A DNA stretch of 45,895 nucleotides from Lysobacterales bacterium. GTDB taxonomy: Bacteria > Pseudomonadota > Gammaproteobacteria > Xanthomonadales > SZUA-36. Both the position numbers and the translations under genes were made by a program. How positions within the stretch are numbered: the stretch's first letter is position 1; each line of letters opens with the position of its first letter. The DNA is taken from contig JABDJL010000196.1 of NCBI GenBank assembly GCA_013002505.1, positions 1 to 45,895 of the forward strand, read 5' to 3'. Positions 1-45,895 of this stretch are shown one piece after another. The notes beneath the pieces are model-generated. The model was not told where the DNA came from and did no database searches. It worked only from the letters and a program-made list of their open reading frames with translations.

Positions 1-794
1 ATTTTGAGCTGCTCTACCATGGCCGAAGCGATCTCGTCCTGGATTGCGAAGACGTCAACAAGTTTCCGGTCGTAAGTATCAGACCAGAGGTGGGTATCGG
101 ATCGAGCCTCTATCAACTGGGCAGTAATGCGGATCCGGTCGCCAGACTTACGCACCGATCCTTCGAGTACATGCGCCACGTTTAGCTGCCGTGCAATTTC
201 TGGAACGGGAATATCCGTAGACTTGAAATGAAACGCGGAAGACCGGGAGATCACCCTCAGTTCAGGAATTCTCGCCAGCAGGTTTAACAGTTCCTCGGCA
301 ATTCCATCTGACAAGTATTCCTGGTCACCCTCAGGTGACAGGTCGTCAAATGCGAGTACCGCAATGGAGTGGTCACCAAAAGACTCGACAAGCGCCTCAG
401 ATCGTCCGGCTTCGTGGGCTTTTCTGATTTGCTCAGCCATTTGCTGTGGCACCAACACAAAGCGGTCGAAGGCAAAATACCCCACAGCCAGCGCCAAAAC
501 GACAAGGATGGCACGATCCAGGCGCTTGGCTGCTTGCGCGGAAGCTGGAGCGCCAGGCACTACGTCCCGATCTTTTTTCAGCCCTTCAGGAGTCCATTCG
601 AACACCCAGGAAAGCACCAGCACCGGAACCAGGCCGACCGCCACAATGTTGACGACAATCCGAACAGCTGCATCTGACAGGCCGTAAATTGGAAACAACG
701 TCTCGACGACCTGCACCACCAGCCAGGCAGTAACAATATAGGCCGCGCCAACGCGCAAGACGTTGCGGCGCCTGAGTTCAGCAAGAAAGCTCAT
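1..794 (-). CDS. TolB-like/TPR membrane protein, N-terminal part (cut by left edge)
   Basis: The reading frame is open from the ATG at 794 to the first base of the window without a stop, so only the first 264 codons are seen and the C-terminus lies outside. It starts MSFLAELRRRNVLRVGAAY and has two membrane segments at about residues 16-62, the motif EWTPEGLKKD, and a third membrane segment near residue 95. A TolB-like domain follows (SIAVLAFDDLSPEGDQEYLSD, then VLEGSVRK and SDTHLWS), as found in adenylate-cyclase and CadC-like regulators. By eye it is about three quarters identical to the protein encoded at 4152-6002, which continues into TPR repeats, so the missing part is probably a TPR domain. 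No Shine-Dalgarno sequence is obvious; the leader resembles that of the paralogue. The function is unknown; a membrane-bound sensing or scaffold role is only inferred. Confidence 0.85.
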   Translation of the reverse strand, partial: MSFLAELRRRNVLRVGAAYIVTAWLVVQVVETLFPIYGLSDAAVRIVVNIVAVGLVPVLVLSWVFEWTPEGLKKDRDVVPGAPASAQAAKRLDRAILVVLALAVGYFAFDRFVLVPQQMAEQIRKAHEAGRSEALVESFGDHSIAVLAFDDLSPEGDQEYLSDGIAEELLNLLARIPELRVISRSSAFHFKSTDIPVPEIARQLNVAHVLEGSVRKSGDRIRITAQLIEARSDTHLWSDTYDRKLVDVFAIQDEIASAMVEQLK

Positions 795-874
795 GGCATA
801 AGCGTAGCGTAAAAACGGGAGGCAATCGTCTAGAATGCCTCATTGATTCCCAACCTGGTTTGATGGACTGCGTC

Positions 875-3800
875 ATGATCAAAGATTTCGAAAGAATATC
901 CACCAAAACGGCCTGGCTGGCCGGCCTGCTCGCCACGGCGTTATCGACGATTGCGATTGCGGAAACCGATTCTGTTTCTGAGGCAGCCAAGGGCTTGAAG
1001 ATGCGTGCCATCGGCCCGGCGTTTATGGGCGGCCGGATTTCCGACATCGAGGTCCATCCCCAGGACAGCAGCACCTGGTATGTCTCGGCCGGTTCTGGCG
1101 GAGTCTGGAAGACCACCAATGCCGGGGTCAGCTGGACACCGGTTTTTGATGAGCAGTCCTCGTATTCCATTGGCGATATCGCCATCGATCCGAATAATCC
1201 GGACGTGATCTGGGTCGGAACCGGTGAAAATGTCAGTGGCCGGCACGTCGCATGGGGAGATGGCGTCTACAAGAGCCTTGACGGCGGTAAAAGCTGGCAA
1301 AACATGGGCCTGGCACGGTCTGAGCACATTGGAAATATCCTCATCGATCCGCGCAACAGCAACGTGGTTTACGTGGCGGCAGAAGGGCCGCTATGGTCGG
1401 CGGGCGGCGACCGTGGTGTTTATAAGTCCGATGACGGTGGTGTCAACTGGACCCTCGTGCTTGAAATTGATGAAAACACCGGCGTCACCGACATCGAGTT
1501 TAAGCCGGCCAATCCGGATGTGCTGTACGCGGCCGCCTACGAACGGCGCAGGCACGTCTGGGGGTTCCTGGCGGGCGGGCCGAACAGCGGCATCTATAAA
1601 ACAATCGATGCCGGTGCGAACTGGAAAAAGCTGAGCAGCGGTTTGCCGCAAACTGACATGGGCAAAATCGGCCTCGCTGTCACTCCCGCCAACCCGGACC
1701 TGGTGTATGCCACCATCGAGGCCGATGATGAAAACAAGGGCTTTTACCGCTCCGAAGACCAGGGTGAATCCTGGACAAAGAAAAATAGCTACATCTCCGG
1801 TGGCACCGGACCGCACTACTACCAGGAACTGACGGCATCTCCCCAGACGGAGGACCTGGTCTTCCAGATGGACGTGTTTATGCACGTCACCCGTGATGGC
1901 GGCGCCACGATCGATTATCTCGAAACCGGGCGTGAAAAACACAGCGACAATCATGCTTTCTGGGTCGACCCAGAGAATGACCTGCACGTGCTGGCCGGTT
2001 CGGACGCTGGCCTGTACGAGAGCTTTGACCAGGGCGTCACCTGGCGGCATTTTCCCAACCTGCCCATCTCGCAGTTCTACAAGCTTGCGGTGGACAACGA
2101 TGAGCCGTTCTACAACGTGCTGGGCGGTACCCAGGACCTCGGCACGCTGTTTGGGCCTACGCGCACCACCACCACCGAGGGTGTGCGCAACCAGGACTGG
2201 TATGTACCGCTGGGCGCCGATGGCTATGCCGTCGCATTCGACCCCGAAGACCGGAACATTGCCTACATGGAATACCAGCAGGGCTACATGTTCCGGCATT
2301 ACCGAGACAGTAACGAGACTGTTCACATACAGCCCCAGCCCGGGCCGGACGATCCGCCCGAACGCTGGAACTGGGACACCCCGATCGTGATCAGCCCGCA
2401 CAAGGCTTCGCGGGTTTATGTCGGCTCGCAACGCCTGTGGCGCAGCGAGGACCGCGGTGACTCCTGGGCGCCCGTCAGCGGCGACCTGACCACCAACCAG
2501 AACCGTTACGAACTGGGCTACAAGGGCCGGGTCTGGAGCGTCAACGCCTTGCATGACAATGGCGCAATGTCGAAATACTCGACCTTGACCTCGATTTCTG
2601 AGTCCCCGGTCACTGAAGGTGTCATCTTCACCGGCTCCGACGATGGCCTGGTTCACGTCAGCGGCGACGGGGGCGGCGAGTGGCAGCCGGCCAGGCCGTT
2701 ACCGGGTGTGCCCGAGCTCAGTTTTATCAATGATATCGAAGCCTCGCTGTTCGATGATGACAGCGTCTTCGTCGTGGCGGACGCACACAAGTTCGGCGAT
2801 TATTCACCCTACGTTTTCGCCAGCGACAACCGTGGCCGCAACTGGAGATCTATTTCGGGGGACCTGCCCGGAAACACCATTGCCTGGGCGATTCAGCAGG
2901 ATCATGAAAACGAAAACCTGCTGTTCCTGGGGACCGAATATGGTGTGTACTTCACACTCAATGGCGGCACCAACTGGCACGAGCTGGCCGGTGCGCCGAC
3001 CATCGCGTTCAGGGACATCAAGATCCAGCGTCGCGACAACGACCTGGTAGGCGCAACCTTTGGCCGTGGCATGTATGTACTCGACGATTACACCGCACTG
3101 AGGGACATGGCCGGGCCCGGATTTGGCAGCGATGCACACCTGTTCCCGGTACGCGATGCCTGGTGGTATGTTCCGTCCGAACCGGGCCAGGCCGCTGGTA
3201 TCCCGACGCTGGGTACCGACAGTTTCGCCGCGCCCAACCCGGATTTTGGCGCCATCATTACTTACTACCTGGATGAGAAGTACCTCACCAGCAAGGACCT
3301 TCGGCGGGCAGAAGAGAAGAAGATTGCAGCGCAAGGCAACGATGTTCCCTTTCCGGGCTGGGACCGGCTGACCGATGAATCACTGGCGGCAACGCCCAAG
3401 GCTCTGGTGCTGATACGGGATGCTGCAAACAACCCGGTACGATGGCTTGAAGCAAACAACGAGATAGGGCTACACCGGCTGGCCTGGGACCTGCGCTACC
3501 CCGCTCCCGATGCCGTCGACCTGAGCACGCCAGAGTTTGTGCCTCCCTGGGCGAGTGACCCTCTCGGTGCATTGGTGTCGCCCGGAACCTACTCGGCACA
3601 GTTGTACGCAGTATCGGGTGGCCAGGCCACAGCCATTGCTGCTGCGCAGACTTTCGCAGTCAAGCCGGTTCGCGCAGCGGCAGACGGGGTGGATTATGCC
3701 GAGGTGGCCCGCTACCAGCGCGATGCTGCAGACCTGGTGCGCCGTGTCGCACATGCCGGTGAAGAGCTGGCTCGCCAACAGGAACTGCTTCGTCACATGA

Positions 3801-4135
3801 AGGCCGCCGCGTTGTCTGCGCCTCAAGCGGAACCATCACTATTCACGAAACTGGACGAGATGGACGCTGAGCTGAAGCAGTTGGGCCATCGTCTGCACGG
3901 CAACCCGGTCAGGTCCAGCCTGAACGTGAACGCCTTGCCATCCTTCGCAGGGCGGGCCTACAACGCGGCCAATACACGCAATACGACTCACATGGCAACA
4001 GCCACGCAACAGGCCGATTTCAACCTGGCCACGGATGCATTGGAGGTATTCAAAGCTGATATGGAGGCTGCGTTGTCAACGCTTGCGGCCCTGGAAGATG
4101 AATTGCGGGAGGCGGGCGCACCGAGCTGGCGCTAG
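875..4135 (+). CDS. Exported VPS10/sortilin-like beta-propeller protein (BNR/Asp-box repeats)
   Basis: A protein of about 1086 residues of the bacterial sialidase-fold or VPS10-domain family often annotated as glycosyl hydrolase. After an N-terminal hydrophobic stretch that looks like a signal peptide (AWLAGLLATALSTIAIA) come MRAIGPAFMGGRISDIEVHP and repeated Asp-box type motifs (SGGVWKTTNAGVSWTP, GVYKSLDGGKSWQ, GVYKSDDGGVNWT, YRSEDQGESWT, WRSEDRGDSWAP), which form propeller blades over roughly residues 40-750. The remaining part has Ig-like and helical character. Possible starts are TTG 860, ATG 863 and ATG 875; 875 gives the shortest signal-peptide n-region, and none has a clear ribosome site. 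It sits alone on the plus strand, convergent with the TPR gene (16 bases apart) and divergent from the left paralogue. The substrate is unknown, and hydrolase activity is not shown by the sequence. Confidence 0.85.
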   Translation: MIKDFERISTKTAWLAGLLATALSTIAIAETDSVSEAAKGLKMRAIGPAFMGGRISDIEVHPQDSSTWYVSAGSGGVWKTTNAGVSWTPVFDEQSSYSIGDIAIDPNNPDVIWVGTGENVSGRHVAWGDGVYKSLDGGKSWQNMGLARSEHIGNILIDPRNSNVVYVAAEGPLWSAGGDRGVYKSDDGGVNWTLVLEIDENTGVTDIEFKPANPDVLYAAAYERRRHVWGFLAGGPNSGIYKTIDAGANWKKLSSGLPQTDMGKIGLAVTPANPDLVYATIEADDENKGFYRSEDQGESWTKKNSYISGGTGPHYYQELTASPQTEDLVFQMDVFMHVTRDGGATIDYLETGREKHSDNHAFWVDPENDLHVLAGSDAGLYESFDQGVTWRHFPNLPISQFYKLAVDNDEPFYNVLGGTQDLGTLFGPTRTTTTEGVRNQDWYVPLGADGYAVAFDPEDRNIAYMEYQQGYMFRHYRDSNETVHIQPQPGPDDPPERWNWDTPIVISPHKASRVYVGSQRLWRSEDRGDSWAPVSGDLTTNQNRYELGYKGRVWSVNALHDNGAMSKYSTLTSISESPVTEGVIFTGSDDGLVHVSGDGGGEWQPARPLPGVPELSFINDIEASLFDDDSVFVVADAHKFGDYSPYVFASDNRGRNWRSISGDLPGNTIAWAIQQDHENENLLFLGTEYGVYFTLNGGTNWHELAGAPTIAFRDIKIQRRDNDLVGATFGRGMYVLDDYTALRDMAGPGFGSDAHLFPVRDAWWYVPSEPGQAAGIPTLGTDSFAAPNPDFGAIITYYLDEKYLTSKDLRRAEEKKIAAQGNDVPFPGWDRLTDESLAATPKALVLIRDAANNPVRWLEANNEIGLHRLAWDLRYPAPDAVDLSTPEFVPPWASDPLGALVSPGTYSAQLYAVSGGQATAIAAAQTFAVKPVRAAADGVDYAEVARYQRDAADLVRRVAHAGEELARQQELLRHMKAAALSAPQAEPSLFTKLDEMDAELKQLGHRLHGNPVRSSLNVNALPSFAGRAYNAANTRNTTHMATATQQADFNLATDALEVFKADMEAALSTLAALEDELREAGAPSWR

Positions 4136-4151
4136 CCTGACCCCGTTACTA

Positions 4152-6002
4152 TTAATCCAATCCCAGCCGTGGCTCGAGCGGTGGAATGTGTGCCGGAATC
4201 GTGAACGGTAATGCCTCAACCCGCTCAGTGCCAAGACCGAGGCGATCGCGGTAAGCATCCCACCGCGCGTCGTCGTGCAACGGCGCCCATGCAGGCGAAA
4301 GCAGGCGCATGTAGACGTACTCGGTGTCCACATCGATAAGCCGGTCCAGCCATCGGAATGCTTCGTCCAGGTCACCGGTGTGCGCGAACATGGCGATCAC
4401 GGAGTCCAGCGCATTTGGATCATTTTCAGCCAGCGTTTCATCGGCGAGCACGCCTGCCCTGGCTGCCTCATAAGCCTGCTGGTCACCGATGGCATGGGCC
4501 GCCATGGCACGCAAGGAAGAGGACTGGTGACCTTCCGGCCAGGTTTCCATCATCTCGAGTGCTTCGCGGGGTTGATTTCGCATGATCAGCAATAATGCAT
4601 CAAAAATTCGAACCGGCTCATTCCAGATGGTTCTTACTCTCTTGGTGTATTCCCAGGCCAGGTCAAGCCGCCCGGCCCACAAGTGAACGTCTTTAAGCAA
4701 CCACAGGCATTGAACGCGCAGCGGATCGAGACGCACGCACTGCTGGATTATCGGTAGCGCCAGGTCGTACCGGCCAATACGCCGGAATACGGCAGCGGCA
4801 CTTCGCAGAATTTCGGTATTGTTCGGGTGGTCCCGCATGGCCCGCTCAAATGACTGCACTGCGCCTTCAATATCTCTTTGGTCCATGTACTGATCCCAGG
4901 CATCGTAAGCCTGGATCGTTCCGTTACGGGGGTCGACCGCCAAAATACGCATGCGCCAATCATTGTAAATTGCATCCAGTTCATCACCGCTCAGCCCGCT
5001 CGACTGGCCCATCATAAATTTAGCCAGGGCCATGGCTTCCATTGCCGGCACGTATTTCGGATCAAGGCTCAATGCACGTTCGAGCAGCGTGATGACGCGG
5101 TCGGTATGGCCCTCGGCCATGAATTCGAACTCCCGCTTCGCGCGCAGTGTCAGGGCGTAAACTTCAGGATCGGTGCGTGGCGAGGTCGGCACTTGGCCGG
5201 TCAAAGTGACCTGCAACTGCTCAACCACATCCGCCGCAATTTCGTCCTGGATGGCGAAAACGTTTTCCAGCGTGCGGTCCCAGGTCTGGGACCAAAGATG
5301 CGTATCAGACCGGCCTTCGATCAACTGCGCCGTAACGCGAATGCGCTTACCGGCTTTGCGCACCGAGCCTTCCAGGATGTGGACGACGTTCAGTTCCCGG
5401 GCGATCTGGGGAACCGGCACTTCTTTACCCTTGTACGTGAATGCCGACGAGCGAGAGATTACCCGAAGCTCAGGAATTGCGGCCAGCAGGTTCAGAATTT
5501 CTTCAGAAATTCCATCCGCGAAATACTCCTGGTCGGGGTCCGGGGACATGTTCTCGAAGGCCAATACCGCAATCGAGGCATCGCCGTAGGACTCCACCAG
5601 CGCCTCGCTGCGGCCTTCTTCGCGGGCAGTTTCGGCAATCTCAACGTCACGGGCCGGATCCAGCACGAACTTGTCGAATGCGAAATAGCCCAACGCCACG
5701 GCCAGCACGATCAGGATAATGCGATCCAGGCGCTTGGCTGCCGCCAGGCTCGAGGGTTCGCCAGGTTCCACCTCGGCATCGCGCTTCAAGCCTTCAGGCG
5801 TCCATTCGAATACCCAGGAAAGGATTAGCACCGGCACGAGACCGATGGCCAGGATATTGACCACCATGCGTGCCGCCGAATCGGATAAGCCGTAGATCGG
5901 GAACAGCGTCTCGACGACCTGCACCACCAACCAGGCCGTGACAACATAGGCTGCGCCAACCCGAAGGACGTTGCGACGCTTGAGCTCGGCAGTAAAACTC
6001 AT
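4152..6002 (-). CDS. TolB-like domain and TPR repeat membrane protein
   Basis: A complete protein of 616 residues and full-length paralogue of the partial gene at 1-794. Residues 1-20 (MSFTAELKRRNVLRVGAAY) are followed by two membrane segments up to about residue 65, the motif EWTPEGLKRD, a third membrane segment at about 92-112 (IILIVLAVALGYFAFDKF), a TolB-like domain at about 140-270 (SIAVLAFENMSPDPDQEYF, HILEGSVRKAGKRIRV, DTHLWSQTWDR), and a helical TPR region from about 290 to the end (ALTLRAKREFEFMAEG, VQSFERAMRDHPNN, DLALPIIQQCVRLDPL). There is no recognisable cyclase catalytic domain. The architecture suggests a membrane-anchored protein-interaction module. The precise role is unknown. 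The ATG at 6002 is chosen because its N-terminus aligns with the paralogue from the first residue. Confidence 0.88.
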   Translation of the reverse strand: MSFTAELKRRNVLRVGAAYVVTAWLVVQVVETLFPIYGLSDSAARMVVNILAIGLVPVLILSWVFEWTPEGLKRDAEVEPGEPSSLAAAKRLDRIILIVLAVALGYFAFDKFVLDPARDVEIAETAREEGRSEALVESYGDASIAVLAFENMSPDPDQEYFADGISEEILNLLAAIPELRVISRSSAFTYKGKEVPVPQIARELNVVHILEGSVRKAGKRIRVTAQLIEGRSDTHLWSQTWDRTLENVFAIQDEIAADVVEQLQVTLTGQVPTSPRTDPEVYALTLRAKREFEFMAEGHTDRVITLLERALSLDPKYVPAMEAMALAKFMMGQSSGLSGDELDAIYNDWRMRILAVDPRNGTIQAYDAWDQYMDQRDIEGAVQSFERAMRDHPNNTEILRSAAAVFRRIGRYDLALPIIQQCVRLDPLRVQCLWLLKDVHLWAGRLDLAWEYTKRVRTIWNEPVRIFDALLLIMRNQPREALEMMETWPEGHQSSSLRAMAAHAIGDQQAYEAARAGVLADETLAENDPNALDSVIAMFAHTGDLDEAFRWLDRLIDVDTEYVYMRLLSPAWAPLHDDARWDAYRDRLGLGTERVEALPFTIPAHIPPLEPRLGLD

Positions 6003-6051
6003 GGGCTAAGCGTAGCAGTAATATTGGGGTCTGAGTAAAAACTGCCCCCGT

Positions 6052-6819
6052 TCAGATATTGAGTGAACGACCGCCATCGACTGCAATGATTTGACCGGTC
6101 ACGTAGGGCGCATCAAATGCAAGATATGACACCGCTCCTGCAATATCTTCCGGTGCCCCGAGGCGCTTCATCACGGTGCGGTCAAGAATAAATTTCTGAA
6201 CCGATTCCGGCGGCTCGTTCTCCGGCCACATGATGGCGCCGGGTGACACGCCGTTAACCCTTATGTCAGGGCCCAACTCGCGCGCCAGCGAGTAGGTCAT
6301 CATCGCCAAACCGGCCTTGGACATGCAATACACGGGGTGTTTGCGCATCGGCTTTTCGGCATGAATGTCAACAATATTAATGACGCTGCCCTGGGCCGCA
6401 CGCAGTTCTGGAATCAGCGCCTGGGTCAGGAAAAAGGGCCCGCGAAGGTTGCTGCCGAACAGGTCATCCCACTGATCCTGGGTCGCCTCTCCGGCAGGCG
6501 TCGGGTAAAAACGCGATGCATTGTTAACCAACACATCCAGGTGGTCCCCCGACTCGCGAACGAACCGGGCCAGTTTCTCGACCCCTTGCCGCTCGACCAG
6601 GTCCGCGCTGACCAGCCTTGCGCTGCCGGACCTCAGCGCATTGAGGCCCTCCGCCAGTTCATGCGCTTCGCCTTTGCTGGTATGAAAATGCAGCAACACA
6701 TCACAGCCGCGTTCATGCAAGCTACACGCAATCACGGCGCCGATGCGCCGTGCCGCGCCGGTGACCAGCGCAAGCGGTGTTCTGGACTTTTCGCGGGTGC
6801 TCACAGAAACTGCCTTCAT
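6052..6819 (-). CDS. Short-chain dehydrogenase, pteridine reductase type (FolM-like)
   Basis: A protein of 255 residues with a complete classical SDR fold: NADPH-binding TGAARRIG near the N-terminus, NNAS, and the active-site YCMSK. In place of the usual catalytic serine it has aspartate (NIVDIHAEKP), and the TGxxxRxG form of the cofactor motif is typical of pteridine reductases and of FolM dihydromonapterin reductase. The likely role is NADPH-dependent reduction of dihydrofolate or dihydromonapterin in the cytoplasm. The frame is open further upstream to an ATG at 6948, but that would run through the divergent methyltransferase; the ATG at 6819 gives a normal length. This start overlaps the opposing start codon within a CATG. 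Assignment to a pteridine substrate comes from motifs, not from context. Confidence 0.82.
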   Translation of the reverse strand: MKAVSVSTREKSRTPLALVTGAARRIGAVIACSLHERGCDVLLHFHTSKGEAHELAEGLNALRSGSARLVSADLVERQGVEKLARFVRESGDHLDVLVNNASRFYPTPAGEATQDQWDDLFGSNLRGPFFLTQALIPELRAAQGSVINIVDIHAEKPMRKHPVYCMSKAGLAMMTYSLARELGPDIRVNGVSPGAIMWPENEPPESVQKFILDRTVMKRLGAPEDIAGAVSYLAFDAPYVTGQIIAVDGGRSLNI

Positions 6820-7999
6820 GTCATCTGACTCAATGCGCTCCATCCTGCCCGAACCCCCAACGCAGCTCAAGCAAACGAGTGACCAGTTGCTGGGCCTGAT
6901 CATCGATGAAATCCACGATTCCGGGCCCATCCCGTTCTCGCGCTTCATGGAAAGGGCGCTTTACGAGCCCGGCCTGGGCTACTACAGCGCCGGACTGTAT
7001 AAGTTTGGCGCCGAGGGCGATTTTGTCACCGCACCCCAACTGGGCAGCGTTTTTGCAAAATGCCTGGCCAGCCAGTTAAGCCAGGCTGCGGCAGAGCTGG
7101 GAGCGTACGAGGTGCTCGAGGTTGGCGCCGGCACGGGCAAGCTGGCCGTGGATTTGCTGGACGCGCTCGACGTAGACGCCCGGCCCCGGCGCTTTAGCTT
7201 CCTTGAGCGCAGCGCCGACCTGAGGCGGCAGCAACAACTCGCCGTGACGCAATCCGGCCTGGACACAGAAATCAGATTTGAATGGCTGGACGCCCCGCCT
7301 GACCGGAGCTGGCAAGGCGTACTGCTGGCCAACGAGGTCATCGACGCCCTGCCGGTTGAGCGATTCGAGCTCAGGGATGGCTCGATCCAGCGCCTGTGCG
7401 TGGCCGAATCGCAAGGCCAACTGGACTGGGCGCTCGAAGCCGCACCGGATTCGCTGACAGGTACGGTGACACGCGTCGCCGGCCAGGACCGCCCGCTTCC
7501 GGACGGTTACCGATCTGAAATCTGCACGATGCTGGCCCCGTGGTTAAACGCGTTAACAGGAAGGATGGAACGGGGTTGCGCGCTGTTCATAGACTACGGC
7601 TATCCGCGGGACATTTATTACGCACCCGAGCGCAGCGACGGGACGCTGATCTGCAACTATCGCCATCGCGCCCACGACGATCCATTTTTCTACCCCGGCT
7701 TGCAGGATATTTCTGCTTTCGTTGATTTTACCGCCGTGGCGGAAGCTGCCGATCACTGCGGGCTGACCGTGGCCGGATATACCAGCCAGTCTTCGTTCCT
7801 GCTCGACTGCGACCTGGAACAGGTGCTGGCAGGAATGGAGCATATGCAGGACAGGCAGCGTATCGAACTGGCCAACGAAGTGCGCCGCCTGACGCTGCCG
7901 ACCGAAATGGGTGAGAAGTTTCAATGCATGTTCTTGTCCCGCAATCTTGAATCGGAACCCAGGGGCTTTCGCTCCCAGGACCTGAGGTTTCGCTTGTGA
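6818..7999 (+). CDS. Class I SAM-dependent methyltransferase, MidA/NDUFAF7 family
   Basis: A protein of 393 residues of the COG1565 family. Family signatures are visible: MERALYEPGLGYYSAG, GDFVTAPQLGSVFAKCLA, the SAM-binding motif EVLEVGAGTGKLAVDLL, ANEVIDALPVERFEL, and GCALFIDYGYPRDIYY. Eukaryotic NDUFAF7 methylates an arginine of complex I; the substrate of bacterial members is not established. I take the ATG at 6818, although the ATG at 6833 is possible; an upstream in-frame start at 6743 would lie inside the divergent SDR gene. The last codons overlap the GTG of the next gene by four bases (GTGA), so the two are translationally coupled. Confidence 0.88.
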   Translation: MSSDSMRSILPEPPTQLKQTSDQLLGLIIDEIHDSGPIPFSRFMERALYEPGLGYYSAGLYKFGAEGDFVTAPQLGSVFAKCLASQLSQAAAELGAYEVLEVGAGTGKLAVDLLDALDVDARPRRFSFLERSADLRRQQQLAVTQSGLDTEIRFEWLDAPPDRSWQGVLLANEVIDALPVERFELRDGSIQRLCVAESQGQLDWALEAAPDSLTGTVTRVAGQDRPLPDGYRSEICTMLAPWLNALTGRMERGCALFIDYGYPRDIYYAPERSDGTLICNYRHRAHDDPFFYPGLQDISAFVDFTAVAEAADHCGLTVAGYTSQSSFLLDCDLEQVLAGMEHMQDRQRIELANEVRRLTLPTEMGEKFQCMFLSRNLESEPRGFRSQDLRFRL

Positions 8000-8388
8000 A
8001 CGCACCCCTGGGCATGCAGCGCTTGTGGTTCGCTACGGGCTTACTGATGCTGCTGCTTATCGCGGTCGTTTCATTGATCCCCATCGATCAACCGCTGCCC
8101 ATCAGGGGCGCCGATAAATTCGAGCACGTGCTGGCCTATTTCGTGCTGATGTACTGGTGGGGCATGGTTCAACCTGGGCGACTGTGGGGGTGGTTGCTGT
8201 TCCTGCCACTTTTCGGGCTGGCACTGGAATTGCTGCAGGGGCTGACGCCGCATCGGTTCATGGAGTGGCGGGACGCCGCGGCCAATACGGCCGGGGTATT
8301 GCTGGGCCTGGTCATACTGAAAACTCCGGCGGCCCGGTTACTCAGAGTGCTGGACACCAAGCTGGGCAATCGCATCAATACGGGCTGA
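7996..8388 (+). CDS. VanZ-like small membrane protein
   Basis: A protein of 130 residues with four hydrophobic segments: [57 protein letters not shown] and a last one around [14 protein letters not shown]. The patterns [11 protein letters not shown] and [25 protein letters not shown] match the VanZ-like family (PF04892), whose general function is unknown. Translation starts at a GTG that overlaps the methyltransferase stop. The 3' end overlaps the convergent cca gene by 51 bases; both frames are intact there. Confidence 0.8.
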
Positions 8389-9567
8389 CCGCAAAGCCTC
8401 GCCTAAGGCCTTGCCCTGCAGGCCCGGGTCGAGGTCTGCCGCGCGCACTTCCAGCGCTGCATCCAGGGCCGCCTGAAGCAGTCCGGCCTGCGGGTATTGA
8501 TCATTTTCGCGCCCGGTCCGGCCGCGCTTGTCTGCCGCGCAGGCGCACACAAACTCGTTGATGTTCCTGCTGCGCAGCGCGTCGAGGTCTTCAAGCAATT
8601 TCATGACCTTGTTCGGCGTCATCTCGCCCATCCGGTGACACTTCAGGTGCCAGGCGCAGACCTGGCGGCACAAGCGATGAACCGAGTTCGGCACCCTGAA
8701 CCGTTCGCACACGGCATTGACCAGCGGCAAGCCGGCTTTTTCATGACCATGATGGGCCGGCAATACGGACTCCGGCGTCAGGCCTTTTCCCAGGTCGTGC
8801 AACAGCACGGCGAATACGGTATCCGCTTCACAGCCATCCCGCGCCGCAGCGTCGATGGCCATTTCGGTGTGCAGGCCAGTATCAACCTCGGGGTGGTACT
8901 CGGGCGACTGCGGTACGCCATACAGGGCATCCAGCTCCGGGATTAATTCCGCCAGCGCACCGCAATCTCGAAGCACGGAAAGGAAAATACTGGGTGTTTC
9001 GGCGCCCATGGCACGGCGAATCTCGCTCCAGCTGCGCTCCGGGACCAGGTGCGTCATTTCCCCGGACGCAACGATGTCGCGCATCATCTCCATCGTATCG
9101 GGATGTACGCTGAACCCGTGGCTGGCAAAACGCGCCGCGAAACGCGCCACCCGAAGCACCCGTAACGGGTCTTCAGCAAAGGCCGGCGATACGTGCCGCA
9201 ACACGCGGTTCTGCAGGTCTTGCTGGCCACCCCAGGGATCAACGAGCTGCCCATCCTCGCCCCGGGCCATGGCGTTAACCGTCAGGTCACGGCGCTGCAG
9301 GTCCTGTTCAATCGTGACCTCCGGATCAAACTCAACGCTAAAGCCGTGGTAGCCGTGTCCCTTTTTACGCTCGGTCCGCGCGAGCGCGTATTCCTCACCG
9401 GTTTGCGGATGAAGGAACACAGGGAAGCTGCTGCCGACCTGCCTGAAGCCCCGCGATTCGAGGTATTCGGGTGTTGCACCGGTCACGACCCAGTCGCGCT
9501 CGCTGTGTTTCAGGCCCAGCAGTTCATCCCTGACCGCGCCACCGACGAGATAGGTCTTGATCTGCAT
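8338..9567 (-). CDS. cca: CCA-adding tRNA nucleotidyltransferase
   Basis: A protein of 409 residues that aligns by eye along the whole length of Escherichia coli Cca (412). It adds or repairs the 3' CCA of tRNAs in the cytoplasm. The N-terminal nucleotidyltransferase domain has [13 protein letters not shown], then [11 protein letters not shown], where E. coli has the catalytic pair DRD, followed by [30 protein letters not shown] and [15 protein letters not shown]. The C-terminal half has an HD phosphohydrolase domain ([27 protein letters not shown]), as in gammaproteobacterial Cca with phosphatase and phosphodiesterase activity. It is the last gene of the minus-strand series slt, epimerase, cca. 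Confidence 0.95.
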
Positions 9568-9588
9568 ATCCGGACTTTGCTCTGAACA

Positions 9589-9610
9589 GCCGGGCTGTGC
9601 GCAGCCCGGC
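9589..9610 (-). other. GC-rich hairpin between epimerase gene and cca
   Basis: A perfect 9-bp stem (GCCGGGCTG with CAGCCCGGC) around a 4-base loop lies between the stop of the epimerase gene (9613) and the cca start (9567). Read on the minus strand there is no U-run after the stem, so it is not a canonical intrinsic terminator. It could reduce read-through, or protect or process the transcript between the two cistrons. Confidence 0.45.
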
Positions 9611-9612
9611 GC

Positions 9613-10551
9613 CTATCCGCGCCGTGCCCGGCGTCGCATGTCGGTCAGGCGGCGCTGACGAACACTGGACACGAGGTAATCGGGTACGCGTGCCTCGATG
9701 GACGAGGGCGAAATTCGAAAGTACTCGAAACCGTTGCGCTCGCACACGTTATCGGTTTTCAGCGAGTGGTAGTTATCGAGCGAGAACGGCGAATTGGGCA
9801 ATATGCCCATCACCGCGCCCTGCACTATGGACAGCGCATCGGGTTGAGGAATCACCAGGCGCTTCAACCCCAGCGTTGCAGCCGTGAAGCGAACCAGTTC
9901 CACGAGCCGGTAAACCGATGGGCCGCCGAGCTCAAAGCTCCGGCCAAAAGTACCCGGGTCATTCAACGAAGAACTGACGGCATTGGCCACGTCAACGGAA
10001 TAAACAGGCTGCAGTTTTGAATCACCGCATGCCAGTGGCATAACCGGGATGAACCGCAGCAGGCCGGCAAAACGATTAAAGAAACTGTCCCCGGGGCCGA
10101 ATATGACCGACGGCTGGAATATCGTCGAGTCCAGGTCACGAGCCGCGTTGACCACCTGCTCAGCCTGTCCCTTGCTTTCCAGGTACTGACTTTCGCCTTT
10201 GCCGGCATTGAGTGCGCTGATGTGCAGTAAGCGCCGGGTACCCGTCGCCTGGCAGGCGTCCACGATTTTCTCGACCAATTCAACGTGAACACGCTGGAAC
10301 CCGCTACCGCCCATACCCTGGTTCAGTATCCCGGCCATGCTGATCACGGCATCGGCACCGGTGAACTGCAGCCGAAGCGCGTCGGGGTCATGAACGTCGG
10401 CCTGCACCAGCTTTACGCCGCGCAAAAGCTGTACATCACGATGGCGCACGGCCTGGCGCGTCAGGACCACGCTCTGGTGACCCGCCGCCTGGAATGCCCG
10501 CACCAGGTAATGTCCGAGGAAGCCGCTGCCTCCGACCAATACGATTCGCAT
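9613..10551 (-). CDS. NAD(P)-binding epimerase-like protein, complex I NDUFA9-type family
   Basis: A protein of 312 residues with an extended-SDR N-terminus, MRIVLVGGSGFLGHYLVRAF, followed by ADVHDPDALRLQFTGADAVISMAGIL and LLHISALNAG. In NDUFA9-type atypical SDRs the usual Tyr-x-x-x-Lys motif is modified; here the region reads SQYLESKGQAEQVV, followed by FQPSVIFGPGDSFFNRFAGLL and DVANAVSSSLND. The fold suggests NAD(P)H binding. The bacterial family is linked by similarity to the mitochondrial complex I accessory subunit, but its reaction is unknown. It starts five bases after the stop of the upstream lytic transglycosylase gene, so they are almost certainly cotranscribed, with cca following. 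Confidence 0.85.
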   Translation of the reverse strand: MRIVLVGGSGFLGHYLVRAFQAAGHQSVVLTRQAVRHRDVQLLRGVKLVQADVHDPDALRLQFTGADAVISMAGILNQGMGGSGFQRVHVELVEKIVDACQATGTRRLLHISALNAGKGESQYLESKGQAEQVVNAARDLDSTIFQPSVIFGPGDSFFNRFAGLLRFIPVMPLACGDSKLQPVYSVDVANAVSSSLNDPGTFGRSFELGGPSVYRLVELVRFTAATLGLKRLVIPQPDALSIVQGAVMGILPNSPFSLDNYHSLKTDNVCERNGFEYFRISPSSIEARVPDYLVSSVRQRRLTDMRRRARRG

Positions 10552-10556
10552 TACCG

Positions 10557-12578
10557 TTACCCCGCCTGCCTTTCTTCAGTTTTCATTGAGCACACCACGC
10601 CGGTCGTCTCCGCAGGCTGTATCGTACCGGAATCCAGCTTCGGCATTCTGCTGGATACCCTCGTGACAGGGTTTTGCATACGCCAATCGTAGATCGCCGT
10701 GAAGGCCAGTACGCGAGGAATGTAATCCCGTGTTTCAAAATACGGAATACTCTCAACCCAGATATCGGCATTGACCCTGGGCCGCGTCGAAAGCCAGCGG
10801 TCAACGGCCTCGGGACCGGCATTATAGGCGCCCGAGACCAGTACCGGATTTTGATTGAAGCGATCCATAAGGTCGCGCATGAACCGCGTTCCGAAGCGGA
10901 TATTGGTATCGGCTTCTTTCAGTTGCTCACTGCCCCGGTATGCCAGGCCATGCCGCCTGGACAGTTGCTGTGCCGTGGCAGGCGTGATTTGCATCAGGCC
11001 CAGTGCGCCGGCTGAAGAACGGGCCGTCTCGACGAGCGCGCTTTCTGAGCGCATCACGCCGTGAATCCAGGCAGGGTCGATTCCATTGCGGCTCGACTCG
11101 GCGGCAACCTGCTGCTGCCACAGCAGCGGAAACCGCCATGCGTAGTAACGCAGGTCGCCACTGTCGCCCAGCGAAAAAATGGCCCGGTCATACCACCCTT
11201 CGTCAAAAGCCAGGGCTGCGGCGGCGCGCAAACCATTTTTGTCGAGCCTGCCGGCCGCCAATGACCACTCGGCAGCGGCCCAGTTGTCGAGACTGATGGC
11301 GCGCAGTTCCAGTGCCCTGCCGAAGTCTTCCCGGGCACGCAGCGTATTGACGTCCGCCTTGCTGACTGCCGGCTCAAGCGGGCAGATCGAATAGGGTAAA
11401 TCGAGCTTGTCGGCCGAAAGAAACCCGTAGTAATTGGCCTCGCGCGCCAGGGCTTCGCGAATCTGGCTCGCACGCTGAGCGTCGCCCAATTGTTCCCGGG
11501 CGGCCGCCATCCAGTAGCGCCAGCGAGCATCGGCGCGGGTCTCGGGCGGCATTCGGGAAATGACATCTGCCAAAACCTGCCAATGACCGCCTACCATCGC
11601 GGAACGCGCCCACCACTGTAGGACCTGGTCGTCCAATGCACCCGCAGGTAGCGTTGCCATGATATCCAGTGCTTCAGGCGCCAATTCAACCGCAGCCTGC
11701 AAGGCGATCTCCCGCAAGGCCGCGTGGCGCTGTGATTCACTCCACTTAAACCTGCCGTCGAGCTGCTGAAAAACTTTCCACGCCCGGGTGGCGTCCCGGC
11801 GCGCAAGGCGTTGCAAGGAAACCGAGGTGATCATGCGCGACAATTCTTCGTCACGCCAGTTGCGTGCTACGCCGAGGTTCCGGTAGCGGCTGCGGTTCAG
11901 GTCCTGCCAACGCTCCAGCCATTGCCTGTCCTGGGCGGGGACATACCGTGCCAGGTAGAGCGTCAGTCGCGGGTTACCGGCTTGCATCGCAAGGCGGATT
12001 CTCCGCCAGGCGAGACCGGGGGTAATGCCCGAATTCGCCCGCAACCAGTCAAACAGGGGGTTGCATTCCTTCGGCTGTGAGCCAGGGGCAGTCCATAATT
12101 CCTGGGCTTCGGCCATGACGCCTTCGAGTTTCCCGGCCCTGATCCTTGCCCGTGCGTGGTAACAACGCACAACGGTATCGCGACTGCCGGCGCCATGGAT
12201 GAGCAATGCTTCCCAGCGACCCTGGCGGCCCAAGGTTTTGAGCCATGCAGTGCGCAGTCCGCCGGTGAACGCCCAGTCCTGGTGCTGGTCCAGGAAGCTG
12301 GCCATCTCTGCCGGGCTCACCTTCGCACGCCGGTTGCGCAGGTCCTCGTACTGCAGGTACGGGAAAAGAATGTACTGTTCCAGGCCCTGGCGGCGATTCA
12401 GAAAAGCCGTGTGGTCACCCCGGCTGGCGGCCTGCCATGACGAGATGAATTGCTGTTGTTCCTGGCTGAGTGTTTGCGCCGGCAGGCATTGCGAGATAAA
12501 AAGGCATGCCGCTGTGAGCACCACGATCGACTTCCTGTCGCGCCGCTGCGCTATGCTTATATGCCTCGGATTTTTCAT
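10557..12578 (-). CDS. slt: Soluble lytic murein transglycosylase
   Basis: A protein of 673 residues. It has an N-terminal signal sequence (KSIVVLTAACLFISQCLPAQ), a long helical superhelical U/L domain (about residues 40-470), and a C-terminal lysozyme-like domain. The catalytic domain shows GIDPAWIHGVMRSESAL, where the Glu is the expected catalytic acid, then SSAGALGLMQITPATAQQL, GTRFMRDLMDRF, VSGAYNAGPEAVDRWL and ETRDYIPRVLAF. The length and order match the E. coli Slt70 type. It cleaves the glycan strands of peptidoglycan in the periplasm, giving 1,6-anhydromuramyl products. It is the first gene of a minus-strand operon with the epimerase and cca, and lies divergent from the TSUP permease with only 50 bases between them. 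Confidence 0.92.
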   Translation of the reverse strand: MKNPRHISIAQRRDRKSIVVLTAACLFISQCLPAQTLSQEQQQFISSWQAASRGDHTAFLNRRQGLEQYILFPYLQYEDLRNRRAKVSPAEMASFLDQHQDWAFTGGLRTAWLKTLGRQGRWEALLIHGAGSRDTVVRCYHARARIRAGKLEGVMAEAQELWTAPGSQPKECNPLFDWLRANSGITPGLAWRRIRLAMQAGNPRLTLYLARYVPAQDRQWLERWQDLNRSRYRNLGVARNWRDEELSRMITSVSLQRLARRDATRAWKVFQQLDGRFKWSESQRHAALREIALQAAVELAPEALDIMATLPAGALDDQVLQWWARSAMVGGHWQVLADVISRMPPETRADARWRYWMAAAREQLGDAQRASQIREALAREANYYGFLSADKLDLPYSICPLEPAVSKADVNTLRAREDFGRALELRAISLDNWAAAEWSLAAGRLDKNGLRAAAALAFDEGWYDRAIFSLGDSGDLRYYAWRFPLLWQQQVAAESSRNGIDPAWIHGVMRSESALVETARSSAGALGLMQITPATAQQLSRRHGLAYRGSEQLKEADTNIRFGTRFMRDLMDRFNQNPVLVSGAYNAGPEAVDRWLSTRPRVNADIWVESIPYFETRDYIPRVLAFTAIYDWRMQNPVTRVSSRMPKLDSGTIQPAETTGVVCSMKTEERQAG

Positions 12579-12628
12579 TCGTCCCTAATTTATGCAAACT
12601 GGTCCCACTCAGCAAGACAAGTCTGCAC

Positions 12629-13417
12629 GTGTTGGAGTTCCCGCTCGTGTGGATTGAGTTTGGCCTGGTCGGAATCCTGGCCGGGTTCCTGGCCGGTTAT
12701 CTCGGTATCGGTGGTGGAATCATCGTTGTTCCAGCCTTGATCTGGTTATTCAGCAAGGACCCCCAAACCATGCAAGTGGCCAGCCAGATGGCGGTGGCAA
12801 CCTCGCTTGCAACCATGTTGCTGACATCGCTAAGTTCACTGATCGCCCACCATCGAAAAGGGGCTGTGGCGTGGCCCGTGGTGCAGCTTTTGGCCCCCGG
12901 CCTGCTTGCTGGCGCCATCGGCGGGGCGATCCTGGCCACCGTGTTCAGTTCACGTGGCCTGGCCATCGCGTTCGGTGTTTTCGCCTTGCTTGCAGGGCTG
13001 CAAATGATCATCGGACGCACGTTTGCAAGCCACAAGGCCCTGCCCGGCCGCATATTCGGTGCATTCACCGGCGTCATCATGGGCGCCATTTCAAGCCTCG
13101 TCGGAATCGGCGGAGGCAGTATGACCGTACCCTGGATGCTGTGGCATGGCCGCGCAGCGCGGGACGCGGTCGCCACTGCCGCCGCCTGTGGCTACCCGAT
13201 CGCCATTGGCGGCACCTTGTCATTCATGGTGCTGGGTGAAAAAGCGGGCGCGGCGGGCGGCTATATCAACTGGGCGGCATTCGCCGGCATCGCGGTATTC
13301 AGCATTTTCTCGGCGCCCATCGGGGCGGCAGTGGTCCACAAGAGCCGGCCTGCAACCATTAAGCGAATTTTCGGATTATTTTTGATTCTGATTGGGTTGC
13401 GCCTGATCTGGGCATAA
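12629..13417 (+). CDS. TSUP/TauE-SafE family membrane permease
   Basis: A protein of 262 residues with seven to eight hydrophobic segments and the repeated glycine-rich signatures of the TSUP family: GILAGFLAGYLGIGGGIIVVPAL style in the first half and GAISSLVGIGGGSMTVPWML in the second. Members export or import sulfite, sulfoacetate or other organosulfur or small anionic compounds; the substrate cannot be read from the sequence. The GTG at 12629 places the N-terminus just before the first membrane segment; TTG 12632 would be equivalent. It is a single-gene unit; its stop codon lies within the T-run of the opposing dsbA terminator. Confidence 0.88.
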   Translation: MLEFPLVWIEFGLVGILAGFLAGYLGIGGGIIVVPALIWLFSKDPQTMQVASQMAVATSLATMLLTSLSSLIAHHRKGAVAWPVVQLLAPGLLAGAIGGAILATVFSSRGLAIAFGVFALLAGLQMIIGRTFASHKALPGRIFGAFTGVIMGAISSLVGIGGGSMTVPWMLWHGRAARDAVATAAACGYPIAIGGTLSFMVLGEKAGAAGGYINWAAFAGIAVFSIFSAPIGAAVVHKSRPATIKRIFGLFLILIGLRLIWA

Positions 13418-13447
13418 AAAAACCGGCGCCAAGAATGACGCCGGCTG
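13416..13447 (-). terminator. Intrinsic terminator of dsbA
   Basis: On the minus strand, shortly after the dsbA stop, a stem with core CCGGCG/CGCCGG (about 10 bp including two wobble pairs) and a short loop is followed by seven Ts. The T-run overlaps the stop codon of the convergent TSUP gene. Confidence 0.85.
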
Positions 13448-13463
13448 TATCGGAGTACTTCGA

Positions 13464-14177
13464 TTATTTCTCGGCGATCGTTTCGGTCTCGCCTTCGGCA
13501 ACCGCGGCTGCGGGTGCCTCAGCTACGGGTGCCAACAAGGCCCTCTCTTGCGCCACCAGGTGGTCCACGATCGTAAGCATGGCCTGGTAGGAAGGCACAT
13601 TCTGGCCGGTCGAAACCTTGTACTTACCGGCCACGATCATGGTCGGAGTCTGGCGAGGCTGGTAAACACTCAGCATGTCGGCATTACGCTTTTCACGCAT
13701 GTTTAACATAAATCCGCCATCCAGGGCCATGAACTTGTCGCGGTCAACACCCTGGCTGGCGTAAAAGTCGGCCAGTTGTTCAACTGAACGGATCTGGGTT
13801 CCGCGGTTCCACAAGCCTTCCTTCCAGATCGCGTCCATCAATGGCTGGTGCGTGTCATTTTCGACGCCCAGGATTTCGGCCATCAGGTAACCCTTGGCCA
13901 ACAGGTTCCATTGTGCGCGGCCAAAGCCTACCGGCAGGCGATTGAACTTGACGTCTTCCGCCTGGCGCGCCTTCCAGCTCTGAATAAAGGGTTCGAATTC
14001 GTTACAGGCATGGCAGCCATAACTGAAAATTTCGGTCACGACCACGGCTTCCGGCTTTCGCGCCGAAGCAGCCTGGTCAAGCTTGGTGTAATGCACCCCT
14101 TCGCGGAACTGGCCGCCCTGGGCCAGCGCAGTTCCGGCAAAAGCCATCAGGGCTGCAAATATCGCCAATCGCTTCAT
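13464..14177 (-). CDS. dsbA: Thiol:disulfide interchange protein DsbA
   Basis: A protein of 237 residues. It has a signal peptide (MKRLAIFAALMAFAGTALA) and a thioredoxin fold with active site FSYGCHACNEF, Cys55 and Cys58, and the later cis-proline region RQTPTMIVAGKY. E. coli has CPHC; CHAC is a variant of the variable dipeptide. It oxidises cysteine pairs of exported proteins in the periplasm. The start at 14177 is fixed by an AGGAG nine bases upstream (14187-14191) and the signal peptide; the frame continues upstream to 14249 but without support. An Ala/Glu-rich tail of about 20 residues (APAAAVAEGETETIAEK) extends past the DsbA fold. It lies downstream of the cytochrome c4 gene, a pairing known from pseudomonads. 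Confidence 0.93.
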   Translation of the reverse strand: MKRLAIFAALMAFAGTALAQGGQFREGVHYTKLDQAASARKPEAVVVTEIFSYGCHACNEFEPFIQSWKARQAEDVKFNRLPVGFGRAQWNLLAKGYLMAEILGVENDTHQPLMDAIWKEGLWNRGTQIRSVEQLADFYASQGVDRDKFMALDGGFMLNMREKRNADMLSVYQPRQTPTMIVAGKYKVSTGQNVPSYQAMLTIVDHLVAQERALLAPVAEAPAAAVAEGETETIAEK

Positions 14178-14279
14178 GTTTTGGTTCTCCTGGTTTCCTG
14201 GTTGCAGGCCGTGATACTCGTTGTTTTCGACCTGCCCGCTTACTGACAATTCGTATTCCCGCCAGTTCCGTATGTTGAA

Positions 14280-14909
14280 TTATTCAGTACCGGAGCTGTA
14301 CAGACCCTGAACATAGCTTGAAACCGCCGCGATCTCTTCATCAGTCATCTCTTCAGCGACACCATTCATGATCTTGCTGAGTGCATCTTCCTCGCCCCAG
14401 TTCTCTCCAGCGCGATAGCGGGTGAGCATTGATGCCGTGTAGTCAGCATGCTGGCCTGCAAGAACCGGGTACCCGGAAAGCGGATTACCCTTTCCGGCCG
14501 GACCATGGCAAGCCATGCAGGCCGGGACACCGGTTTCGGCATTGCCGGCGCGATAAATTTTTTCACCCAGCGAGACCAGGGCCGGGTCAGCAACCGCAGG
14601 CGCTGCCTCCTGGCTGGCGTAATAGGCCGCCAGGTTATCCATGTCCTGCTCGCTGAGCATTGCGGAAATGCCGGTCATCTGCGCGACAGGCCTGGCATTG
14701 CTCTTGATCAGCCTCAGGTGACGCGCCAGGTAGGCCTCGTGCTGGCCAGCCAGCTTCGGCCACACTGAAACGGCACTGTTGCCGTCAATCCCGTGACAGG
14801 CTGCACACATGCTTGCTTTTTCAGCGCCCGACGCGATATCACCATCAGACAATGCAGGCGTGGCGGCAAACAAACCGAGCAGCAGCGCGCTCTTTATCAA
14901 AAGCTTCAT
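14280..14909 (-). CDS. Dihaem cytochrome c4
   Basis: A protein of 209 residues. It has a signal peptide (MKLLIKSALLLGLFAATPALS) followed by two homologous cytochrome c domains with haem motifs CAACH (Cys35, Cys38, His39) and CMACH (Cys131, Cys134, His135). Each is followed by a conserved PKLAGQHEAYL or PVLAGQHADYT segment and a distal methionine region. This is the periplasmic electron carrier of the cytochrome c4 family that passes electrons to terminal oxidases. The ATG at 14909 has a GGAG eight bases upstream (14918-14921); the longer frame to 15164 would cross the divergent engB. Gene order engB, cytochrome c4, dsbA is conserved in related bacteria. Confidence 0.93.
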   Translation of the reverse strand: MKLLIKSALLLGLFAATPALSDGDIASGAEKASMCAACHGIDGNSAVSVWPKLAGQHEAYLARHLRLIKSNARPVAQMTGISAMLSEQDMDNLAAYYASQEAAPAVADPALVSLGEKIYRAGNAETGVPACMACHGPAGKGNPLSGYPVLAGQHADYTASMLTRYRAGENWGEEDALSKIMNGVAEEMTDEEIAAVSSYVQGLYSSGTE

Positions 14910-15014
14910 TTCAGGTTCTCCGAGAATGTGTAAGTATATTGACCGCAGCGGGGCGCTATTATCCCGCTTCGAACCGCACACTTCCAGCCACCCGGACAAT
15001 ACAGGGACCCCGCG

Positions 15015-15638
15015 ATGAGCCAGTACAACCCTTTTCGCTCTGCGACATATGTGCTGGCAGCGCATCACCTGCGGCAATTGCCGCCCGATGAGGGCATCGA
15101 GGTCGCCATTGCCGGGCGATCGAATGCTGGAAAATCCAGTGCGCTGAACGCCCTGACCGGGCAAAAATCACTGGCCAGAACCAGCAAGACGCCCGGCCGC
15201 ACACAGCAGATCGTGATTTTTGACATCGGACCCGGTCTGCGCCTTGCTGACTTGCCCGGCTACGGCTATGCCAAGGTGGCAAGATCACTGCGGGAGCACT
15301 GGCAGGACGTCATGCAGGTCTATTTCGAGTCGCGCCACAGCTTGCGCGGCGTTGTGCTGGTGATGGATATCCGCCATCCCTTAAAGCCGTTTGACCAGCA
15401 GATGCTGGCCTGGTGCACTGCGTCCAACATCCCCTGTCACCTGTTGCTGACCAAGGCGGACAAGCTCAAACGGGGGCCGGCGCTGTCTGCCCTGCAAAGG
15501 GTTCGCAATACGCTGCCGCCGGGCGCCACCGCGCAGGTCTTTTCGGCCACAGCCCCGCTAGGCGTGGACGAACTGGTCAGGAAACTTTGCCAGTGGTATG
15601 AACTGACCACGGACAAGCCCGGCAGCGGCGCGCAATGA
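15015..15638 (+). CDS. engB: Ribosome biogenesis GTP-binding protein EngB/YsxC
   Basis: A protein of 207 residues, a small TRAFAC GTPase. The G motifs are in order: GRSNAGKSS (P-loop, about residues 34-42), TPGRTQ (G2), DLPGYGYAKV (G3), TKADK (G4) and FSATAPLG (G5). EngB proteins are needed for assembly of the large ribosomal subunit. It is read divergently from the cytochrome c4 gene, with 105 bases of shared upstream sequence, and is followed 32 bases later by hemB. Confidence 0.94.
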   Translation: MSQYNPFRSATYVLAAHHLRQLPPDEGIEVAIAGRSNAGKSSALNALTGQKSLARTSKTPGRTQQIVIFDIGPGLRLADLPGYGYAKVARSLREHWQDVMQVYFESRHSLRGVVLVMDIRHPLKPFDQQMLAWCTASNIPCHLLLTKADKLKRGPALSALQRVRNTLPPGATAQVFSATAPLGVDELVRKLCQWYELTTDKPGSGAQ

Positions 15639-15658
15639 TAGAATTCGGCCATGCTTGA

Positions 15659-17481
<1,823 letters not shown>

Positions 17482-17490
17482 ACCTCGAGC

Positions 17491-18153
17491 CTAGCCCCTC
17501 GGCACGGGACCGGTAATGTTGCCGGCTTCGTCCAGCGACGGGTAGGGATGGTCCTTCTGCCGGCAGAACGCGGCGACCTGCGGGTGTAACCATTCGAATC
17601 GCAGCCTGTCGCGCGTCGCGATGTCCAGGCGCGCCTCACGGTACATGCCGGCTTTGCGGCGCTGCTGGTGGGCCTCGTAGAGGACCAGCGCACAGGCCAC
17701 CGACACATTCAGCGACTGGGACATGCCTTCCATCGGGATACTGATCTGGCTGTCTGCATGCTGCAATGCCTGGTCACTGACCCCGAACAACTCGGTGCCC
17801 AGCATCAGCGCGGTGGGGCGCGTGTAATCAACATCACGGTAGTGCAGGGCCGTGTCAGACGGGTGCGCGGCGACCAATTGCATGCCCTCGGCCTTCAGGC
17901 ACTCCGCAGCGCTGCCGATGTCATTGTGAATTCTGAGCTCAACCCACTTTTCACTGCCTGAAGAAGTGTGCCAGTGGCGCCGCGGATGAAACTCACCCGG
18001 AACGACGTTGACTTCATGAATGCCCACCGCATCGCAGGTACGGATGACAGCGGAAAAATTCCGGGGCTTATGAAGATTTTCAGCAAGGATCGTCAGATCG
18101 GGCTGACGGCGCGCCAGCACCCGGTCCAGCCTGGCCAGGCGTTCAGGCGTCAT
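17491..18153 (-). CDS. trmH: tRNA (guanosine-18-2'-O)-methyltransferase TrmH
   Basis: A protein of 220 residues of the SPOUT class. It aligns by eye with E. coli TrmH: MTPERLARLDRVLARRQPDL, then HKPRNFSAVIRTCDAVGIHEV (motif 1 region), DYTRPTALMLGTELFGVSD (motif 2) and ISIPMEGMSQSLNVSVACAL (motif 3). It is followed by the TrmH-specific C-terminal extension. It methylates the 2'-OH of G18 in tRNA D-loops. A longer frame from 18198 exists, but the ATG at 18153 matches the family start. That start lies within the last codons of the upstream membrane gene, an 11-base overlap that implies coupled translation. Confidence 0.9.
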   Translation of the reverse strand: MTPERLARLDRVLARRQPDLTILAENLHKPRNFSAVIRTCDAVGIHEVNVVPGEFHPRRHWHTSSGSEKWVELRIHNDIGSAAECLKAEGMQLVAAHPSDTALHYRDVDYTRPTALMLGTELFGVSDQALQHADSQISIPMEGMSQSLNVSVACALVLYEAHQQRRKAGMYREARLDIATRDRLRFEWLHPQVAAFCRQKDHPYPSLDEAGNITGPVPRG

Positions 18154-18661
18154 GCACCTGCGATGCCGCGCCGTTATCTGAATTCCTGAATTCGTCAAAG
18201 TTGCGCCGCATCATGGGCAGGCACTGCACCAGCAACAAGGCGGGCAACAACAGGATCAGGCTTTTCAGCAGGAATACCGCACCCAGCCCCCCGGCTTCAC
18301 GAGAGCCTTCCAGGCGTCGCCATGAACTGGCCACGTAGTCCCAGCCGATGATGATCAGGAATATGCAAAAGGGCAGCAGAAACAGTATGCATCCCACCAT
18401 GTTGACCAGCGCCCGAAAACGTGGAGAAGCATTGCGGTAGAAGATGTCCACCCGCACATGGCCATCCTCACCCAGTGTCCAGGCAGCGGCCAGCATGAAC
18501 ACCGCTGCATGCAGGTACGTGATTGATTCCTGGAGCCATATCCAGCCAAGATTGAACCCGTAGCGCAAAACGACCACGCTAAAGGTAAGCACCACCAGCG
18601 CCAGCGTTAACCATGAAACGATGCGCCCGCAGCGGCTGACCAGTGCTTCAATTAATGTCAT
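18143..18661 (-). CDS. TRAP transporter small permease (DctQ-like), without partner genes
   Basis: A protein of 172 residues with four membrane segments (SWLTLALVVLTFSVVVLRYGF, SITYLHAAVFMLAAAWTLG, ALVNMVGCILFLLPFCIFLI and FLLKSLILLLPALLLVQCL). The pattern of a tryptophan-glutamine-glutamate stretch before the second segment (WIWLQESITYL) and a positive DGHVRVDIFY loop is that of the DctQ family. DctQ normally works with the large permease DctM and a binding protein DctP; neither is present in this window. The ATG at 18661 is preferred to a TTG at 18670. The gene overlaps trmH. The partner and substrate are unknown. Confidence 0.75.
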   Translation of the reverse strand: MTLIEALVSRCGRIVSWLTLALVVLTFSVVVLRYGFNLGWIWLQESITYLHAAVFMLAAAWTLGEDGHVRVDIFYRNASPRFRALVNMVGCILFLLPFCIFLIIIGWDYVASSWRRLEGSREAGGLGAVFLLKSLILLLPALLLVQCLPMMRRNFDEFRNSDNGAASQVHDA

Positions 18662-18697
18662 TTCAACCAATCCGGATTGGATGTACCAGGGCTGAGC

Positions 18698-19078
18698 CTA
18701 CTTCCATTCCTTCACTTTCCAGTAAGCCGGCCGTACCGGGTTCAGCGCGTCGTCACCCGGTTGCAACTCGAGCATGCCGTCACCGTCTTCATCAAGATAA
18801 TAATAGGGCAGTCCCTTGTCCGGGGTGACTTTAACCATGTAAACGCGCCCGTTGATGCTGTATTCCTCGACCAGCTTGTCTTCCTGGCGTCGAATGACCA
18901 CGCTGGGCTCCACTTCCTCGCCAGTGATCTTGGGCGGGATCGGCGGCGGCGCGGCAATGTCTTCCACCGGCGCAGCCGGTTTGTCGGACCCGGAGTCAGG
19001 CGCGGCCGGCTCCTGCGCGTGAATTCCGGCCGCCAGGCCGAGTAACACTGAAAGCAACGCCAATCTGAACATTTTCAT
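18698..19078 (-). CDS. DUF2782 small exported protein
   Basis: A protein of 126 residues with a signal peptide (MKMFRLALLSVLLGLAAGIHA), a proline/alanine-rich linker (EDIAAPPPIPPKITGEEVEP), and a compact domain (VVIRRQEDKLVEEYSINGRVYMVKVTP, then GLPYYYLDEDGDGML) ending PAYWKVKEWK. This matches the DUF2782 family, of unknown function, which in pseudomonads is also encoded next to polA. The start at ATG 19078 is preferred to GTG 19093 because it begins the signal peptide. It is divergent from polA. Confidence 0.85.
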   Translation of the reverse strand: MKMFRLALLSVLLGLAAGIHAQEPAAPDSGSDKPAAPVEDIAAPPPIPPKITGEEVEPSVVIRRQEDKLVEEYSINGRVYMVKVTPDKGLPYYYLDEDGDGMLELQPGDDALNPVRPAYWKVKEWK

Positions 19079-19216
19079 GGTTCGAATATCCACCTGTTTA
19101 CTCCTGTGACCCGGTCTTCAACCGGACGGTTCCACTTGCCTGTATCATGGCCTCTGCATTCAGTATGCTCAGCATATCAGATCACCCGAACGTGGACGCC
19201 TGCGCGAGATCAAGCC

Positions 19217-21910
19217 ATGAGTGACAACGAAAAACAGGGCAAAAAGCTCTACCTGGTCGACGGTTCATCTTACCTGTACCGGGCTTTTCACGCCCTGCCC
19301 AACCTGACCAATTCGGCCGGCGAACCTACCGGGGCGTTACTCGGCGTGGCCAACATGCTGCGGCGGCTGGTACGCGAAGCCGATGGCGCACCGGTGGCGG
19401 TGGTGTTTGACGCCAAGGGCCCGACTTTTCGGCATGAGATGTATGCCGAGTACAAGGCCAATCGTCCGCCGATGCCAGATGAGTTGCGCAAACAGGTGGA
19501 GTCCATTCATGAGCTGGTCCGGCTGCTGGGACTGCCGCTGGTCCAGGTTGAAGGCGTGGAAGCCGATGACGTTATTGGCACACTTTCCACGCAGGCCGGA
19601 ACCCAGGGGATCGAATGCGTGATTTCGACCGGGGACAAGGACCTCGCGCAACTGGTTGACGAACACACGACGCTGGTCAATACGATGAGCGAAACAACGA
19701 TGGACCGTGACGGCGTGGCCGAAAAATTTGGCGTCACTCCGGAGCAGATTGTTGACTACCTGGCGCTGACCGGAGATAAATCCGACAACATCCCCGGCGT
19801 CGAAAAATGCGGTCCCAAGACCGCCGCCAAGTGGCTGGCCCAATACGGCAGCCTCGATGAAATCATGGCGCATGCCGACGAATTTGGCGGCAAGATCGGT
19901 GAGTATCTGCGAGATGCACTGGATATTTTGCCTTTGTCGCGAAAGCTGGCCATGATTCGCACCGATCTCGACCTGGATTGTGCCCCCGGCGATTTCAGCA
20001 CCGAGGAACAGGACGAAGAAGCACTCCGGACGTTTCTCCAGCGCTATGAGTTCAACAGCTGGCTGAAGGAACTGGGCGAAGGCGAGGCGCAGCAGGAAAC
20101 GCCGGTGGACTACTCGATCATCCTCGACCAGGATGAACTCGATTCGTGGCTGAAACGGCTCGCCGCTGCAAAGCTCATTGCCTTCGACACGGAGACTTCC
20201 AGCCTCGACCCAATGCAGGCCGAGCTGGTGGGCCTGAGCTTTGCGATCGAACCGGGAACGGCGGCCTACGTGCCGCTGGCACATGATTACACGGGTGCGC
20301 CCGGGCAGCTCGATCGCGATGCGGTGCTGAAGAAATTCAAACCTCTGCTCGAAGATCCGACCGTAGGCAAGGTTGGCCAGCATTTCAAATACGATATGAA
20401 TGTCCTGTCCCTGTATGGCATCCACGTTCAGGGCGTGGCGTTCGACACCATGCTCGAATCGTATGTCTTCAACAGCACCGGCAGCCGGCACGACATGGAT
20501 TCGCTGGCGCTGAAGTACCTGGGCAGGCAAACCACCCATTACGAGGATATTGCCGGCAAGGGCGCCAAGCAGATTTCATTCAGCCAGGTGGACATAGAAA
20601 CGGCCGGCCACTATGCCGCTGAAGACGCTGATATCACCCTGCAATTGCACCAACACCTGTGGCCGAGACTGCAGGAGACACCGGAGCCGGCAAAGGTGTT
20701 TACGGACATCGAGGTGCCACTGATACCAGTACTGGCCAGGATGGAACAGACCGGTGTTTTGATCGATGGTGACCTGCTGGCCAAGCAAAGCCGCGAAATG
20801 GCGCAACAGATGCAGGATCTTGAAAAGCAGGCGCACGAGGAGGCCGGCCAGCCTTTCAACCTGGGCTCTCCCAAGCAATTACAGCAAATCCTGTTTGAAA
20901 AACTGGAACTGCCGGTCATCCGCAAAACCCCGAAGGGGCAGCCCTCCACGGCCGAAGATGTTTTGCAGGAACTGGCGGGCAAGTATCAACTGCCAAAGCT
21001 GATCCTCGAGCACCGGTCCCTGTCTAAGCTCAAATCCACGTATACAGACAAATTGCCCGGGCAGATCAATCCACGCACCGGACGTGTGCACACGTCCTAT
21101 CACCAGGCGGTTGCGGCCACCGGCAGGCTGTCTTCGTCAGGACCCAACTTGCAGAACATCCCGATCCGAACCGAGTTGGGCCGGCGCATCCGCAAGGCTT
21201 TTGTCGCCCAGGACGGCTACCTCGTACTGGCAGCGGATTATTCGCAGATCGAACTGCGCATCATGGCGCACCTGTCGGGTGATGCCGGATTGCTCGAGGC
21301 GTTCAAGAAAGGTGTGGATATCCACCGGGCTACCGCCGGCGAGGTGTTCGGCAGCGAATACGATGATGTCACGCCAGAGCAACGCCGGGCCGCCAAGGCC
21401 ATCAACTTCGGGCTGATGTATGGCATGTCCGCATTCGGCCTGGCGCGCAACCTCAATATTGAGCGCGGCGAAGCCCAGAAGTACATGGATACCTATTTCG
21501 ATCGCTACCCGGGTGTCGCCGAATACATGGAATCCACGCGCAAGCTGGCGCGTGACCAGGGTTATGTAGAAACGCTGTTCGGCCGCCGTTTGTACCTGAA
21601 TGAGATCAATGCCAGCAACATGCAGCGCCGCCAGGGTGCAGAGCGTGCGGCCATCAACGCGCCCATGCAGGGCACCGCCGCGGACATCATCAAGCGCGCA
21701 ATGATCACGGTAGACGCCTGGTTACAGGACAGGCACCAGGACACGCTGATGGTCATGCAGGTTCACGATGAACTGGTGCTGGAAGTACCGGAATCGAAGC
21801 TGGACCGGGTGCGTGACGGTGTCGTCGAGCGCATGTCGGCCGCCGCCGAGCTGGATGTTCCGTTGGTGGTAGATGCCGGACACGGGCCGGACTGGGATGC
21901 GGCGCACTAG
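19217..21910 (+). CDS. polA: DNA polymerase I
   Basis: A protein of 897 residues (E. coli 928) with all three domains. The 5'-3' exonuclease domain fills about residues 1-290 (YLVDGSSYLYRAFHALP, VEADDVIGTL, GDKDLAQLV, LTGDKSDNIPGV). The 3'-5' proofreading domain has the Asp-x-Glu pair (FDTETSSLD, Asp324 and Glu326), and the polymerase domain has motif A DYSQIELRI (Asp674), motif B RRAAKAINFGLMYG and motif C QVHDELVLEV (Asp851). It acts in Okazaki fragment maturation and repair synthesis. The ATG at 19217 matches the family N-terminus; the frame is open further up but through the divergent promoter region. Confidence 0.97.
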   Translation: MSDNEKQGKKLYLVDGSSYLYRAFHALPNLTNSAGEPTGALLGVANMLRRLVREADGAPVAVVFDAKGPTFRHEMYAEYKANRPPMPDELRKQVESIHELVRLLGLPLVQVEGVEADDVIGTLSTQAGTQGIECVISTGDKDLAQLVDEHTTLVNTMSETTMDRDGVAEKFGVTPEQIVDYLALTGDKSDNIPGVEKCGPKTAAKWLAQYGSLDEIMAHADEFGGKIGEYLRDALDILPLSRKLAMIRTDLDLDCAPGDFSTEEQDEEALRTFLQRYEFNSWLKELGEGEAQQETPVDYSIILDQDELDSWLKRLAAAKLIAFDTETSSLDPMQAELVGLSFAIEPGTAAYVPLAHDYTGAPGQLDRDAVLKKFKPLLEDPTVGKVGQHFKYDMNVLSLYGIHVQGVAFDTMLESYVFNSTGSRHDMDSLALKYLGRQTTHYEDIAGKGAKQISFSQVDIETAGHYAAEDADITLQLHQHLWPRLQETPEPAKVFTDIEVPLIPVLARMEQTGVLIDGDLLAKQSREMAQQMQDLEKQAHEEAGQPFNLGSPKQLQQILFEKLELPVIRKTPKGQPSTAEDVLQELAGKYQLPKLILEHRSLSKLKSTYTDKLPGQINPRTGRVHTSYHQAVAATGRLSSSGPNLQNIPIRTELGRRIRKAFVAQDGYLVLAADYSQIELRIMAHLSGDAGLLEAFKKGVDIHRATAGEVFGSEYDDVTPEQRRAAKAINFGLMYGMSAFGLARNLNIERGEAQKYMDTYFDRYPGVAEYMESTRKLARDQGYVETLFGRRLYLNEINASNMQRRQGAERAAINAPMQGTAADIIKRAMITVDAWLQDRHQDTLMVMQVHDELVLEVPESKLDRVRDGVVERMSAAAELDVPLVVDAGHGPDWDAAH

Positions 21911-21943
21911 GTCGGCGAAAGCGTAGCAAAAGGCTGAAACAGG

Positions 21944-22585
21944 ATGTCCGATACAGGAACGATCGTCAGCTGGAAACCAGGTCGCGGTTTCGGCTTCATC
22001 AGGCCCGACCAAAATGGTAAAGATGTTTTCGTTCACATCAGTGCGTTCCGGCGCGACACCAACCCGACCGTGGGTGACCGTGTCCACTACAAGGTCACCA
22101 GGGATGATCGCGGCCGCATTCGCGCCGAGCAGGTGCGCAGCAAAGGCAAAAGGATATCGATCAATTACCGGTCGTGGCTTCGGCCCGCTGTCGCTACATC
22201 CTTTTTGCTTATCCTGGCCTGCCTCGTTTACTTGAATATCTATCCATTGGAAATGCTTTTCCTCTATCTGCTGGCAAGCCTGGCGTGTTTTGTTGTTTAT
22301 GGGTGGGACAAGTGGTCAGCGCGAAGAGGGGCATTCCGGGTCAGCGAAATAAATCTGCATTTGCTTGCCATTTTCGCTGGTTGGCCCGGCGCCTTGTTTG
22401 CCCAACAGGTATTTCGCCACAAGTCCCGAAAAAAGTCATTTCAAATCAAGTTCTGGATCACGGTTTTATTGAATTGCGCGATACTTACCTGGTTGCTTAC
22501 ATCCAGCGGTAAACCATTTGCCGTATACCTGTTTGATTTTTTGCGAGAAGTTCTGAACTACCTCGGTCTCAACCATCTTTTTTGA
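21944..22585 (+). CDS. Cold-shock domain fused to DUF1294 membrane domain
   Basis: A protein of 213 residues. Residues 1-68 form a cold-shock domain (GTIVSWKPGRGFGFIRPD, DVFVHISAF, VGDRVHYKV) with the RNP-type aromatic residues that bind single-stranded nucleic acid. It is joined to a C-terminal membrane domain of the DUF1294 family (YLLASLACFVVYGWDKWSAR, SEINLHLLAIFAGWPGALFAQ, HKSRKKSFQIKFWITVLLN) with about four membrane segments. The fusion is known in proteobacteria, but its function is not. It lies 33 bases after polA and is followed by a noncoding region with hairpins and a terminator. Confidence 0.88.
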   Translation: MSDTGTIVSWKPGRGFGFIRPDQNGKDVFVHISAFRRDTNPTVGDRVHYKVTRDDRGRIRAEQVRSKGKRISINYRSWLRPAVATSFLLILACLVYLNIYPLEMLFLYLLASLACFVVYGWDKWSARRGAFRVSEINLHLLAIFAGWPGALFAQQVFRHKSRKKSFQIKFWITVLLNCAILTWLLTSSGKPFAVYLFDFLREVLNYLGLNHLF

Positions 22586-22610
22586 AACTTTTTGCCCCCC
22601 CACCGGGTCT

Positions 22611-22745
22611 TAGTTTGCAGGCTGATTCCTTATCAGCCCAGGCCTGTACCCCTCCCTGGACAGGCCGCCCAATGGGTTCGGTCAGTCCCCCTTTGTATGC
22701 CGAATCCTTTTTTAAGCCCCGCGGCTTGCTGCGGGGCTTTTTTTT
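22611..22745 (+). ncRNA. Candidate small RNA with C/U-rich hairpin loops, downstream of polA
   Basis: Between the cold-shock gene stop (22585) and a strong terminator there is no credible reading frame, but successive hairpins are seen. The first is a 7-bp stem at 22620-22626/22632-22638 with loop TCCTT. The second is a 7-bp stem at 22641-22647/22660-22666 with a 12-base loop ACCCCTCCCTGG. The third is an 8-bp stem (one G-U pair) at 22674-22681/22700-22707 with an 18-base loop containing TCCCCCTTT. The terminator hairpin follows. Loops of this kind are complementary to Shine-Dalgarno sequences. The 5' end and promoter are not determined: a TTGAAA at 22582-22587 could be a -35 box, but no good -10 is spaced from it. 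Alternatively the region is a long structured 3' UTR of the cold-shock gene. Confidence 0.4.
22714..22745 (+). terminator. Strong intrinsic terminator
   Basis: A perfect 9-bp stem (AAGCCCCGC/GCGGGGCTT) with an 8-base loop is followed by a run of Ts at 22738-22745. It ends transcripts of the plus strand from the polA/cold-shock gene or from the candidate small RNA. It is about 130 bases after the last stop codon, unusually far for a simple gene terminator. Confidence 0.88.
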
Positions 22746-23001
22746 CACTTTTGTAGTCTTCGAAATGAGGCGTCCTGCCGGACCGGGCAGGCGCTGCGGC
22801 TAAGGCATCGAGATTATCGCCCTGCGGCCGGGAATTGCTCCTACAAACTTTTCAGGGGAAGAAAGGGGCACCGGGTGATCCTTCGAGGGGTGTATGAAAC
22901 AGGGATGTTTCATCCAAGCCCCCAGGGATGGGTTCACACGTCCCCGAGGAGGCTTGCCGGGGTTGCTTTCGCGCGAGATTCGCTTACTTTGCGGCTTCTT
23001 T
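22746..23001. repeat. Noncoding region with inverted repeats, possible dispersed intergenic element
   Basis: No supported gene. It holds a 6-bp inverted repeat CCTGCC/GGCAGG (22774-22791), a GCTCCTACA core (reverse complement TGTAGGAGC, about 22845) such as occurs in REP-like elements of pseudomonads and xanthomonads, a perfect 8-bp inverted repeat ATGAAACA/TGTTTCAT around GGGA (22894-22913), and a second CAGGGATG copy near 22923. The open frame on the minus strand over this stretch has unconvincing composition. That it is a dispersed repeat is inference; only one copy lies in this window. Confidence 0.35.
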
Positions 23002-24491
<1,490 letters not shown>

Positions 24492-24494
24492 GAT

Positions 24495-26879
24495 TCAAGC
24501 CTGTTCGGCGGCTTTCGAAGAGGCCTTCTTCTTGCTTGTTGTTTTCCGCCTGGCCGCTTTCTTTTTGGCCGTTTTCTTTTTCGCGGCCTTTTTTCTGCCG
24601 CGTTTGCGGTCCGGGGCCTTCGCTATGAGTTCCTTGCACTCTTCCAGGGTCAGCGACTCTGGCTCGCGATCCTTAGGCATGCGTGCGTTCTTGTTGCCGT
24701 CGGTGATGTAAGGGCCGTAGCGGCCGCGCAAAACCTGTATGCCCTCGTCTTCCCACGACTGGATGATCTTGTTGGCGTCGAACTCTTTCTTTTCCTTGAT
24801 CAGTTCCAGGGCGCGTTCCAGCGTTACCGTGTGCGGATCGTCCTCTTTCAGGGAGACAAACTTGCTGCCATAACGAATGTAGGGACCAAACCGGCCGATG
24901 CTGGCCGCAACTTCCTCGCCTTCCGGCGTCTCGCCCAGCGCGCGTGGCAGCTTGAACAGCTCGAGCGTTTCCTCCAGCGTAATGGTCTCGAGGCTTTGAC
25001 CGGGGCGCAAACCCGCGAACTTGGGCTTGTCCTCGTCATCGCGATGGCCAATCTGGGCATGCGGTCCGAATCGTCCAAGGCGCACGGTCACGTCCTTGCC
25101 ACTCTTGGGGTCTTTGCCGAGCAAACGCACCTGCTTGGCCTCGTCGCGCGTAACGCTTTCCTCTTTTTCACGCACCTGTTCAATAAACGGCTTCCAGAAC
25201 TCTTCCATCAGCGGAATCCAGTCAGCCTCGCCGCGCGAAACCGCATCGAGATCGTCCTCGAGCCGGGCGGTAAATTCGTAGTCCACGTAATGATTAAAGT
25301 GGTTTTCAAGGAATCGTTCGACCACGCGGCCGGTATCGGTCGGAATGAACCGGCGGCGATCCATCTCCACGTATTGCCGCCGTTGCAGGGTGGAGATAAT
25401 GCTCGCATAGGTGGACGGCCGGCCGATGCCATATTCCTCCAGCGCCTTGACCAGGCTGGCCTCAGAATAACGTGGGGGCGGCTCGGTAAAATGCTGCGAA
25501 GCCTTGATTTCATTGACCTTCACCGGGTCGCCCTTGTTGATGTCGGGCAATCGGTTTTCTTGCTCTTCCTGGCCCTTGGGCGCGCTGACTTCGTAGGCGG
25601 CAAGGAAGCCGGGAAACGTGATAACCGAGCCGTTGGCGCGGAAAGCCGCGCCCTGGCCGCAATCGAACTCAACCGCGACGGTGTCGAGCAATGCCGGCGT
25701 CATCTGCGAAGCCATGGCGCGTTTCCAGATCAGTTCATAGAGGCGGAACTGATCGTCACTGAGAAACCTCTTGACCACCTTGGGTGTTAATGCTGCCGAT
25801 GTGGGCCGTATGGCTTCGTGCGCCTCCTGGGCGTTTTTCGCCTTGGTCTTGTAAAAATTCGGCTTTTCCGGAACGTAATCATCGCCATACTGCTTACCAA
25901 TCTGGGCACGCAGATTCTGCAGGGCATCATTGGATAGTGCTACCGAGTCGGTACGCATGTAGGTGATCAGGCCCTGCGAGACGCCCTCGATCGCAACGCC
26001 TTCATACAGGCCCTGCGCGGTACGCATGGTCTTCTGCGCCGAAAAGCGCAATTTGCGTGACGCATCCTGTTGCAATGTTGACGTGATGAAGGGTGGTGAT
26101 GGGCGCCGCTTGCGTTCCTTGCGGGTAACGCGGTCTGCCTTGAGCGCGCCATCAGCGGCCGCCAACAGGCTTTCACGAACCGCCTGGGCCTGCTGTTCAT
26201 TATTGATATCGAACTGCTTGAGGCGCTTATCGTCGAGCCGTACCAGGTTAGCCTCGAATGCTGCACCTGACTTTTCCAGCGCCGCCTTGATGCTCCAGTA
26301 TTCGCGTGGCTTGAACGCCTCGATTTCCCGCTCGCGTTCAACGATCAGGCGCAGCGCGGGGCTTTGAACCCGCCCGGCTGACAGGCCGGTTTTGATCTTC
26401 TTCCACAACAACGGTGACAGGTTGAATCCCACCAGGTGATCCAGTGCGCGGCGCGCCTGCTGCGCATTGACCAGGTCCATGGAAAGGTCTCGCGGGTTGT
26501 CAATTGCTTCGCGGATCGCGCGCGGTGTAATTTCGGAGAACTCGACGCGGTAAAACGGCACTTTGTCGGCCAGGCCCTTTTCGCGCAGGATTTCAAAAAT
26601 GTGCCACGAAATGGCTTCACCTTCGCGATCCAAGTCCGTTGCAAGATATATCGCTTCTGCTTTTCTGGCAGCCTTGACGATCTTGTCTACGTGCTTTTTG
26701 CTGCCTTCGCTGAGCTCATAACTCATCGAAAAGCCGTTGTCTGGGTCCACTGCCCCATCCTTGGAGGGCAGGTCGCGAATATGACCATATGACGCCAGTA
26801 CCTCGAAGTCCTCACCGAGGTAGCGGTTAATGGTCGTCGCCTTGGCCGGCGACTCAACAATGAGCAGATTTTTAGCCAT
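24495..26879 (-). CDS. topA: DNA topoisomerase I (type IA)
   Basis: A protein of 794 residues. It relaxes negative supercoils through a 5'-phosphotyrosine. It has the TOPRIM domain (NLLIVESPAKATTINRYLG, ATDLDREGEAISWH), cleavage motif GLITYMRTDSVAL with Tyr307, and NFYKTKAKNAQEAHEAIRPT. The C-terminus has at least three topoisomerase C-terminal repeats (VRLGRFGPHAQIG, IGRFGPYIRYGSKFVSL, LRGRYGPYITDG), then a lysine-rich tail (KKKTAKKKAARRKTTSKKK). Only two cysteines occur in the protein, so the Cys4 zinc fingers of E. coli TopA are absent. The ATG at 26879 begins the conserved MAKNLLIVESP; the upstream frame to 26936 is not supported. Confidence 0.96.
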   Translation of the reverse strand: MAKNLLIVESPAKATTINRYLGEDFEVLASYGHIRDLPSKDGAVDPDNGFSMSYELSEGSKKHVDKIVKAARKAEAIYLATDLDREGEAISWHIFEILREKGLADKVPFYRVEFSEITPRAIREAIDNPRDLSMDLVNAQQARRALDHLVGFNLSPLLWKKIKTGLSAGRVQSPALRLIVEREREIEAFKPREYWSIKAALEKSGAAFEANLVRLDDKRLKQFDINNEQQAQAVRESLLAAADGALKADRVTRKERKRRPSPPFITSTLQQDASRKLRFSAQKTMRTAQGLYEGVAIEGVSQGLITYMRTDSVALSNDALQNLRAQIGKQYGDDYVPEKPNFYKTKAKNAQEAHEAIRPTSAALTPKVVKRFLSDDQFRLYELIWKRAMASQMTPALLDTVAVEFDCGQGAAFRANGSVITFPGFLAAYEVSAPKGQEEQENRLPDINKGDPVKVNEIKASQHFTEPPPRYSEASLVKALEEYGIGRPSTYASIISTLQRRQYVEMDRRRFIPTDTGRVVERFLENHFNHYVDYEFTARLEDDLDAVSRGEADWIPLMEEFWKPFIEQVREKEESVTRDEAKQVRLLGKDPKSGKDVTVRLGRFGPHAQIGHRDDEDKPKFAGLRPGQSLETITLEETLELFKLPRALGETPEGEEVAASIGRFGPYIRYGSKFVSLKEDDPHTVTLERALELIKEKKEFDANKIIQSWEDEGIQVLRGRYGPYITDGNKNARMPKDREPESLTLEECKELIAKAPDRKRGRKKAAKKKTAKKKAARRKTTSKKKASSKAAEQA

Positions 26880-27066
26880 TAGTATCCAGGAAATCCTTGC
26901 GGCGTTATCCGCCGGGGTCACGCCCGTCTCGCGCAAACGGGTCTATTGATGCCTTTGAAAGCAAGGCACGCTACCCACACTTCGGGAAGATTTCAACTAC
27001 CGGGCACAAACAGACACATCGCGTGGAGCACCTGATGTGATGAACGCACAAGGCCCGAACGAGCCG

Positions 27067-27543
27067 TTAATGATGATATTCCTGCTCGCTGTCAAACAAG
27101 AGATCTTCCATCCAGGCGTAGTTTGCTTCCTGTCCCGGCTGGTTGAAAAGCACCATCAGCACGACCCACTTGACGTCTTCGAGATTGATCTCACTGGATT
27201 CCAGTGCCATCAGCCGATCGAGCACCAGTTCACGGCGCGCAGCGTCCAGTATCCCGATATTTTCCAGGTAGAGCATGAAATCCCGGCAATCGGTATCGAT
27301 GCGGTCAAGTTCCGGTTCAACGTAAACACGGATGGGCCGGTCAGCCTGAAGCTTCAGCTCTGGCTGGTGGCGCTGCTCAGCCAGGCCATCCAGCCACTGA
27401 AAGGCCTTGTTGATTTCCGAATTGGTGAACCCCGCCTGATGAAGGTTTTCTTCCATCGAATCGCGGTCTGGTTCTTCCTCGGGCTCATCGTAGTAGTACT
27501 TTTCGAACAGAAACATCAGTACGTCGAGTACATTTTCTTTCAT
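27067..27543 (-). CDS. smg: Smg family protein (DUF494)
   Basis: A protein of 158 residues (E. coli Smg 157). It starts MKENVLDVLMFLFEKYYYDE and contains LHQAGFTNSEINKAFQWLDGL, CRDFMLYLENIGILDAARRELVLDRLMAL and EDVKWVVLMVLFNQPGQE. It is a small acidic, mostly helical protein of unknown biochemical function. It lies between dprA and topA as in other Gammaproteobacteria. The flanking gaps of about 185 bases on each side hold no gene I can support. Confidence 0.93.
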   Translation of the reverse strand: MKENVLDVLMFLFEKYYYDEPEEEPDRDSMEENLHQAGFTNSEINKAFQWLDGLAEQRHQPELKLQADRPIRVYVEPELDRIDTDCRDFMLYLENIGILDAARRELVLDRLMALESSEINLEDVKWVVLMVLFNQPGQEANYAWMEDLLFDSEQEYHH

Positions 27544-27728
27544 AAAGTATCTCGTTGTAGTTGGACGCCAGTTTTGGGCGCAAGCGTCCGTTCCTCTCCA
27601 CTCCGCAAGTGCAGCATGAAACAGATTTGGCTGACCGTCAATGCGGCAGCCATGTGAATGCGTTAATTAGTTTCTACGCTCGTGACTGCAGCAAATGGGT
27701 GCCGATCGCGCGCTTTCAAGTGGGCAGG

Positions 27729-28865
27729 CTAATTTGATAAAGAATAGCGGCCTCCGCCATCGGCGTTGACCTTGCCCTGCAAATCCAGCATTAACAACAT
27801 CGAGGATACGGCACGCGCACTCAATCCACTGAGTTGCACCAACTCGTCAACGGTGCGCGAGTCGAACGCCAATGCTGTTTTCAGGGCCTGGTAGTCCGGA
27901 TCCTCGGGCCACGCCGCCTGCTGCCCGGCAGGGTTGGGCTGCTTTTCGTCATCGTCCTTCAGTTCCTGGCGCAGATCGCTTGCAAGCTGCCCCGCCATGG
28001 GCGCCAGTTCCGAAACAATGTCCTGAACCGTCTCGACCAACCGGGCCCCCTCCTTGATCAGCCGATGACAACCCTTGACCAGGGGGTTGTGCAGGGACCC
28101 CGGCAAGGCAAAGACCTCGCGCCCCTGCTCAGCTGCCTGCCGTGCCGTGATCAGCGTGCCGCTGTTGAGCCCTGCCTCGATAACCAGTACACCAAGGCTG
28201 AGGCCTGAAATGATTCGGTTACGCGACGGGAAGTGAGACCGTTTCGGCGCCGTGCCGCTTGGAAACTCCGTGACCAGCGCGCCGGCCTGCGCAATGCGTT
28301 CTGCAAGTGCCTTGCTGCCGGACGGGTAAACGATGTCAGGCCCGGTACCGCATACGGCCACGGTGACCCCATCGTTATCCAGTGCTGCTGCGTGCGAGGC
28401 ACTGTCGATGCCCGCCGCCAATCCGCTGGTGATCGCCATGCCATTGCGAACCAGTTCAGCTGTAAACTGACGCGCATGGTCCAGGCCCCCGGCGGTCGGG
28501 TTGCGGCTGCCGATCACGGCAAGCTGGGGCAACCACAGAACGTCAGGGTTACCCTCGACGAACAGCGCTGCCGGTGGCGATGGCACCCGCCTCAGCAAGG
28601 ACGGGTAGCGGTCATCATCCCAGGTAATCAAGGTACACCGCTCGCCGGCCAGCCACGACAGGTCTGCGTCTATCAACGACTGGTCCGGATTTTTCAGGGC
28701 GTCCCGGGTGTCTGAAGAAAGGCGGTGCGCGCCCTCGAACGAAGCACTGACCAGCGCTTCGATGCTGCCTGCCGCGTCCAGCGCATCAATGAAGTTACGC
28801 CCCGATAAACCGGGTGCCCTGATTGCGCGCAGCCAGCTTTCCAGGGTTTCATGCTGATCAGACAT
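27729..28865 (-). CDS. dprA: DNA processing protein DprA (Smf)
   Basis: A protein of 378 residues. It loads RecA on incoming single-stranded DNA during natural transformation. It has an N-terminal SAM-like helical part (residues 1-70), then the Rossmann-like core: AVIGSRNPTAGGLDHARQF, SGLAAGIDSASHAAAL, AVCGTGPDIVYPSG, PSRNRIISGLSLGVLVIEA, SGTLITARQAAEQGREVFALPG and GCHRLIKEGARLV. The C-terminal winged helix covers about residues 320-378 (SRTVDELVQLSGLSARAVSSML). An AGGA precedes the ATG. A terminator separates it from the LysM gene upstream, so it has its own promoter. Confidence 0.95.
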   Translation of the reverse strand: MSDQHETLESWLRAIRAPGLSGRNFIDALDAAGSIEALVSASFEGAHRLSSDTRDALKNPDQSLIDADLSWLAGERCTLITWDDDRYPSLLRRVPSPPAALFVEGNPDVLWLPQLAVIGSRNPTAGGLDHARQFTAELVRNGMAITSGLAAGIDSASHAAALDNDGVTVAVCGTGPDIVYPSGSKALAERIAQAGALVTEFPSGTAPKRSHFPSRNRIISGLSLGVLVIEAGLNSGTLITARQAAEQGREVFALPGSLHNPLVKGCHRLIKEGARLVETVQDIVSELAPMAGQLASDLRQELKDDDEKQPNPAGQQAAWPEDPDYQALKTALAFDSRTVDELVQLSGLSARAVSSMLLMLDLQGKVNADGGGRYSLSN

Positions 28866-28952
28866 GGTGCTTTCCTGTCAATCCAAACCCGGTAGCTTGT
28901 GTATCAAAGATTCCAGCCTGCTGTTCCTGAATACCAAATAGCCCCCTGCCCG

Positions 28953-28983
28953 GCAAAAAAAAGGGCGCCAGCGGCGCCCTTTA
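28953..28983 (-). terminator. Intrinsic terminator of the LysM gene
   Basis: A perfect 10-bp stem (AAAGGGCGCC/GGCGCCCTTT) with a 3-base loop at 28960-28982, followed on the minus strand by about eight Ts. It lies 20 bases after the LysM gene stop and upstream of the dprA start. Confidence 0.9.
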
Positions 28984-29003
28984 CATCTAATTACGTGGAC
29001 CGC

Positions 29004-30176
29004 TCAGAGCGTTTCATCCGCGTGCTTGAGTATATCCAGTTCACGAACTGGGCGGGCTCCGTCCATGACCATCGCGTAGCTGACCTCGTCAAATACGCGA
29101 AATACCATGATGTGCGCGTCATACTCATCCGGCAATGTCACTTTGTCGCCATCCCATGTACCGATATCTGCCGTACTTCCTGCAGGATATTTAATCTCGT
29201 CGCGAATCCGGACACCCGGCCTGAAGGCCGAGAATACATGACCGGCTTCAACCCCCTGCCTGGAACCTCCACTGATTGCAACGATCTGGTAATGGCCGAC
29301 GCCATATCCGGCGCCCTGGATCGCAAGCACCTTGAGGTTGTCCGGCATACCCGCCATCGGCCGGGGCATGAAGTAATTCGGGAAATTCGGGTTGTCCAGC
29401 GGCATCACCAAATCGCCTTCCTGGACCTCGGTTCGTCCCGCCTCTATGCGAAGGATCGCCGGATCACCATTTTTAACCAGTGTCGCCCTGCTGACTTCCA
29501 GCATTTCATAACCGATGATTTCAGCCTTTTTGCCCCAGGTGTTTACCGGCCGCCAGAACCCTTGCGGCACTCTTTCGTGTGCCGGGGCCTTGTGGCCTCG
29601 CTCGGAACCGCTGGCGCGCTTTTTTTCTTCATCGAGCCGGTAGTAGATATTGGCCAGGCGTACAATCGCATATTCAGAACCGACTTCGCCGGACAGGCCA
29701 CGCACGTAAGTGCGATCACCCACGGTGGTGTTTATGCGCTGTTCCATGTTGGCCACGACATACGGCAATACTTCGAATTCCTCGGCCGTGATGACCCGCG
29801 CGTTCTTGATGAACGGCTTCAACACGTCCAGAGGAATGCTGTCAATCGGCGAGCGATCCAGCGAGCGAACGTCGGGTGACATGCGCATCGTGGGCTTTCC
29901 GCGATCCACCATCAATCGTGGTGATCCATCCACGTACACCAGCGAAATCCTGTCACCCGGATAAATCAGGTGCGGGTTCTGAATCTGCTGGTTGGCATGC
30001 CAGATGGCCGGCCATTGCCAGGGGTGGTCGAGGAATTTTGCGGAAATATCCCACAAGGTATCACCGCGAACCACGGTATATTCGTCGGGATGATCGGCGC
30101 GCAAGGAGACGTCCTGTGCCATCACTGCGCCAGCCAACATCGTCGTAAGAATGAGGTAAATGAGTTTCCTGATCAC
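29004..30176 (-). CDS. Exported LysM-domain protein
   Basis: A protein of 390 residues. It has a signal peptide (RKLIYLILTTMLAGAVMAQ), then one LysM domain (YTVVRGDTLWDISAKFLDHPWQWPAIW, then LIYPGDRISLVY), and a long C-terminal region of unassigned fold. Later segments include EEFEVLPYVVANMEQRINTT, GLSGEVGSEYAIVRLANIYYRL and GHYQIVAISGGSRQGVEAGHVFSAFR. It probably binds peptidoglycan in the periplasm. The GTG at 30176 is chosen because it directly precedes the signal peptide with GGAAGG a few bases upstream; the ATG at 30200 would include the ribosome site in the coding region. Its divergent position to def-fmt-rsmB is conserved in pseudomonads. Confidence 0.88.
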   Translation of the reverse strand: MIRKLIYLILTTMLAGAVMAQDVSLRADHPDEYTVVRGDTLWDISAKFLDHPWQWPAIWHANQQIQNPHLIYPGDRISLVYVDGSPRLMVDRGKPTMRMSPDVRSLDRSPIDSIPLDVLKPFIKNARVITAEEFEVLPYVVANMEQRINTTVGDRTYVRGLSGEVGSEYAIVRLANIYYRLDEEKKRASGSERGHKAPAHERVPQGFWRPVNTWGKKAEIIGYEMLEVSRATLVKNGDPAILRIEAGRTEVQEGDLVMPLDNPNFPNYFMPRPMAGMPDNLKVLAIQGAGYGVGHYQIVAISGGSRQGVEAGHVFSAFRPGVRIRDEIKYPAGSTADIGTWDGDKVTLPDEYDAHIMVFRVFDEVSYAMVMDGARPVRELDILKHADETL

Positions 30177-30332
30177 TATCCTTCCCCAATCAACAGGCAT
30201 CCAGCCATCTTGACCGATGCGGTCATTTTATAATGTGGCGAACTTAGTTCGTCATTGGCTATCATAAATAAACTTGTGAAAAAGTTCATCTAAATTGTTT
30301 TATCGGAACAACATTCTTTGGATTCTATATTA
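30177..30332. promoter_or_regulatory. Divergent promoter region between the LysM gene and def
   Basis: The stretch is AT-rich compared with its surroundings. A TATAAT at 30229-30234 on the plus strand fits a -10 box, but the TTGACC upstream is only 13 bases away, so no canonical pair is seen. Two short palindromes, GACCG/CGGTC (30212-30224) and CGAAC/GTTCG (30239-30251), flank it and could be operator-like. Confidence 0.3.
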
Positions 30333-30857
30333 ATGCTGGAAATACTTGAATTCCCTGACCCCAGGCTAAGAACCGTGGCAAAGCCGGTCGAAGTTTTCGA
30401 CCTGGAACTGGGCGAATTGATCGACGCGATGCTCGAAACCATGTACGAGGCCAATGGCATCGGGCTGGCTGCAACCCAGGTAAACAGGCACATCCGCCTG
30501 CTGGTGCTGGACATCTCAGAGGCCCGAAATGAGCCCAAGATTTACGTCAATCCGCAGATCACGAACAGTGAAGGTCAGCAGGTTTACGAAGAGGGCTGCC
30601 TGTCGGTTCCCGGTATATATGCCAACGTCAAACGGGCTGACCGGATTATCGTCCAGGCACAGGATCGGGAAGGAAAACCCTTCGAGGAAGAGCTCGATGG
30701 TCTGCACGCAGTGTGCCTGCAGCACGAAATGGACCACCTTGCCGGCAAGCTGTTCGTTGACTACCTGTCACCCCTGAAGCGCCAACTGGTCAGAAAGAAA
30801 CTTGAAAAAGGCCGCCGCCAGGCAGAGCAGGAAGAGGCTACCGCTTCCCTGATCTGA
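30333..30857 (+). CDS. def: Peptide deformylase
   Basis: A protein of 174 residues. It removes the formyl group from nascent N-terminal methionine. The three metal-site motifs are complete: GIGLAATQV (residues 43-51), EGCLSVP (Cys89 ligand) and [10 protein letters not shown] (His131, Glu132, His135). The ATG at 30333 is preferred to a TTG at 30318. It is first in the series def-fmt-rsmB, with 11 bases to fmt. Confidence 0.97.
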
Positions 30858-30868
30858 GGCCTGCGCCG

Positions 30869-31822
30869 ATGCCTTCCCAAGCTGATTCGTCGCATTTGAA
30901 GCTGGCCTTTGCCGGAACGCCGGAGTTCGCCGCGGTAAGCCTCGAAGCGATGATAAAAGCGGGTTTCACACCATCGGTGGTACTGAGTCAGCCTGACCGG
31001 CCGGCTGGCAGGGGCAGGTCATTGCAGGCAAGCCCGGTCAAACAGCTAGCCGAGTCCCGTGATATCCCGGTGTGGCAGCCTGCAAGCTTGCGCGATGAGG
31101 AAGCCCGGTCCAGGCTGGCCGGGCTGGAACTGGATTTGATGGTGGTCGTCGCATACGGCCTGATTCTGCCGTCAGCCATTTTGGCGGCACCGCGCTATGG
31201 GTGCTGGAACGTCCATGCCTCCCTTTTGCCACGCTGGCGCGGCGCCGCGCCGGTGCAGCGCTGTATCGAAGCCGGTGATGACGAGAGCGGCATCAGCATC
31301 ATGCAAATGGCCGAGGGCCTGGACACCGGCCCGGTATTCCTGCAGGCAGCGACGCCACTGACCCGCGACGAAACCGGTGGTTCGCTGCACGACCGCCTTG
31401 CCAGGATGGGCGCCGAGGCCCTGGTTCATTGCCTGCACAGCCTCGAACATGGCGACATGCCTGAGCCCAGGGCCCAGGACAATGACGCCGCCACGTACGC
31501 ACACAAGCTCGACAAGGCCGAGGCTGAATTGGACTGGTCGCTGGCGGCCAACGTGCTGGCCAGGCGGATTCGCGCTTTCAACCCCTGGCCGGTTTGCTGG
31601 ACCGTGCTCGGCGAGGAGCGCCTGCGTGTCTGGAAGGCTTGCGCGTTGCAGGTCAGGCACGGAGAAAAGCCCGGCACGACACTCAGCAGCAGCGGCCCTG
31701 GTGGTATTGATATCGCGGCCGCCGAAGGGATCCTGCGGCTCCTGGAGGTACAAAAAGCGGGCGGTCGCAGAATGCCGGTGTCGGATTTCCTGAATGCGGC
31801 GCAGCGGATTATTCCGCGGTGA
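30869..31822 (+). CDS. fmt: Methionyl-tRNA formyltransferase
   Basis: A protein of 317 residues. It formylates Met-tRNAfMet with 10-formyltetrahydrofolate. Seen are KLAFAGTPEFAAVSLEAM, VLSQPDRPAGRGRSLQASPVK, VVAYGLILP, the cofactor-site NVHASLLPRWRGAAPVQR, and GISIMQMAEGLDTGPVF. The C-terminal OB-fold domain starts near residue 210 (DWSLAANVLARRIRAFNPWP). The stop overlaps the GTG start of rsmB by four bases. Confidence 0.96.
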   Translation: MPSQADSSHLKLAFAGTPEFAAVSLEAMIKAGFTPSVVLSQPDRPAGRGRSLQASPVKQLAESRDIPVWQPASLRDEEARSRLAGLELDLMVVVAYGLILPSAILAAPRYGCWNVHASLLPRWRGAAPVQRCIEAGDDESGISIMQMAEGLDTGPVFLQAATPLTRDETGGSLHDRLARMGAEALVHCLHSLEHGDMPEPRAQDNDAATYAHKLDKAEAELDWSLAANVLARRIRAFNPWPVCWTVLGEERLRVWKACALQVRHGEKPGTTLSSSGPGGIDIAAAEGILRLLEVQKAGGRRMPVSDFLNAAQRIIPR

Positions 31823-33099
31823 GCGGCTCGGTTCAGCCCAGGCTGCTCGCAATTCAAGCCGTCAACGCGGTAATTGAAAGCCGGCAGAATCTGGGCGAAT
31901 TTTTCGCGCACAGCCCGCAGGATCACCGGGCTTTTGCCAGCCACCTGGCTTATGGCGTACTGCGCTGGTACGTACCGCTGGAATGGCTCGCCGCGCGCCT
32001 GTTGAACCGTCCGCTCAAACAGCGCGACCGTGATGTCCACTACCTGCTCCTGACCGGTCTGTTCCAGCTGTGGCACAAAGACGGCGCGGAGCATGCCGCG
32101 GTGCATGCCAGCGCAGAATGCACCAGGGCACTTGATAAATCGTGGGCGACCGGACTGGTCAACGCCGTGCTGAGGCGTTTCCAGCGCGAGCGCGAAACGC
32201 TGCTCGGCGAACTGGCAACAAAACCCGAGCACCATGCGCACCCGGCATGGCTGCTGGAACGACTGCAGGCTGACTGGCCACGCAGGTGGCCGGAAATCAC
32301 TGACGCCAATAACCATCAAGCACCGCTGTGGCTGCGCGCCAATTCATCGCGAATATCGGTCGAGGACACGATCAAAAAACTCGAGGATGGCGGCTTTGAA
32401 TGCCAGCGTCATGACCAGGCCCGTGAGGCCATCCGGGTCAGGCAAGCCGTGCCGGTCGAAAAGTTACCGGGCTTTAACGAAGGGCTGTTGAGTGTCCAGG
32501 ACCCTGCTGCCCAGCTCGCTGCGCACTACCTGTCCGCGGAAGCAGGACACCGGGTGCTCGACGCCTGCGCCGCACCGGGAGGTAAGACCAGCCATATCCT
32601 GGAACTGGAACCGCAGGTGAAGCTATTGGCGCTTGACCGCAACCCGGACAGGATGGGACTCATCAATGAAAACCTCAGCAGGCTGGGACTCCAATGCGAT
32701 GCGCGATGCGCAGATGCGTCTGCACCGCGTGACTGGTGGGACGGGCAATCATTCGACCGCATACTTCTGGACGCGCCCTGCAGCGCGACCGGCGTAATCC
32801 GCCGCCACCCTGAAATCAGGCACTTGCGTACTGAAAAGCAGGTCATGCAGTCAGTCGGGGATCAAAAGCGCCTGCTGCATGCGCTCTGGCCCCTGCTGAA
32901 GTCTGGCGGTATCCTTGTATATGCGACCTGTTCCGTGTTGAAGGAAGAAAATCATGAGCAAATTCATGAATTTCTGGCACGGTACCCCGAGGCATCGCTG
33001 TGCGGCCCCGGGTCCGGCGACGGAACCGGCCGGCAGATCCTGCCCGGCGAGGATGAGATGGATGGATTCTATTACGCGCTTATACGTAAGTCTGATTAG
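31819..33099 (+). CDS. rsmB: 16S rRNA (cytosine-967-C5)-methyltransferase
   Basis: A protein of 426 residues with an N-terminal NusB-like helical domain (about 1-140) and a Rossmann methyltransferase domain. The SAM motif is LDACAAPGGKTSHILEL, and the two conserved cysteines of RNA m5C enzymes lie in LLDAPCSATGVIRRHPEIR and VYATCSVLKEENHEQI. It uses a GTG start overlapping the fmt stop (GTGA). The 3' end runs over the beginning of the following lipoprotein gene by 47 bases. Confidence 0.96.
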   Translation: MSGSVQPRLLAIQAVNAVIESRQNLGEFFAHSPQDHRAFASHLAYGVLRWYVPLEWLAARLLNRPLKQRDRDVHYLLLTGLFQLWHKDGAEHAAVHASAECTRALDKSWATGLVNAVLRRFQRERETLLGELATKPEHHAHPAWLLERLQADWPRRWPEITDANNHQAPLWLRANSSRISVEDTIKKLEDGGFECQRHDQAREAIRVRQAVPVEKLPGFNEGLLSVQDPAAQLAAHYLSAEAGHRVLDACAAPGGKTSHILELEPQVKLLALDRNPDRMGLINENLSRLGLQCDARCADASAPRDWWDGQSFDRILLDAPCSATGVIRRHPEIRHLRTEKQVMQSVGDQKRLLHALWPLLKSGGILVYATCSVLKEENHEQIHEFLARYPEASLCGPGSGDGTGRQILPGEDEMDGFYYALIRKSD

Positions 33100-33619
33100 C
33101 ATCGCCGTGGTGCTGACGGGCTGCGTCGAAAGCGAGGGAGACTACGGATTCCAGATTCGCAAGGTCGATGTCAGAACCGCTGAGCGGAAGCTGAACACGC
33201 GCTTCGACCAGCGCCTCAGTTTCAGCGCTGAGGCGCGCGAGGCCCTGGTTCACGGCGTACCATTGACCATCCAGGTGCAGGTTGAGTTGCGTGATGCAAA
33301 TTCACTGACTTTGCTTTTCGACGATCACCGCCGCTTTGAAATCCGCTACCTGCCGATGCTCGAAGATTATCAATTGAGGCGGCTTGATGGCGGCTCAGAC
33401 CAGAGTTTTCCGCGCCTGCGACATGCCTTGGGTGCGCTCGATCGCCTTGATCTTTCATTTGATACGGGTCCGCTGTCACCCGGCAATTACGAACTTCGAA
33501 CCCGGACGCACGTGGACCTGGCACGCCTGCCAGCACCCATGCGCTTGCCGGCGCGCTTCTCTCCCCAGTGGCAACATGACTCCAGGTGGTCGACATGGTC
33601 GTTCGAAATAAGCGCCTGA
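33053..33619 (+). CDS. DUF4390 probable lipoprotein between rsmB and ntrY
   Basis: A protein of about 188 residues. It begins MRWMDSITRLYVSLISIAVV and has a lipobox (LTGC, Cys24 if the ATG at 33053 is used; ATG 33062 is also possible). The body resembles the DUF4390 family: QIRKVDVRTAERKLNTRFD, FSAEAREALVHGVPLTIQVQ, RFEIRYLPMLEDYQLRR, then LPARFSPQWQHDSRWSTW near the end. The function is unknown. It is embedded by overlap on both sides: its start lies in rsmB and its end overlaps ntrY by 25 bases. This suggests a role tied to the membrane sensor NtrY, but that is inference from position. Confidence 0.82.
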   Translation: MRWMDSITRLYVSLISIAVVLTGCVESEGDYGFQIRKVDVRTAERKLNTRFDQRLSFSAEAREALVHGVPLTIQVQVELRDANSLTLLFDDHRRFEIRYLPMLEDYQLRRLDGGSDQSFPRLRHALGALDRLDLSFDTGPLSPGNYELRTRTHVDLARLPAPMRLPARFSPQWQHDSRWSTWSFEISA

Positions 33620-35814
33620 GAAAACGGTTGTTCCGGGTGTTGCCAATCGTGGCAACGCTGGCGGTTTTGCTCGCCTCGCTGTTGCTGGTCAGTGATTTTG
33701 AACAATCCGGCGAAGGATTCAGCGCACAGTACATCTGGGTGCTGAGCCTGACGGTGGCCGCGCTGGTGATCCTGATCCTGACCATCGTGGCCCGCTTTAT
33801 TTCGCTCATGCGAAAAATCCGCAACGAATCGCCGGGCGCCCGGCTTTCAGCAAGGTGGGTGCGGAATTTCCTGTTGTTGTCCATTCCACCGGCGCTGATC
33901 GTGTACTTTTTTTCCGCCTATTTCCTGACCAGGACCATTGACGGCTGGTTCGATGTCCAGGTCGAAACAGCGCTGTCCGATTCGTTGGCCCTGGGACAGG
34001 AGTTCCTCGATAACCGAACCCTGGAGGTGCGCAACCGCATGCGCCGCATTGGCCAGGAAGTAGAGGGTCTCGAGACCGATTCGGACAGGCTGAGGCGTGC
34101 ATTGCTGCGTCGCGTCAGTGCCGCCGGGCCATCTGAGCTGACGGTGCTGCGCCCGGAAGGACAGGTGGTCGCCACCGCCAGTTTTAACGCCCTCGGCAAT
34201 GTCACAGAGTACCCCGGTGACTATGCGCTGGTGCAAGCCACCGAGCGAGGCGAATATGCCGCGGCCGAGTCGATCGCCGGTGGCGGACTGCGTATCAGGG
34301 TCATCCAGCAAATCGAAGCCGCCGCTCCGGGCGACCCCGACCTGTTGTTACAGGCGATTTTCCCGCTGCCTGACAACATTACCGCGCTGACCGAAAGCAT
34401 CGAACAGGAATATCATCGATACCAGAACATCTCCTACCTCGGCGATTCGCTGAAGCGCAGCTTCCTGTTGATCCTGACCCTGGTGCTGGGTTTGACGGTG
34501 TTGCTGGCTATCCTCGCAGCGCTCAACACGGCGAGACGCATGGTTGCACCGATTTCGGAACTGGCGCATGGCACTAAGCAGGTGGCCGAAGGTGACCTTC
34601 AATATGCCGTCGAGACCAGGGGCAGGGATGAGCTGGCCTTCCTGGCGCAATCGTTCAACCAGATGACCGAGGCTTTGCTAAAAGCCAGCCAGGAAGCCGA
34701 AAGCGGGCGGGCGCGTCTGCAGGCCCAGGGAGAATACCTGGAGACCGTCCTGGGCAGCCTGTCCGCTGGTGTGTTGAGCCTTGACCCCGGCGGGCGTATT
34801 GTGCGCGCCAACCGGGCTGCGGAACAGATTCTGGCGCTGCCTTCATCCACCAGCGCCGGGCACAAACTGGTTGAATTGGCCGATGCGGCGCCACAGCTGG
34901 GCGCGTTCACCGAAGCGGTGATGCACAAGATTTCCCGTGGCCGCAAGGACTGGCAGGAAGAAATTCGCCTTGATGGTCCAGGCACGTCGCTGGTACTGCT
35001 GGTCCGCGGCTCGCAGATTTCCGGCCTTGATGGGGAACCAGGAGGGCACGTGATCGTGTTCGATGACGTGACTGTCCTCAACCGGGCGCAGCGAGATGCG
35101 GCCTGGGCCGAGGTGGCGCGCCGCCTGGCGCACGAGGTCAAGAACCCGCTGACACCGATAAGGCTGGCTGCCGAGCGCCTGCGCATGAAACTGATGGACA
35201 AGCTGGAAGCGCGCGACGGACAGATGCTGGACAAGGCGGCCGGGACCATCGTCACGCAGGTTGAAGCCTTGCGTAAATTGGTTGATGCCTTTGGCGACTA
35301 TGCCAGTGAACCGGTCATGGATCGCAGCGAGCTGGACCTGGCCCGACTGGTCCGGGAAGTGGCCTCGCTCTACCAGGAAGGCGACCCGGCATTGAACATC
35401 GAACTCGAGCTCGTAGAGGGACCGCGAGGGCTGAGTGCCGACGGCGGCCAGATCCGGCAACTGCTGCACAACCTGATCCGCAATGCCAACGAAGCGGTGC
35501 CGCCAGATTCATCTGCGTCCATTACGATCCGCTCACAAATGGTCAACGATGAAGGCCTCGACTGGCTTGAACTCGAGATCAACGACGAGGGACCGGGTTT
35601 TCCGCAATCGGTGCTCGACAATCCGTTTGAGCCCTACGTGACGCACAAACCTGACGGCAGTGGCCTGGGCCTGGCCATTTGCAGGAAAATCGTTGAAAAC
35701 CATGATGGCCGCATCCGCCTGGGAAACACCAGGCAAGGTGGCGCAACTGTACGACTGCGCCTGCCACTGGATGGGCGCAAACAGGAAAGCGTGCCACGAA
35801 GAGACACCGCCTGA
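33595..35814 (+). CDS. ntrY: Nitrogen-type sensor histidine kinase NtrY
   Basis: A protein of 739 residues. It has three membrane segments in the first 110 residues (LPIVATLAVLLASLLLVSDF, WVLSLTVAALVILILTIV, FLLLSIPPALIVYFFSAYFL), an extracytoplasmic region, another membrane segment near 283-310, HAMP (about 310-362), PAS (about 380-490), and the kinase core. The H-box is LAHEVKNPLTPIRLAAERL with His513, the N-box LLHNLIRNANEAV, and the G-boxes DEGPGFP and GSGLGLAI. It autophosphorylates and passes phosphate to NtrX, encoded next. The ATG at 33595 has an AGGTGG five bases before it; GTG 33586 is an alternative start. Confidence 0.93.
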   Translation: MVVRNKRLRKRLFRVLPIVATLAVLLASLLLVSDFEQSGEGFSAQYIWVLSLTVAALVILILTIVARFISLMRKIRNESPGARLSARWVRNFLLLSIPPALIVYFFSAYFLTRTIDGWFDVQVETALSDSLALGQEFLDNRTLEVRNRMRRIGQEVEGLETDSDRLRRALLRRVSAAGPSELTVLRPEGQVVATASFNALGNVTEYPGDYALVQATERGEYAAAESIAGGGLRIRVIQQIEAAAPGDPDLLLQAIFPLPDNITALTESIEQEYHRYQNISYLGDSLKRSFLLILTLVLGLTVLLAILAALNTARRMVAPISELAHGTKQVAEGDLQYAVETRGRDELAFLAQSFNQMTEALLKASQEAESGRARLQAQGEYLETVLGSLSAGVLSLDPGGRIVRANRAAEQILALPSSTSAGHKLVELADAAPQLGAFTEAVMHKISRGRKDWQEEIRLDGPGTSLVLLVRGSQISGLDGEPGGHVIVFDDVTVLNRAQRDAAWAEVARRLAHEVKNPLTPIRLAAERLRMKLMDKLEARDGQMLDKAAGTIVTQVEALRKLVDAFGDYASEPVMDRSELDLARLVREVASLYQEGDPALNIELELVEGPRGLSADGGQIRQLLHNLIRNANEAVPPDSSASITIRSQMVNDEGLDWLELEINDEGPGFPQSVLDNPFEPYVTHKPDGSGLGLAICRKIVENHDGRIRLGNTRQGGATVRLRLPLDGRKQESVPRRDTA

Positions 35815-35828
35815 ACGGCAGAAGTTAG

Positions 35829-35885
35829 ATTTCAGGCACTGTGCAGCCACTGAAATATCAGCTATTCTGTTGTATCTTTACAACA
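35829..35885. promoter_or_regulatory. Two inverted repeats upstream of ntrX
   Basis: In the 148-base gap between ntrY and ntrX, an inverted repeat ATTTCAG/CTGAAAT (35829-35835 and 35850-35856) encloses a smaller GCAC-T-GTGC palindrome. It is followed by TGTTGTA/TACAACA (35868-35874 and 35879-35885) with loop TCTT. They may be operators or an attenuating hairpin; the second is AT-rich and lacks a clean T-run, so it is a poor terminator. Confidence 0.4.
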
Positions 35886-35962
35886 CTTTCTTTCGGGCCG
35901 GTCAAATCGCTTAATCCGGCATTCTTCAGACGGAAAGAACCCAATAATTCAAGGCCCTGTAA

Positions 35963-37330
35963 ATGCCCAATGCCCATATACTGGTCGTAGACGACGAACC
36001 GGATATTCGCGAACTGGTCGGCGAGATTCTCGAAGACGAGGGCTATACCGTGAGTACCGCTCCAGACGGCGAATCAGCCCGGGCGAGTTTCGCCAACGAC
36101 AAGCCCGACCTCGTCCTGCTCGATATCTGGATGCCCGATATTGATGGTATTTCATTGCTCAAGGAGTGGTCCGAGGTTGATGCGCTGAAGTGTCCGGTGG
36201 TCATGATGTCCGGCCACGGCACACTGGAAACCGCAGTCGAGGCGACACGGCTCGGCGCACACGATTTCGTGCAGAAACCGCTGTCCCTGGCCAAGCTGCT
36301 GGCCACGGTAAAGTCAGCCCTGGATGCACATACGCCCGCGGCCGGCGACAAACAAGCGCGCCAGCGCATCAGCCACAGCGAGCCCCTTGGCAATAGCCCA
36401 CCGATGCAGTTGCTGGTTCAGAAAGCCGAACAGGCCGCACGCCACGACTCTCCCGTGTTGTTATTGGGCGAGGCAGGCAGTGGCAGGGAGACCATGGCGG
36501 CATTTATTCACAAAACTTCCGGCGCGGACGGTCAGCTGGTCGTTTTTGATCATATACAGGCCAGCGGCCAGGGCCTTAAGCCATATCTGTTTGGCAACAG
36601 CAAACAATCGGGAGTTTTCGACCAGGCGCGTATGGGCACGCTGTACATTCCCGAGGTTCAGCGCCTCGGCGCCGATGCGCAGGAACTGTTACGCCTGGTG
36701 CTGGAGTCCGGTCAATACCAGGCTGAAGGCAATCAGGCCAGCCAGGAACTGGCCTGCCGAATCGTCGCCGGGGCCTGTGCCGAGCTGGACGAACTGGTGG
36801 AGAACGGGCGATTCGATGACCAACTCTACTACCGGCTCAACGTGCTTCCGATGACGGTTCCTGCATTGCGTGAACGGCCCGAAGACGTGCCTGAACTGGT
36901 ACGTCACTACGCAGAATGGTTTCCGAACCAGGAAGAACTGCCCTACCGGCCTTTTTCAATATCGGCGCTTAACAGGCTGCGTAATCACAGCTGGCCAGGC
37001 AATATTCGTGAGCTGCGAAACCTGGTCAGGCGTCTTTTGATCCTCGGCACCGAGGGAGAAGTCTCGATCGCCGAGGTCGAAGAGGCCCTGCGTAAGCATG
37101 CCACCGAGCTGCCTTCGGCCGCGGCCAGGCCGGCGTCATTCGACCTGCCCCTGCGTGAAGCGCGGGAGCAGTTCGAACGCGAATACCTGGTATACCAATT
37201 GCGCAAGGCCGGCGGCAGCGTCGGGAAGCTGTCCGAATCTGTCGGCATGGAGCGAACGCACCTTTACCGCAAACTGAGATCCCTGGGAATTGATCCCAAG
37301 GAAGTCGGCCGCGAAGGAGAAAGCCGTTGA
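35963..37330 (+). CDS. ntrX: NtrX-like response regulator with degenerate AAA+ domain
   Basis: A protein of 455 residues. The receiver domain is intact (VVDDEPD, phosphorylation site Asp54 in VLLDIWMPD, Lys in FVQKPLS). The central domain aligns with sigma-54 activators but is eroded: Walker A reads GEAGSGRE (Lys to Arg), the GAFTGA loop is missing ([13 protein letters not shown] at about 210-220), Walker B reads GTLYIPEV instead of GTLFLDEI, and the first arginine of the FREDLFHR region is lost (FDDQLYYRL). The C-terminal [16 protein letters not shown] and a Fis-type helix-turn-helix ([21 protein letters not shown]) are kept. It probably binds DNA but cannot hydrolyse ATP or activate sigma-54 polymerase in the normal way. 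It is the partner of ntrY, and its stop overlaps the trkA start. Confidence 0.88.
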
Positions 37331-38702
37331 AAATCGTAATTCTCGGAGCCGGCCAGGTCGGTTCGAGCGTGGCGTGGAGCTTGTCCGGTGAAGACAACGA
37401 CATCACCATCGTCGATACGAACAACATGCAACTCAAGCACCTGCAGGACAATCTCGACATCCGCGCAGTTCATGGCCATGCGTCACACCCCAAAGTGCTG
37501 GTCAGGGCGGGGATCGAGGACGCCGACCTGGTGATAGCCGTGACCAATTCCGACGAGGTCAACATGGCTGCCTGCCAGGTTGCTTACACGCTGTACAACA
37601 CACCAACCCGTATTGCGCGGATCCGCTCTGCCGAATACACGGATCACCCGGAATTGTTTTCACGCGAGCACACGCCCATTGATGTCCTGATCAGCCCTGA
37701 ACAGCTGATTACCAAGCATATTTCACGCCTTATTGAATACCCGGGCGCCCTGCAGGTGCTGGATTTTGCCGACGGCCGGCACAGCTGGTCGCGACGCAGG
37801 CAGACGCAGGCGGACTGCTGGTCGGTTCCAAGCTTTACACTTTGCGCCATCACATGCCTTCCGGAACGGATGCGCGGGTTGCGGCCGTTTACCGCCAGGG
37901 CAAACTCATTATCCCGGATGGCGGCACCGTGATCGAGGAAAACGACACGGTATTTTTCCTCGCTGCGCGCAAGCATATCCGCACGGTCATGAAAGAACTG
38001 CGGCCGATGGATCACCCGATCCGCCGCATTATCCTGGCCGGCGGCGGGCACATTGGCGCGGCACTGGCCAGGCGCCTGGAGCCGGACCATCACGTCAAAT
38101 TGATCGAGCGTGATCCCGAACGCGCCGAGCAGATCGCCGAAGATCTCGAAAAGACCATCGTACTGGTTGGCGATTGCGCCGATGAAAACCTGTTGCGCGA
38201 GGAGGCCGTCGAAAACAGCGACGTGTACTGCGTGCTGACCAACGACGACGAGGCCAACATACTTTCATCCCTGCTGGCCAAGTCGATGGGCGTGGAAAAG
38301 GTGATCGCGATCGTCAACCGGCCGGCCTACGTGGATCTCGTTGAAGCCGGCACCATTGATATCGCGGTGTCGCCAGACCAGATCACGATCGGGGCGTTGC
38401 TGACCCATATTCGCCGCGGCAGCATGGTGCGCGTCCATTCATTGAGACGCGGCGCAGCCGAGGCCATCGAGGCGGTCGCACTGGGCGACAAGGGCAGTTC
38501 GCGCGTGGTCGGCCGTGCGCTGGAAGACATCGAACTGCCCGACGGCACGACCATCGTGGCCCTGGTTCGTGGTGATGATGTGATTATCGCCCACCACGAC
38601 ACGGTGATTCGCGAACAGGACCACGTCCTGTTATTCGTGTCTGACAAGGCTCAAATTCCTGCGGTCGAGTCGTTGTTCCAGGTCAGCGCCACGTTCATCT
38701 GA
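37327..38702 (+). pseudogene. trkA: Trk potassium uptake regulator TrkA, split by a frameshift
   Basis: Two frames together make a full TrkA. The first starts at TTG 37327 (an AAGGAG at 37314-37319 supports it; the TTGA overlaps the ntrX stop) and reads [20 protein letters not shown] to [17 protein letters not shown]. From about 37780 the homologous reading continues in another frame ([20 protein letters not shown]), then RRIILAGGGHIGAALARRLE and RGAAEAIEAVALGDK to the end at 38702. Adding one base near 37779 gives exactly 458 residues, the length of E. coli TrkA. TrkA is the cytoplasmic NAD-binding RCK-type subunit that gates TrkH. There is no slippery heptamer. Either the gene is inactivated or the base is missing through a sequencing or assembly error. 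Confidence 0.9.
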
Positions 38703-38716
38703 ATGAGGCCGAGCCA

Positions 38717-40177
38717 GTGAACAACATGCGCTACGCATCCATCCAGCGAATCATCGGCGCGCTGATCGCCCTGTCGAGCATCATGATGATTCCGCCGGCG
38801 CTGGTATCGTGGTGGTTTCACGACCATACGCTCGACCTGTTTCTTGTCAGCGCCGCCATCCTGCTGGTATCTGGCCTGATCATTTTCTTGCCGGTGCGTT
38901 CGGTCAACCACGAGTTGCGGGTACGCGATGGCTTCCTGATTGTCGTGTGTTGCTGGCTGGCCCTGGCCCTGGTCGGTGCCCTGCCATTCCTGCTGCTGGC
39001 CACGCCGCAACTGTCATACGTAGACGCGCTGTTTGAGTCGATGTCGGGACTGACCACCACGGGCGCAACCATCCTGACCAACATTGACGCCATGCCGCGG
39101 GGCATTCTGTTTTACCGCCAGCAGCTGCAGTGGCTGGGCGGCATGGGCATAATCGTACTGGCCGTCGCGATCCTGCCGATGCTGCGTGTTGGCGGCATGC
39201 AGTTGTACCGGGCGGAAACGCCCGGCCCACTGAAAGACAGCAAGCTGACACCGCGCATCACCGAGACCGCCAAGGCCTTGTGGCTGATTTACCTGGGAAT
39301 AACCGTGGTCTGCTCATTGGCCTACTGGCTGGCCGGAATGAGCTTATTTGACGCCGTTTGCCATGCGTTCAGCACCGTGGCAATCGGTGGCTTCTCGACC
39401 CACGACGCCAGCCTGGCCTGGTTTGACAACCCCACCATTGAGCTGATCGCCGTGCTATTCATGATGATCGCGGGGATCAATTTTGCGCTGCATTTTTCTG
39501 CCTGGCGCAAGGCCAGTTCGCAGCCATACTTCAATGATCCTGAACTGAAAGTATATGCTGCCCTGTTGTTCGGGCTGGCCTTGCTGGCCAGTTTTGCGCT
39601 GTACCTGAACGGCACCTACGAAACGATGGGCGAAGCCATTCGCTACGCCGGTTTCCAGGTTGTATCGGCCATGACCACAACCGGTTTCACGACCACCACA
39701 TTTTCAGAATGGTCAGGCTTTGTACCGATCCTGATGATGTGCGTGGCGTTTATCGGTGGCTGCGCGGGTTCAACGGCCGGCGGCATGAAAGTCATCAGGA
39801 TTATCCTGTTATACCGCCAGGCAGCGCGCGAGATTCAACGCCTGATTCATCCGCATGCCGTCATTCCGGTAAAGGTTGGCGGGCAAAAAACCTCTCCCTC
39901 GGTGATGGACGCGGTTTGGGGATTTTTCTTCCTGTATATCGCGACTTTCGCACTGATCACGGTACTGCTTAACGCCACCGGCATCGATTCGGTGACTGCT
40001 TTTTCAGCCGCAGCGGCTTCGATCACCAACCTCGGCCCGGGACTGTCGGAGGTCGGCGCGAATTATTCAGCGCTCAATGCACCGGCTAAGCTGGTACTGA
40101 GTTTTGCCATGCTGGCGGGAAGGCTCGAAATCTATACCTTGCTGGTTTTGCTGACGCCCGCGTTCTGGCGCGACTAA
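38717..40177 (+). CDS. trkH: Trk system potassium uptake protein TrkH
   Basis: A protein of 486 residues (E. coli TrkH 483) in the inner membrane. Four pore-loop segments with the selectivity-filter glycines are visible: MSGLTTTGATIL, FSTVAIGGFSTHDAS, MTTTGFTTTTFSEW and SITNLGPGLSEVG, plus GGCAGSTAGGMKVIRI. It conducts K+ uptake under control of TrkA. The start is a GTG with a GAGG about nine bases upstream; the ATG at 38726 is too far from it. It lies 14 bases after trkA, so it belongs to the same unit as ntrYX-trkA. Confidence 0.95.
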   Translation: MNNMRYASIQRIIGALIALSSIMMIPPALVSWWFHDHTLDLFLVSAAILLVSGLIIFLPVRSVNHELRVRDGFLIVVCCWLALALVGALPFLLLATPQLSYVDALFESMSGLTTTGATILTNIDAMPRGILFYRQQLQWLGGMGIIVLAVAILPMLRVGGMQLYRAETPGPLKDSKLTPRITETAKALWLIYLGITVVCSLAYWLAGMSLFDAVCHAFSTVAIGGFSTHDASLAWFDNPTIELIAVLFMMIAGINFALHFSAWRKASSQPYFNDPELKVYAALLFGLALLASFALYLNGTYETMGEAIRYAGFQVVSAMTTTGFTTTTFSEWSGFVPILMMCVAFIGGCAGSTAGGMKVIRIILLYRQAAREIQRLIHPHAVIPVKVGGQKTSPSVMDAVWGFFFLYIATFALITVLLNATGIDSVTAFSAAAASITNLGPGLSEVGANYSALNAPAKLVLSFAMLAGRLEIYTLLVLLTPAFWRD

Positions 40178-40265
40178 GGGTTCTTTCGCCTGCGGCTGGC
40201 TTTAGCGAGCGAAACAAAAAAACATGAAAGTAAAAACCGATCGGCGAAGCAAGAAAAAATATAAT

Positions 40266-41153
40266 TTAAGGTGAATAAAACCGCGGCTCACCTTCGGGGC
40301 GCGACTTGAAACGCTTGTAAGCCCAAAGGTATTGCGCTGGATCGATGGCGATGCATTTTTCGACGCCGCGGTTCATGGCAGCAAGTGAACGATCGAGATC
40401 CTCTGAATAAAACGCCTCTTCAGCCGGAACCAGGTGTACCTGGTAGCGTGAGTCCGCTGTGCGGCGGCAAACCGCGAACAGTGCTGCGCAGCCGGTCTGC
40501 CTACACAACCTGGATGCCAGGACCGGCGTATCGGCCTGCACACCGAAAAAAGGCGCAAACCTCCCGTCCCCGTCCGATGGATCCTGGTCGGGCAGGATCA
40601 GGACATTGTGGTTGGCTTTGAGCGCTTTTAATAAAACGCGGATCCCGGCGCTCGAGGTAGGCGCCATGGTGCCGCCAAATCGTTGCCGCTTGCGCAGCAG
40701 TTTTTCGTCAAACTCAGGGTAACGACCCGGCTTGTACAGCGAGTACATCTTCAGGTCCTGGTTCAGCCACAACTGCAGCAGTTCCCAGGATCCCGAATGC
40801 GGCACCAGGAACATTACGCCCTTGCCCTTGCTTCGCGCATCTTCGAGGTGTTCAAGCCCCGCCGCCGGCTTGAACTGCGCCATTAAGCGACCGCGGCTCC
40901 AGTACCAGGCGATGCCGGTCTCGAGGGCAAGCAAGACGTAGTGACGCATGCTTTCACGAGCCAGCTTTTGCCGGTCGCGCGGCGTCATGTCCGGGTAACA
41001 GGCCGACAGGTTGCGCAGCGTGCTGGCGCGCTTGGTTTTCGATGCGCGCCAGGTCAGCCAGCCCAACGGGCGCGAAAGCACTGCCAGCAACCCGGTAGAA
41101 AACAGGCTGATAAGCCTGACAACGCCACTGAATAAAAGAAACTTCAGCGACAC
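40266..41153 (-). CDS. LpxL/HtrB-family lysophospholipid or lipid A acyltransferase
   Basis: A protein of 295 residues with an N-terminal membrane anchor (LLFSGVVRLISLFSTGLLAVL) and the HX4E acyltransferase signature HSGSWE (His119, Glu124) in VMFLVPHSGSWELLQLWL. The family blocks KRASTLRNLSACYPDM, LYKPGRYPEFDEKLLRKR, VLILPDQDPSDGDGRFAPFFG and YLWAYKRFKSRPEGE follow. Enzymes of this family add a secondary acyl chain to Kdo2-lipid A or act on other glycolipids at the inner face of the inner membrane. Which acyl donor is used cannot be told. It is convergent with trkH, with 88 AT-rich bases between them, and divergent from dtd. Confidence 0.88.
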   Translation of the reverse strand: MSLKFLLFSGVVRLISLFSTGLLAVLSRPLGWLTWRASKTKRASTLRNLSACYPDMTPRDRQKLARESMRHYVLLALETGIAWYWSRGRLMAQFKPAAGLEHLEDARSKGKGVMFLVPHSGSWELLQLWLNQDLKMYSLYKPGRYPEFDEKLLRKRQRFGGTMAPTSSAGIRVLLKALKANHNVLILPDQDPSDGDGRFAPFFGVQADTPVLASRLCRQTGCAALFAVCRRTADSRYQVHLVPAEEAFYSEDLDRSLAAMNRGVEKCIAIDPAQYLWAYKRFKSRPEGEPRFYSP

Positions 41154-41232
41154 GATTCGCCCCGCACTCCGGTCACAGCCGGTTTTGTGCTGTTAGCATA
41201 AGCAAAAGGCAAATCGCAGGATTTGTAAATCG

Positions 41233-41703
41233 ATGATTGCATTGTTGCAAAGAGTATCGGAAGCCAGCGTTGTTGTTAATGACGGTTTGCATGGAGACCA
41301 ATGTGTCGGGTCCATCGGGTCCGGCATTCTGGGGCTGGTTGCCGTTGAGCGTGGCGATACCAAGGCGCAGGCTGACCGGCTTCTGCAGCGCATCATTGCC
41401 TACCGGGTGTTCGAAGACAATGACGGTAAAATGAACCTGGACCTACGCCAGCACGGTGGCGAACTGATGCTGGTGTCACAATTTACATTGGCCGCAAACA
41501 CCAACAAGGGTAATCGCGCCAGTTTTACCGGCGCCGCTCACCCGCATGAAGGCCGGCGCTTGTTTGAATACCTGCTTGCCGGTGCGAACCGCGCCCTGGG
41601 TAAATGCGAAACCGGGCGCTTTGGCGCTCACATGCAGGTTCACCTGGTCAATGACGGTCCGGTCACATTCTGGCTGAGGGTGCCACCTGCGGATGAGAAG
41701 TGA
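41233..41703 (+). CDS. dtd: D-aminoacyl-tRNA deacylase
   Basis: A protein of 156 residues (E. coli Dtd 145). It hydrolyses D-amino acids from mischarged tRNA. It starts [15 protein letters not shown]. The two family signatures are present: the catalytic-site [17 protein letters not shown] and the cross-subunit Gly-Pro motif in [10 protein letters not shown]. It is a single gene between two divergent or convergent neighbours; the following 178 bases to the ntrC stop hold no gene. Confidence 0.95.
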
Positions 41704-41881
41704 CGGGTGACACATAGAATCCCGAAAGTTTCCTGCTACCCATCAGCTACTTCCAGCCCACGATTTTGGTCATCGCTTCCAGAAATCGAAAAGACTGAGC
41801 TAAATTCCGAAATTTGCCTTTTTAGCGAAATTCGCGGTTTCCTGTATCGCGATTTGGTCCTCACGCCCGTCGCCCATTCAC

Positions 41882-43276
41882 TTATTCAGAAACGGCCTTG
41901 AGTTTTCGTGACAGGGTGTTTCTGCCCACGCCGAGCACTTTTGCGGCTTCAACACGCTTTCCGTCGGTGTAAGCCAGGGCGCTTCGGAACAAGGCCTGTT
42001 CAAGCTTTTCACGCGCCTCGGCCATCAGGTCTTCGGTGCCCTGCGCCAGTTCAAGGTCAGCCCAATGCTTGAGGCTGTTTTCCCAGTCATCGCTGTTGCG
42101 GGCTGCGGCGCTTGCGCCGTCCCCCGGTATGTCCTCAGGTAACACCTGCTCACCGGGCGCCATGACACAAATGTGTTGACACAAATTCTGTAACTGGCGG
42201 ACATTTCCCGGCCAGGGCATGCCTTCAAGTACGCGAATGGTTTCCGGACGCAGGCGTTTCTCCTCCAGCCCCATCTCGGCGGCGGAACGCTTCAGGAAAT
42301 GCCTGGCCAGTTGCGCAATGTCTTCCTGCCTTTCCCGCAACGCAGGCAAGCGGATATTGATGACATTCAGGCGATGAAACAGGTCCTCGCGAAATGTGCC
42401 GATGCGGATTTTCTGCTCCAGGTCCTGGTGGGTTGCGGCAATGATGCGCACATCCGCCCGCAACAGGTCGCGGCCGCCAACCCGGTAATAATCGCCCTCA
42501 GCCAGAACCCGCAGCAAACGGGTCTGCAATGGCAGGGGCATGTCGCCGATCTCGTCCAGGAACAGCGTCCCGCCAGCGGCCTCCTCGAAGCGCCCGGCGC
42601 GGCGCGCATGCGCACCGGTAAAAGCACCGCGTTCATGGCCAAACAATTCGGATTCGAGCAAGTCCGCCGGCACGGCAGCGGTGTTTATGGCTACGAACCT
42701 TCCCTTGCTGCGCGGGCTGTGGTCGTGCAGCGCCCTCGCCAAAAGCTCTTTGCCGGTGCCTGTTTCACCGGTGATCAACACACTGATTTCCGAGCGCGAC
42801 AGGCGGCCAACGGTCCTGAAGACTTCCTGCATTGCCGCCGAATCGCCGATCAGGCGGTTGCGGGGTGCCTGCGTCTCGGACACCTCAACTGAACCGTTTC
42901 CAGCCAGTGCGCGTTTAACGACGCTGAGCACCTGCTGAAGGTCAAAGGGCTTGGCTATGTAGTCAAACACTCCTTGCTTGAATGCCGTAACCGCCTGGTC
43001 GAGGTCAGAGAACGCGGTCATGGCGATCACCGGGACATCATGCCCGGCCGATTTCAGGTCACCCAGCAACTCAAGTCCATCTGCATCGGGAAGGTGAATG
43101 TCAGTGACCAGCAATTCGGGCTGCATTTGTTCCAGCGCCGTGCGAACGCTGGCCAGGTCACTGAACGCGGTTACCTGGTAACCGGCTCTGCCGAGGGCGC
43201 GCTCGAGTACAAAACGGATGGCCTCGTCGTCGTCAACGACCCACACGGTTTCCCTGCTGGCAGAAGAATCATTCAT
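41882..43276 (-). CDS. ntrC: Nitrogen regulation response regulator NtrC (GlnG)
   Basis: A protein of 464 residues. The receiver carries WVVDDDEAIR and phosphorylation site Asp59 (LLVTDIHLPD), with Lys in YIAKPFDL. The sigma-54 AAA+ domain is complete: Walker A GETGTGKE, GAFTGA in FGHERGAFTGAHARR, Walker B GGTLFLDEIGDM, sensor ATHQDL, and arginine region FREDLFHRLNV. The Fis-type DNA-binding helix-turn-helix is RVEAAKVLGVGRNTLSRKL. Phosphorylated by NtrB, it activates glnA and other nitrogen-limitation genes. The ATG at 43276 lies five bases after the ntrB stop; the longer frame to 43324 would overlap ntrB. Confidence 0.96.
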   Translation of the reverse strand: MNDSSASRETVWVVDDDEAIRFVLERALGRAGYQVTAFSDLASVRTALEQMQPELLVTDIHLPDADGLELLGDLKSAGHDVPVIAMTAFSDLDQAVTAFKQGVFDYIAKPFDLQQVLSVVKRALAGNGSVEVSETQAPRNRLIGDSAAMQEVFRTVGRLSRSEISVLITGETGTGKELLARALHDHSPRSKGRFVAINTAAVPADLLESELFGHERGAFTGAHARRAGRFEEAAGGTLFLDEIGDMPLPLQTRLLRVLAEGDYYRVGGRDLLRADVRIIAATHQDLEQKIRIGTFREDLFHRLNVINIRLPALRERQEDIAQLARHFLKRSAAEMGLEEKRLRPETIRVLEGMPWPGNVRQLQNLCQHICVMAPGEQVLPEDIPGDGASAAARNSDDWENSLKHWADLELAQGTEDLMAEAREKLEQALFRSALAYTDGKRVEAAKVLGVGRNTLSRKLKAVSE

Positions 43277-43281
43277 GGCGC

Positions 43282-44280
43282 TCAATCGGCATTGAAAGTC
43301 AAAGGAAGTCGCAGGCTGAAGCAACTGCCAGGCTGTGCTTCCCGGTACGTGATCAGGCCGCCATGCGCTGCGGCAATCTGCTGTGATATGGCCAGCCCCA
43401 GCCCTGTTCCGTCACGCCTGCCGGTCACCAGTGGAAGAAACAACATGGGCCGCAGGTGTTCGGGTACGCCATCGCCATCATCGGCTACATCCACCCGGAT
43501 GGACATGCTCTGACCCGCCTGCAACAGGCTGGCGCCGTGCTCGATTCGGGTGCGGATCGCGATCCGCTCAGCGTTCGCCTGGTGGGCGTTCATCACCAGG
43601 TTCAGCATGACCTGGCGCAACGCCTGCTCGTCGGCACTGAATTGCGGAATACTGGGGTCATAGTCGCGAACCACGTGACATGAACCGGCCGTTTCCGCGT
43701 TCAACAGGTCGATTGCCTCGTCGCAGGCGCGATGGATATCGACTTCTGCGCGTTGCACCTGCTGGTGCCCGAAGCGGCGGATTAACTCATCAATACGATC
43801 CACTTCGCGCATGATCAGTCGCGCCAGAGTACCCAACTCCTGTTCGCCGAGTTCCTCGGCCATCATTTGTGCCGCACCCCGAATGCCACCCAGTGGGTTT
43901 CGGATTTCATGGCCCAGGTTTCTTCGAAGCAGGTCGAGCATGCCGGTCTGTACTTCCCGCTGTGCCAGTTGCTGGCGCTGGTGCTCCCATCGCAGGTCAT
44001 AAAGCTCAAGCAGAACGTGCCGGTTCTCGAACGGCTGAATGTTGCAGTCATAAACCCCACCGGCCAGGCGGCATTCGAGCACGTGCCGGCGACGCTGATC
44101 GGACCTGCTGTCGGACACTGCGTGACGAAGGTCATCGGGAACCAGGCCGATTTCAGAAAACCCTGCACCACTGGCGCGGTCACGACCTGTGCCGAGGCAC
44201 TGTTCTGCCGCTCCATTCATTTGGCAGATCCGGTCGTTTTCGTCCAGTTCGACCACGGCAGTGTCCAGGGCTTCAATCAA
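43282..44280 (-). CDS. ntrB: Nitrogen regulation sensor kinase NtrB (GlnL)
   Basis: A protein of about 332 residues without membrane segments: PAS domain in the first 100 residues (DTAVVELDENDRICQMNGAA), H-box NLGHEIRNPLGGIRGAAQMM with His124, N-box QVMLNLVMNAHQAN, and G-boxes DDGDGVP and GTGLGLAISQQI. It phosphorylates or dephosphorylates NtrC under control of PII. The only standard start codon after the upstream in-frame stop is TTG at 44280, with an AGGA about ten bases before it. An unusual start upstream is possible. The gene order glnA, DUF4124, ntrB, ntrC is conserved. Confidence 0.93.
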   Translation of the reverse strand: MIEALDTAVVELDENDRICQMNGAAEQCLGTGRDRASGAGFSEIGLVPDDLRHAVSDSRSDQRRRHVLECRLAGGVYDCNIQPFENRHVLLELYDLRWEHQRQQLAQREVQTGMLDLLRRNLGHEIRNPLGGIRGAAQMMAEELGEQELGTLARLIMREVDRIDELIRRFGHQQVQRAEVDIHRACDEAIDLLNAETAGSCHVVRDYDPSIPQFSADEQALRQVMLNLVMNAHQANAERIAIRTRIEHGASLLQAGQSMSIRVDVADDGDGVPEHLRPMLFLPLVTGRRDGTGLGLAISQQIAAAHGGLITYREAQPGSCFSLRLPLTFNAD

Positions 44281-44297
44281 ATTCGTGCTGATCCTGG

Positions 44298-44912
44298 CTA
44301 GTTACCACCCGGGTTACCCCCGCTATTACTGGGGTTGTTGGGATTGTTGCGATTCGCAGGGAAATTAATCGACTGCTGCTTGATGTAAAACGTGACGGTC
44401 GGACTGGTAGCTACCTTGCGGTTTTTATTGTCGAAAAGCTCGGCCCTGACTTTATGCTCGCCACGGTCCAGCTCCGTAAAAACCGACACCGGCGAGTTGG
44501 TCGCAGGTTGCGCCTTACCGTCCAGGTAAACGATGACACTCATGCCAGCCTGCAACTGGTACTGCGTATCCCATGCAATCGTTGCCGTGTTGTCGGTGCC
44601 CCACAGGGATTCATCCTGTTGCGGCGAAACAATGGCAAAATCGCGGTAGCTGCGCCGTAAATCGCGTATCGATGTGACTTCCGGCTCACCCTCCTCGCTG
44701 GCCTGTTCAGCCGTTCTGCGCCCCACCGGCGCCTGTTGCGGGGAAATAATACTCAACCCGGGTAATTCGACCGGTACGGAATCGGAGTCCGGCGGCTGGT
44801 CGGTGTAAGTGACGTTGCCATTTTCATCAACGACCTTGTAAACCTCGGCGATGGCCGGCATGCACAGCAACACCAGCGCAAAAATAAATACTCGGATGGC
44901 ATGATCCTTCAT
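44298..44912 (-). CDS. Exported DUF4124 protein between glnA and ntrB
   Basis: A protein of 204 residues with a signal peptide (AIRVFIFALVLLCMPAIA), the DUF4124 domain directly after it (EVYKVVDENGNVTYTDQPP), and a beta-rich middle region (ATIAWDTQYQLQAGMSVIVY, ELDRGEHKVRAELFDNKN). A low-complexity Asn/Pro/Gly/Ser tail (NRNNPNNPSNSGGNPGGN) ends it. An AAGGAG six bases before the ATG at 44912 supports the start. Its function is unknown; its place in the nitrogen operon is conserved in several Gammaproteobacteria. Confidence 0.88.
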   Translation of the reverse strand: MKDHAIRVFIFALVLLCMPAIAEVYKVVDENGNVTYTDQPPDSDSVPVELPGLSIISPQQAPVGRRTAEQASEEGEPEVTSIRDLRRSYRDFAIVSPQQDESLWGTDNTATIAWDTQYQLQAGMSVIVYLDGKAQPATNSPVSVFTELDRGEHKVRAELFDNKNRKVATSPTVTFYIKQQSINFPANRNNPNNPSNSGGNPGGN

Positions 44913-44931
44913 GTGTAACTCCTTGCATCAT

Positions 44932-44955
44932 TGGCCGGGGCGCGTACCCCGGCCA
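44932..44955 (-). other. GC-rich hairpin between glnA and the DUF4124 gene
   Basis: A perfect 9-bp stem TGGCCGGGG/CCCCGGCCA with a 6-base loop lies 53 bases after the glnA stop and just upstream of the ribosome site of the DUF4124 gene. On the minus strand it is not followed by a T-run, so it would be at most a partial terminator, or an RNA stabiliser that sets glnA above the downstream ntrBC. Confidence 0.5.
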
Positions 44956-45007
44956 GTTGTCCGAAACATCCTGCCATCGCGTGGTTCATCGAGGGCCTGA
45001 TACTCCC

Positions 45008-45895
45008 TTAGACAGAATAGTACATGTCGAATTCCACCGGGTGCGTGGACATTCTGAAGCGCGTGACTTCTTCCATCTTCAGGGCAATGTATCCGTCGAT
45101 AAGGTCATCACTGAAAACACCACCGGCTTTCAGGAAATCACGATCGGCATCGAGAGCATCCAGGGCCTGGTCGAGACTGTGGCACACGGTCGGGATGTTC
45201 TTCTCCTCCTCCGGAGGCAGATCATAGAGATCCTTGTCGAGCGGCCCACCCGGATCAATCTTGTTTATGATGCCGTCGAGGCCGGCCATCATCATCGCCG
45301 CAAAGGTGTAGTAGGCGTTCCCGGCCGGGTCACCAAAGCGAACTTCAATACGCCGCGCCTTGGGGCTCGCGACATGTGGAATGCGGCAGGACGCGGAGCG
45401 GTTGCGTGCCGAGTAAGCCAGCATGACCGGCGCCTCAAAGCCAGGCACCAGGCGCTTGTAGCTGTTGGTCGAGGCGTTCGCAAACGCGTTAATGGCGCGC
45501 GCGTGCTTGAATATTCCGCCGATGTAGTGCAATGCGGTCTTCGACAGCCCACCGTATTCTTCGCCGGCGAACAGGTTGTTGCCGCCCTTAACCAGTGACT
45601 GGTGCACGTGCATACCGGAGCCGTTGTCACCGACCAGCGGCTTGGGCATGAAAGTGGCGGTCTTGCCATAGCTGTGCGCGACGTTATGCACGCAATACTT
45701 CAGTACCTGCACTTCGTCGGCCTTGCGCACCAGTGTGTTGAAGGCTACGCCGATTTCACACTGGCCGGCGGTCGCGACTTCGTGGTGGTGCACCTCGACC
45801 TTGAGGCCCATTTCTTCCATCGCCAGGCACATCGCCGAACGGATGTCATGCAGCGAATCGACTGGCGGTACCGGGAAGTAACCGCCCTTGACGCC
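45008..45895 (-). CDS. glnA: Glutamine synthetase type I, C-terminal part (cut by right edge)
   Basis: The last 295 residues of GlnA, entering from the right edge in frame ([17 protein letters not shown]); E. coli GlnA has 469 in all. Visible are [16 protein letters not shown], the ATP-site [58 protein letters not shown], and the adenylylation region [11 protein letters not shown] with its tyrosine. It ends DMYYSV. The tyrosine marks the GSI-beta subtype controlled by GlnE. It makes glutamine from glutamate, ammonia and ATP. The promoter lies outside the window. Confidence 0.97.

Follow-up and report, generated by a model that had tools for sequence, protein, structure and literature searches.

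The DNA downstream of polA in this Lysobacterales bacterium raises the question of whether a small RNA (sRNA) is encoded there as a gene of its own and, if so, what controls that RNA and what its loops may bind. The window that we analysed, a stretch of 45,895 nucleotides, carries polA (DNA polymerase I) at positions 19217..21910 of the plus strand, with a Pfam DNA_pol_A match of 546 bits and both exonuclease domains; the ATG at 19217 was taken as its start, while the open reading frame reaches upstream to a GTG at 19106. The gene that sits between polA and the putative sRNA gene (21944..22585, plus strand) encodes a cold-shock domain (CSD, 46.6 bits) fused to a DUF1294 membrane domain (79.9 bits), and the convergent neighbour on the other side is hemF (23002..23928, minus strand; Coprogen_oxidas, 440 bits). 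An engB/yihA-like GTPase gene (15015..15638, plus strand; motif GRSNAGKS) and hemB (15671-16666) were identified by eye from the translations of their open reading frames, and together with cytochrome c and aroE-like genes, also identified by eye, they occupy positions 14280-17481, 2-5 kb before polA. The polA-engB-hemB neighbourhood thus appears to be kept but rearranged, engB being near polA and yet not adjacent to it.

Reading and folding of the sequence confirmed that three hairpins with C/U loops stand in series at 22620-22707 on the plus strand, as a preliminary description of this DNA had claimed. Hairpin 1 (22620..22638) has the loop UCCUU (TCCTT at 22627-22631), hairpin 2 (22641..22666) has the loop region ACCCCTCCCTGG at 22648-22659 (RNA loop ACCCCUCCCUGG) and hairpin 3 (22674..22707) has a loop with TCCCCCTTT at 22686-22694 (UCCCCCUUU in its RNA form). 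The strong terminator that had been placed about 130 bases past the last stop codon was found as well; it is an intrinsic terminator at 22714..22745 on the plus strand, made of an 11-pair stem (22714-22739) and T8 up to 22745, and its distance from the stop codon at 22583-22585 is about 129 bases. The minimum free energy of the element was -64.7, compared with -46.8 +/- 3.7 in dinucleotide shuffles (z -4.87), and one of 200 shuffles folded equally well. When the sRNA body was shuffled 1000 times, 5 of the shuffles had three C/U hairpin loops complementary to Shine-Dalgarno (SD) regions.

Reading of the opposite strand showed the GGA motifs (AAGGA and AGGGA) in its loops that had been pointed out earlier, and these could speak for a sponge RNA of CsrA/RsmA transcribed in that direction. 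However, the fold of the minus strand is weaker (z -2.8, compared with -4.9 for the plus strand), a terminator-like match was found at the element on the plus strand only, as the preliminary description had also held, and the promoter motif described below and the T-run of the terminator are both on the plus strand. The minus-strand sponge was rejected because of its missing terminator and its weaker fold, and we give it next to no probability.

Immediately before hairpin 1 stands the motif GAAACTT-N17-TCTTA (22584-22612), which the preliminary description had missed. Promoters of the sigma-E/AlgU type have the form GGAACTT, 16-17 bases, TCNNA. The putative -35 element, GAAACTT (22584..22590, plus strand), overlaps the stop codon of the cold-shock/DUF1294 gene (22583-22585) and is separated by a 17-base spacer from the putative -10 element, TCTTA (22608..22612, plus strand); the same motif is found in the same place in relatives. 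A scan for sigma-70 promoters found none. With 22584-22612 read as the promoter, the RNA itself would correspond to about 22618-22745 on the plus strand, with a predicted length of about 128 nt and a transcription start expected at about 22617-22620. The span of 22586-22745 given to the sRNA in the preliminary description thus holds for the hairpins and the terminator and does not hold for its 5' part. The genome has an rpoE gene (323 bits) with rseA and rseB next to it downstream, and a sigma-E-like motif (TGAACTC-N16-TCACA) is located upstream of rpoE itself; Hfq is also present. The exact pattern GAAACTT-N16-18-TCTNA occurs at 6 sites in the genome, compared with 1 in the reversed control. 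From the promoter motif and the presence of rpoE, rseA and rseB, we infer that sigma-E drives the putative sRNA gene.

Plain DNA similarity gave just one clear relative of the element besides its own genome. Searches with polA gave 80 loci for comparison, most of which carry a similar downstream element in which a short hairpin is followed by one with a ACCUCCCU loop, a CCCC hairpin and a terminator. Because the MAFFT alignment of all groups (A1, A4) misaligned hairpins 1 and 3, we trained a covariance model, R1, on the subset A3, which aligned well and comprises 19 elements from the polA-downstream regions of other genomes, chosen partly with the promoter pattern and with the window excluded, and this model was then used to reach the remaining elements. 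The training alignment had 96.3% paired cells, and two-sided changes were present in 14 of its 29 pairs (0 of 500 shuffles; 2-5 in slid controls). The covariance search of homologous polA-downstream regions that had been proposed in the preliminary description was thereby carried out, and R1 found the element at 22628-22743 with 29.8 bits and an E value of 5.5e-6, as its sole match in the 46 kb of the window, and at E 3.6e-4 as its only match in the genome of the element, both E values being rough since the calibration was short.

The compensatory changes in the stems that the preliminary description had expected among relatives are present, both in the training alignment and in a set of 48 elements, in which 27 of the 29 pairs had two-sided changes and the score was 0.564, compared with 0.183 in shuffled and less than 0.1 in slid alignments, the alignment of the 48 being fitted to the structure. 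CUCCC was found in 47 of the 48 rows by a string check of whole rows, a few of these occurrences falling outside loop 2, and the strongest conservation in the family is that of the CUCCCU core of the hairpin 2 loop. Such a pattern, in which the stems vary freely and the loop stays fixed, is typical of loops that have a binding partner. The earlier claim of an sRNA gene with anti-SD loops at polA is well supported by this conservation in relatives, by the strong covariation and by the invariance of the loop.

Of the 274 class genomes that were sampled, 105 had an R1 match at E<=0.01 (rough E values from a short calibration), the class being taken as the Gammaproteobacteria of GTDB with the former Betaproteobacteria included. 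Of the best 30 R1 loci, 26 have polA or engB, recognized by motif, within about 1 kb. Tandem copies are present in several genomes, with four in G309 (G309:C33:13150-13906) and three in G401 (G401:C3:217555-218299). Loci with tandem copies include L169, L165, L173 and L185.

A sigma-E-like pattern precedes 52 of 67 elements, compared with a mean of 0.7 of 67 for shuffled sequences and 3 for the reverse strand. Since the 19 training elements were picked partly by their promoter pattern, the fair count is that of the elements found by the model only, of which 33 of 48 have the sigma-E-like motif upstream when about 0.5 would be expected. Roughly one in three of the elements that the model found lacks the strict pattern, many of these being near misses, and in the tandem arrays several copies have a sigma-E-like motif of their own. 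Two strong R1 matches, L162 and L163 (in G411 and G302), lack the sigma-E pattern and have a different, conserved-looking upstream region, which suggests a promoter switch in one family. Another site in the genome of the element (L140, G000:C156:189-217, minus strand) combines a near-identical promoter, GAAACTTTTTTGCCCTCCGCCGGGTCTTA, with a long hairpin after it, whose loop carries CUCUCCCUC; it adjoins a peptidyl-prolyl isomerase-like gene, gave no match to R1 and is possibly a second, candidate sigma-E-driven anti-SD RNA.

Comparison of the loci also bears on whether the hairpins are mere 3' untranslated region (UTR) and terminator of the polA/cold-shock mRNA, with no separate RNA gene, as could be supposed from the location of the element directly 3' of the upstream stop codon and from the terminator at its end. 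However, the cold-shock/DUF1294 gene is not conserved at this site and is missing or replaced in relatives, while the element and its promoter stay. In five related genomes (G034, G025, G019 and G010, which belong to one genus, and G006; loci L144, L146, L147, L148 and L153), which represent two genera of the family, the element and promoter moreover have, as one unit, the reverse orientation with respect to polA; wherever polA was seen beside the inverted element, the two are on opposite strands, and the inversion in G025 was deduced from the orientation shared with hemF. This inversion argues for a gene of its own rather than a cold-shock 3' UTR, and the sigma-E-like promoter placed exactly before hairpin 1 argues for an independent gene rather than a part of the cold-shock mRNA. 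The loops are also more conserved than the stems, which would be needless for a mere terminator. We consider the 3' UTR explanation very improbable. Judged from these sequence comparisons, the element is a conserved structured RNA, independent of polA and of the gene upstream.

At gathering thresholds, no Rfam family matched anywhere in the window. Below threshold, the families that match the element best are mostly sRNAs with C/U loops, namely ncS54 (RF02871; 33.6 bits, gathering threshold of 43 not reached), anti-hemB (RF02837; 29.8 bits, 49.5 not reached), sX13 (RF02232; 23.5 bits and E 0.014, 50 bits not reached) and the toxic sRNA of Betaproteobacteria (RF02278; 23.5 bits, 50 not reached). 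Alpha-r7 (RF02342) gave 14.1 bits on the element for a cut-off of 60. The Alpha-r7 sRNAs of alphaproteobacteria resemble the element in their polA locus, three stem-loops and C-rich motifs, according to the passages of PMC3771888 that deal with them.

The sX13 RNA of Xanthomonas campestris pv. vesicatoria, which the preliminary description did not name, is likewise found downstream of polA and has three hairpins with C-rich loops, a terminator and no long single-stranded target domain. Its loops contain 4C, 4C and 5C, whereas those of the element are UCCUU, CCCCUCCCU and UCCCCC, and it has a promoter of the Xanthomonas type, CGAACC...TATA, whereas that of the element is of the sigma-E type. 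This RNA was described as exclusive to Xanthomonadaceae (PMC3771888). When the order was scanned with RF02232, one family proved to have true sX13, with scores of up to 136 bits, and in another the scores graded down to 35-55 bits; we read these two families as Xanthomonadaceae and Rhodanobacteraceae. The polA-downstream elements of Rhodanobacteraceae score up to about 54 bits on RF02232 (L045, 54.3, which makes this element sX13 in Rfam terms) and 19-50 bits on R1, and therefore connect sX13 with the R1 group; R1 also matches Xanthomonas-type sX13 loci weakly (22-30 bits). At the latter loci, the sigma-E pattern is lost or changed to the diverged promoter, so that control by sigma-E cannot be assumed for all relatives. 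The Burkholderia RNAs anti-hemB and ncS54 share a CCUCCCU loop and a terminator with the element, but their models have fewer hairpins (two); the anti-hemB cut-off was passed by 3 of 20 tested loci of the R1 group, taken class-wide. The nearest known relative of the element is sX13, with anti-hemB also among the closest, and the element is a putative sRNA gene that resembles sX13 in kind without belonging to the sX13 family proper.

The locus of the element also invites comparison with Spot 42 (spf) of Escherichia coli, whose gene lies between polA and engB/yihA, and with ErsA of Pseudomonas aeruginosa, a polA-engB sRNA that is induced by the envelope-stress sigma factor sigma22/AlgU and acts on envelope functions, e.g. 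oprD (PMC8575079). The element combines an ErsA-type position, with engB near polA though not adjacent, and a promoter that is of the AlgU/sigma-E type by motif, and it might accordingly be a diverged member of Spot 42 or of ErsA proper. However, the polA-spf-yihA region of E. coli holds nothing that R1 matches at E<=10, and in two genomes that PrrF marks as Pseudomonas-like (their identity is uncertain) R1 found nothing linked to polA. The published description of ErsA has two stem-loops that flank a U-rich pairing domain (PMC8575079). Spot 42 has no structural match to the element and gave no Rfam match on it, and it differs in its regulation and in its Hfq-dependent mode (PMC3771888). A weak R1 match in G410 is not linked to polA and was taken as chance. 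The analogy with Spot 42 and ErsA drawn in the preliminary description thus stands for the polA-engB position, while homology with Spot 42 was rejected since R1 has no match at the E. coli locus, and membership of the element in either family seems distinctly unlikely to us.

We put at roughly three in four the probability that the element is an autonomous sRNA gene driven by sigma-E, whose C-rich loops are predicted to repress mRNAs by anti-SD pairing. Envelope damage would lead to the destruction of the anti-sigma factor RseA, upon which sigma-E (RpoE) would start transcription at the 22584-22612 promoter and yield the RNA of about 128 nt, and this RNA would fold into the three hairpins and the terminator. 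Its exposed C-rich loops, above all CCCCUCCCU, would mimic the anti-SD end of 16S rRNA, and loop 2 (CCCCUCCCU) and loop 3 (UCCCCC) would pair with the AGGGAGG/GGGG SD leaders of a set of mRNAs and thereby block ribosome loading, as for sX13. Pairing of the loops with mRNAs is what we infer by analogy with sX13, which represses mRNAs by the pairing of its C-rich loops with G-rich motifs at the ribosome site, does so independently of Hfq in the effects that were tested and becomes more abundant at high salt and at 37 C (PMC3771888). The loop mode of sX13 taken together with the sigma control of ErsA suggests that the sigma-E response has an sRNA arm. A search for CAGGGAGG-N3-9-ATG gave 14 start sites of mixed functions, among which no functional theme was found, and 0 sites with the reversed pattern, which is an unfair control for ribosome sites.

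The anti-SD sequence of 16S rRNA is ACCUCCUUA, and the loop ACCUCCCU resembles it. The CUCCC loops might therefore mimic the 3' end of 16S rRNA, titrate SD regions broadly and slow growth like the toxic small RNAs of RF02278, with which the element has its weak match of 23.5 bits and which inhibit growth in E. coli (PMC5688073); the tandem copies in some genomes would also fit. The RF02278 cut-off is not reached, however, and the targets of sX13 form a defined set of mRNAs (PMC3771888). We regard such a general ribosome mimic as unlikely and retain the sigma-E-driven sRNA that represses a set of mRNAs as our reading.

The authors of the work on sX13 asked whether the polA loci of other bacteria encode sRNAs that act likewise (PMC3771888). 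The first half of this question, the existence of polA-locus sRNAs beyond Xanthomonadaceae, receives a positive answer for much of the class, and the sigma-E-type promoter is a common control signal that makes their function testable. In the literature that we searched, a sigma-E-type promoter was not found described for RNAs of the sX13 kind, a tie between sX13 and RpoE was not found beyond one co-mention, and sX13 and ErsA were not found mentioned together. We propose tentatively, at slightly worse than even odds, that the gammaproteobacterial polA locus (in the wide sense of GTDB) ancestrally carried a sigma-E-driven sRNA with anti-SD loops, of which sX13, anti-hemB and the element would be descendants, ErsA and Spot 42 being either highly diverged descendants or later occupants. 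If this is true, the ancestral polA-locus sRNA would be a non-coding arm of the envelope stress response, and RNAs that were named separately, such as sX13, could be studied as one group. In enterics, MicA and RybB provide the repressing side of the response to envelope stress; if our reading of the element and its relatives is true, many little-studied gammaproteobacteria would use an anti-SD RNA in that role.
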